Shown in pieces: positions 1-39,690 of a stretch of 39,690 bases of DNA. Below the pieces are notes generated by a model. It ran no database searches, was not told the DNA's origin, and saw only the letters and a program-made list of their open reading frames with translations. The stretch spans positions 1 through 39,690 of the forward strand of contig SVMM01000023.1 in assembly GCA_015067435.1 (NCBI GenBank), in the 5' to 3' direction. This DNA is from Oscillospiraceae bacterium (GTDB lineage Bacteria > Bacillota > Clostridia > Oscillospirales > Oscillospiraceae). The translations under genes and the position numbers were made by a program. Position 1 is the stretch's first letter; each line of letters starts with the position of its first letter.

Positions 1-30
1 TTGTTTTCCACATTCAGCGCCTTTTTGGCG

Positions 31-79
31 CGAAAAGGGACGCGTTGCAGATTTTTCTTTCTGCAACGCGCCCTTTTCG
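31..79 (-). terminator. Intrinsic terminator of the TRAP transporter operon
   Basis: Positions 31-50 pair with 61-79 to give a stem of about 19 bp with one bulged A (position 40) and a 10-nt loop. It lies 14 bases beyond the stop of the permease gene on the minus strand. A second small palindrome (GCGCC TTTTT GGCGC, about 18-32) overlaps its far end. Position and stability fit transcription termination; the T-tract on the minus strand is short. Confidence 0.75.
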
Positions 80-92
80 GGAAGGGCGGCCG

Positions 93-2078
93 CTAAGCTG
101 TTTTGGCCTGCGGCTTCTGGAAGACGAACTTCTGCGCCAGAATGATGACCGCGAGGCACACAATGCCCGCAAGGTCGGTCACAAGGCCGCTGTCGATCAG
201 CAGGAGCGCGCCCGCGCCCGCGACGATGCGCAGCACGACGTTCAGCCGTCCGTAGAGGTAGCCCTCCACCGCCGCGGCGATCAGCACGACGCCGATGCAC
301 GCCGTGACGACGACCTGCAAGCCCGTGAGGAGCGTGACGTTTTCCAGCAGCAGCGCGGGGTTGTAGACGAACATGAACGGCACGATGAAGCCCGCAAGCG
401 CGAGGCGCACCGACTGCCAGCCCGTTTTCATCGGGCTGCCGCCCGAAAGCCCCGCCGCCGCGAAGGAGGCAAGCGCCACCGGCGGCGTAAGGTTCGCGAA
501 CATGGCGAAGTAGAAGCAGAACATGTGCGCCGCGATCTCCGGCTGTCCCAGCTCGACGAGCGCGGGCGCGGCGATGGTGGCGGTGATGAGGTACGACGGG
601 ATGGACGGAAGGCCCATGCCGAGGATCATGCACGTGACCATCGTGAAGAGCAGCGTGAGCATCAGGCTCTGCTCGCCGATGCTGATGATGGCGTGGGCAA
701 CGTTGAGTGCAAAACCTGTCATGCCGCAGACGCCGACGATGATGCCGACGCAGGCGCACGCCATCGCCACGGAGACCGTGGATCTCGCACCCGCGACGAA
801 CGCGTCACAGATGTCCTTGAAGCTCATGCGGCTGATGGGGCGCAGCTCCGCCACAACGATGGTGACGATGATCGTCCAGAACGCGCCGAGGATGACCGTC
901 GCGCCGCTGAAGATCAGCATGTAAAGCAGGAACACGATTGGGATCAGCAGGTGGCCGCGCGCCTTCATGACCTCCTTGACCTTGGGCATCTGATCCTTGG
1001 GCAGGCCGTTGAGGTTGTCCTTGGTCGCGCGCATCTGCACCTGAATGATGATGCCGAGGTAGTAGATCAGCGCGGGGATGACCGCCGCCTTGATGATGAC
1101 GGCGTATTTTACGCCGAGCGTCTCCGCCATGACGAAGGCGGCGGCGCCCATGATGGGCGGCAGCAGCTGCCCGCCGACGGAGGCGGTCGCCTCCACCGCG
1201 CCGGCAAACTCCTTGGAGTAGCCGGTCTTTTTCATCAGGGGGATGGTGAACGTGCCCGTGGTGACGACGTTCGCCACCGCCGAGCCGTTGATGGAGCCGA
1301 GGAAGCCGGAGGCGAGCACCGCGACCTTTGCGGGGCCGCCCTTCGTGTGTCCGGCGAGCGCGTTGGCGATGTCGTTGAAGAACTGGCCCATGCCGCACTT
1401 GTTCATGACCTCGCCGAAGATGATGAACAGCACGATGTACGTCGCCGCCACCTTGATCGACGTGCCGTAGATGCCGTACACGTCTGTGGTCAGGTAGGTG
1501 ACGATGCGGTGCCAGGTATAGCCGCGGTGCCGGAAGATGCCCGGAAACGAGCGCCCGTAGAGCGCGTAGAGAAGGAAGATGATGGACAGGATCGGCAGCG
1601 CCCAGCCGCTCAGGCGGCGCGAGCACTCCAGCACCAGCAAAATGAGGATCGTGCCGAAGATGATGTCGATCGTCTCGCCCTGAAAGCCCGTGGAGATGAA
1701 TGTCGGATAGCGCACGAAGACGTACACGGGCATGACCGCCGAGGCGGCGATGAACAGCCAGTCATACCACGCGATCTTCCTGCGGCTGGACTTCCTGAAC
1801 GCGGGATACAGGGCAAAGCCCAGCACGAGGATCAGGCCAACATGGATGGCGTGGTGCTTGATGTTGACCATTTGCAGCGCGCGGATACCCGATGCGTAAG
1901 CAAGGTGGTAGAGTGTGAACGCAAGGCAGAGAAAATAGACGATCTTTTTCAGCACTTCCGCGTCAAAGACACGCGTGCGGGATTCCTTCTCGAATTTCTC
2001 CATGATCTCCGCGCCCTTTTCCTCCGGCGCGGGCGTGTCCGCCGGTACGTCGGCGGCTTTTTTCTCAAGATCGGACAC
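93..2078 (-). CDS. TRAP transporter permease, fused 4TM/12TM subunits (TAXI type)
   Basis: Membrane permease of a tripartite ATP-independent periplasmic transporter, which uses an ion gradient to import a substrate delivered by a binding protein. The 661 residues are mostly hydrophobic: the N-terminal part matches the small DctQ-like subunit and the rest the large DctM-like subunit, the usual fusion in TAXI systems. Conserved membrane motifs are visible, including a GSINGSAVANV segment near residue 255, GGQLLPPIMGAAAF near 300 and GLPSIPSYL in the C-terminal third. The start is GTG at 2078 after AGGGGGAAT, overlapping the end of the DUF1850 gene by 14 bp. It is the last gene of the operon. 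Substrate is unknown; TAXI systems elsewhere carry dicarboxylates or glutamate-like compounds. Confidence 0.93.
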   Translation of the reverse strand: MSDLEKKAADVPADTPAPEEKGAEIMEKFEKESRTRVFDAEVLKKIVYFLCLAFTLYHLAYASGIRALQMVNIKHHAIHVGLILVLGFALYPAFRKSSRRKIAWYDWLFIAASAVMPVYVFVRYPTFISTGFQGETIDIIFGTILILLVLECSRRLSGWALPILSIIFLLYALYGRSFPGIFRHRGYTWHRIVTYLTTDVYGIYGTSIKVAATYIVLFIIFGEVMNKCGMGQFFNDIANALAGHTKGGPAKVAVLASGFLGSINGSAVANVVTTGTFTIPLMKKTGYSKEFAGAVEATASVGGQLLPPIMGAAAFVMAETLGVKYAVIIKAAVIPALIYYLGIIIQVQMRATKDNLNGLPKDQMPKVKEVMKARGHLLIPIVFLLYMLIFSGATVILGAFWTIIVTIVVAELRPISRMSFKDICDAFVAGARSTVSVAMACACVGIIVGVCGMTGFALNVAHAIISIGEQSLMLTLLFTMVTCMILGMGLPSIPSYLITATIAAPALVELGQPEIAAHMFCFYFAMFANLTPPVALASFAAAGLSGGSPMKTGWQSVRLALAGFIVPFMFVYNPALLLENVTLLTGLQVVVTACIGVVLIAAAVEGYLYGRLNVVLRIVAGAGALLLIDSGLVTDLAGIVCLAVIILAQKFVFQKPQAKTA

Positions 2079-2640
2079 CTGTGAGATTCCCCCTTACTGT
2101 AATGATTTCACCGCGAATCCTGCTGGCGTCTGGCAGGCTCCGGAAGTCGAAAACCTCTTCCCCGTTGAGGGAAAGCCCCTTCATATAGGTTGCGGACGTG
2201 ATCCACGAGAAGTACGGGAAAACGCTGTTGATATCCTCCATCCACACAAGCCCGTCCTCGACGCGCGTCGGCACGTCCATTTCCGCGGGAATGCCCGCGC
2301 CGTAGCCCGCCACGGCGATGGCGTCGAGGTTAAACTGCCCGTCCTCCCGAACGGTGTAGAACTCGTACCACGGGATATGCTCGAAGGAGTGCTCGATCTC
2401 CAGCCGGAGTTGATCTCCGGCGCGGACCGGCACGGAGAACACGACCGTCTCCCGCTCGCGGTCGTAGAGCCGGAACGCCCGGCCCGCGGGCGCGTAAAAC
2501 GCCCACCAGACAAAGCCCCCCAGCACGGCGAACGCCAGTGCGGCGCAGAGAACGCCGCGCAGCCTTTTGTCCATGTTTCCGAATACAATGCCGAGGCCGC
2601 GGGAAACGGCGTCGTCTCCCGCGGCGCTCACGCAGTCCAT
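2065..2640 (-). CDS. DUF1850 domain protein of TRAP-TAXI operon
   Basis: A 191-residue protein of the DUF1850 family, a group found almost only beside TAXI-type TRAP transporters. An N-terminal hydrophobic segment (about residues 30-48, LCAALAFAVLGGFVWWAF) should anchor it, with the remainder outside. The family pattern is visible: a segment with EIEHSFEHIPWYEFY, then GYGAGIPAEMDVP. The ATG at 2640 overlaps the TGA of the binding-protein gene (TGATG), which suggests translational coupling. An alternative start at 2574 (MDKRLRG) would leave a cleaner signal-anchor N-terminus. The molecular role of the family is not established; an accessory role in the transporter is inferred from context. Confidence 0.85.
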   Translation of the reverse strand: MDCVSAAGDDAVSRGLGIVFGNMDKRLRGVLCAALAFAVLGGFVWWAFYAPAGRAFRLYDRERETVVFSVPVRAGDQLRLEIEHSFEHIPWYEFYTVREDGQFNLDAIAVAGYGAGIPAEMDVPTRVEDGLVWMEDINSVFPYFSWITSATYMKGLSLNGEEVFDFRSLPDASRIRGEIITVRGNLTGVRS

Positions 2641-3710
2641 CAGTGGATGTAGCCGTTGTCAGCCCAGAACGCCTGCGCGCCCGGATGCAGCGGGAGCTGG
2701 ATGTCATCGACGCCGAAGGTGATGTCGATGTTCTTGTCCGCGGCGTTGTGGGACGCCTTGATGGTGGAGATGTTGGCGAAGATGCCCTCCAGCATATCGT
2801 AGACCATCGCGTCGCTCAAATCCTTGCGCACGAGCATGATGTTGTAGACGAAGACGCCCTCGACGTCCTCCGTGTTGTTGTAGGTATTGGCGGGGATGAC
2901 GCTCTTGGCGTAGTAGGGATACTCGCTGACGAGCTTGTCGCGGCCCGCGCCGTCGATGGGCACGACGACCATGTCGTACTGCACGCCCAGCTCCATGACC
3001 GTCGCGTTCGGAAGGCCGGAGGTGACGAACACCGCGTCGCACTGGCCGTTCTTCATGTTGTCGATCGCTTCGCCGTAGGCGAGATAGTCCGGCTGGATGT
3101 CGTCATAGGTGATGCCGTAGGCGGCGAGGATCATGCGCGCGTTGATCTCAACGCCCGAGTTCGCCGCGCCGACGCCCACGCGCTTGCCGCGCAGGTCCTC
3201 GACCTTCGTGATGCCGGTGTTCGCGGTGGTGACAAGCTGGACGTAGTTCGGCCACAGGCGCATCAGCGCGCACAGGTCGCTCGCGGGGTCCTTGCCCTCA
3301 TACGCGCCGGTGGCGGTGTACGCCTGCATGACGGCGTCCTGCATGGCAATGGCGATCTCGCAGTCGCCGTTGAGGATGTTCTGGATGTTCTGGCCGGTGG
3401 CGTTCGTCGCCTCCGCCGAGGTGGAGTAGCCGTACTCCTGAAGCGCGGTGGCAAACGCGCCGCCGATGGGATAATAGATGCCGGAGGTCGGGCCGGTGCC
3501 GACGGTGATAAACTCCTTGGCGCGCTCCGCGTCGGTCAGGCCCTTGCTCTCGCCGCCGGACGGCGCCGCGGGCGTGGCCGCCGCGGGAGCCGCGGGAGCC
3601 GCGGGTGCCGTGGGGGTCGCGGGCGCTGGGGTGGAACCGCCACCGCCGCCGCAGGCGGCGAGCGCGAGTACCATGCAGAACGCAAGCAGCAGTGCAGTCA
3701 GTTTTTTCAT
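2640..3710 (-). CDS. TAXI family TRAP transporter solute-binding lipoprotein
   Basis: Extracytoplasmic substrate-binding subunit of the TRAP transporter. The 356-residue product starts with a lipoprotein signal peptide (MKKLTALLLAFCMVLALAAC), followed by a Gly/Pro/Ala/Ser-rich linker to about residue 55. The mature domain opens with VGTGPTSGIYYPIGGAFA, typical of TAXI binding proteins, and continues with the KRVGVGAANSGVEINARMIL and EAIDNMKNGQCDAVF segments of the family. The ribosome site is GGGAG about 8 nt before the ATG. It is the first gene of a three-gene operon with the DUF1850 protein and the permease, and is preceded by a strong promoter and an unusual hairpin leader (3762-3808). Confidence 0.93.
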   Translation of the reverse strand: MKKLTALLLAFCMVLALAACGGGGGSTPAPATPTAPAAPAAPAAATPAAPSGGESKGLTDAERAKEFITVGTGPTSGIYYPIGGAFATALQEYGYSTSAEATNATGQNIQNILNGDCEIAIAMQDAVMQAYTATGAYEGKDPASDLCALMRLWPNYVQLVTTANTGITKVEDLRGKRVGVGAANSGVEINARMILAAYGITYDDIQPDYLAYGEAIDNMKNGQCDAVFVTSGLPNATVMELGVQYDMVVVPIDGAGRDKLVSEYPYYAKSVIPANTYNNTEDVEGVFVYNIMLVRKDLSDAMVYDMLEGIFANISTIKASHNAADKNIDITFGVDDIQLPLHPGAQAFWADNGYIH

Positions 3711-3761
3711 TTCAGTTTCTCCCTTCCAGTCGTTTTCACATGATTCCGAAATAAAACGACA

Positions 3762-3808
3762 AAGGCGCCCATCTGGGTATAGTAACCCAGATGAACGCCT
3801 TCGTTCAT
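3762..3808 (-). promoter_or_regulatory. Hairpin leader with two competing stems, upstream of TAXI operon
   Basis: On the minus-strand transcript, positions 3801-3785 pair with 3778-3762 to give a 17-bp stem with a 6-nt loop (TACTAT). Two pairs are G-U in the minus-strand RNA, and these would be A-C mismatches on the other strand, so the minus-strand RNA is the likely folded species. The first arm also pairs with the preceding bases: ATGAACG AAGG CGTTCAT (3808-3791) forms an exclusive small hairpin. A T-rich run (TTTGTCGTTTT) follows the long stem, so it may act as an attenuator. The predicted transcript begins within 1-3 nt of this element. Its first 17 nt nearly match the purA leader. Confidence 0.7.
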
Positions 3809-3815
3809 TGTGGTC

Positions 3816-3844
3816 AGTATAAACGCCGCGTTTTGATTTGTCAA
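3816..3844 (-). promoter_or_regulatory. Sigma-A type promoter of the TAXI operon
   Basis: On the minus strand TTGACA (3844-3839) and TATACT (3821-3816) are separated by 17 bp. The predicted transcription start is near 3809, leaving a leader of about 100 nt before the TAXI ATG at 3710. Confidence 0.85.
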
Positions 3845-3876
3845 TAGGGTTCTTTGCCGACGTGCGCGATTATTTC

Positions 3877-3905
3877 TTTTCAAACCGTTCGCGGTGTGCT
3901 ATAGT
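3877..3905 (+). promoter_or_regulatory. Possible promoter of the HD/nucleotidyltransferase operon
   Basis: TTTTCA (3877-3882) and TATAGT (3900-3905) lie 17 bp apart, 45 bp before the start codon of the large gene. The -35 box matches consensus at only four of six positions. It is divergent from the TAXI promoter, with about 32 bp between the two -35 boxes. Confidence 0.4.
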
Positions 3906-3949
3906 GATGGCATGATTTTTAACCGGCCAACCATTTCTGCGGGGTGCTT

Positions 3950-6900
3950 ATGAACAAAAAAGCTGCAAGGGAATTGATGGGCGCGCTCTCGCGCGCGCTG
4001 TGTGAACGCGGTCTCGCGCCGGACGAGCGCGCCGCGGCGGAGCTGCTGCGCAGGGCAGAGACGGCGGAGCGCCTCGGCGCGCTGTTTCCGCTGCGCGGAA
4101 GGCTCCGCTGCGACGCCGTCGCCGAGGCGTGCGCGCCGCTGCTCGGCGACGCGCCGGAGCGGGGCTGGTGCGCGTTCTGCTACGACTTCATCCGCACGCG
4201 GATGTACCCGCAGGGGCACTTCGCGCCGGACGCGGGCGGCTATGTGCGCGGGGCGCTGACCTTCCTCACGGTCCTGCAGGAGCTGCTCGCGCGCGAACGG
4301 CAGGCGCTGCCCTTCGACCCGATGGTCGACTTTGCCTTCCTCGCGCCGGAGGAGTACGACGCCTTTGACCGCGCGGAGGAGTACCGCCGCTTCCTAGCCT
4401 CGTGGCGGGACGGGTTCATCTACGAGCTGATGCGCCTCGGAGACGAGGTGACGCCGTACCGCACGCTCAGCCACATCGCGGGCGTGCACCATATCGCGCT
4501 GACGGTCGCGCGCGGCATTTTGAACGCGGGCGAGGAGATCGACCTCGCGCTCCTCTCCGCCGCCGCCGCGGCGCACGACCTTGGAAAATACGGCTGCCGT
4601 CCGGGCGAGGCGGTGCCGCACCTTCATTACTATTACACGGGCTACTGGCTGGAAAAGCGCGGATTGAACGCCGTCAGCCACATCGCCTCCAACCACTCGA
4701 CATGGGATCTGGAGCTCGACGCGCTCTCCGTCGAGTCGCTTTGCCTCATCTACGCGGACATGCGCTGCAAGCAGGGCCGCGACGCGCAGGGGCGGGAGAT
4801 CACGGCGGTCTACTCCCTCGCCGACGCCTTCGACGTCATCTTGCAAAAGCTCGAAAACGTCGACGCCGCCAAGCGCCGCCGCTACGAGCTGGTCTACAGC
4901 CGCCTGCAGGACTTCGAGCGCTATCTCCGCTCGCTCGGCGCGGATATTGAGCTGACCGGCGCCCCCTGTGTCGCCGCGCCGGTGAAGGACGCCGCGCTGA
5001 TGACGGCGGAGGAGGCGGTCGACCGGCTGCAAATGCTCTCGATGGAGCACCATCTGCGGCTGATGAACCAGCTCTCCAGCGAGCAGAAGCTCGGCAACAT
5101 CATCGAGGCGGCGCGTGCCAGCCGCGACTGGAAGCAGCTGCGCGTCTACCTCAACATCTTTGAGGAATACTGCACCTATCTCTCGGCGCGGCAGAAAACG
5201 CAGGCGCTCGCGTTCCTCTACGAGCTGTTGAGCCACCGCGAGGGCGACATCCGTCGTCAGGCGGCGAGCCTGATCGGGCAGATCATCGCGCGCTTCCACC
5301 TCGTCTACCGCAAGCGCCTGCCCGACGACGCGCCCTCCGACCCCGCGGAGGAGGTTCCCTTTACGCTGTGGGAGGAGTATCTGGACAGGATCATCCGCCC
5401 CGACCACAAGACCACCGCGCAGCAGCGCTCGCACATCGGTTACACGCTCAAGATCGTCGTGGACGCGATGCTGCAATGCGGCCGGAGCGAAACGCTGCCG
5501 CGCTTTGTCGGCGCGTTGCTGCGGTATTACGAAGCGCCGGAGACGCTGGACGCGGACACGGCGTTCACACTGCTCGACGCGATCCAGAACCTGCCGCCGC
5601 GCTATTACGACGAGCAGACGCGCGGACAGCTCATCGAATTCGCCGGCTACTTTGTTCAAAACGGCGACACGCGGCTCCAGACCGCCGCGCTGCTGTTTCT
5701 GCGCGAGACGCAGCGCCCGCTGGCGCGGGAGCACGCGCAGATGCGCCGTATTGCCAAGCTTGCCCGCGGCGGCGCGGACGACGCGCTGACGCTGCAATTT
5801 CTCCGCTACCGCATCCTCAGCCGCGCGGGCGAGGACGTGTCCGCTTATCGCGAGATCTTCGACGGCGCGCGGGACATCACGGGCGAGATCTTTCTCGACA
5901 ATCTCAAGACGGCGACGCCGTGGGTCAACAAGGTCGTCGGCGTGGAGATCCTGCGCGATCAGGCGGGACGCAGCCGCACGGACAACATCCTGCACATCTG
6001 CACCCATTTTTCCAACCTCATCAAGGTTTCCGAGCGCGTCGTCGTGCGACACGCCGCGGGCGCGGCGCTGCTGGACGTGCTGCCGCTGCTGCGGCGCGAG
6101 CAGCGCAACGAGGTCGTGGTCGAGCTGGGCAAGGGCATCGAGCTGGGGCAGTACGCCATCTCGAAATACATCCCGGACTATCTGGGGCGCGCGGCGCTGC
6201 TGCTCTTCCCCAGCGAGCTGGACGAGCAGGTGCTCTGGCTCAAGCAGCTGCTCGGCTCCCCGACGGACAGCGCCGTCGCCGGCGCGCTGCGCACGATCGG
6301 CGTCATGCTCCAGCACTACGGCGCATACCGCGGCCGCTTTGTCGAGCCCTCCGCGCGCTACACGGAGCGTCTGCACGAGCTGATCGGCCTGCTGCTGCAG
6401 GGTCTCGCCCACTACCGCGAGCCGGTGCGGCAGGAGGCGCTGCTGATCTTCGCGCAGCTCTTCGACGGCGGCGCGCTGGGCAGAGCGGAGCGCGAACGGC
6501 TGTTCACGCTCTGCTGCCGCAAGCTGCTCTTCCTCATCGACGCCGCGCCGGATCACGACGCTCTGACGTTCTTCTACCGCGCCTCGGCGCTGCTGCACAT
6601 CGACCGTTTCCTCACGCTGCACCGTCTGGAGCACGGCGCGTTCCGCTTCGAGCGGCCGCGCAAGGTCGCGTTCTTCCCCGGCACCTTCGACCCCTTCACG
6701 CTCTCCCACAAGGGCATCGTGCGCGAGATCCGCGAGATGGGATTCGAGGTCTACCTCGCCGTCGACGAGTTCTCGTGGTCGAAGAAACCGCAGCCGCATC
6801 TGCTGCGCCGCCAGATCATCAACATGTCGGTGGCGGGCGACTTCCACGTATACCTGTTCCCGACCGACATCCCCGTGAACATCGCCAACCCCGGCGACCT

Positions 6901-8680
6901 CAAACGCCTGCGGGAGATTTTCGAGGGGCGGCGGCTGTACCTCGTGGCGGGCGCGGACGTCATCGCGGGCGCCTCGGCGTACAAAAAGGAGCCGGAGCCG
7001 TACTCCGTGCACTCGCTCGACCACATCATCTTCAGCCGCCCCGACCAGCCGCGCCTGCCGCCGCGCGAGCGGCTACGCCTGAGCGGCGACGTGATGGAGC
7101 TGCGCCTTCCGCCGGAGCTGGAGGACATCAGCTCCACGCGCATCCGCGAGAACGTGGACCACAACCGCGACATCTCGCATTTCATCGACCCGATCATTCA
7201 GGATTTCATCTACCAGAACGGCCTGTACCTGCGCGACAGTCAGGATAAGCCCCTGCTCACGCCCTCCGACCTTGCGTTCGACTGGCTCGCGCCGCCCTAC
7301 GGCGGCATGGGGCATCCCGCGCTCGCCGAGGCGGCGCGGGATGGCGACGAGCTGCTGGCGCTGCGGCGCGGGGAGAAACGCGCGGGCTTTGTGACGTGGC
7401 GCTGTCTCGGCGCGACGGAGCTGTTCGCGGCGCTTGGCGACGCGGCGCTTTCCGACCGCGTGCGCCTGCGCGCCGGCGGCAAGACCCTGCTCGTCACCGG
7501 CGTCTACGCTTCGGGCGACGACGCGCAGCTGCTCCTCAGCGAGGTGCTGGCGCGCTCGCTGCAGGAGGACTGCGTCTACGCGCTCTGCCGTCCGCGCCAC
7601 GGCGTGACGCCGGAGCTGGAGGAGCTGCTGGCGCGGCAGGGCTTCGTCCGCCGCGAGGGCGGCGCGGCGCTGATGGAGGTCGACATGCGCGCGCCGACGG
7701 TGCTCATCCGCAATCTGGAAACGACCATTCAGGAGCCGCTCGCCCGCGACAGGCGCGTGCTCGCCGCCATTGAAAACGGGCATCAGCGCTTGCAGCACGC
7801 GCTGACGGGGCTGTACCCCGGCTCGCTGGTGCTGACGCTCTCGTCCGACGTGATCCACCAGCGGCTTTTAGAGCGCATTACGGCGTTCAACCACGTGCCC
7901 GACACGCCCACGGAGCCGCGGGCGCTCGGCGAGTGCATGTGCGTGCCCTTCGGCAAGCTGCTGCGCGGGCGCATCCTGCCCAACACCGTCACCAAGACCA
8001 TCCACACCGACAAGGTGTTCGAGCCGGATCTCCGCTCCAGCCGCGTCGAGGCGTTCCCCTACTACGCACCCATCCCCTGTCAGGTACGCACGATCCGCTC
8101 CTTCGCCCGCCCCGTCATTCTGGTGGACGACGTGATGCATCCGGGCACGCGCATCCGCGCGCTCGACCCGCTGCTGCGGCAGGAGGACGTCGACATCTGC
8201 ATGGTGCTCGTCGGACTGCTCTCCGGCCACGGGCGCGACCTGATGCGCGAGCGGAACCGTCCGGTGGACGGCGCATACTTCGTGCCGACGCTGCGGCAGT
8301 GGTTCGTGGAGTCGACGCTCTACCCCTTCATCGGCGGCAACACCGTCCGACGCGCGAGCGCGCCGGTGCCGGGGCTGCTGCCCGGTGTGAACCACATCCT
8401 GCCCTACGCCGCGCCGCCCTATCAGGGCGAGTGTCCGGACTGGGCGGTGTTCGCGCTCTCGCGCTGCTGCATCGAGTCCGCGCGCGACCTGATGCTGGCG
8501 CTGGAGGCGGCGTACCGCGAGCAGTACGCGCGCAACCTGACGCTCAGCCGCCTCAGCGAGGCTGTCATTCTGCCGCTGTGCCCCGACAAGGGCGCGTGCC
8601 TGCACTACGACCCCAGCCTCGCCGCGTCGGTGTATCTGGAAAACGACCTCGAACAACTCATGAGGAGCGCGGGCCTATGA
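3950..8680 (+). CDS. Large multidomain protein: HD domain, helical repeats, NadD-like nucleotidyltransferase, phosphoribosyltransferase-like C-terminus
   Basis: A 1576-residue cytoplasmic protein without membrane segments. Residues about 175-270 hold an HD-type metal phosphohydrolase motif set (HHIALTVARG, then AAHDLGKYG near 208, then HIASNHSTW). Residues about 370-890 are helix-rich and HEAT/ARM-like. From about 905 comes a clear nucleotidyltransferase (FFPGTFDPFTLSHKGI, and ISSTRIRENV near 1059), closest in pattern to NadD or cytidylyltransferases. The C-terminal 450 residues include an acetyltransferase-like stretch and, near 1388, VILVDDVMHPGTR, which resembles the PRPP loop of phosphoribosyltransferases. 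The ATG at 3950 follows GGGGTG; an in-frame GTG lies two codons upstream. Its stop overlaps the next ATG (ATGA). A nucleotide or NAD-cofactor role is inferred; the true reaction is unknown. Confidence 0.85.
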   Translation: MNKKAARELMGALSRALCERGLAPDERAAAELLRRAETAERLGALFPLRGRLRCDAVAEACAPLLGDAPERGWCAFCYDFIRTRMYPQGHFAPDAGGYVRGALTFLTVLQELLARERQALPFDPMVDFAFLAPEEYDAFDRAEEYRRFLASWRDGFIYELMRLGDEVTPYRTLSHIAGVHHIALTVARGILNAGEEIDLALLSAAAAAHDLGKYGCRPGEAVPHLHYYYTGYWLEKRGLNAVSHIASNHSTWDLELDALSVESLCLIYADMRCKQGRDAQGREITAVYSLADAFDVILQKLENVDAAKRRRYELVYSRLQDFERYLRSLGADIELTGAPCVAAPVKDAALMTAEEAVDRLQMLSMEHHLRLMNQLSSEQKLGNIIEAARASRDWKQLRVYLNIFEEYCTYLSARQKTQALAFLYELLSHREGDIRRQAASLIGQIIARFHLVYRKRLPDDAPSDPAEEVPFTLWEEYLDRIIRPDHKTTAQQRSHIGYTLKIVVDAMLQCGRSETLPRFVGALLRYYEAPETLDADTAFTLLDAIQNLPPRYYDEQTRGQLIEFAGYFVQNGDTRLQTAALLFLRETQRPLAREHAQMRRIAKLARGGADDALTLQFLRYRILSRAGEDVSAYREIFDGARDITGEIFLDNLKTATPWVNKVVGVEILRDQAGRSRTDNILHICTHFSNLIKVSERVVVRHAAGAALLDVLPLLRREQRNEVVVELGKGIELGQYAISKYIPDYLGRAALLLFPSELDEQVLWLKQLLGSPTDSAVAGALRTIGVMLQHYGAYRGRFVEPSARYTERLHELIGLLLQGLAHYREPVRQEALLIFAQLFDGGALGRAERERLFTLCCRKLLFLIDAAPDHDALTFFYRASALLHIDRFLTLHRLEHGAFRFERPRKVAFFPGTFDPFTLSHKGIVREIREMGFEVYLAVDEFSWSKKPQPHLLRRQIINMSVAGDFHVYLFPTDIPVNIANPGDLKRLREIFEGRRLYLVAGADVIAGASAYKKEPEPYSVHSLDHIIFSRPDQPRLPPRERLRLSGDVMELRLPPELEDISSTRIRENVDHNRDISHFIDPIIQDFIYQNGLYLRDSQDKPLLTPSDLAFDWLAPPYGGMGHPALAEAARDGDELLALRRGEKRAGFVTWRCLGATELFAALGDAALSDRVRLRAGGKTLLVTGVYASGDDAQLLLSEVLARSLQEDCVYALCRPRHGVTPELEELLARQGFVRREGGAALMEVDMRAPTVLIRNLETTIQEPLARDRRVLAAIENGHQRLQHALTGLYPGSLVLTLSSDVIHQRLLERITAFNHVPDTPTEPRALGECMCVPFGKLLRGRILPNTVTKTIHTDKVFEPDLRSSRVEAFPYYAPIPCQVRTIRSFARPVILVDDVMHPGTRIRALDPLLRQEDVDICMVLVGLLSGHGRDLMRERNRPVDGAYFVPTLRQWFVESTLYPFIGGNTVRRASAPVPGLLPGVNHILPYAAPPYQGECPDWAVFALSRCCIESARDLMLALEAAYREQYARNLTLSRLSEAVILPLCPDKGACLHYDPSLAASVYLENDLEQLMRSAGL

Positions 8681-9849
8681 ACGACTGTATCGAGAAAAAC
8701 GGCAATCTCTACTATTTTGTGGACGGTGATCCCGTACTGGGACGCGGGAGTTTCCGCGCAAACTGCGCGGGACAGCTCGCCGCGCCGCACGGGCTTTCGG
8801 TGCTGGACGCCTCGCGCCTGCCGGACGTTCCGCTGGACAATGCGCTGCGAAGCGCGCTGGACGCGGGCAGGCTCACCGTCGTCAACCGCAGCCGTCCCGG
8901 CTGGGAGCGGATGCTGGAAGCGCCCAAAACGGGCAAAAAGCGCGTCAATCTGCTCGCTCTCGGCGACGTGGGCGGGACGCTGCTGACGGGGCTCAAGCTC
9001 CTCGGCGGCGACGTGATCTCGTCCATCGGCGTCTGCGATCTTTCGGAGCAGGCGGTCGCGCGCTGGACGTTCGAGATGGGGCAGGTATCGCTCCCGTGGG
9101 ACTACGGCGCGTTCCCGGAGGTGGAGCCGGTGGACGCGGAGCACCTGTTCGACTGCGACGTGCTGGTATTCGTCGCCTCGAAGGGCATCCCGCCGGTCGG
9201 CTCCGGCGTCAAGGACGTGCGCATGGCGCAGTTCGAGAGCAACGCCGCCATCGTGCGCCACTACGCGCGCATGGCGCGCGGGAAGGCGTTCCGCGGCCTC
9301 TGGGCGGCGGTGTCCGACCCCGTCGACCCGCTGGCGAAGGTCGCGTATCTGGAAAGCAACAAGGATGAGAACGGCGTCTGGGACGGCATGGGGCTCCTGC
9401 CCGAGCAGGTGCAGGGCTTCGGTCTCGGCGTGATGAACGCCCGCGCCGCGTACTACGCCAAGCGGGATAATCGCTTCGCCTCGTTCCTGACCGAGGGGCG
9501 CTCCTTCGGCCCCCACGGCAAGGGGCTCTGCATCGCCAACTCGATCGGGCATTACGACGACGCGCTCTCCCGCGAGCTGACGGAGCTGGCCGTCACGGCG
9601 AACCTCAAAATGCGGGAGCTGGGCTTCAAGCCCTACGTCGCGCCGGCGCTCTCGTCGGGCGCGCTGAGCCTGCTGCTGACGCTGCGCGGCGCGTGGCACT
9701 GCGGCTCGGTCTATCTGGACGGCGTGTACATGGGCTGCAAAAACCGTCTCACCCCCGCGGGCATCGAAACCGAGCTGCTTGACCACATCCCCGACGCGCT
9801 GTATGCGCGCATAGAGGACGCGGCGGCGGAGCTGAGGGGGATCGTGTGA
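8677..9849 (+). CDS. Lactate/malate dehydrogenase-like (Rossmann) protein, uncharacterised
   Basis: A 390-residue protein whose central part reads like the lactate/malate dehydrogenase superfamily. A dinucleotide-binding start (NLLALGDVGGTLLTG, about residues 90-104) is followed by DVLVFVASKGIPPVG with downstream R-M-A-Q-F-E-S-N-A, matching the active-site loop region of that fold. Next comes VSDPVDPLA (about 212), in place of the usual NPVD, and FGPHGKG (about 277), in place of GEHG. The first 80 residues are not recognised. The ATG at 8677 overlaps the stop of the preceding gene, and its own stop overlaps the next start (TGATG), so three proteins appear to be made in step. A hydroxyacid/oxoacid oxidoreductase activity is possible, but key residues differ, so substrate and activity are open. 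Confidence 0.75.
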   Translation: MNDCIEKNGNLYYFVDGDPVLGRGSFRANCAGQLAAPHGLSVLDASRLPDVPLDNALRSALDAGRLTVVNRSRPGWERMLEAPKTGKKRVNLLALGDVGGTLLTGLKLLGGDVISSIGVCDLSEQAVARWTFEMGQVSLPWDYGAFPEVEPVDAEHLFDCDVLVFVASKGIPPVGSGVKDVRMAQFESNAAIVRHYARMARGKAFRGLWAAVSDPVDPLAKVAYLESNKDENGVWDGMGLLPEQVQGFGLGVMNARAAYYAKRDNRFASFLTEGRSFGPHGKGLCIANSIGHYDDALSRELTELAVTANLKMRELGFKPYVAPALSSGALSLLLTLRGAWHCGSVYLDGVYMGCKNRLTPAGIETELLDHIPDALYARIEDAAAELRGIV

Positions 9850-10940
9850 TGGAGTTGACTGTGATCCGCCTTCCCGCCGACGACGCGTCGGACGATAAGC
9901 GGCTGGACGGCGTGCTGCAAAGCGCGCTGGATGGCGTCGCGCACGCGACGGTCACGGACGTGTCCGCGCTGCCCGATCTGCGCGGGAGGCGCCTGCTGTT
10001 CGCCATGGCGCTCGGCGCGTACGGCGTCAACACGGCGTATCTGCGTCTGCTCGCGCGTCTGCGCGCGGCGCCGGATACGCTCGACGGCTGCGTCTCGGCG
10101 CTCATCGTCGACGGGGGCGGCGAGCTGTACACCAAGTCGGCGGCGGCGGAGCTGGCGCTCGCGCTCAACAGCGCCGGCAGCGCGCTGCCGGGGCGTCCGC
10201 TGGTGGAGGCGACCGGCTCGCTGCAAAACTTCCGCGTGCAGGCGAAGAATCTGGGCACCGACCTCATGGGCGCGTACCGCGCGGCGGTGCGGGAGCTCGC
10301 CGAACGGCTGGCGAGTGAAGCGTTTCCCCTGCGGGAGAAGCCTGCGCTGCTGGCGCTCCACGCGTCGAGCTATCACGTCTCGAACACGATGCAGCTCTGG
10401 GCGCAGGTCAAGGTGCGCCTCAAAAAAAGCTGCACGGTGGAGGAAATCGGGCTGCGCAACGGCGCGGTGTCCGACTGCTCCGGCTGCCCCTATACCGCAT
10501 GCCTGCACTTCGGCGAGAAGGGGCGCTGCTTCTACGGCGGGCTGATGCAGGACGAGGTCTGGCCCGCGGTGCGCCGCTGCGACGCGGTGGTGCTGCTGTG
10601 CCCGAACTACAACGACGCGCTGTCCGCGAATCTGACGGCGTTCATCAACCGCATGACCGGCCTGTTCCGCCAGACGCGGTTTTACGACAAGGCGGTGTTC
10701 GCCATCGTCGTGTCCGGCTACTCCGGCGGCGACATCGTCGCGCGGCAGGTGCTCGACGCGATGAACATGAACAAGTCGTTCTACCTCCCGCCGCGCTTCG
10801 CGCTCATCGAGACGGCGAACGACCCCGGCGAGGCGCTGATGCTGTCGGGCGTCAACGCGCGGCTGGACGCCTTTGCGGCAAGGATGCGGAAGTCGCTCTG
10901 CGCGCCCGCCGCGGCGGAAAACATCGCCGGAGGCTATTGA
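9849..10940 (+). CDS. Flavodoxin-fold NAD(P)H-dependent oxidoreductase with cysteine cluster
   Basis: A 363-residue protein. The N-terminal half (to about 160) is unrecognised. The C-terminal half matches FMN-dependent reductases of the flavodoxin fold: LLALHASSYHVSNTMQLW, then VVLLCPNYNDALSANLTAFINRMTGL, then FAIVVSGYSGGD. Between them lies a four-cysteine segment (CSGCPYTAC near residue 207, plus a cysteine nine residues on), as in reductases that also bind an iron-sulfur cluster. The start is taken as ATG 9849 because it overlaps the upstream stop as TGATG; a GTG one codon earlier is possible. It is the last gene of the coupled three-gene set, and the -35 box of the purA promoter overlaps its stop codon. 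Electron transfer to a partner enzyme of the module is plausible but inferred. Confidence 0.8.
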   Translation: MELTVIRLPADDASDDKRLDGVLQSALDGVAHATVTDVSALPDLRGRRLLFAMALGAYGVNTAYLRLLARLRAAPDTLDGCVSALIVDGGGELYTKSAAAELALALNSAGSALPGRPLVEATGSLQNFRVQAKNLGTDLMGAYRAAVRELAERLASEAFPLREKPALLALHASSYHVSNTMQLWAQVKVRLKKSCTVEEIGLRNGAVSDCSGCPYTACLHFGEKGRCFYGGLMQDEVWPAVRRCDAVVLLCPNYNDALSANLTAFINRMTGLFRQTRFYDKAVFAIVVSGYSGGDIVARQVLDAMNMNKSFYLPPRFALIETANDPGEALMLSGVNARLDAFAARMRKSLCAPAAAENIAGGY

Positions 10941-10965
10941 CAAGCGCGGCGTCCTGTAGTATGTT
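10937..10965 (+). promoter_or_regulatory. Promoter of purA
   Basis: TTGACA at 10937-10942, a 17-bp spacer and TATGTT at 10960-10965. The -35 box overlaps the stop codon of the upstream flavodoxin-like gene. The predicted start is near 10972, immediately before the leader hairpin. Confidence 0.65.
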
Positions 10966-10973
10966 TACCGTGT

Positions 10974-11028
10974 TGAACAAAGACGTTCATTCAGGGGGCA
11001 AGTGCCCTCAATGAGCGTCTTTTCTTTT
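10974..11028 (+). promoter_or_regulatory. purA: Terminator-like leader hairpin before purA, with competing 5' hairpin
   Basis: Positions 10979-10991 pair with 11010-11022 in a 13-bp stem (one G-U pair in the plus-strand RNA), topped by a GGGC AAGT GCCC hairpin and followed by TTTTCTTTT. This is a typical intrinsic terminator placed 20-25 bp before the purA start. The 5' arm can instead pair upstream: TGAAC (10974-10978) with GTTCA (10985-10989) around the hexaloop AAAGAC. Because the predicted transcript starts near 10972, the element cannot serve only as terminator for that transcript; attenuation of purA is inferred. It may also stop read-through from the upstream operon. Confidence 0.75.
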
Positions 11029-11048
11029 CGGGGAAAGGGGATATATCT

Positions 11049-12323
11049 ATGGCAAACTGTGCGATCGTGGGCATCAACTGGGGCGACGAGGGCAAGGGCC
11101 GCATGGTCGACCTGCTGACCGAGCGGTACGACTACGTCGTCCGCTATCAGGGCGGCGGCAACGCCGGACACACCGTCGTCAACGAGCGCGGCAAGTTCGC
11201 GCTGCATCTGCTGCCGTCCGGCGTGTTCCGCGACGGCGTCGTCAACGTGCTCGGCAGCGACGTCGCGCTCGATCTCGAAAACCTGTGGTCGGAGATCGAA
11301 ACGCTGCGCACGTCGGGCGTGCACGTCACGCCCAAAAATCTGAAGATCAGCAGCCGCGCGTCGCTGCTCCTGCCGTGGCACCGGGAGCTGGACGCGCTGG
11401 AGGAAGCGCGGCTCGGCGACAAAAAATTCGGCTCGACCCGTCAGGGGATCGCGCCGTTCTACTCGGACAAATATCAGAAGAAAACGCTGCTCGCGGGCGA
11501 GCTGCTGTACCCTGACCGCCTGCGCGCGCACGCGGAGGAGCTGCTGGGGTGGAAAAACCTGACGCTGACCGGCGTCTACGGCACGAAGCCCTGCACGCTG
11601 CGCTCGCTGCTGGACTGGCTGGACGAGTACGGCGGCAAGCTCATGCCCTATATCTGCGACACCGCCGCGGAGCTTGGGCGCGCGCAGGAGAGCGGCAAGA
11701 GCATCCTCTTTGAGGCGCAGCTCGGCGCGCTGCGCGACCTCGACTGCGGCATCTATCCGTACACGACCTCCTCCCACGCGCTCGCCGCCTACGCGCCGGT
11801 CGGCTCCGGCGCGCCGTGGCTGAAAGTGGACGAGGTGCTCGGTGTCGTCAAGGCGTACTCCACCTGCGTCGGCGAGGGGCCGTTCACCTGCGAGCTGTTC
11901 GGGCCGGAGGCGGACGCCCTGCGCGAGGCGGGCGCGGAGTACGGCGCCAAAACGGGCCGTCCCCGCCGCGTCGGGCCGATCGACCTCGTCGCAACACGCT
12001 ACGGCGTGCGGATGCAGGGTGCTACTTCGCTGGCGCTGACGAAGCTGGACGTGCTGAGCTATCTGGACAGGATCCCGCTTTGCGTACAATACGAGCTGGA
12101 CGGCAAGCGCACGGACGAGTTCCCCTTCCCCGCCGCGCTGGACAAGGCTGCGCCGGTGATCGAGTACATGGACGGCTGGCACTGCGACATCTCCGGCGCG
12201 CGGAGCTGGGATGCGCTGCCGGAGGCGGCGAGGGCGTACGTGGAGCGCATCGAGCGCGCCGTCGGCTGCCCGTTCTCCTACGTCTCCGTCGGCGCGGAGC
12301 GCGACTCTTACATCAGGAGGTAA
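11049..12323 (+). CDS. purA: Adenylosuccinate synthase
   Basis: Catalyses GTP-dependent joining of IMP and aspartate to adenylosuccinate, the first committed step from IMP to AMP, in the cytoplasm. The 424-residue length is normal for the family. The N-terminus shows the GTP-binding signature INWGDEGKGRMVD with the catalytic Asp, followed by YQGGGNAGHTVV with the catalytic His. The nucleotide-recognition segment TGRPRRVGPIDLVATRYG appears in the C-terminal third. The start ATG follows AAAGGGG. purB begins 5 bp after the stop, so the two form an operon for IMP to AMP conversion. A promoter and terminator-like leader directly upstream suggest attenuation control. Confidence 0.97.
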   Translation: MANCAIVGINWGDEGKGRMVDLLTERYDYVVRYQGGGNAGHTVVNERGKFALHLLPSGVFRDGVVNVLGSDVALDLENLWSEIETLRTSGVHVTPKNLKISSRASLLLPWHRELDALEEARLGDKKFGSTRQGIAPFYSDKYQKKTLLAGELLYPDRLRAHAEELLGWKNLTLTGVYGTKPCTLRSLLDWLDEYGGKLMPYICDTAAELGRAQESGKSILFEAQLGALRDLDCGIYPYTTSSHALAAYAPVGSGAPWLKVDEVLGVVKAYSTCVGEGPFTCELFGPEADALREAGAEYGAKTGRPRRVGPIDLVATRYGVRMQGATSLALTKLDVLSYLDRIPLCVQYELDGKRTDEFPFPAALDKAAPVIEYMDGWHCDISGARSWDALPEAARAYVERIERAVGCPFSYVSVGAERDSYIRR

Positions 12324-12328
12324 GGGGC

Positions 12329-13744
12329 ATGGTGGAGCAGTACGAATCCCCTCTGTCCACGCGCTATGCGTCCGCGTATCTGCTGCGGCTGTTTTCGCAG
12401 CGGACGCGCATCGAGACGTGGCGCAGGCTGTGGACGGAGCTGGCGCGCGCCGAGCACGAGCTGGGGCTCCCCGTCACGGCGGAGCAGGTCGCCGCGCTGG
12501 ACGCCCACATCGCGGACATCGACTTCGAGCTCGCCGCCGCGCGGGAGCGGAAGGTGCGCCACGACGTCATGGCGCACATCTACGCCTACGGGAAGGCCGC
12601 GCCTGCCGCCGCCGGGATCATCCACCTCGGCGCGACGAGCTGCTATGTCACCGACAACGCCGACCTGATCCTCTACCGCAACGCGCTGCGCTATCTCCGC
12701 GGCGAGCTTTTGAAGGTCGCCGCCAACCTCGCCGCGTTCGCGGAGCGGTACAAGGCGCTGCCGACGCTCGGCTACACGCACTATCAGCCCGCGCAGCCGA
12801 CGACGGTCGGCAAGCGCGCGGCGCTGTGGATGCAGGACTTCCTGTCCGACGTCGAGGAGCTGGATTTCGCGCTCGGCTCCATCCGCTTTCTCGGCTGCCG
12901 CGGCGCAACGGGCACGGAGGCGAGCCTTCTCGACCTCTTTGACGGCGACGGCGCCAAGGTCGACGAGCTGAACCACCGCCTCGCGGTGGCGTTCGGCTTC
13001 GAGCAGTGCTTCGACGTCTGCGGACAGACCTATCCGCGCAAGCTGGACAGCCGCATTTTGAGCGCGCTCTCCGCCGTTGCGCAGAGCTGTTACCGCATGG
13101 CGAACGACATCCGTCTGCTCCAGCACGACCGCCAGCTCAGCGAGCCGTTCGGCGACGCGCAGATCGGCTCGTCCGCCATGCCCTACAAGCGCAACCCCAT
13201 GCGCTGCGAGCGCATCTGCTCGCTCAGCCGCTACCTGATGGCTGACGCCGCCAACGCGCCGATGACCGCCTCGACGCAGTGGCTGGAGCGCACGCTGGAC
13301 GACAGCGCGAACCGCCGCATCTCACTGCCGGAGGCGTTCCTCTGCGCCGACGCGATTTTGCGCCTCGCGCAGAACGTGACGGCGGGCCTGCGCGTCAACG
13401 AGGCGGTCGTCGACAAGAGCGTCCGTGCGTATATGCCCTTCCTCGCGACGGAGAACCTGCTGATGGAGGCGGTCAAGCGCGGCGGCGACCGGCAGACGCT
13501 CCACGAGCTGATCCGCCGCTGCTCGATGGAGGCGGCGCAGAAAATGGAAAACGGCGAGCCCTGCGATCTGACCGCACGGCTCGCCGCGACGGGCGAGTTC
13601 GGTATGACGGAGGCGGAGATGGACGCCCTGCTCGCGCCGGAGAACTACATCGGACGCTGCGAAGCGCAGGTCGACACCTTTCTGGCGCGCCGCCGCGGCG
13701 TCTACGGGGATACCGCCGCGGGCACGGCGGAGCTGAGCGTTTAG
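12329..13744 (+). CDS. purB: Adenylosuccinate lyase
   Basis: Cleaves adenylosuccinate to AMP and fumarate and, in the upstream purine pathway, SAICAR to AICAR. The 471-residue protein carries the fumarase/aspartase superfamily signature SSAMPYKRNPMRCE near residue 285 and the LGYTHYQPAQPTTVGKR segment with the active-site His near 150. HLGATSCYVTDNADL near residue 93 is another conserved block. The start ATG at 12329 sits 9 nt after AGGAGG, which overlaps the end of purA; the gap between the genes is 5 bp. No other purine genes are in the window, so this is a two-gene AMP-branch operon. Confidence 0.96.
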   Translation: MVEQYESPLSTRYASAYLLRLFSQRTRIETWRRLWTELARAEHELGLPVTAEQVAALDAHIADIDFELAAARERKVRHDVMAHIYAYGKAAPAAAGIIHLGATSCYVTDNADLILYRNALRYLRGELLKVAANLAAFAERYKALPTLGYTHYQPAQPTTVGKRAALWMQDFLSDVEELDFALGSIRFLGCRGATGTEASLLDLFDGDGAKVDELNHRLAVAFGFEQCFDVCGQTYPRKLDSRILSALSAVAQSCYRMANDIRLLQHDRQLSEPFGDAQIGSSAMPYKRNPMRCERICSLSRYLMADAANAPMTASTQWLERTLDDSANRRISLPEAFLCADAILRLAQNVTAGLRVNEAVVDKSVRAYMPFLATENLLMEAVKRGGDRQTLHELIRRCSMEAAQKMENGEPCDLTARLAATGEFGMTEAEMDALLAPENYIGRCEAQVDTFLARRRGVYGDTAAGTAELSV

Positions 13745-13781
13745 CGGCTTCCCCGCGGAGCCTCCGCATCCGCTCCGATCC

Positions 13782-14819
13782 TCACTTTTTGTGATTGGTC
13801 CGGTTTATTTTCGCGATTTTCCTGAACTTTTCCTCTTTTGCCGCCAGATAGCTCTCCGCGTCCCCGGAGAAGGCGTTCTCCGTTTTGAGCTTTTGGTAGG
13901 ACTTCAAACGCGTTTCAGACAGCTCGCCGCGCTCCAGTGCAGCGCGGACGGCACAGCCCGGTTCCGTCCGGTGGGTGCAGTCCGCAAACCGGCACTGTGC
14001 GGCGAGCGTTTCTATGTCCGCAAACGCAGCGGAAAGCCCCTCGCCGGCGTCCCACATGCCCAGCTCGCGCATCCCCGGCGTGTCGATGACCGTCGCGCCG
14101 CAGGGGAGGACGATCAGCTCGCGGTGCGTGGTGGTATGCCGCCCTTTGTCGTCGTTTCTGATGCCGTTTGTGCTCAGCCTGTCCTCGCCCAGCAGCCGGT
14201 TGACCAGCGTGGACTTCCCCACACCGGACGAGCCGACGAACGCGAGCGTTTTCCCCTTGTTGAGATATGGCGCGAGCCGTTGGATGCCGTCCTGCTCCAT
14301 CGAGGAGACCGTGAGGATCTCCACGCCCGGCGCCGCGCCCTCCACCTGCGCGAGCCTGGGTGCGGGATCGCCGCAGAGATCCGCTTTCGTCAGCAGAACG
14401 ACCGGCGTCGCGCCGCTTTCCCACGCGGTCGCCAGATACCGCTCCAGACGCCGGAGGTTGAAGTCGTTGTTGAGCGACATGCAGAGAAACACGGTGTCGA
14501 CGTTCGCCGCGACGACCTGCTCCGCGGTCTCGCTGCCCGCCGCCCGGCGAAGGAAAACGCTGGTCCGCGGCAGCACCGCGCGGATCACCGCCGTGCCGCC
14601 GCCGTTCAAGTCCGCCATCACGTAGTCCCCGACAGCAGGATACTCGGAAACGGTTCTGATCTCGTGCCGGAGCTTTCCCGACACCTGCGCGCTCTGCATC
14701 CCCGCAGCGGTGAGCAGCCGGTACAGCCCCTTTTCCTGCACGGCGACGCGGCACGGGGCAAGGTTCGGATACTCCGCAAAATATGCCTCGTATCGAGGCG
14801 GAATATAGTCCAATGTCAT
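13782..14819 (-). CDS. rsgA: Ribosome small-subunit assembly GTPase RsgA (YjeQ)
   Basis: A circularly permuted GTPase that checks late maturation of the 30S subunit. In the 345 residues, an OB-fold-like N-terminus (to about 95) is followed by the permuted GTPase motifs: TKADLCG (G4) comes before the P-loop GSSGVGKST, then the switch region with TTTHRE and DTPGMREL (G3). The C-terminal zinc-binding set CRFADCTHRTEPGC follows near residue 278. All expected motifs are present. Its ATG overlaps the stop of the upstream TetR gene by 4 bp (ATGA), so it is co-translated with the regulator and likely shares its promoter. No terminator is obvious between it and the convergent purB. Confidence 0.95.
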   Translation of the reverse strand: MTLDYIPPRYEAYFAEYPNLAPCRVAVQEKGLYRLLTAAGMQSAQVSGKLRHEIRTVSEYPAVGDYVMADLNGGGTAVIRAVLPRTSVFLRRAAGSETAEQVVAANVDTVFLCMSLNNDFNLRRLERYLATAWESGATPVVLLTKADLCGDPAPRLAQVEGAAPGVEILTVSSMEQDGIQRLAPYLNKGKTLAFVGSSGVGKSTLVNRLLGEDRLSTNGIRNDDKGRHTTTHRELIVLPCGATVIDTPGMRELGMWDAGEGLSAAFADIETLAAQCRFADCTHRTEPGCAVRAALERGELSETRLKSYQKLKTENAFSGDAESYLAAKEEKFRKIAKINRTNHKK

Positions 14820-15424
14820 AAAGTTTTCTCTCCCATACTCAGTTGTTCCCGCGCACGGTCCAGCAGATCGTCCGCGAGCGCGCGCACCGCCGCCTTGTCC
14901 TCCGAAGCGTCGCTGACGCTGTAGAGAAGGAACATCGGCGCGTAGAAGCCCGCCGCCGCCCGCCTCGGCTCCGGCAGCTCCAGCGCGGCGAACAGATCGG
15001 TCAGATAGCCGAGCGGGCCGGACGCGAGATACTGCTGGTACAGCGCACCCATCTCCGCGCTGCGGAACTGCTCCAGCGTCAGCATTTTACGAAATTGCGA
15101 CGCAAAGTCATCCTCCGTCCAGTAACGGAACATCGCCTTGCCGAACGCGGCGATCTTTTCGATTTCGGCGCGGCGATAGGCGTCCTCCATTTCCGTCAGC
15201 GTACCCGCCGGCACGCCGTTCGCGTTCGCCTGCTCGGCGTCGCGCCGCTCCATGCGCGCGACGATGCTCTCAAAGATGTCCCTCTTGTTCCTATAGTGCT
15301 TGTAGAGCGCGCCCTTCGTCATGCCGAGCGCGCCGGCGATGTCGCTGACCGACACCGCCTCGTACCCATCCTGCGCGAACAGCCGCAGCGCCGTCAGCAG
15401 GATGCGCTCCTTCGTATCGCCCAT
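14816..15424 (-). CDS. TetR family transcriptional regulator
   Basis: A 202-residue DNA-binding regulator. The N-terminal helix-turn-helix is standard: RILLTALRLFAQDGYEAVSVSDIAGALGMTKGALYKHYRNKRDIFESIV in residues about 6-54. The C-terminal ligand domain has no recognisable specificity. The start at 15424 is set by AAAGGAG 8 nt upstream; longer upstream reading is unsupported. It forms an operon with rsgA (4-bp overlap). Two near-identical 16-bp sites overlap its own promoter, so it very likely represses itself and rsgA. The effector is unknown. Confidence 0.92.
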   Translation of the reverse strand: MGDTKERILLTALRLFAQDGYEAVSVSDIAGALGMTKGALYKHYRNKRDIFESIVARMERRDAEQANANGVPAGTLTEMEDAYRRAEIEKIAAFGKAMFRYWTEDDFASQFRKMLTLEQFRSAEMGALYQQYLASGPLGYLTDLFAALELPEPRRAAAGFYAPMFLLYSVSDASEDKAAVRALADDLLDRAREQLSMGEKTL

Positions 15425-15455
15425 CGCTTCATCTCCTTTCGCAAAAGAAAGAGTG

Positions 15456-15505
15456 GTAAACGTTCGTTCACCTCGTAGTATAGAAAACGAGCGTTCACTT
15501 GTCAA
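15456..15505 (-). promoter_or_regulatory. tetR-rsgA promoter with twin TetR operators
   Basis: On the minus strand TTGACA (15505-15500), 17 bp, TATACT (15482-15477). Two 16-bp sites fit GTGAACGNNCGTTTNC: 15498-15483, filling the spacer between -35 and -10, and 15471-15456, just downstream of the -10. Each has an AACG-NN-CGTT palindromic core, and their start-to-start spacing is 27 bp. This is a textbook layout for TetR autorepression. Confidence 0.8.
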
Positions 15506-15680
15506 GCTTTTTCTTTGCCGCCCTTGGATTTCGCACCGCATGAACCGGATCAGCCGCGCTTTCCCGCTTGCCGCTGCGCACATATGCCATGCCGGAATTT
15601 TGGTTTGTGCAACCCGACAAATACATTTGTCCGTGACACGCGGACGCAACGAAATGTGAAATAATTCGATAAAGTCAATC
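15506..15680. other. Intergenic region between tetR and liv leader
   Basis: I see no gene with a credible ribosome site here. It is less GC-rich near 15655-15680 (GAAATAATTCGATAAAG) and may contain the start signals of the liv operon, but no good -35/-10 pair could be assigned. Confidence 0.4.
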
Positions 15681-15782
15681 GTCCGCAGCAGGCGGACATA
15701 TGTACCGCTGTAGGCGGACACGAGCCGTCGGCAGGGGGCAAAAATCTGGAAGATATGCCCCTTGTCAGCGGTTTTCTGTTGG
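15681..15782 (+). promoter_or_regulatory. Structured leader upstream of the liv operon (possible attenuator)
   Basis: A small hairpin GTCCGC-AGCAG-GCGGAC (15681-15697) is followed by a repeat of AGGCGGACA about 22 bp further on. Then 15724-15740 pair with 15756-15772 in a 17-bp stem (four G-U pairs in plus RNA, one mismatch), followed by TTTCTGTTGGTTT. The G-U pairs favour a plus-strand RNA. It lies about 80 bp before the binding-protein start and could be a terminator-type attenuator. No known riboswitch was recognised. Confidence 0.5.
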
Positions 15783-15859
15783 TTTAGAATAAGCGAAACT
15801 GCAAGCGCGCATGCCGGTATGTGTCATGGCGTTTGCGAAAACGAGGAGGAAATAGAACC

Positions 15860-17035
15860 ATGAAGAAGCTTTTGTCGATCGTTCTTGCATTTACGATGGT
15901 ACTGGCGCTCGCCGCCTGCGGCGGCAGCTCCGGCGGCGGCAGCTCCGCCTCCGGCGACGTGGTGAAGATCGGCGTGTTCGAACCGCAGTCCGGCGACAAC
16001 GGCGCGGGCGGCAAGCAGGAGGTCCTCGGCATGCAGTATGCGAACACCGTGGCCCCCACCGTCGAGATCGGCGGCAAGACCTATCAGGTCGAGCTGGTGT
16101 ACGCGGACAACGCGTCCTCCAACGACAAGGCGCCCACGGCGGCGCAGACGCTCATCTCCAGCGGCGTCAGCGTGGTGCTGGGCTCCTACGGCTCCGGCGT
16201 GTCCATCGCCGCGGGCGACACGTTCAAGGCTGCTGGCGTCCCCGCCATCGGCGTCACCTGCACCAACCCGCAGGTCACCTCCGGCTGCGACGTGTACTTC
16301 CGCATCTGCTTCCTCGATCCGTTCCAGGGCACGGTTCTGGCGAACTACGCCAAGAACGAGCTGGGCGCGAGCAAGGCGTATTGCCTGAGCAAGCAGGGCG
16401 ACGACTACTCCGGCGGTCTGGTGAACTACTTCGTGCAGGCGTTCGGCGCGGAGAACTGCGTCCAGGAGACCTTCCCGGAGGGCACCAGCGACTATTCGAC
16501 CTACATCACCAACGCCCAGAACCAGGGCTGCGACGTGTTCTTCTCCCCCGTCTCCACCGAGGCGGCGGCGCAGATCATCGCCAAGGCGAACGCCCAGAGC
16601 CTCGGTATGCCGATCCTCGCGGGCGACACGTGGGATTCCAACGTCATTCTGGAGGCTGCCAAGGGCAGCGACCTCAAGATCTGCGTGACGACCTTCTATC
16701 AGGAGGGCGCGGACGCCAACTTTGACGCCGGCGTCAAGGCGTGGATCAACGGCGACGCCACCGCCAAGGCGAACAACGGCGGCAACGATGAGCTCGCGGC
16801 TGTCACCGCCATGGGCTACGACGCCTACTTCGTTGCGCTGGAGGCGCTCAAGGCCGCCGGCTCCACCAACCCGGCGGATGTGCTCAAGGCGCTACCCGGC
16901 GTCAACTACACGGGCGTGACCGGCGCCATCGCCTTTGACAGCATCGGCGACGCCAAGCGCGACAGCGCCTTCGTCAAGGAGTGCAACACCTCCACCGGCG
17001 TCTGGGACTTCGTCACCGTGGCGAAGGCCGGCTGA
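15860..17035 (+). CDS. livK: Branched-chain amino acid-type ABC transporter substrate-binding lipoprotein
   Basis: Extracytoplasmic receptor of a LIV-type ABC importer. The 391-residue protein begins with a lipoprotein signal (MKKLLSIVLAFTMVLALAAC) and a Gly/Ser linker, then VKIGVFEPQSGDNGAGGKQEVLGMQYAN, the usual start of type I periplasmic-binding domains of the LivJ/LivK family. Later segments (VVLGSYGSGVSIAAGDTFKAAGVPAIG; a GDTWDSN hinge block) also match. The start is at 15860 after GAGGAGGAAAT; a longer reading from 15821 has no ribosome site. The first gene of a five-gene transporter operon, it is separated from the permeases by a strong hairpin that should lower downstream transcript levels. 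Substrate may be Leu/Ile/Val or another amino acid; not determined by sequence. Confidence 0.92.
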   Translation: MKKLLSIVLAFTMVLALAACGGSSGGGSSASGDVVKIGVFEPQSGDNGAGGKQEVLGMQYANTVAPTVEIGGKTYQVELVYADNASSNDKAPTAAQTLISSGVSVVLGSYGSGVSIAAGDTFKAAGVPAIGVTCTNPQVTSGCDVYFRICFLDPFQGTVLANYAKNELGASKAYCLSKQGDDYSGGLVNYFVQAFGAENCVQETFPEGTSDYSTYITNAQNQGCDVFFSPVSTEAAAQIIAKANAQSLGMPILAGDTWDSNVILEAAKGSDLKICVTTFYQEGADANFDAGVKAWINGDATAKANNGGNDELAAVTAMGYDAYFVALEALKAAGSTNPADVLKALPGVNYTGVTGAIAFDSIGDAKRDSAFVKECNTSTGVWDFVTVAKAG

Positions 17036-17050
17036 CAGCACGGAAAGGCT

Positions 17051-17090
17051 CCGGCGGGAGCGATACGCTCCCGCCGGTTGTCTTGTTCTT
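17051..17090 (+). terminator. Hairpin between binding protein and permease genes
   Basis: A perfect 12-bp stem CCGGCGGGAGCG / CGCTCCCGCCGG with a 3-nt loop (17051-17077) precedes a T-rich run (TTGTCTTGTTCTT). It sits inside the liv operon, so it probably acts as a partial terminator or an mRNA stabiliser that lets the binding protein be made in excess. Confidence 0.75.
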
Positions 17091-17118
17091 CTGAATGAAC
17101 GATAAGGGGGAACCCTCC

Positions 17119-18045
17119 ATGAGCTTATGGAACACCATCCTGCCGTACATCCTCTCGGGGATCTCGGTGGGCGGGCAATACGCCCTGATCGCCGTGGGCT
17201 ATACGATGGTCTACGGCATTTTGCGTCTCATCAACTTTGCCCACGGCGACGTGTTCATGGTCGCGGGGCTGATGATGGTCTACTTTGCCGCGGCGATGCC
17301 GCTTTACGCGGCGATCCCGCTGATGATCGCCCTGACCGTGCTGCTCGGCTTCACGATCGAGCGCGTGGCGTACAAGCCGCTGCGCAGCGCGCCGCGCATG
17401 TCGGTCATGATCTCCGCCATCGGCGTGAGCTATCTGCTGCAAAACCTCGCGCTGTACATCACGGGCGGACTGAACAAGAACTATCCGGAGATCCCGTGGA
17501 TCTCCGATAAGATCACCGTGTTCGGCGCGACGACCGCGCGCGTCACGGTCATCACGCCGTTTTTGACGGTGGCGCTGGTGTTCGCACTGGTGTTTCTCAT
17601 CAACAACACGAAGATCGGTCTCGCGATGCGCGCGGTGTCCAAGGATTTTGAGACGGCGGAGCTGATGGGCATCCGCATCAACAACGTCATCTCCGCGACC
17701 TTCGTCATCGGCACCTTCCTTGCCGCCGTCGGCTCGCTGCTGTTCTTCTCGAACTATCCCGGCATCGTGCCGACCTCCGGCGCCATGCCCGGCCTGAAGG
17801 CGTTTGTCGCCGCGGTGTTCGGCGGGATCGGCTCCATCCCCGGCGCGGTGGTGGGCGCGTTCATCATCGGCATCTCCGAGAGCATCATCAAGGGTCTCGA
17901 CACCATTCTCATCACGCACGGCGTGATCGCCGAGCAGATGGATTTCTCGACGTTTTCCGACGCCGTGACCTTCGTGCTCCTCATCGTCATTCTGGTCTTC
18001 AAGCCGACGGGCCTGTTCGGCGAGAAGACCACGGACAAGGTCTGA
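17119..18045 (+). CDS. livH: LIV-type ABC transporter permease LivH
   Basis: Inner permease subunit, 308 residues, with about eight hydrophobic segments. The N-terminus (ILSGISVGGQYALIAVGYTMVYGILRLINFAHGDVFMVAG) is the hallmark of LivH, and the cytoplasmic EAA-like loop IGLAMRAVSKDFETAELMGI near residue 170-190 should contact the ATPases. The ATG at 17119 is chosen because AAGGGGG lies 7 nt upstream; an ATG at 17095 would place this site inside the gene. livM follows after 13 bp. Confidence 0.94.
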   Translation: MSLWNTILPYILSGISVGGQYALIAVGYTMVYGILRLINFAHGDVFMVAGLMMVYFAAAMPLYAAIPLMIALTVLLGFTIERVAYKPLRSAPRMSVMISAIGVSYLLQNLALYITGGLNKNYPEIPWISDKITVFGATTARVTVITPFLTVALVFALVFLINNTKIGLAMRAVSKDFETAELMGIRINNVISATFVIGTFLAAVGSLLFFSNYPGIVPTSGAMPGLKAFVAAVFGGIGSIPGAVVGAFIIGISESIIKGLDTILITHGVIAEQMDFSTFSDAVTFVLLIVILVFKPTGLFGEKTTDKV

Positions 18046-18058
18046 GGGAGGTGCGGAT

Positions 18059-19240
18059 ATGATCGACAAACAGGAAGCAAAGCGCAAAAACCTCATTTCC
18101 CTCGCCGCCGTGCTGGCGTTTTTGCTGCTGGTGCTGGCGCTCGACCAGATCATCAAGCCGACGAGCAAGATGTACATGCTGCTCACCGTGCTGCAAAAGG
18201 GCTCGGTCTACGCGCTCGCCGCCGTGTCCATGAACCTGCTCAACGGCTTCACGGGGCTTTTCTCCCTCGGTCACGCGGGCTTCATGCTCATCGGCGCCTA
18301 CACCTATGCCATCTTCTCCATCCCCTCCGACGCGCGCGACACTGTGTACCAGTATTTTGACGCGGCGGTGCGCATCTCCTTCCCGGAGACGCTGGGGAAC
18401 GCCCTCGGCGGCTTCGGCACGGCGCTGGGCGTGCTGCTCTCCGTGCTGCTCGCCGGACTGGTCGCGGCGGCGTTCGCCTACCTGATCGGCCTGCCCGTAC
18501 TGCGCCTCAAGAGCGACTATCTCGCCATCGCGACGCTGGGCTTCGCGGAGATCATCCGCGCCATCTTCCAGTGGAAAAAGCTGGGGCCGGTCACAAACGG
18601 CTCCAACCTGCTCAAGAACTTTGACCGCTGCTCCACCTTCAAGCTGGAGCTGGGCGGCGCGACGCTGAGCCTTTCGACCTTCGTGCCCGTGCTGATCGCG
18701 ACGGTGTGCATCACGATCATCGTGCTGCTGGTGAACTCCACCTACGGCCGCGCGTTCAAGGCGATCCGCGACGACGAGGTCGCCGCCGAGGCGATGGGCA
18801 TCAACCTCGCCAGGCACAAGATGCTCGCGTTCTGCACGAGCTGCTTCTTCGCGGGCATCTCCGGCGCGACAATGGCGATGGTGCTCTCCATCGCGCAGGC
18901 GAACAACTTTAAGTCCGCCATGACCTATGAGATCCTGCTCATGGTCGTGCTGGGCGGCATCGGCTCGATCTCCGGCTCGGTCATCGGCGCGATGCTGTTC
19001 ATCTCCGCGTCCGAGTGGTGGCTGCGCGGGCTGGACTCCGGCAGCTTCCTCGGCATCACCGCGCCGACGGTGTTCCGCAACGGCTTCCGTCTTGTGGTGT
19101 TCTCGGTCATCATCATGATCGTCGTGCTGTTCTTCCGCAAGGGCATCATGGGCGACCGCGAGCTGCCCGAGGTGCTTGCCGGACTGCGCGCCAGGCGCGC
19201 AAAAAAGCCCGAGGCGAAGGAGGTGCAGGGCAATGAGTGA
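18059..19240 (+). CDS. livM: LIV-type ABC transporter permease LivM
   Basis: Second permease of the importer, 393 residues. SMNLLNGFTGLFSLGHAGFMLIGAY (about residues 55-80) is the conserved LivM block, and TYGRAFKAIRDDEVAAEAMGIN near residue 230-250 is the ATPase-contact loop. The C-terminus is basic and charged, consistent with a cytoplasmic tail. A GGGAGGTG site precedes the ATG, and the 3' end overlaps livG by 8 bp, indicating coupled translation. Confidence 0.94.
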   Translation: MIDKQEAKRKNLISLAAVLAFLLLVLALDQIIKPTSKMYMLLTVLQKGSVYALAAVSMNLLNGFTGLFSLGHAGFMLIGAYTYAIFSIPSDARDTVYQYFDAAVRISFPETLGNALGGFGTALGVLLSVLLAGLVAAAFAYLIGLPVLRLKSDYLAIATLGFAEIIRAIFQWKKLGPVTNGSNLLKNFDRCSTFKLELGGATLSLSTFVPVLIATVCITIIVLLVNSTYGRAFKAIRDDEVAAEAMGINLARHKMLAFCTSCFFAGISGATMAMVLSIAQANNFKSAMTYEILLMVVLGGIGSISGSVIGAMLFISASEWWLRGLDSGSFLGITAPTVFRNGFRLVVFSVIIMIVVLFFRKGIMGDRELPEVLAGLRARRAKKPEAKEVQGNE

Positions 19241-20087
19241 GAAAATGAACGTCCTGTGCCTCGACAACATCACGATGCAGTTTGGCGGCGTCGTCGCGGT
19301 CGACGACCTCTCCATGGAGGTCAACGAGGGCGAGATCGTCGCGCTGATCGGCCCCAACGGCGCGGGCAAGACCACTGCGTTCAACACCATCACCGGCGTC
19401 TACGAGCCGACGAACGGACAGGTGAGCTTCCTCGGCAAGCCCGTGGTGCGCAACCACCCGCAGGGCAAGATGAAAAAACAGTACAAAGGCTCCGACGCGG
19501 AGAAATTCGCCTCTGAGCCCGTCCTCAATCCCACGCCCGACAAGCTCACGGCGCTGGGCATGGCGCGCACCTTCCAGAACATCCGCCTGTGGAAGACGCA
19601 GACCGTGTTCGACAACGTGCTCATCGCCAAGCACATGCTCCGCACCAGCAACTTCTTCACGGCGGCGTTCCATGCCAACCGCGCCGAGGAGGAAAAGCAG
19701 CGCGCGGAGGTGCTGGAGCTGCTTCGGATCGTCGGGCTGGAGGAGGAACAGCACGAGCCGGCGACCAGCCTGCCCTACGGCAAGCAGCGCCGTCTGGAGA
19801 TCGCGCGCGCTCTCGCGACAAAGCCGAAGCTGCTGATGCTCGACGAGCCGGCGGCGGGCATGAACCCGCAGGAGACCGCCGAGCTGACGGCGTTCATCGG
19901 CCGCGTGCGCAACGAGTTCGACATGACGATCCTGCTCATCGAGCATCACATGGACCTCGTCATGGACATCTCCGACCGGATCTACGTCATCGACTTCGGC
20001 AAACTCATTGCCAGCGGCACGCCGGAGGTCATTCAAAACGATCAGCGCGTCATCGACGCGTATCTGGGGGTGGAAGACGATGCTTAA
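19233..20087 (+). CDS. livG: LIV-type ABC transporter ATP-binding protein LivG
   Basis: ATPase subunit, 284 residues. The Walker A motif GPNGAGKTT is near residue 42, the signature appears in the LivG-type form TSLPYGKQRRLEIARAL near 185, and Walker B LLMLDEPAAGMNPQE near 205. A switch His sits in LLIEHHMDLVM. The insertion between Walker A and the signature is long, as usual for LivG. The start at 19233 has AAGGAGG upstream and overlaps livM; it overlaps livF by 8 bp. Confidence 0.95.
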   Translation: MSEKMNVLCLDNITMQFGGVVAVDDLSMEVNEGEIVALIGPNGAGKTTAFNTITGVYEPTNGQVSFLGKPVVRNHPQGKMKKQYKGSDAEKFASEPVLNPTPDKLTALGMARTFQNIRLWKTQTVFDNVLIAKHMLRTSNFFTAAFHANRAEEEKQRAEVLELLRIVGLEEEQHEPATSLPYGKQRRLEIARALATKPKLLMLDEPAAGMNPQETAELTAFIGRVRNEFDMTILLIEHHMDLVMDISDRIYVIDFGKLIASGTPEVIQNDQRVIDAYLGVEDDA

Positions 20088-20793
20088 AATCGAAAACCTC
20101 CAGGTCGCCTACGGCGGCATTCAGGCGCTGCGCGGCATCGACCTTGAGGTGCCGGACGGCAAGATCGTCACCCTGATCGGCGCGAACGGCGCGGGCAAGT
20201 CCACGACGCTGCGCACGATCTCCGGCCTCGTCAAGGCGAAGGGCGGCTCCGTCACCTACGACGGTCAGGAGCTGCTGGGCAAGCCCATCAACCAGATTCT
20301 GGAGGCGGGCATCGCGCAGGTGCCGGAGGGGCGGCGCGTGTTCGCCAACCTGACGGTGCTGGAAAACCTCAAGGCGGGCGCGTATCTGCGCAAGGACAAG
20401 GACGGCATCGAGAAGGACATCCAATGGGTCTACGAGCTGTTCCCTCGCCTGCAGGAGCGCTCGTGGCAGCTTGCCGGCACGCTCTCCGGCGGCGAACAGC
20501 AGATGCTTGCCGTGGGACGCGGGCTGATGTCCCGCCCGAAGGTGCTGATGATGGACGAACCGTCCCTCGGCCTCGCGCCGCTGGTGGTGCAGGGCATCTT
20601 CGAGATCATCCGCGAGATCAACCGGCAGGGCGTGACGATCCTGCTGATCGAGCAGAACGCCAACATGGCGCTCAAGACCGCCGACCTCGCCTATGTGCTG
20701 GAAACCGGACGCATCACCATGAAGGGCACCGGCGCGGAGCTGCTGGCGGATGAAAGCGTAAAGGAAGCTTATCTCGGCAAAAAGAGAACATAA
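20080..20793 (+). CDS. livF: LIV-type ABC transporter ATP-binding protein LivF
   Basis: Second ATPase subunit, 237 residues. The Walker A motif GANGAGKST is near residue 38, the signature GTLSGGEQQMLAVGRGL near 136, and Walker B VLMMDEPSLGLAP near 158. IAQVPEGRRVFANLTVLENL near 85 is characteristic of LivF. The start lies inside the end of livG (8-bp overlap) after GGGGGTGGAAG. The gene is the last of the operon and is followed directly by a strong bidirectional terminator. Confidence 0.95.
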   Translation: MLKIENLQVAYGGIQALRGIDLEVPDGKIVTLIGANGAGKSTTLRTISGLVKAKGGSVTYDGQELLGKPINQILEAGIAQVPEGRRVFANLTVLENLKAGAYLRKDKDGIEKDIQWVYELFPRLQERSWQLAGTLSGGEQQMLAVGRGLMSRPKVLMMDEPSLGLAPLVVQGIFEIIREINRQGVTILLIEQNANMALKTADLAYVLETGRITMKGTGAELLADESVKEAYLGKKRT

Positions 20794-20797
20794 AAGA

Positions 20798-20836
20798 TCG
20801 GATGCGGAGCGGTTGTGCCGCTCCGCATCCGATTTT
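20798..20836. terminator. Bidirectional terminator between livF and lysR
   Basis: A perfect 15-bp stem (TCGGATGCGGAGCGG, loop TTGTG) with A-rich bases before it and TTTT after it. It serves the liv operon on the plus strand and the convergent LysR gene on the minus strand. Confidence 0.9.
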
Positions 20837-21720
20837 CATTTATAATCAACCAGAGGCTCAATGATCGACAGGAACGCATTCAGATTTTCCGTCGTTGTGC
20901 GGGAATAGATGATGCCGTAAGGCAGATCGTATTCCTCCGCCAGCGGGATGCTCTTCATGTCCGGGTGCACCCTGTCCCAGCACTCCAGGGACAGCAGCGG
21001 GCAGTTCCGCTCCACCGCGCGCTTGAAAATGGTCACGTTGTAGTCGGAATCGACGTCCACCAGATTGATCCCCGGATGCCGCCGCCCGATATCCCTGCGA
21101 ATGCGGTCGTTGATCGTGCTGCTGCCCGCCTGCCGCAGCATGAGCGGCTGCCCGTCCAAATCGCGGAAGCTCAATTCCTTCCTGTTCGCCAGCGCGTGCG
21201 TTCTCGGCACGGCGACGCAGAACCGATACCGGCCGACCGGCAGGAACGCGAACTTGTCGCCGTACCGCCGCGGGTTGAAGGCGCTGATGACGAAGTCAAA
21301 GTCCTCGCCGATGCGGGGAAAGTGGTTCACATCGTCCTCAAACGGAATGATCTTGAGGGGATAATCCGCGCAGCGGTCCCTGATTTCGAGCCACAGGTCC
21401 ATGAAGCGGTAGCAGGGGAAGAGCGGGGACGTGCCAACGCGCAGCGTTTTCGTCTCCGACAAGTGCGCCGCGCGGACACGCTCGACGGCCTGCTCGATCT
21501 CCTTCGTCAGCTGCAGCGCCTCCGCGTAGAGCACCTGCCCCGCGGTCGTCAGCGTAACGCCCCGCTTCTCGCGGATGAGCAGCTTTACGTCAAGCCGCTC
21601 CTCCAGTGCGTTGATCTGCTTGATGACGGCGGTGTGGCTGACGTAGAGCTTCTCCGCCGCCTTCGTGAAGCTCCGCTCCTCCGCGACGGCCCTGAAGGTC
21701 GTCAACACCTTATCGTCCAT
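20836..21720 (-). CDS. LysR family transcriptional regulator
   Basis: A 294-residue LysR-type regulator. The winged helix is at residues 3-60 (LTTFRAVAEERSFTKAAEKLYVSHTAVIKQINALEERL) and is followed by the linker and a periplasmic-binding-like effector domain to the C-terminus. It is convergent with the liv operon and divergent from the chemoreceptor gene. Its promoter region shares bases with the chemoreceptor promoter, and a perfect 8-bp inverted repeat lies just upstream of the ATG. The chemoreceptor gene is therefore as good a target candidate as the liv operon. The effector is unknown. Confidence 0.93.
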   Translation of the reverse strand: MDDKVLTTFRAVAEERSFTKAAEKLYVSHTAVIKQINALEERLDVKLLIREKRGVTLTTAGQVLYAEALQLTKEIEQAVERVRAAHLSETKTLRVGTSPLFPCYRFMDLWLEIRDRCADYPLKIIPFEDDVNHFPRIGEDFDFVISAFNPRRYGDKFAFLPVGRYRFCVAVPRTHALANRKELSFRDLDGQPLMLRQAGSSTINDRIRRDIGRRHPGINLVDVDSDYNVTIFKRAVERNCPLLSLECWDRVHPDMKSIPLAEEYDLPYGIIYSRTTTENLNAFLSIIEPLVDYK

Positions 21721-21747
21721 CCGTTTACTTTCTCCCCTTTGTAAACT

Positions 21748-21822
21748 TAGAAACTTTTAGTTTCTATTATAGTAACAAAAGGTGACTTTATTGTCAACCG
21801 ATATTGTGCTAATATATATAAA
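21748..21822. promoter_or_regulatory. Divergent lysR / chemoreceptor promoter region with inverted repeat
   Basis: TAGAAACT-TTT-AGTTTCTA (21748-21766) is a perfect inverted repeat. For lysR, TTGACA (21797-21792) is followed after 17 bp by TACTAT (21774-21769) or after 20 bp by TATAAT (21771-21766). For the chemoreceptor, TTGTCA (21791-21796) and TATATA (21813-21818) are 16 bp apart. The two -35 boxes share the same bases face to face, so polymerase binding in one direction should exclude the other. Confidence 0.6.
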
Positions 21823-21830
21823 GTTAAAAA

Positions 21831-21852
21831 GATACAGTAGGGAAACTGTATC
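21831..21852 (+). promoter_or_regulatory. Leader hairpin with AGGGAA hexaloop before chemoreceptor gene
   Basis: A perfect 8-bp stem GATACAGT/ACTGTATC encloses the hexaloop AGGGAA, just after the predicted transcription start and about 46 bp before the start codon. An A-rich run follows rather than a T-run, so it is not a terminator. The hexaloop has A at position 1 and G at position 4, the pattern known for ANTAR-protein RNA targets, but only one such hairpin is visible. Confidence 0.45.
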
Positions 21853-21898
21853 AAAAAAACAAAGCAATTTCAGCACAAATCATCGAGGAGGCAGGGAT

Positions 21899-23851
21899 AT
21901 GTTCAAGAAGGCGTTCAAAAGACTCGGAACTCAGATTACGGTGCTCACGGTGGCCGCGGTGGCCTTGTTGGTGCTCCTGTTGATGGTCATCACGATCTCG
22001 CAGTTCAAGTCCTACAGCAGCAATCTGCTGCAGGAGCGCTCCAACGCCGGCGAGCGGGTGCTGGAAACCACGCTGGCTTCGGAGCTCAACATTCTGGTGC
22101 GGGACCAGATTATTCTGACCAAGGACACGGCGGTCATGACCGGCACCGCCGAGGCCAACGTCGCGAATTTTGAGAGCATCTACAACGAGCAGTTCAGTTC
22201 GCAGAAGGAGTTATTCCTCGTCTTCGGCGACGAGAACGGCAACATCCTTTTCAAAAGCCCGAACACGCCGTTCGACAGCTATGATTTCAGTGCCGCGGCG
22301 CGCGGCAGCACGCTCTACGGCGTTGTGAACGCGGGCGGTCAGCTCGTCGCCATGTACGCCGGTCAGGCGCCCATTGGCAGCGGCACCTGCATGATCGCAG
22401 CCGGGTTCCTGATCAGCAGCACCGACTGGCTCGACAAGGCGAAGGAAGAGGCGAACTGCGACTTCACGATGATCCTCGGCGACACGCGCTTCTCCACGAC
22501 GCTGCTCAACGCGCAGGGAAGCCGCAACGTCGGCACCAAGATCGACAGTAAGATCGCGAACGTCGTGCTCAACCAGAAGACAACGTATCACGGCGACACC
22601 ACGATCAGCGGCAAACACTACTATGTCACCTACGCGCCCCTGATCGACATTGACAACAACGTGATCGGCTGCTACTTTGCCGGCTCCAACTCGGAGGAGG
22701 CGGACAAAGAGTTCTCGCGCGTCTCCTGGATCGCCGTCGCGATCAGCATCATCGGCGCGGCGGGCATCGCGGCGTTCCTGATCATCTTCACCCGCAAGCG
22801 CGTCAGCTACCCGCTGGCAAACGCCGAGCTCTTCGCGCAGGAGATGCTCAGCGGCAAGCTCAACTCCACCGACGTCACATACCGCTTCGCGGACGACGAG
22901 GTGGGCAGATTTGTCGACGTTCTCAAGCAGGCAAAGGCCGGCATGAGCGCTGTTGTGGGCGACGCGTCCATCATCCTCGCCGCGATGGCGAACGGCGACT
23001 TTACCGCGCAGCCGCGCGTCGCCTATCCGGGCGATTTTGAATCCATCCGCGACAACCTGCAAACGATCGAGCGTGACCTCGGCGTTGCGTTCCAGACCAT
23101 GAACGCCTCGTCCAGCGACGTGCTCACCGGCTCCACGCAGATGGCGGAGGGCTCGCAGTCCCTCGCCGAAGGCACCACGCGCCAAGCCTCCGCGATCGAG
23201 GAGATCTCCGCCACGATCCAGGACGTCTCCTCGCAGATCGCCACCACGGCGGACAATGCCACGCAGGCGGGCGCTCTCTCCGAGAAGACGCAGGAGCTGG
23301 TCAACTCGCAGGATACCGAGATCCAGAACATGGTGGCGGCAATGGCCGAGATCAACGACACCTCCAAGGAGATCGGCAAGATCATCAAGACCATCGAGGA
23401 TATCGCATTCCAGACCAACATCCTCGCGCTGAATGCCGCGGTCGAGGCCGCGCGCGCGGGCGAGGCCGGCAAGGGCTTCGCGGTCGTCGCGGACGAGGTG
23501 CGCAACCTCGCCAACAAGTCGCAGGAGGCCGCAAAGAGCACGTCCTCGCTGATTACCGCCGCCATCAGCGCGGTCGGCAAGGGCACCGAGATAGCGGACG
23601 CCACGGCGGAGTCCATGAAGGACGTCAAGGAGATGTCCGCGCAGACGGCGCGCATCATCGTCGACATCGCCAACGCCACGCAGGAGCAGAGCGAGTCGAT
23701 CAAGCAGATCACGGCGGGCATCGATCAGATCTCGCAGGTCATCCAGACCAACGCCGCCACGGCGGAAGAGACCTCCGCGCTGTGCTCCTCGCTCAACGGC
23801 CAGTCCAGACAGCTGCAGGATCAGGTCGCACGCTTCAAGACGCAGCAGTGA
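21899..23851 (+). CDS. Methyl-accepting chemotaxis protein with Cache-type sensor
   Basis: A 650-residue transmembrane chemoreceptor. One membrane helix lies at about residues 13-36 and a second at about 277-300 ([21 protein letters not shown]), enclosing an extracellular sensor of the single-Cache (sCache_3) kind, suggested by GYFAG-like and [17 protein letters not shown] segments. A HAMP-like region follows, then a long coiled-coil signalling domain with the conserved hairpin tip [24 protein letters not shown] near residue 500. The ATG at 21899 follows GAGGAGGCAGGG; an upstream in-frame extension to 21782 covers the promoter and is rejected. No other chemotaxis genes are nearby. The ligand is unknown. 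Confidence 0.94.
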
Positions 23852-23882
23852 TCCCCGCAGTTTGCGGAGCAGAAAAAGACAA

Positions 23883-23922
23883 CGTGCAGGGCGGCAATTG
23901 CCGCCCTGCACGATTTATATTC
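23883..23922. terminator. Terminator after the chemoreceptor gene
   Basis: A perfect 13-bp stem CGTGCAGGGCGGC/GCCGCCCTGCACG with loop AATT (23883-23912), followed by ATTTATATT. It lies between the chemoreceptor (plus) and the convergent nitroreductase (minus). Confidence 0.85.
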
Positions 23923-23980
23923 GCTTCAGGATGCCGCGGTCATGCGAAGCCTCCCGCGGCGGGCCGCGCGTTTACCCCGT

Positions 23981-24505
23981 TCAGACCCGGACGACATAGT
24001 CTGCCTTGCGGGCTTTCGGCTGCGGCTGCTCACAGTCGGCGTATCCGAGCGCGATGGACGCGACACCGACGAGCGTTTCGGGAAGCCCCCACTTGCGCAG
24101 CAGCTCCTTGCCCTCCGGCAGCTCAAACATCTGCTTGCATCGGTTGATCCAGCACGAGCCGAGCCCGGCCGCGCAGGCGGCGTTGAGCATGTTCGTGCAG
24201 ACCGCCGCGCCGTCCAGCTCATGCGTCAGGCACTCGTCGGTTTCAAAAATCAGCAGGATCGTCGGCGCGCCGTAATACGGATGCGCGCCCGGCTGAGCGA
24301 GCACCTTGGCGTTCATCGCGTCCACGGCGGCAACGTACTCCGGCGTCTGCACGGCGACGATCTGAACGCCCTGCGTGCCCTTTCCGGTAGGCGCGTAGGT
24401 GCCCGCCTCGGTCACGGCGTTCAGCTCCTCGTCCGTGATCTGCTCCGGCTTGAACCTGCGGATCGAACGGCGGTTCTTCAAAACCTCCAGCGCTTCGTTT
24501 TTCAT
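23981..24505 (-). CDS. Nitroreductase family protein
   Basis: A 174-residue FMN-dependent oxidoreductase of the nitroreductase fold. The N-terminal FMN phosphate motif NRRSIRRFKPEQI, a TYAPTGKGTQG loop and the C-terminal AAGLGSCWINR segment are visible. The length fits the short single-domain members. The ATG at 24505 overlaps the TGA of the upstream flavodoxin gene (TGATG), with GGAG 9 nt ahead; a GTG one codon earlier is less likely. Flavodoxin is a plausible electron donor because the two genes are translationally coupled, but the physiological substrate is unknown. Confidence 0.92.
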   Translation of the reverse strand: MKNEALEVLKNRRSIRRFKPEQITDEELNAVTEAGTYAPTGKGTQGVQIVAVQTPEYVAAVDAMNAKVLAQPGAHPYYGAPTILLIFETDECLTHELDGAAVCTNMLNAACAAGLGSCWINRCKQMFELPEGKELLRKWGLPETLVGVASIALGYADCEQPQPKARKADYVVRV

Positions 24506-24927
24506 CACGCATTCTCCTTCCCGATGATCGATTTTGCGAAGTCCGCGGCCGCGGACAGATCGTCCGCGTTCGGCCTGCCCTTGTGCAGCCCCTTGAACTC
24601 GCCCTTGCAGTGGAACTCACGCTCATCCATGGGAATACCGACCTTGTCGGCCTCGGCCTTCACCTTCTTGTAGGTGGAATTCAGCATGGCAGCCGAACCG
24701 AAATTCACAATGCGGCCTACCCTGCCCTTGTCCAGCTTCCGGATAAAATCCCGCACCTCGGGATCGATGCTGAACGCGTAATACGAATTGCCGAGAAACA
24801 GGATATCCACCGGCTCTTCAATGGGGGCCTCCAGCGGCAGCGCCTCCGCGCCGACTGCCTTTGCCACGGCCTCCGCGAGGCGTTTGGTGTTCCCGGTCTT
24901 TGTGTAATACCTCACCGCGATGTTCAT
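24505..24927 (-). CDS. Flavodoxin-like protein
   Basis: A 140-residue FMN-binding electron carrier. The start MNIAVRYYTKTGNTKRLAEAVAKAVG carries the phosphate-binding loop (T-K-T-G-N-T), and ILFLGNSYYAFSIDPEVRDFIRKL matches the second flavin-contact region. It is slightly short and has an unusual YYTKTGNT loop in place of the common YSSTGNT. It heads a two-gene operon with nitroreductase, under a consensus promoter whose flanks hold two nested inverted repeats, so expression is probably tightly controlled. Confidence 0.9.
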   Translation of the reverse strand: MNIAVRYYTKTGNTKRLAEAVAKAVGAEALPLEAPIEEPVDILFLGNSYYAFSIDPEVRDFIRKLDKGRVGRIVNFGSAAMLNSTYKKVKAEADKVGIPMDEREFHCKGEFKGLHKGRPNADDLSAAADFAKSIIGKENA

Positions 24928-24968
24928 TTTTTATCATACTCCTTTATTCAGCGTTTTTCATTCTTCTC

Positions 24969-25046
24969 AATGCCTTGCATGTCATTCGATGCAAGGCATT
25001 TCATTTGATACAATCTTATTATATCAAATATTTTTGATTTTGTCAA
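24969..25046 (-). promoter_or_regulatory. Consensus promoter with two nested inverted repeats, flavodoxin operon
   Basis: On the minus strand TTGACA (25046-25041), 17 bp, TATAAT (25023-25018): a perfect sigma-A promoter. ATTTGATA/TATCAAAT (25003-25010 and 25022-25029, 11 bp apart) flank and overlap the -10. Downstream in the leader, AATGCCTTGCAT/ATGCAAGGCATT (24969-24980 and 24989-25000) is a perfect 12-bp inverted repeat with an 8-nt gap. Both look like repressor sites; the second could also fold in RNA. Confidence 0.8.
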
Positions 25047-25167
25047 GAGAATCTTTTACCCATATAAGTGTCCGCGCTCCGGTCCGCCCTTGCGGCAAGT
25101 ATAGCCCACAATGCTTGCCTAAACGAACAGCTTTGGCAATGATTGTTTCGATTTTTGAGATTTGCTC

Positions 25168-25196
25168 TTGAAAGCCTATTAAGTTGATAGTATAAT
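25168..25196 (+). promoter_or_regulatory. iscR: iscR promoter with Rrf2-type operator
   Basis: TTGAAA (25168-25173), 17 bp, TATAAT (25191-25196). A sequence beginning GCCTATT at 25174 with TAG at 25188-25190 fills the spacer. It matches the site in the iscS promoter at GCCTATT-N7-TAG with identical spacing. Confidence 0.75.
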
Positions 25197-25217
25197 GAGA
25201 CAAAGGCGGTGGTACAA

Positions 25218-25655
25218 ATGATGATCTCAACACGCGGACGGTATGCGCTGCGGCTGATGCTCGACCTCGCGGAGCACCAGGGAAACGGCTATGTCGCGCT
25301 GAAGGATTCCGCGCAGCGGCAGGACATTTCAAAGAAGTATCTGGAGCAGATCATTCCGACGCTCAACCGGTTTGATCTGCTGCGCACTACGCGCGGCTAT
25401 CAGGGCGGGTATCGCCTCGCGCGGAACCCGGAGGACTATACGCTCGGCGACATTCTGCGCGCGACGGAGGGTTCGCTCGCGCCGGTGGCGTGTCTGGAAG
25501 CGGAGCACAACACCTGCGCGCATCAGGCGGACTGCGCGACGCTTCCAATCTGGCGCGGGCTGGACAAGGTCATCAACGACTACCTTGACGGCATCACCCT
25601 GCAGGACATTCTGGACCAGCAGGCGGAGCGCCGCGGCAATGACTACGTGATCTGA
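25218..25655 (+). CDS. iscR: Rrf2 family regulator, IscR-type
   Basis: A 145-residue DNA-binding regulator of iron-sulfur assembly. MISTRGRYALRLMLDLAEH and the helix-turn-helix around DISKKYLEQIIPTLNRFDLLRTTRG fit Rrf2/IscR proteins, and GGYRLAR is the wing. Three cysteines (CLEAEHNTC then AHQADC, spacing C-x7-C-x5-C, residues about 94-108) can ligate a 2Fe-2S cluster as in IscR. Start at 25218 (ATG) or the ATG immediately following; an AAAGGCGG site lies upstream. It precedes iscS and iscU but has its own promoter, and the iscS promoter carries the same operator, so it likely represses both. Confidence 0.93.
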   Translation: MMISTRGRYALRLMLDLAEHQGNGYVALKDSAQRQDISKKYLEQIIPTLNRFDLLRTTRGYQGGYRLARNPEDYTLGDILRATEGSLAPVACLEAEHNTCAHQADCATLPIWRGLDKVINDYLDGITLQDILDQQAERRGNDYVI

Positions 25656-25699
25656 CAGCGCCTTGCGGTCCGGCGAAAAAGTGTATTTGTTGATTTAAT

Positions 25700-25733
25700 G
25701 CCTATTGACATACTAGGCTGGTAGGTGTATAGT
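25700..25733 (+). promoter_or_regulatory. iscS: iscS promoter with Rrf2-type operator
   Basis: TTGACA (25705-25710), 17 bp, TATAGT (25728-25733). The site GCCTATTGACATACTAGGC (25700-25718) overlaps the -35 and is a perfect inverted repeat, GCCTA-N9-TAGGC. It aligns with the site in the iscR promoter. Confidence 0.8.
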
Positions 25734-25767
25734 GTGCGTGTCAAAGCAAACGATAAGGAGTGAACCG

Positions 25768-26955
<1,188 letters not shown>

Positions 26956-26968
26956 GGAGGGCAAGGAC

Positions 26969-27361
26969 ATGGCATTATACAGCGAAAAAGTGATGGATCA
27001 TTTCCGCAACCCGCGTAACGTCGGCGTCATTGAGGACGCGGACGCCGTCGGCGAGGTCGGCAACGCCAAGTGCGGCGACATCATGAAGATGTATTTCAAA
27101 ATCGAGGGCGACACGCTCGCCGACGTGAAGTTCGAGACCTTCGGCTGCGGCAGCGCGATCGCGTCGAGCTCGATGGCGACGGAGCTCATCAAGGGCAAGC
27201 CGCTGAGCGAGGTGGCGCAGCTGACGAACAAGGCGGTCGCGGAGGCTCTGGACGGCCTGCCCGATTACAAGATGCACTGCTCGGTGCTTGCCGAGGAGGC
27301 GATCCAGTCCGCGCTGGAGGATTATTACTCCAAACATCCGGAGAAAAAGCCGAAGGAATAA
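26969..27361 (+). CDS. iscU: Iron-sulfur cluster scaffold IscU
   Basis: Scaffold on which new iron-sulfur clusters are built before transfer to target proteins. All three conserved cysteine blocks are present in the 130 residues: NAKCGD near 36, FETFGCGSAIASSS near 58-70, and HCSVLAEEA near 104, with the Asp after the first Cys. The C-terminus is Lys/Glu rich. The gene follows iscS after AAGGAGG and ends before a strong terminator. No hscA/hscB chaperone or ferredoxin genes follow, as is common for Firmicutes isc loci. Confidence 0.95.
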   Translation: MALYSEKVMDHFRNPRNVGVIEDADAVGEVGNAKCGDIMKMYFKIEGDTLADVKFETFGCGSAIASSSMATELIKGKPLSEVAQLTNKAVAEALDGLPDYKMHCSVLAEEAIQSALEDYYSKHPEKKPKE

Positions 27362-27409
27362 AAGGAGGCGTCGCGCAGACCGCGCGACCGCGCGATATGT
27401 CCCTTAATC

Positions 27410-27443
27410 AAAAGGAGCGGGAGGCTGCCCTCCCGCTCCTTTT
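27410..27443 (+). terminator. Terminator of the isc operon
   Basis: AAAAGGAGCGGGAGG pairs with CCTCCCGCTCCTTTT across the loop CTGC, a perfect 15-bp stem ending in TTTT. It also lies beyond the convergent gene at 27463 and can work on both strands. Confidence 0.9.
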
Positions 27444-27462
27444 GTCGGGCGGTCTCCCCCGC

Positions 27463-27780
27463 TCACTTCGCCGGGATCACATACTTGGGCTTATCCGGCA
27501 GATACTTGATGCGGAGCGCGGCGCCCTCGCGGATATACGCCGGCGCATTGCCCAGCTTTGCCTCGACGGTCTTTCTGTCCTGTGTCTGATACCTGACATA
27601 ATAGGTATAGGTCACTTCGCTGTGTCCATCGTCGTCCCTGTCCTCATGCTCCACAACGCGGGACACGACCGCGTCCGCCTCAATGCCGTTCTCCTGAATG
27701 GCCTTGTTGCGCTTGAGCTTGAAGAAGATGACAGCAAACAGCACAATGACTCCGATTACGAAAATGACGAACGTTGGCAT
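27463..27780 (-). CDS. Small membrane-anchored protein, DUF3592-like
   Basis: A 105-residue protein with one N-terminal membrane helix (about residues 3-20, TFVIFVIGVIVLFAVIFF), a basic linker, then a small beta-rich domain (ADAVVSRVVEH, YYVRYQTQDRKTVEA, GAALRIKYLPDKPKYV). The arrangement resembles DUF3592-type proteins: a conversion-of-signal step is not known. A relative with the same plan is encoded at 34813-35121. Start ATG follows AAGGGGAAGG. Function unknown. Confidence 0.75.
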   Translation of the reverse strand: MPTFVIFVIGVIVLFAVIFFKLKRNKAIQENGIEADAVVSRVVEHEDRDDDGHSEVTYTYYVRYQTQDRKTVEAKLGNAPAYIREGAALRIKYLPDKPKYVIPAK

Positions 27781-27909
27781 AATTCCTTCCCCTTTCTATT
27801 TTCAAAAAAAATCTCCTGCATTTCTCTTCCTATAAAAACCAGTCACAACATCGCCGATCCATTTCAGATCCGGCACGATATCCCTTCTATCCGTTTTTGT
27901 TTCTTTTCC

Positions 27910-28017
27910 TCAGAGCGTGTTCTCCTTCTTTTCCTTGCCCTCGCTTGCCGCCATTTCTTTTTTTCCTGCCGCATTCGGGGCGGCGTACCCCTCTGTCCGG
28001 CCGTCTGTCAGCGTCAT
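27910..28017 (-). CDS. Candidate 35-residue charged small protein
   Basis: A short reading frame starting MTLTDGRTEGYAAPNAAG and ending KEKKENTL, rich in Lys, Glu and Ala. It begins about 15 nt downstream of the predicted transcript start and 8 nt after GGAG, behind a good promoter (28039-28068). No homology recognised. It could instead be the noncoding leader of the gene at 27463, whose start is 130 bp further on. Confidence 0.35.
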   Translation of the reverse strand: MTLTDGRTEGYAAPNAAGKKEMAASEGKEKKENTL

Positions 28018-28038
28018 TTCTCCGCTCCGGGCGCTATT

Positions 28039-28068
28039 ATTATAGCAGGCTTCGACCGGATATTTCAA
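28039..28068 (-). promoter_or_regulatory. Promoter upstream of the small ORF and the 27463 gene
   Basis: On the minus strand TTGAAA (28068-28063), 18 bp, TATAAT (28044-28039). The 27781-28106 intergenic stretch is otherwise lower in GC and contains no other recognisable element. Confidence 0.65.
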
Positions 28069-28097
28069 GGCAAAAGGCGGACGGCTTCCATTCGCCG

Positions 28098-28150
28098 AAA
28101 AAACGTACGGCACGGCGCTCCGCCAATCGGTTGGCGGAGCGCCGTGCCGT
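28098..28150 (-). terminator. Terminator of the capA-like gene
   Basis: A perfect 20-bp stem (ACGGCACGGCGCTCCGCCAA, loop TCGG) at 28107-28150 lies 12 bp beyond the capA-like stop. On the minus strand a T6 run follows after 3 nt. Unusually long and GC-rich for a terminator. Confidence 0.85.
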
Positions 28151-28162
28151 TATCATTGATTC

Positions 28163-29323
28163 TTACAGCTGGCGCAGGATGTATGCCTTGACCTTTTCCA
28201 GCGTGCTCTTTTTCCACGCGCCGTCCGCGGCGGTCGCCGCAAAGGGGGCGATAATGCGGAAGTCCATGTGCTCGCCCTCGTAGTAGCCGTCAGGCTCCGT
28301 GCTGTTGTAGTACGCGTTCCAGACCTCCTCCGGCGCATCTCTGAAGCGTTCCGGCTCCAGAAAGGCAAGCGTCCGGCGGTTCTCCGTGTCGAACGCCTTC
28401 GCGGAAAGCGGCGCAAGCAGCTCGTATTCCGCCGCGGGAACGTTCGTGAAGATGTCCGGCAGCGGCGCGGTGTCGATGCGCTCCTCGCCGCGGATGATCC
28501 GCAGGCCCATCGCCTCGAAATCCAGCTTCTTCTCCGTGAAGATCAGCTTGAGCAGCACGCCCGTGTCGGTGTACAGGTGCTCGCGCTGATAGTTCGTGTC
28601 GAAGATGAAGTTGCCCAGCGAGTAGAAGATCGCCTTGCCGTCGTCAAAGAGCTCATAGTTCTCCGGCACGTGCGGGTGATGCGCCACGACGACATCCGCG
28701 CCGAGTTCAAGAAACCTGAGGTAGCGGTCGCGCGTGTACGGATTCGGCAGGCTGGAAAACTCCTCGCCGCCGTGGGAGACGATCACGCACCAGCGGCACA
28801 TTGCCTTGACCTCGTCGATGCGCCGTTTGATGTTGTCCATGTCGTTCCAGCGGAAGATCCCCGGCTCGGTCGCGGTGGCGGGGATGCACTCGGCGAGATA
28901 GGCGACGCCGAAGATGCCGATCCCTCCCGCCTCGGGGAGATACACCGGCGCCGAAGCCTCGACCTCGTTGCGTCCGGCGCCGAGCGTTTTGCACCCGTGC
29001 TCCGCCGCGAGCGCGCACGTGCTCTCAAGCCCTTCGACGCCCGCGTCCATCGTGTGGTTGTTGCCGATGCACCAGATGTCGGCGCGGATCTTGTCGAGGA
29101 CGCCGGCCACCTCCGGGCTCATGCTGTGGAAAAACACGCCGTGGCTGCCGTTGTCCTCTGCGTCGATCAGCGCGCCCTCGACGTTCGCCGCCACATGGTC
29201 GGCGCTGTGAAAGAATTTCAAAATCGGTTCGGACAGCAGATTTTTGTCCTTCCACCGCTGGTCCATATAGCGGTCAAAGCCGATGTCGCCGGTAAAAACA
29301 ATGGAGGTTTTGTCTTTCTTCAT
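28163..29323 (-). CDS. CapA family metallophosphoesterase-like protein
   Basis: A 386-residue protein of the CapA/PgsA poly-gamma-glutamate-synthesis family fold (calcineurin-like phosphoesterase). Motifs: FTGDIGFDRYM at the start, ADHVAANVEGALI, CIGNNHTMDAG near residue 97, VSHGGEEF near 194, VVAHHPHVPENYELFDDGKAIFYSLGNFIFD near 225-255. These carry the expected metal-binding Asp, Asn and His residues. There is no signal peptide or membrane anchor, unlike capsule-linked CapA, so a cytoplasmic phosphoesterase is more likely than polymer export. It lies 15 bp after the M20 dipeptidase gene and is probably co-transcribed. Confidence 0.85.
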   Translation of the reverse strand: MKKDKTSIVFTGDIGFDRYMDQRWKDKNLLSEPILKFFHSADHVAANVEGALIDAEDNGSHGVFFHSMSPEVAGVLDKIRADIWCIGNNHTMDAGVEGLESTCALAAEHGCKTLGAGRNEVEASAPVYLPEAGGIGIFGVAYLAECIPATATEPGIFRWNDMDNIKRRIDEVKAMCRWCVIVSHGGEEFSSLPNPYTRDRYLRFLELGADVVVAHHPHVPENYELFDDGKAIFYSLGNFIFDTNYQREHLYTDTGVLLKLIFTEKKLDFEAMGLRIIRGEERIDTAPLPDIFTNVPAAEYELLAPLSAKAFDTENRRTLAFLEPERFRDAPEEVWNAYYNSTEPDGYYEGEHMDFRIIAPFAATAADGAWKKSTLEKVKAYILRQL

Positions 29324-29338
29324 GCTGTTTTCTCCGCC

Positions 29339-30778
29339 TCATTTGAGCCGCTTGAGCGTTTCGAGCGTCAGCTTCCAGACCCTCTGTGTCGACGCGATGT
29401 GCAGGCGCTCGCGCGGCGTGTGGATGTTCGTGAGATCCGGCCCGTAGGAGATGCAGTCGAGACGCGGCATCTTGCCGGAGAGAATGCCGCATTCCAGCCC
29501 GGCGTGGAGCGCCTCGACGCGCGGCTCCTCGCCGTAGACCGCGCGGAACGCCTCGATGACCGTGTCGCGCAGCGGCGAATCCGCCCGGTATTCCCACGCG
29601 GAGTAGGACGCGGGGATCTCCACGCGAGCGCCGAGCGCCGCGGCGAGCGCGACGATCTTCTCCGTCGTCTCGTCCTTCTGCGTGTTGACACTCGAACGCA
29701 CCATAAAGCGGACCGTGACCTCGTCGCCCTCCGTGCGAACCTGCCCCATATTGAGCGAGGTCTGCACCAGCCCAGGCACCTCTACACTCATCATCTGCAC
29801 GCCGTTCGGCGCGCAGAACAAAAAGCTGCTCACGCGCCGCGTGCTCTCCGCCGTCATCGGCACGGCATCCGTCCGCGTATCGGCAATCGACGCGTGCGCG
29901 CCGCCGTCCGCCGCGCGGTACTCGTTTTTCAGCGCCGCGTCCAGCTCCCCGACCGCCGCGCGTGCCGCCGCCGCGTCGGACACGGCGATGACCGCCGCGG
30001 CGTCGCGCGGGATGGCGTTGTCCTTCGAGCCACCGCGCACCTCGACGATGCGCACTTCCGTCCGTTGGGCGAGCGCGTTCAGCGCGCGTCCCAGCAGCAC
30101 GTTGGCGTTGGCGCGTCCCTTTTGGATCTCCTCGCCGGAGTGTCCGCCGATCAGTCCGTCGATCGTCAGCAGAAGCGTCTCGCCCGAAAACTCCTCCCGT
30201 TCCACGGGAAGCGTGCAGACGGCGCGCGTCGAGCCGGCGCAGCTGACCGTGAGCACCTTTTCCGCCTCGGAGTCGATGTTAATCATGCACGCCGAGCGGA
30301 GGTCGGAGGCGTCCAGCGCGCGCGCGCCGACCATGCCGACCTCCTCGTCCACGGTAAAGAGGCATTCCAGCGGCCCGTGCGGGATATCGTCCGCGTCAAG
30401 GATCGCAAGGCCCATCGCCACGGCGATGCCATCGTCGCCGCCGAGCGTCGTGCCCCGCGCGCCGACCGTATCGCCCTCCACAAACAGGTCGAGCCCCTCC
30501 GTCTCCATGTCCTTCGCGCAGTCCGGCTCCTTCTCGCAGACCATGTCCATATGGCCCTGCAGCATCACGGCGGGCGCGTTTTCATACCCCGCCGTCGCCG
30601 CCTTCCAGATCACGATGTTGTTGCTCTCGTCCTGCCGATACCGGAGGCCGCGCGAACGCGCGAACGCGGCAAGGTAGTCGCTGATCGCCTTCGTATGTCC
30701 CGAGCCGTGCGGAATGGCGCAGATCTCCTCAAAATAGCGAAAGACGCTCTGGGGTTCCAACCCGGATAATACGCTCAT
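29339..30778 (-). CDS. pepD: Aminoacyl-histidine dipeptidase (M20C, PepD type)
   Basis: Zinc dipeptidase of the M20 family that cleaves Xaa-His and other dipeptides in the cytoplasm. The 479 residues show QGHMDMVCE (metal His/Asp, near 80), GDDGIAVAMGLAIL near 120, FTVDEEVGMVGA (catalytic Glu pair, near 147), and LIGGHSGEEI near 200, the PepD-type block. HAGLECGILSGK near 425 holds the last metal ligand. The ATG at 30778 is preceded by GGGAGG; the in-frame extension to 30832 runs through a terminator hairpin and is rejected. The upstream DUF819 gene and downstream capA-like gene lie on the same strand. Confidence 0.93.
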   Translation of the reverse strand: MSVLSGLEPQSVFRYFEEICAIPHGSGHTKAISDYLAAFARSRGLRYRQDESNNIVIWKAATAGYENAPAVMLQGHMDMVCEKEPDCAKDMETEGLDLFVEGDTVGARGTTLGGDDGIAVAMGLAILDADDIPHGPLECLFTVDEEVGMVGARALDASDLRSACMINIDSEAEKVLTVSCAGSTRAVCTLPVEREEFSGETLLLTIDGLIGGHSGEEIQKGRANANVLLGRALNALAQRTEVRIVEVRGGSKDNAIPRDAAAVIAVSDAAAARAAVGELDAALKNEYRAADGGAHASIADTRTDAVPMTAESTRRVSSFLFCAPNGVQMMSVEVPGLVQTSLNMGQVRTEGDEVTVRFMVRSSVNTQKDETTEKIVALAAALGARVEIPASYSAWEYRADSPLRDTVIEAFRAVYGEEPRVEALHAGLECGILSGKMPRLDCISYGPDLTNIHTPRERLHIASTQRVWKLTLETLKRLK

Positions 30779-30792
30779 GGTAATTTCCTCCC

Positions 30793-30838
30793 AAAAAGGG
30801 GCTGTGAAAAAGAGGTTTTTCCCGTTTTTCACAGCCCC
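30793..30838 (-). terminator. Hairpin terminator between DUF819 gene and pepD
   Basis: A perfect 14-bp stem (GGGGCTGTGAAAAA / TTTTTCACAGCCCC, 30798-30838) with a 13-nt loop is followed on the minus strand by TTTTT and then directly by the pepD ribosome site. It has no T-run on the plus strand, so it acts on minus-strand transcripts. I see no pepD promoter between it and the start codon. Confidence 0.85.
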
Positions 30839-30870
30839 ATGATCTCAATGCGCTTTTTGCGCGGCTTTCG

Positions 30871-32043
30871 TTATGCGAGCGACTTCATGATGTTGGCGCA
30901 GACCACGGCGAGCGGCGTGCCGACGACGTAGCCCATCAGCGCCATCAGGATACCGACCGGCACCAGCGAGCCGGAGTAGGAGCCGGCGAGGACCGGCGCG
31001 GAGGCGGTGCCGCCGATGTTCGCCAGCGACGCGACGCCCGCGGTGAACAGGTCAAGCTTGAGCAGCTTGCAGATGACGAGCATCAGACCCGCGTGGATGA
31101 ACAGGACGATGAAGCCCGTGAGGATCCACGCCGGCGCATCGCCCAGCTCCAGCAGGCTTGCGCGGGACGCCAGCAGGCCGATGACGGCATAGAGCAGCAG
31201 GTTCGAGACCTCGGCGGAGCCGGCGACCTTGCCCAGCGGCGTGACGGCGGCGATGAGCGCCACGGCGGTCACAAACAGGACGGTCCACGTCGCCTTGTCG
31301 GAGAAGCTCGTCAGGCTGTAGAGCTTCGCGCCGACGTTGGTCGCGATCGCGCTGACCAGGAACGCGCAGCCGATCAGGAGGATCAGGCTCTGGAAGGTGA
31401 CGGGCTTGGCGTTCGCCTTCGCCTCTTCCTCCAGACGCACGGAGACCTCGTCGAGCTTGGTGGTGTCAGCCTTGGTCCACTTGTTGAACTTGGGCGCAAG
31501 CTGGATCGCCCACAGCAGGAACATGACCCACAGCGAATAGTCGATCGAGTCGATGACCAGCGCATAGCCCATGTCCGCCTCGCTGATGTCGAGCGCGGCC
31601 TGCACGGCGACCATGTTGCCGCTGCCGCCGATCCAGGAGCCGCAGAGGGCGCCGAGACCCATCCACGCGTCGCTGCCGATAGTGCCCTTCATAAGCAGGA
31701 ACGCCACGACGAAGCCGATGATGATCGTCACCGTCGCGGAGAAGAAGCCAAGCAGCATCTTCGGCCCGAGGCGCAGGACCTTGCGGATGTCGCAGCGCAG
31801 CAGCATCGCAAAGATCATGGCGTAGGTGAGGTTGTTTTTCAGCGCGCTGTAGGCGGGCTTGGTCTCCGCCAGATCCCAGACGTTCAGCGTACATAGCAGC
31901 ATTGCGATCAGATAGCAGAGCACGACCGCGGGGATAAACTTGAAGAACTTCTGCATTCCGCCCTTCGCGCTCTTCTCCAGCGTGACGAGAACGGCCGCCA
32001 TAAACAGCAGTACCGCCACATAAGTAAAGCCATTGGTAATCAT
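30871..32043 (-). CDS. DUF819 family membrane protein
   Basis: A 390-residue integral membrane protein with about ten hydrophobic helices, matching the DUF819 (YjcL-like) family: LGALCGSWIGGSGNMVAVQAAL near 130-150, and AGVASLANIGGTASAPVLAGSY near 335-355. A charged cytoplasmic loop (about 190-220) is KADTTKLDEVSVRLEEEAKANAK. Family function is not settled; the two Gly-rich repeats resemble those of secondary transporters. Ribosome site AGGAGGGAG precedes the ATG. Its location before a peptidase suggests, only weakly, a role in peptide or amino acid handling. Confidence 0.88.
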   Translation of the reverse strand: MITNGFTYVAVLLFMAAVLVTLEKSAKGGMQKFFKFIPAVVLCYLIAMLLCTLNVWDLAETKPAYSALKNNLTYAMIFAMLLRCDIRKVLRLGPKMLLGFFSATVTIIIGFVVAFLLMKGTIGSDAWMGLGALCGSWIGGSGNMVAVQAALDISEADMGYALVIDSIDYSLWVMFLLWAIQLAPKFNKWTKADTTKLDEVSVRLEEEAKANAKPVTFQSLILLIGCAFLVSAIATNVGAKLYSLTSFSDKATWTVLFVTAVALIAAVTPLGKVAGSAEVSNLLLYAVIGLLASRASLLELGDAPAWILTGFIVLFIHAGLMLVICKLLKLDLFTAGVASLANIGGTASAPVLAGSYSGSLVPVGILMALMGYVVGTPLAVVCANIMKSLA

Positions 32044-32160
32044 GAATTCTCCCTCCTGATGATCTCTTTTGGTTTTATTGCCGCGCCCCGGTCAAGGGAC
32101 GGTGCAACCGCTTTTCGATTGGTTATGGTCCTCGGTGCGTCCTCTGTTCCCCGCCGCGGG

Positions 32161-34137
32161 TCACTTGGCAAAGCCGCGGTAGAGGAAGGTCACGATCTCC
32201 GCGCGGGTGCAGATCTTCTCCGGCGCGAAGAGGTTGTTGCCCACGCCGTCCGTCACGCCGGCCTCCACCGCCCAGTCGACGGCGGGCGAGGTCACATCGG
32301 TAAAGCCGGCCTGCGCGGCGCTCGGGCTCTGTGCGCACTTCCACATGAACTCCACCGCCATCTCGCGTGTGCAGGGCGTCTCCGGTGCGAACTCCGTCCC
32401 GCTGACGATGCCGTTCTCCGCTGCCCACGCGGCAGCCTTGGCGTAATAGGCGTCCGCCTTCACATCGCTGAACGGGGCGGCGCTCTTCGGCTCGGGGCTG
32501 CCTGCCGCGCGATAGAGGAACGTGAGGATCTGCGCCTTGGTGCAGTTCTCGTTCGGGCTGAACGTGGTCGCGGACGTGCCGTTCGTGATGCCCTTGCGCA
32601 CGGCCCACGCGACGGGCCCGGCAAACCACGTGCCGTCCGGCACGTCGGAGAAGGAGACGTCCGCGGCGAACAGGTCGGCAAGGATCTCCGCCGCGCTCAT
32701 GTTCGCGTAGCCGTCCGGATCGGTCAGCATCGCCTCGCCGCTGAGGTCCCAGGTGAACTTGCCCGCAAGATCCTTCGACGCGCTGCCGGAGGCGATCGCC
32801 GTGTAGCTGTCCCAGTTGCGCAGCATGACGTCGTGATACTTGTACCACTCAGGATAGTATTTGGACATGTACTCGGTCGCGAGCCTGTACGCCTCGCAGT
32901 TCTTGTCCGTGGGATCGTTGGGGTTCATCGCGCTGAGCTGCACGCCGCCGCCGCCATAGACGTCGTTGCGGTTCTTGGACGCCGTGGAGTGGATGATGAC
33001 GACGGAGCCGTCGGCGCAATTGCCCACCACCATCCAGACGTGGCCGCTCATGCTGAAGATGTCGCCGACCTTCAAATCGTTCGCGCCGCCGCCGAAGGTA
33101 ACGCTCTCACGGGACTTGGTGCCCCAGCCGTATTCGGCAAAGCGGTTCGCCGTCTTGGTGGAGCCGCCGACGTAGCCGTCCTCGGCAGGGTTGGTGCTGG
33201 ACTCGGTGTTGCGCACGTTGTAGACGAGCCAGCCGATGTAGGCGGAGCAGTCGATACCGGCGTAATAATATTCGTTCCACGCGCCGAAGGGATAGTAGCT
33301 GTTCTCCTTCTGCTCGTCGGTATACGCGTCGTCCTCATCGCCCTCGGCCTCAACGGGGGTCTTGTAGCTGAATTCGAGACTGTTGTTCTGCTGGAAGAAG
33401 TCGATCCAGCTCTGGGAAAGGCCGATGGTGGTGGATTGCAGCGAGGAGGTGTCGTCCTCCCAGTCCCAGGAGCCGCCGTAGATGTACAGCGCGGTGCCGA
33501 CCGGCTCAAAGGCGGTCGCCAGCAGGTTCTTGAGCGTCCGCACGCCCGGAACACCCTTGACGGGGGCAGTGTACTCCTTCGCCACGAACGCCTTGTAGAC
33601 GGTCGCCGCGCTGCCGTCGTCCGCCAGCACGACCTTGACGGTTTCGCCGGTCTTGACGTCGCCGCTCGTGATAGCGGTCACCGTCGCGCCGCCGGCAGCC
33701 TGCCTGATCTCGTACCACTTCGCGGAGGCGCCGAGCTTGAGCGCCTTGCCCGCGACCGTGACGGCGCTGGCGTCGAGCGCGGAAACCTCGCCGCAGACGA
33801 CGTTCTGCGCGCCCTTGTCGAGCATGACGGCGGCGGTGACCGTGCCGTCGCTGACGGTCAGGCTGTAGATGTAGCCCTCCTGCAGGACGCTCTGGATGGT
33901 AAAGTCCTCGGTTGCGGCGACCTTGTAGTTCACCGTTTTGCCGTCCACGCTGAACAGGTAGCCGTCAAACGCGGGGTCCTTGACGGTGTCAGCGTCCTGT
34001 TTGCCGTATCCCCGGATGCCGAGGTATACGGCCTCAATGGTTTCGCCCGCTTCCCCCGCGGTGGCAAGCGCGGCGCATGGAAATGCCGTCGCCAGCAGGC
34101 ACAGGGCAAGCAGAATGCCGGAAATCCTTTTACTCAT
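32161..34137 (-). CDS. Secreted NlpC/P60-like enzyme with C-terminal SLH domains
   Basis: A 658-residue exported surface protein. The signal peptide is MSKRISGILLALCLLATAFPCAALA. Residues about 30-190 are beta-rich and unrecognised. At about 300-430 a papain-like (NlpC/P60 or CHAP) domain is suggested by GIDCSAYIGWLVYN with the candidate catalytic Cys, FSMSGHVWMVVG with the candidate His, and a following VIIHST. Three S-layer homology units end the protein (FSDVPDGTWFAGPVAWAVRKGITNG and two further copies), which tether proteins to cell-wall polymers. A peptidoglycan amidase or peptidase role is inferred. The ATG at 34137 follows AAAGGAGAGAGG; the longer frame to 34221 runs into a hairpin and lacks a ribosome site. 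Confidence 0.85.
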   Translation of the reverse strand: MSKRISGILLALCLLATAFPCAALATAGEAGETIEAVYLGIRGYGKQDADTVKDPAFDGYLFSVDGKTVNYKVAATEDFTIQSVLQEGYIYSLTVSDGTVTAAVMLDKGAQNVVCGEVSALDASAVTVAGKALKLGASAKWYEIRQAAGGATVTAITSGDVKTGETVKVVLADDGSAATVYKAFVAKEYTAPVKGVPGVRTLKNLLATAFEPVGTALYIYGGSWDWEDDTSSLQSTTIGLSQSWIDFFQQNNSLEFSYKTPVEAEGDEDDAYTDEQKENSYYPFGAWNEYYYAGIDCSAYIGWLVYNVRNTESSTNPAEDGYVGGSTKTANRFAEYGWGTKSRESVTFGGGANDLKVGDIFSMSGHVWMVVGNCADGSVVIIHSTASKNRNDVYGGGGVQLSAMNPNDPTDKNCEAYRLATEYMSKYYPEWYKYHDVMLRNWDSYTAIASGSASKDLAGKFTWDLSGEAMLTDPDGYANMSAAEILADLFAADVSFSDVPDGTWFAGPVAWAVRKGITNGTSATTFSPNENCTKAQILTFLYRAAGSPEPKSAAPFSDVKADAYYAKAAAWAAENGIVSGTEFAPETPCTREMAVEFMWKCAQSPSAAQAGFTDVTSPAVDWAVEAGVTDGVGNNLFAPEKICTRAEIVTFLYRGFAK

Positions 34138-34207
34138 CGTGATCCTCTCTCCTTTGTTTTTATTCGGAACTCCGGAATCCGGAGCAATCCGCAAGCAGAG
34201 CGTCTCC

Positions 34208-34264
34208 CAAAAAGAAAACACCCAGAAAAACCAGACGTTTGCATAAACGTCCGATCCTTCTGGG
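34208..34264 (-). promoter_or_regulatory. 20-bp GU-rich hairpin with T-run before SLH enzyme gene
   Basis: On the minus-strand RNA, 34264-34245 pair with 34240-34221 without interruption (20 bp, loop ATGC). Four pairs are G-U and would be A-C mismatches in plus RNA, so the minus transcript folds. GTGTTTTCTTTTT follows. It lies between the DUF3870 stop (55 bp upstream) and the SLH enzyme start (84 bp downstream), so it can be a terminator for the former or an attenuator for the latter. It shares GACGTTYAT with the leaders at 3762 and 10974. Confidence 0.75.
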
Positions 34265-34318
34265 TTTCACCTGCGGCGCCGCGGCGGGAACCGCGGCAAG
34301 CAGTTGTGAAGCAGAAAT

Positions 34319-34645
34319 TCAGTTGTTGCCCTCTTTCATGGCGAGCCAGCGCTTGAGCGCGTCGTGGTAGGCAACCAGCACCGCTTTTCTGGAGGAACCG
34401 CCGTAGCGCTTGTTAAGCGTTTGCTCAAGCCACTCGTCGATGTCGGGGAAGCGCTTGCCGAGAAAGAGCTTTCGCAGATAACTCTGCGTCGTTTCGATGG
34501 TGTGCGTGCAGCTGAAATCGATTACCTCCAGCGTTTCGTCTTCGATCTCAAAAGCCATATAGAACGTGCCATACATTTTGGTGATGGCATTGTCCGCGTT
34601 GGTGCGGGACTCTCCGATCACAAAGACGCTGCGGATAGGGTCCAA
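34319..34645 (-). CDS. DUF3870 domain protein
   Basis: A protein of the DUF3870 family with a recognisable core: FVIGESRTNADNAITKMYGTFYMAFEIEDETLEVIDFSCTHTIETT and KRYGGSSRKAVLVAYHDALKRW. The function of the family is unknown. The longest frame starts with ATG at 34693, but the promoter's -10 box ends at 34699, which would put that ATG at about +1. TTG at 34645, 10 nt after a run of seven G, gives a 108-residue protein that begins just before the conserved core; I prefer this start. A leaderless mRNA from 34693 remains possible. Confidence 0.75.
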   Translation of the reverse strand: MDPIRSVFVIGESRTNADNAITKMYGTFYMAFEIEDETLEVIDFSCTHTIETTQSYLRKLFLGKRFPDIDEWLEQTLNKRYGGSSRKAVLVAYHDALKRWLAMKEGNN

Positions 34646-34698
34646 TGGATACGTTCCCCCCCAAGAGTGAATATTATTGCAGAAATCTGACATAAGTG

Positions 34699-34727
34699 AG
34701 TATAGCGGACCCTATCGGATTTGTCAA
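34699..34727 (-). promoter_or_regulatory. Promoter of the DUF3870 gene
   Basis: On the minus strand TTGACA (34727-34722), 17 bp, TATACT (34704-34699). The predicted start is near 34692. Confidence 0.8.
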
Positions 34728-34812
34728 TACGGAAATGCGCGCGTGAACCGGCACTGTATGGTATTTCGCAATCCGGTACAATGAAACCGGGGGCTCCGTT
34801 CTCCGTCCTCTC

Positions 34813-35121
34813 TTATCGAACCAGCCGTGCGTTCGTCTTGTACTTCGGGTGATATTTGAGCCGCACCTGCTGCCCCTCTTCCAGATCCGAGCCTGAATTT
34901 GACAGGATGCCCTCGACCTCCTCGCCGTCCTCCGTGCGATAGCGGGCGTAATAGCGAAGGTCGATCTCATCCGGTCCGCCCACATCCGTGATGCGCGAGA
35001 TCACGCCGGTGGTCTCGATGCCGATCTCTTCGATCTGCTTTTTCATCCGCAGGGACGCCAGATAAACGGCCGCGCAGATCACAAGCAGGACCGCCCATAG
35101 GATCATGCCTTTTGTATCCAT
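34813..35121 (-). CDS. Small membrane-anchored protein, DUF3592-like (second copy)
   Basis: A 102-residue protein with an N-terminal membrane helix (about residues 5-22, GMILWAVLLVICAAVYLA), a basic linker (RMKKQIEEIGIE) and a small beta domain (TTGVISRITDVG, RYYARYRTEDGEEVEGIL, GQQVRLKYHPKYKT). Same plan and several matching positions as the protein at 27463-27780, so they are probably paralogues. The ATG follows GGAGGAGCG. Function unknown. Confidence 0.75.
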   Translation of the reverse strand: MDTKGMILWAVLLVICAAVYLASLRMKKQIEEIGIETTGVISRITDVGGPDEIDLRYYARYRTEDGEEVEGILSNSGSDLEEGQQVRLKYHPKYKTNARLVR

Positions 35122-35255
35122 TTTCGCTCCTCCTCCAGAATGGGATTCCCAACCGCGGGATTCCGGTCAGGCCGCTTCTCCGTTTCCGCGTCCGGTACAC
35201 CAAGACGCGCGGCGAGCGCCGCGGCGCACAAGCGTCACGGCATTGTGCATGCCTT

Positions 35256-35284
35256 AGTATACCATGTTTTAATGGTACTGTATA
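35256..35284 (-). promoter_or_regulatory. Promoter with inverted repeat upstream of the 34813 gene
   Basis: On the minus strand TATACA (35284-35279), 17 bp, TATACT (35261-35256). The spacer holds TACCAT-N6-ATGGTA (35260-35277), a 6-bp inverted repeat touching the -10 box. The leader to the ATG at 35121 is about 128 nt long and GC-rich. Confidence 0.5.
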
Positions 35285-35472
35285 GGGGTTGTGTTCGATT
35301 CTGAGGGACGGAACTCAGCCAAATGACGCCCATTCTGAAGCGGCGCAGCAGTTCCCGCGCGCGGTTCCTCCGCCGGGCAATGCCCTGTCGGACGCGCGGA
35401 GCATGCCGCATTGATGCTGTCAATACCCACGATGCACAATATTTAGTGTTTTTTGTCGTGCATCTTCACTAC
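35285..35472. other. Intergenic region with inverted repeat
   Basis: No supported gene. GATGCAC (35431-35437) and GTGCATC (35458-35464) form a 7-bp inverted repeat around a T-rich 20-bp gap, ending 8 bp before the -35 box of the next promoter. It may be a regulator site. Confidence 0.4.
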
Positions 35473-35501
35473 TTGACCTCTTATATAGCGTCTGCTATAC
35501 T
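35473..35501 (+). promoter_or_regulatory. Promoter of the 92-residue orphan gene
   Basis: TTGACC (35473-35478), 17 bp, TATACT (35496-35501). Confidence 0.8.
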
Positions 35502-35530
35502 TCGTTCAGTTGTGTGTGGGAGGGAACGGC

Positions 35531-35809
35531 ATGAGCGAAAGAATGCGTTATACTGACGAGGAGATCGCCGTGATCGACGGTGTGATCGGGTTTCTCTATC
35601 CGAGGATGCAGGATGAATCGCTCCGCAGCTCCTACCGGAGCGTGCACGAGCATCTTCATTCCGGCAGCGTCGACGCCGCCGATCTCAGGCGCATCGGGAA
35701 CGCGCTCGCTTTCACCGATCCCGGTCAGTGCACGAGCTTTCACAAGGAAAGCTATCGGGATATGACCGTGCTGCGCCTCAAAACGGAGGCCATGCTCCGC
35801 ACGGTTTGA
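35531..35809 (+). CDS. Hypothetical 92-residue protein
   Basis: I do not recognise this protein. It is soluble and mostly helical in appearance (YTDEEIAVIDGVIGFLYPRM, SYRSVHEHLHSGSVDAADLRRIGNAL), with several His and Arg residues and no signal peptide or membrane segment. Support for it being real is good: a strong promoter 30 bp upstream, GGGAGGG 7 nt before the ATG, and a terminator 25 bp after the stop. It is monocistronic. Confidence 0.75.
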   Translation: MSERMRYTDEEIAVIDGVIGFLYPRMQDESLRSSYRSVHEHLHSGSVDAADLRRIGNALAFTDPGQCTSFHKESYRDMTVLRLKTEAMLRTV

Positions 35810-35834
35810 GTGCGGCGATCAAAAAATACGCATA

Positions 35835-35869
35835 AAGGGGTGCAGCGAAGTAAACTCGCCGCACCCCTT
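35835..35869. terminator. Bidirectional terminator
   Basis: AAGGGGTGC pairs with GCACCCCTT, and GCGA with TCGC across one mismatch, around the loop AGTAAAC. GGTTTATATTTTT follows on the plus strand. It separates the orphan genes at 35531 (plus) and 35881 (minus). Confidence 0.85.
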
Positions 35870-35880
35870 GGTTTATATTT

Positions 35881-36519
35881 TTACATCCAGATATTGACGC
35901 CCGCCTTGTAGTCGTCGAGCAGCTTGGTGTCAAACTTGTCGCCCCAGTCGTTCCAGTCGGCGTCCTTCTCCTGAATGTACTTGCCGATCCGCTCGGTCTC
36001 GCTCTCCCACACCTTGTTCATGGTGTTGAACGCGGCGGCGCGCTTGGAGGGATCGACGTCCTTGAGCTGCTCCTGAATGAGCCTGGCGCGATCCGCCTGA
36101 GACGTGGTCTTGCCCTCCGCGCTTCCCTTCGCGTCCTCCATCGCCAGCTTCTGCATCGCCGCAGTCGCCTCGTCGGAAATCGGGGTGTACTGCTCGCGGA
36201 CGGTGAATTTCGCCGTCTGCGCCGTCCGCGCTGCGGAAGTCGCGTCGGATGCGGCGGACGTCTGCCGGGCGGAGGACGTGCCGGTGGTGTTCTGCACGCG
36301 CATCTGATACTGCGCCATCTCGCGCACGGTGCGCCCCTGCAGTCCGGAGATGCCCATGCTCTCAAGCATGCCGGAAATCTTGTCGTCAGCCTCATCCGTG
36401 AGGGTGAAGCTGTTCGCGGATGAGAGCTGGGATTTCATCTGCGTCTGATAGCTGCCCGTGCCGCGGCTGACAAACCGGTACATCATGTTCTGCTGTCTGG
36501 TAAGCTGGCCGATGTTCAT
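35881..36519 (-). CDS. Hypothetical 212-residue protein
   Basis: Not recognised. There is no signal peptide or membrane segment. The N-terminal part is polar (MNIGQLTRQQNMMYRF; SYQTQMKSQLSSANSFTLTDEADDKISGM), the middle (about 75-105) is a low-complexity Thr/Ser/Ala stretch, and the C-terminal part is helical and charged (LIQEQLKDVDPSKRAAAFNTMNKVWESETERIGKYI). This layout resembles secreted-apparatus or flagellum-type accessory proteins, but I cannot assign a family. The promoter and AAGGAGCG ribosome site support expression. Monocistronic. Confidence 0.75.
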   Translation of the reverse strand: MNIGQLTRQQNMMYRFVSRGTGSYQTQMKSQLSSANSFTLTDEADDKISGMLESMGISGLQGRTVREMAQYQMRVQNTTGTSSARQTSAASDATSAARTAQTAKFTVREQYTPISDEATAAMQKLAMEDAKGSAEGKTTSQADRARLIQEQLKDVDPSKRAAAFNTMNKVWESETERIGKYIQEKDADWNDWGDKFDTKLLDDYKAGVNIWM

Positions 36520-36566
36520 GCCATCACGCTCCTTCCCCGAAATGAAACATTCTCCCTTATAAGGTT

Positions 36567-36595
36567 ATTATAGGCATCTTCCCTGCAAAAATCAA
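36567..36595 (-). promoter_or_regulatory. Promoter of the 212-residue orphan gene
   Basis: On the minus strand TTGATT (36595-36590), 17 bp, TATAAT (36572-36567). The palindrome CCTTATAAGG (36555-36564) lies at the predicted transcription start. Confidence 0.8.
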
Positions 36596-36670
36596 GCGTT
36601 CCGATCGACTTTTTCCGTGCAGGCCGAAAGCAGGTCCGCCGTCCGTTGCGGATTTGAGGGAAAGGCGCGA

Positions 36671-36700
36671 TTGACAGCAGGCGCCATCGTTCTTTATACT
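36671..36700 (+). promoter_or_regulatory. Promoter of the acetyltransferase gene
   Basis: TTGACA (36671-36676), 18 bp, TATACT (36695-36700). Confidence 0.8.
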
Positions 36701-36750
36701 GGAGATGCGCTCAGGTTGAGCGTGTTATCTGACACGAAGGAGTTGATGGC

Positions 36751-37194
36751 ATGGAGCTGTGTGTCAAGCGTTTTCACGAGCTCACCACGGAGGAGCTGTA
36801 TCGAATTCTGAAGCTGCGGGTCGACGTCTTCGTGGTGGAGCAGAACTGCCCCTACGAGGAACTGGACGATCTCGATCAAAACGCCGTCCATGTGTGGCTG
36901 GAGGAAGACGGCGCGGTTGCGGCATACCTCCGTGTGATGGACCGGGGCGTGGAGAGCGAGCAGGTGTCCCTCGGCCGCCTGATCGCGGCGAAGCGGCGTT
37001 GCGGCTTGGGTACGCGAATACTGCGCGAGGGCATAAAGACGGCGCGCGAGATATTCGGCGCGGATGCGATCTACCTTGAGGCGCAGGCCTACGCGAAGGA
37101 GCTGTACGCCAGGCAGGGATTTCGCACGATCTCCGACGAATTCCTACTCGACGGTATCCCGCACGTCAAAATGCTGCTGGAGCCGTCCGTCTGA
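36751..37194 (+). CDS. GNAT family N-acetyltransferase, ElaA type
   Basis: A 147-residue acetyl-CoA-dependent acetyltransferase. The ElaA-like start is FHELTTEELYRILKLRVDVFVVEQNCPYEELDDLD. The acetyl-CoA loop reads VSLGRLIAAKRRCGLGTRILREGI (near residues 72-95), with RCGLGT in the place of the usual R/Q-x-x-G-x-G/A. IYLEAQAYAKELYARQGFRTISDEFLLDGIPHVKM completes the fold. The substrate is unknown. Its 3' end overlaps the convergent isochorismatase-like pseudogene by 29 bp. AAGGAG precedes the ATG. Confidence 0.92.
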   Translation: MELCVKRFHELTTEELYRILKLRVDVFVVEQNCPYEELDDLDQNAVHVWLEEDGAVAAYLRVMDRGVESEQVSLGRLIAAKRRCGLGTRILREGIKTAREIFGADAIYLEAQAYAKELYARQGFRTISDEFLLDGIPHVKMLLEPSV

Positions 37195-37724
37195 TGGCGG
37201 CAAGATACTCGTCGCTGCTCATGACCGTCGTGTGGATCGGCGCGTAGAGTTCCGCAAGCCCGCGGACATTGGCGTCCACTTCCGCGCTCTGCCGGGCGAT
37301 GCAGTCATAGAGGTACACGACCTCGTAGCCCATGTCAATCGCGTCCATCATGGTCGCGAGCACGGAGCACTCTGCCGTCACGCCGGTCAGGATGATTGCC
37401 TTCTTCCCCTCCGCGGCGGCGAGCACGGCATCCGATTTCATAGCGGAGTAGGTCGACTTGCTGACGACCCTTCCCTCCGCCGCAAACGGCGTCAGCTCCT
37501 CGGGCAGCTCGGCGAGAAACGGGTTTTCGTTGATCTCCCGGAACGCCTCGTTGTACTGCGCCCAGCGTCCGACCGGGTCGGTCGGGGCAATGTATTTGGT
37601 CAGGAGATAGTCCGGCGCGTTTTCATTGCTCAGGAGCTTTATAGTATTCTTCATCGCCTCCGGTATTCCGGGGCACTCCCAGTCATAGCCGGGAAGGCAG
37701 TTCCGTCTTTGCGTCCGTATTCAT
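37166..37724 (-). pseudogene. Isochorismatase-like cysteine hydrolase, N-terminus broken by a frameshifting deletion
   Basis: The longest intact frame (37654-37166, 162 residues) retains the catalytic Lys (VSKSTYSAM) and Cys (GVTAECSVLATMMDAID) of the isochorismatase-like superfamily but lacks the N-terminal strand with the catalytic Asp. Homologous-looking residues continue upstream of its first Met (CLPGYDWECPGIPEAM) until a stop. The true start is probably ATG 37724, which has AAAAGGCGGAG 5 nt upstream and overlaps the stop of the upstream remnant (ATGA). From there the frame reads MNTDAKTELPSRL then stops at 37683. Joining MNTDAKTEL to CLPGYDW in the other frame would need only a short missing segment, where the D-x-Q-N block belongs. 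I infer a small out-of-frame deletion. Confidence 0.75.
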
Positions 37725-37937
37725 TGAGGCTCCGCCTTTTCATTTCCGTGGCAATGGTGCTCCGCGCAGCTTCCGTGGCCGCAGTCGCCGCCGTGGTGCT
37801 CGTGGTCGTGGTGGTCGCAGGGCTTCAAACTCGTCCACCGTCATCCGCACACTTTCGGCGGTCTCCGCATCGTCGGGCGAAAAGCTGCGATAGACCGGCA
37901 GCCGTTCGATCCTCCGGCATCTGGTTGGTCTCGGCAT
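37721..37937 (-). pseudogene. DUF134 family protein remnant with internal deletion and His-rich tail
   Basis: From ATG 37937 (AAAGGAG 7 nt upstream) the frame reads MPRPTRCRRIERLPVYRSFS and then VRMTVDEFEALR, the N-terminus of DUF134 proteins (predicted helix-turn-helix). It then departs into an Arg/Pro-rich shadow and stops at 37740. From the same point another frame reads a Cys/His-rich tail, PCDHHDHEHHGGDCGHGSC and onward to AEPQ, stopping at 37721, directly overlapping the next gene's ATG. Such tails are common in DUF134 proteins and the dinitrogenase-cofactor-like proteins linked to them. The middle of the gene (helix-turn-helix remainder and any fused domain) is missing. Confidence 0.75.
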
Positions 37938-37951
37938 AGGCGTCTCCTTTC

Positions 37952-37997
37952 CGACATATGTCGATATATAATGGTAATTCATATTGCGACATATGTC
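37952..37997. promoter_or_regulatory. Two copies of the palindrome GACATATGTC
   Basis: CGACATATGTCG (37952-37963) and GACATATGTC (37988-37997) are perfect palindromes whose centres are 35 bp apart, directly upstream of the DUF134 remnant. The distal copy overlaps a TTGACA on the minus strand; a matching -10 is weak (TACCAT after 17 bp). They look like operators. Confidence 0.6.
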
Positions 37998-38109
37998 AAT
38001 AACCATTATATTGAATTCCAACTACGACGTTTTTTCCCTCGGAACGGACAGAATCGATCGGCTTTTCAGATGTGTGTCATGCGCCGTTTTGAAGCGTACC
38101 ACACCCTCC

Positions 38110-38385
38110 TCACCCCGCAGCGTGCTGCCGTCCCTCGTGGTCGAGCGTGTAGTCCCCGGACAGCAAGAGCCGCGAAATCGGCACGATTTCGTACCCTTCC
38201 TGCTTCATCCAGCGCAGGACGTCCGGCAGCGCCTCGGGCGTGTGCTCCCCCGCGTTGTGGAACAATACGATCGACCCGCTGCCCACCTTCCCCGTCACGC
38301 GCTTCGTGATCTCCGCGGCGGAAATCCCGCGCCAGTCCAAGCTGTCCCTATCCCAAACAAAGGAAAGTCCGCTCCACAAGCGGAT
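38110..38385 (-). pseudogene. C-terminal fragment of a polysaccharide deacetylase
   Basis: The segment SLDWRGISAAEITKRVTGKVGSGSIVLFHNAGEHTPEALPDVLRWMKQEGYEIVPISRLL is the C-terminal third of NodB-type polysaccharide deacetylases (PdaA/PdaB-like), including the LFHNAG block with its His. The N-terminal catalytic part with the metal-binding Asp and HxxxH motif is absent. The frame runs upstream into the terminator and stop of the neighbouring SLH gene, so no intact start exists. I infer a truncation by deletion; a functional product is unlikely. Confidence 0.7.
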
Positions 38386-38412
38386 TTGCGGGATTTTGGG
38401 CGTCACCGGAAT

Positions 38413-38450
38413 AAAAATCCGATGCCCGTTTTGTGAGGCATCGGATTTTT
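38413..38450. terminator. Terminator of the C-terminal SLH gene
   Basis: AAAAATCCGATGCC (38413-38426) pairs with GGCATCGGATTTTT (38437-38450), 14 bp with a 10-nt loop. Runs of five A or T on the two sides make it usable from both strands. Confidence 0.88.
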
Positions 38451-38464
38451 GCGTTTCGCTGGAT

Positions 38465-39690
38465 CTACCTGGCAAACCACCGATACAGCATTGTCACGAT
38501 CTGACCGCGCGTGCAGGGCTCATCCACGCCGAAACGCCCGTTGCCCACGCCGTTTGTGATGCCGTTCGCGGCTGCCCACGCGATGGCGGCGCTGTACCAT
38601 TGTCCGCTCGCCACGTCTGTAAAGGCTGCTGATGCTGCCGTTTCGCCGCCGTCCATTCGATAGAGCATGGTCATGACATGCGCGCGGGTGCAGGCCTCGT
38701 CCACGCCGAAGCGCCCGTCGCCCATGCCTTTGATGATGCCGTTCTCCACGGCCCACGCGACAGCCTCGCTGTACCATGCGTCGTCCGGCACATCGGTGAA
38801 GCTGCTTGTCGGGTGTTTGGGCTTCGGGCAGCCGGCAGCGCGCCACAGGAAGGTGACGATCTGCGCGCGGGAGCACGGCTCGTCAGGAGCGAACCGTCCG
38901 TCGCCCATGCCGTTCGTGATGCCGTTTGCCATCGCCCAAAGCACCGCGTCGCCGTAGTAGGCGTCGGCGGAAACGTCGTCAAAGCGCTCCGTAAGCGGCT
39001 CATAAACCACCGCGAGCTTTGCAAATCGGTCGCTGCGCACGGTCACTACGCCGTCGTGGACGGCGGAAGGCACCAGCGTCGCCGTGCCGTCGTCATTCAG
39101 CCGGTACACGCGGTAGCCGAGTGCATCCTTCTCCGCGTCCGCAGCGAAGGGCAGCTCCGCCGCGGCAAAGCCGCCGCCCAGCGCGCCGACGTCCCTGCCG
39201 TTCGACGCAAGGCCAAGCGTATAGACAGCCTCGGCGGTTTTGCCGCCCAGCGCCACGCGTTCCGAGGCGCTCAGCGTGTTCGCGGCGTCCTGTTTGACCG
39301 TCAGGGCGACGCTGCCCGCGCTTCCCGCGTTCGCGGCGGCGGAGAGTGCGTTTTCATTGAGCTTTACCGCGCCGTTCGCGGTCTTGATCGTCAGGCTGTC
39401 GTTGCCCTCGTGTGCTTCCAGCGCGTTCGAGAGCTTTGCGGCGGACGCCGCGGGAAGGCTGACGGTTTCAACCTTGTCGCCGAGACCCGAAAGATCCATG
39501 ACAACGTTCGAGTTGCCGCCGTCCGTGCCGACGAGCTTCGCCACATCGGCGTCGCTGAGGGAGTCGAGCGCCGCCGTACCGTTGCTGACCTTGACGCCGA
39601 GATCAACGCTGCCGGCGCTTCCTGTGACGGGGACGGTCGCACCTGACGATCTGCCGCCAAAGCCGCCGGAACCGTTCTGCGACGGGTTAG
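38465..39690 (-). CDS. SLH-domain surface protein, C-terminal part (continues beyond window)
   Basis: Partial gene: the frame is open from the last base of the window (39690, reading NPSQNGSGGFGGRSSG) to the stop at 38465. The first visible residues are a Gly/Ser linker, followed by beta-rich segments (ATVPVTGSAGSVDLGVKVSNGTAALD) that recall adhesin-type repeats. The C-terminus has three S-layer homology units (FDDVSADAYYGDAVLWAMANGITNG, FTDVPDDAWYSEAVAWAVENG, FTDVASGQWYSAAIAWAAANG) that bind cell-wall polymer. An apparent start at 39544 (GTG) lacks a ribosome site and is internal. Together with the 32161 gene this gives two SLH proteins in 7 kb. N-terminal function not visible. Confidence 0.88.
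   Translation of the reverse strand, partial: NPSQNGSGGFGGRSSGATVPVTGSAGSVDLGVKVSNGTAALDSLSDADVAKLVGTDGGNSNVVMDLSGLGDKVETVSLPAASAAKLSNALEAHEGNDSLTIKTANGAVKLNENALSAAANAGSAGSVALTVKQDAANTLSASERVALGGKTAEAVYTLGLASNGRDVGALGGGFAAAELPFAADAEKDALGYRVYRLNDDGTATLVPSAVHDGVVTVRSDRFAKLAVVYEPLTERFDDVSADAYYGDAVLWAMANGITNGMGDGRFAPDEPCSRAQIVTFLWRAAGCPKPKHPTSSFTDVPDDAWYSEAVAWAVENGIIKGMGDGRFGVDEACTRAHVMTMLYRMDGGETAASAAFTDVASGQWYSAAIAWAAANGITNGVGNGRFGVDEPCTRGQIVTMLYRWFAR

Follow-up and report, generated by a model that had tools for sequence, protein, structure and literature searches.

The window (the whole 39,690-nucleotide stretch of Oscillospiraceae DNA that was analysed) contains two transcription units with closely similar leaders: a TAXI operon encoding a TAXI-type substrate-binding protein, a DUF1850 protein, and a DctM-family TRAP permease, and purA, encoding adenylosuccinate synthetase (Table 1). 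The 17-base elements in these leaders, TGAACGAAGGCGTTCAT (minus strand, 3807-3791) for the TAXI operon and TGAACAAAGACGTTCAT (plus strand, 10974-10990) for purA, are identical at 15 of 17 positions with both differences being transitions, exactly as the original prediction had reported; two matches with at most two mismatches occur in the window, compared with 0.01 expected, and none of 100 shuffles contained two. The TTGACA-17-bp promoters claimed ahead of both elements were also found, with the same 8-nt spacing between the -10 box and TGAAC, and the form common to the two leaders is UGAAC-[hexaloop]-GUUCA downstream of a TTGACA-17-TATNNT promoter.

Table 1. Coordinates of leader features and genes in the window.
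Feature	Position	Strand	Basis
Promoter of TAXI operon: TTGACA (3844-3839), 17 bp, TATACT (3821-3816)	3816..3844	-	read from sequence; arrangement recurs at 26/29 scorable model matches
Antiterminator hairpin TGAAC[GAAGGC]GTTCA, single hexaloop, G1 and G4	3792..3807	-	sequence and fold; same helix covaries in A2
TAXI terminator hairpin, 5' arm formed by antiterminator loop and 3' half	3755..3809	-	fold and covariation
T-rich run ending TAXI terminator stem	3750..3763	-	sequence
TAXI-type substrate-binding protein (Pfam NMT1_3), first gene under element	2640..3710	-	
DUF1850 protein, TAXI operon	2065..2640	-	
DctM-family TRAP permease, TAXI operon	93..2078	-	
Promoter of purA: TTGACA (10937-10942), 17 bp, TATGTT (10960-10965)	10937..10965	+	read from sequence
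Antiterminator hairpin TGAAC[AAAGAC]GTTCA, single hexaloop, A1 and G4	10974..10989	+	sequence and fold
purA terminator hairpin, overlapping antiterminator	10979..11022	+	fold
T-rich run ending purA terminator stem	11020..11028	+	sequence
purA, adenylosuccinate synthetase	11049..12323	+	

In both leaders, the loop and the 3' half of the small hairpin constitute the 5' arm of the terminator. The predicted long terminator hairpins with T-rich runs were exceptionally stable, at -37.5 kcal/mol (z, -9.05) for the TAXI leader and -26.8 kcal/mol (z, -6.48) for the purA leader, with 0 of 200 shuffles equally stable in either case; the 17-bp length proposed for the TAXI stem was an underestimate, its minimum-energy fold having 24 pairs. 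The alternative small hairpin was upheld for the TAXI leader (-7.0 kcal/mol; z, -4.74), but that of purA (-4.0 kcal/mol; z, -1.67) was matched by 18 of 200 shuffles and is therefore unremarkable by stability. The purA loop, AAAGAC, stays an open hexaloop in the fold and has the A1 and G4 expected of ANTAR targets; in the TAXI loop, GAAGGC, G1 pairs with C6 to leave a tetraloop, and because position 1 is G, this leader departs from the A1 rule.

The two leaders are not isolated cases. Seven element sites were found in the source genome, preceding purA, two TAXI binding protein genes, pyrG, GSIII, a GltD-like gene, and dapH; four matches of a one-mismatch palindrome search of this genome were retained, most of its matches having been discarded for lack of a visible promoter and terminator, and in the pattern search of relatives many matches likewise sit where no promoter was seen. 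The covariance-model search of relatives proposed with the original prediction largely succeeded: a model without the promoter matched in 110 of 295 genomes of the source organism's order and a second model in 60 of 291 genomes of the class, counts for which some loci were inspected and the remainder rests on E-values. Seeds of R1 had to possess a promoter, a stem of at least four pairs, and a terminator fold; 24 passed, and two of them were dropped (one near-duplicate and one long). A2 and A3 were fitted to the terminator structure of R1, and some entries in A2 are the same hairpins in antisense. Among 30 loci, of which one (L098) was unscorable, 26 of 29 model-found sites reached a promoter score of at least 10/12, compared with 1 of 1,160 control places; excluding L077 and L078, which are places of promoter-selected model seeds, the count is 24 of 27. 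A scan of named genomes with a pattern fixing TTGACA and GARCAAAGGYGTTC returned at least 118 stretches, from which 80 loci (81 sites) were examined. The -10 boxes of three of these, L168, L183, and L209, score poorly (2, 2, and 3 of 6, respectively), and the three sites look fortuitous; they were excluded from the 78-site counts below and retained in the 81-site and 77-protein counts. Four others (L144, L185, L187, and L207) had no downstream ORF under the ORF rule used. Cultured carriers of the element include Defluviitalea phaphyphila (L146) and Massiliimalia timonensis (L203).

Rfam gave no match in the window and none up to an E value of 1 in five member loci, and three matches around purA were all far below the cut-off, none reaching the gathering score. 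No description of the family was recognised in searches of the open-access literature, and passages of PMC2965389 and PMC8040213 do not describe it. The two leaders belong to a large and apparently undescribed family of very small RNA switches at the extreme 5' end of nitrogen-assimilation mRNAs of Clostridia.

The loop is usually AAAGGY, with G4 in all 79 aligned elements and A (75) or G (4) at position 1, although about half of these elements came from a pattern fixing AAAGGY, so that the loop counts are partly preset. The closing pairs in A2, also partly preset by the search patterns, were C-G in 96 of 96 and A-U (77) or G-U (19) in 96 of 96 scorable rows. The terminator helix covaries (94.8% of cells paired versus 83.3% after shuffling), as does the antiterminator helix (94.0% versus 87.3%), for which two of five covariation measures were not clearly above shuffles (147 and 84 of 500 shuffles reach them); covariation is therefore present in each of two mutually exclusive helices. 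Stem pair 5, which was free in the search pattern, scored 0.705 versus 0.551 in shuffles, a value reached by 0 of 2,000 shuffles, and excess pairing was not found at stem pairs 6 and 8. A repressor dimer binding the palindrome TGAAC-N6-GTTCA at +1 as a DNA operator would account for a palindromic element positioned at the predicted start; however, 31 of the 81 sites among the matches listed read GAGC..GTTC (under a search pattern that accepted GARC and required GTTC), which breaks the palindrome in DNA while keeping a G-U pair in RNA, and the loop is asymmetric and conserved and the terminator arm covaries with the element, making an operator highly improbable. Leader-peptide attenuation, with ATG AAC AAA GGC GTT CAT read as a short peptide, is harder still to credit: an ATG does lie ahead of the core in the TAXI leader, but 26 of 78 sites among the matches listed lack the T needed for any NTG start, the T at this position is accounted for by stem pairing, and the predicted transcript start is too close for a ribosome site.

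The genes under the element mostly concern glutamine and nitrogen, including those for split GOGAT, glnA, pyrG, carA, purA, purB, asnA, and amt, with glutamine amidotransferases and glutamine synthetase dominating. A plain nitrogen-scavenging logic misses some of these targets, since purA, pyrG, and carA consume nitrogen or glutamine. The original prediction of a family of compact attenuators or switches was sustained: matches directly follow promoters, the stems covary, and the downstream genes form a consistent set. Its suggested tie to nitrogen or purine status held for nitrogen, with glutamine rather than purines as the likely centre of the regulon. A metabolic regulon with alternative leader structures could also suggest a riboswitch in which the hairpin itself binds a metabolite such as glutamine; this is very unlikely, given that what is conserved amounts to a 16-nt 5'-terminal hairpin whose immediate upstream and downstream flanks lack strong sequence conservation, that the loop is of the ANTAR-target type with an ANTAR gene linked to it, and that an Rfam match is absent.

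The source genome encodes two ANTAR proteins, including one of 193 amino acids encoded between glutamine synthetase and pyrG. ANTAR proteins co-occur with the element in the order (93 of 110 genomes with the element versus 75 of 185 without) and in the class (56 of 60 versus 89 of 231), by statistics that ignore shared ancestry. An element lies at most 15 kb upstream of an ANTAR gene on the same strand in 45 of 71 genomes having both, among the matches listed (150 rows of each search), and in one such locus, L176, the order is element-GATase-GOGAT-Fer4-Pyr_redox-GXGXG-glutamine synthetase-ANTAR. Of 35 loci with the best-scoring ANTAR matches, 32 could be parsed, and in 23 the gene immediately preceding ANTAR encodes glutamine synthetase. 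The structural model of the ANTAR protein superimposes on RNA-bound EutV with a TM score of 0.77, and from the EutV RNA contacts given in passages of PMC8934654, K149, E160, and M172 fall at positions that are invariant across all 10 aligned proteins; in most of these proteins, Y164 is replaced by His and R142 is aligned with Ile. The receiver-like domain lacks the phosphate-accepting Asp, so that a partner protein probably governs its activity.

An ANTAR protein is usually encoded in genomes with the element, with exceptions: 17 of 110 in the order and 4 of 60 in the class had no Pfam ANTAR match. A search of these 21 with an ANTAR alignment recovered one cut-short orthologue (G321) and otherwise nothing or matches missing the ANTAR domain. 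The 20 genomes still lacking an orthologue would fit a different RNA-binding protein as the attenuating factor, in which case the linkage of ANTAR would reflect no more than a shared role in nitrogen metabolism. This explanation is improbable: ANTAR domains recognise such loops and are often encoded in the same operon, and for 13 of the 17 exceptions in the order the match to the element is itself weak (E above 0.0005), although G116 and G534 have good ones. Most likely, the element would be bound by the ANTAR protein made beside glutamine synthetase.

ANTAR dual-hairpin antiterminator RNAs are known from the eut, nasF, and amiE leaders (Ramesh et al. 2012, PMC3369931), and passages of PMC3369931 and PMC8934654 state that eut antitermination requires both hairpins. 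Compared with the class as described in passages of PMC3369931, the new family shares a six-base A1/G4 loop, A-C/G-U closing pairs (A-U, then C-G), a hairpin that overlaps and excludes an intrinsic terminator, and nitrogen targets including glutamate synthase. In contrast to that class, it has one hairpin rather than tandem P1 and P2 hairpins with a short linker, this hairpin lies at the extreme 5' end with a loop that is mostly AAAGGC, and the regulon takes in purA, pyrG, carA, and other amidotransferases. According to passages of Walshe et al. (2022, PMC8934654), the minimal ANTAR binding motif was redefined as one hexaloop and single-hexaloop sites were foreseen, and the elements do present one G4 hexaloop on a short stem; the same passages hold that preventing termination needs dimer contact with each of two hexaloops, whereas the new family would antiterminate with one.

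The loop rule would also fit a published dual-hairpin target whose first hairpin had been missed, for example because real starts lie upstream of the predicted promoter. Between the predicted start and the element, however, an A1/G4 hexaloop hairpin was present in 0 of the 78 leaders among the matches listed, and the predicted RNA extends a median of 4 nt before the element, leaving no room for a first hairpin at the predicted starts. Elsewhere in the leader, another A1/G4 hexaloop occurred in 9 of these 78, compared with 5.2 expected from shuffles, and is thus not a consistent feature. Distant leaders of glutamine synthetase-ANTAR loci were drawn from 27 regions picked by ANTAR score, 12 of which have no glutamine synthetase gene ahead of ANTAR and were left unscored; in 11 of the remaining 15, a single hexaloop overlies a terminator-like stem and a first-hairpin candidate is absent. 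In controls, the same detector gave 25 positives among 450 shuffled leaders and one among 15 reverse strands; it is uninformative on A1/G4 conservation because both bases are fixed in it. Four of the 15 fail it, including L286 from the class sample, in which two A1/G4 hexaloops are 33 nt apart (terminator overlap judged by eye), as a dual-hairpin target would have. Overall, a missed first hairpin is unlikely.

The best reading, to which we assign a probability of roughly 0.8, is that an ANTAR protein antiterminates a nitrogen regulon of Clostridia by way of a single hexaloop. Each leader would act as an attenuator at which transcription stops at the terminator by default. The first bases of the RNA would fold as a small hairpin with a six-base loop, which cannot coexist with the terminator because it includes the terminator's 5' arm; the 193-amino-acid ANTAR protein would grip the single hexaloop and stabilise this hairpin, allowing the polymerase to read through. 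The controlling partner would most likely be the adjacent glutamine synthetase, reporting glutamine, and jointly the elements would define a regulon that covers the assimilation of ammonia and glutamine as well as syntheses that consume glutamine. Induction under nitrogen limitation would be the usual expectation for its polarity. The likely ANTAR partner, the glutamine centre, and the departure from the known mechanism by having one hairpin go beyond the original prediction.

NitR and Clo1313_2030 are ANTAR proteins whose genes adjoin glutamine synthetase and GOGAT genes in Clostridium, according to passages of PMC4676874, where an ANTAR gene inside a GATase-GOGAT cluster, as in the present family, is suggested to encode an antiterminator; those passages give neither an RNA target nor a regulon. 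Orphan promoter-hexaloop-terminator units were also seen (L294 to L296). As a resemblance only, they recall EutX/Rli55, a sponge RNA mentioned in a passage of PMC8934654, which is a non-coding RNA with ANTAR hexaloops. A tentative and rather doubtful extension is a general, Clostridia-wide nitrogen control centred on a receiver-dead ANTAR protein. Sequestered by the neighbouring glutamine synthetase at high glutamine, this protein would antiterminate from a single 5'-terminal hexaloop at many operons (glt, gln, amt, pyr, and pur) without a recruitment hairpin, with orphan hexaloop sponges in some lineages.

If this extension is true, one hexaloop would be enough for antitermination, and RNA-level control would stand where other bacteria have DNA-binding nitrogen regulators. 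The family provides natural single-hexaloop candidates from numerous genomes of Clostridia, and the protein likely to recognise them is often encoded in the same operon. Why a recruitment hairpin is required in eut but might be dispensable elsewhere thus becomes directly testable, and purA and the TAXI operon offer two ready test leaders within one window. A nitrogen regulator and its targets are also proposed for many gut and rumen Clostridia.

The element shared by the TAXI and purA leaders is a real, widespread attenuator family. The two 17-mers named in the original prediction were present in the window, one on each strand (see the table below), with 15 of 17 bases identical and transitions as the only differences; two matches with at most two mismatches were observed in the window, against 0.01 expected. 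Each began 8 nt past the −10 box of a promoter with TTGACA and a 17-bp spacer, and each was followed by a strong terminator fold (TAXI, −37.5 kcal/mol, z −9.05; purA, −26.8 kcal/mol, z −6.48) whose 5′ arm was the loop plus the 3′ half of a UGAAC-[6 nt]-GUUCA hairpin. Folded by itself, this small hairpin, the putative antiterminator, reached −7.0 kcal/mol in the TAXI leader and −4.0 kcal/mol in the purA leader, where 18 of 200 shuffles were equally stable. The first gene under the TAXI leader encodes a TAXI-type binding protein and is followed by DUF1850 and DctM genes; the first under the other leader is purA. Rfam gave no matches in the window. The terminator cap with CAAGTGCCC of the purA leader also occurred in pyrG leaders of the genus (L056, L026, L027, L029, and L030); caps differed in other targets and in some other purA leaders.

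Positions of the leaders and related features
Feature	Location	Strand	Associated genes
Element, TAXI leader	window 3807-3791	minus	TAXI operon
Element, purA leader	window 10974-10990	plus	purA
Cap with CAAGTGCCC	window 10994-11007		purA
Cap with CAAGTGCCC	L056, near 5727		pyrG
Own-genome site	C19:10046
Own-genome site	C23:17799
Response-regulator ANTAR	L002 (G000 contig 22, about 287868)		PdtaS-type histidine kinase
Element	L199:2822-2896		carA
Tandem elements	L141:2258-2399		glutamine synthetase
Tandem elements	L190:193-127, 68-7	minus
Core of candidate orphan units	L294, L295, L296 (G592, G518, G558):127-133	element strand
Gene order	L176		element, GATase, GOGAT, Fer4, Pyr_redox, GXGXG, glutamine synthetase, ANTAR
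Gene order	L213		element, glutamine synthetase, ANTAR

A one-mismatch palindrome search of the own genome yielded four sites with promoter and terminator (TAXI, purA, and one each on contigs C19 and C23), and inspection around an ANTAR gene added a fifth, ahead of pyrG. R1, a covariance model without the promoter built from 22 leaders that had been selected for having one, gave 10 matches there at E ≤1, namely, 7 sites and 3 antisense images of them; the genes at these sites encode PurA, two TAXI-type binding proteins, PyrG, a type III glutamine synthetase, a GltD-like oxidoreductase, and DapH. Among relatives, R1 matched 110 of 295 order genomes (E ≤0.01). Thirty R1 loci were read (those returned for the best genome matches plus the own DapH site), one of which, L098, lacked a core where one was expected; in the other 29, a promoter scoring at least 10/12 stood at the correct distance in 26, compared with 1 of 1,160 control places in the same loci, and in 24 of 27 when two seed places of R1 were excluded. 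A scan of named genomes for a −35 box plus the core (the named scan) returned at least 118 stretches, of which 80 loci with 81 sites were examined. The −10 box, free in the pattern, had at least 4/6 matches at 78 of the 81 sites, and the spacer was 17 bp at 63. Most matches were labelled as Clostridia (Oscillospiraceae, Ruminococcus, Lachnospiraceae, Blautia, Roseburia, Defluviitalea, Peptococcaceae, Christensenellaceae, Massiliimalia, and Marasmitruncus), and a few as Erysipelotrichales, Treponema, Allomuricauda, or Omnitrophica. R2, a covariance model from 79 elements, matched 60 of 291 class genomes, representing 48 of 181 genera (E ≤0.001). The element in the Treponema-labelled bin (L199), with a strong terminator (E 3.7e-7) and a weaker promoter, reflects either transfer or a mis-binned contig. 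Two loci (L141 and L190) carried tandem elements in a single leader; double attenuation is therefore expected in some genomes. Three loci from one family of the class (L294 to L296) had the promoter, hexaloop hairpin, and terminator, no convincing downstream gene on the element strand, and longer ORFs from the opposite side; such a unit may specify a short orphan RNA, which might serve as an ANTAR sponge.

Covariation was scored on 104 distinct rows of the element alignment (A2); the antiterminator helix was not paired in R1. The terminator stem covaried as anticipated, with 94.8% of cells paired versus 83.3% in shuffles and both-side changes in 12 of 16 pairs. For the antiterminator helix, 94.0% of cells were paired versus 87.3% in shuffles, and both-side changes occurred in 24 cells versus 5.3, spanning 3 of 5 pairs, a pair count also attained in 147 of 500 shuffles. 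A one-column shift of the partner lowered pairing to 53 to 54% (terminator) and 27 to 41% (antiterminator). In the named set, stem pair 5, the first pair that the pattern did not constrain, was present at 0.705 of sites versus 0.551 when shuffled, pair 7 exceeded shuffles (12 of 2,000 reached the observed value), and pairs 6 and 8 showed no excess. GAGC..GTTC, a G-U pair in RNA and a broken palindrome in DNA, was present at 31 of the 81 examined sites. Loops in 79 elements were AAAGGC (61), AAAGGT (10), GAAGGC (4), AATGGC (2), AAAGAT (1), and AAGGAT (1). The predicted loop conforms to the rule for ANTAR targets, A at position 1 and G at position 4, given in the consulted part of PMC3369931; the minority with G at position 1 includes the TAXI leader and three glutamine synthetase leaders (L023, L038, and L094).

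The downstream genes formed the coherent set that had been foreseen: by Pfam, glutamine and nitrogen proteins predominated among the 77 downstream proteins of the examined named-scan sites, 3 of which come from apparent chance sites. They comprised 34 class-II glutamine amidotransferases (most being of the type found at the head of split glutamate synthase operons), 16 glutamine synthetases, and 8 class-I amidotransferases (5 CTP synthases and 3 carbamoyl-phosphate synthases), with adenylosuccinate synthetase, adenylosuccinate lyase, AsnA, an alanine symporter, a SIS domain, a carbon-nitrogen hydrolase, DUF1015, and an ATP-grasp protein among the singletons. Outside the named scan, elements preceded genes for Amt, PurC, and a peptidase C26/GATase protein; glutamate dehydrogenase, second Amt, GSIII, and PucR-like genes (L304, L299, L301, L302, and L298) were identified by first residues only.

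The own genome encodes two ANTAR proteins. The gene for the first (193 aa) lies between those for glutamine synthetase and PyrG; the second is a response-regulator ANTAR adjoining a PdtaS-like kinase. This second protein (L002) is a true response regulator, and the end of its gene is overlapped by the kinase gene. ANTAR occurred in 168 of 295 order genomes (93 of 110 with the element versus 75 of 185 without; Fisher p 3.6e-14, ancestry uncorrected) and in 145 of 291 class genomes (56 of 60 versus 89 of 231; p 1.2e-15, ancestry uncorrected); with the own order removed from the class sample, the figures were 50 of 54 versus 84 of 225, ancestry again uncorrected. Gene linkage is stronger evidence for the association than co-occurrence. 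Among the matches listed, an element lay upstream of ANTAR on the same strand, at most 15 kb away, in 45 of 71 genomes having both, and pairs within 15 kb were same-strand upstream in 45 of 56, same-strand downstream in 3, and opposite in 8. The gene immediately preceding ANTAR encoded glutamine synthetase in 23 of 32 loci parsed from the best-scoring ANTAR matches. The element occurred without an ANTAR match in 17 order and 4 class genomes; a further search of these 21 found one cut-short orthologue and otherwise no match or matches outside the ANTAR domain. Thirteen of the 17 were weak element matches; G116 and G534 were not, and assembly gaps or real exceptions therefore remain. Excerpts of PMC4676874 describe a comparable Clostridium thermocellum cluster, Clo1313_2030 to 2036, whose ANTAR gene changes in step and is proposed to encode a nitR-like antiterminator.

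The structure model of the linked ANTAR protein (pLDDT 91) matched Rv1626, EutV (TM 0.77 to the RNA-bound form), and AmiR. EutV residues contacting RNA include, in the portion of PMC8934654 consulted, K149, E160, M172, Y164, and R142; the first three align with residues invariant in 10 of 10 linked ANTAR proteins, whereas Y164 is replaced by His, as in AmiR, and R142 by Ile in most. In the same 10 proteins, as read by eye from the alignment, the phosphate-accepting Asp of the receiver-like domain was Asn in 7 and Gln, Ser, and Asp in 1 each. Because AmiR (AmiC complex) and NasT (NasS-NasT) are under partner control, according to the partial sources consulted, the linked ANTAR proteins are likely governed by a protein partner. 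The frequent neighbour of the linked gene is glutamine synthetase. In Bacillus, glutamine synthetase is the glutamine sensor for GlnR and TnrA.

The published eut targets have two hairpins, and P1, the first, is required, its deletion abolishing induction (PMC3369931, in part), whereas the Clostridial leaders have one predicted target hairpin: none of 78 leaders at examined named-scan sites had a first A1/G4 hexaloop hairpin ahead of the element. From the predicted starts, the RNA 5′ of the stem had a median of 4 nt (central 90%, 0 to 9); the hairpin is completed early in transcription, with a median distance of 22 nt (5 to 71) from there to the start of the terminator 3′ arm. In the available text of Walshe et al. 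(PMC8934654), P1 is proposed to recruit a dimer that then shifts to P2, and a single hexaloop is the minimal binding unit. Twenty-seven further ANTAR regions from other families, picked by ANTAR score, included 15 with glutamine synthetase and a readable leader; 11 had a single hexaloop over a terminator-like stem with no first-hairpin candidate, 1 (L286) had two hexaloops, and 3 had none fitting, with the one-hexaloop detector passing 25 of 450 shuffled leaders. Among Clostridial modules that pair glutamine synthetase with ANTAR, the single-hexaloop form therefore appears to be common. The L286 leader is useful for tracing the transition between targets with two hairpins and targets with one.

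The family is probably a variant of known ANTAR antitermination, judged new against the open literature and Rfam only. The predicted ANTAR protein would act on the lone 5′ hexaloop, in response to a signal that, with its sign, we infer. From sequence, the best reading is putative ANTAR antitermination through a single hexaloop, acting on nitrogen and glutamine genes in Clostridia.
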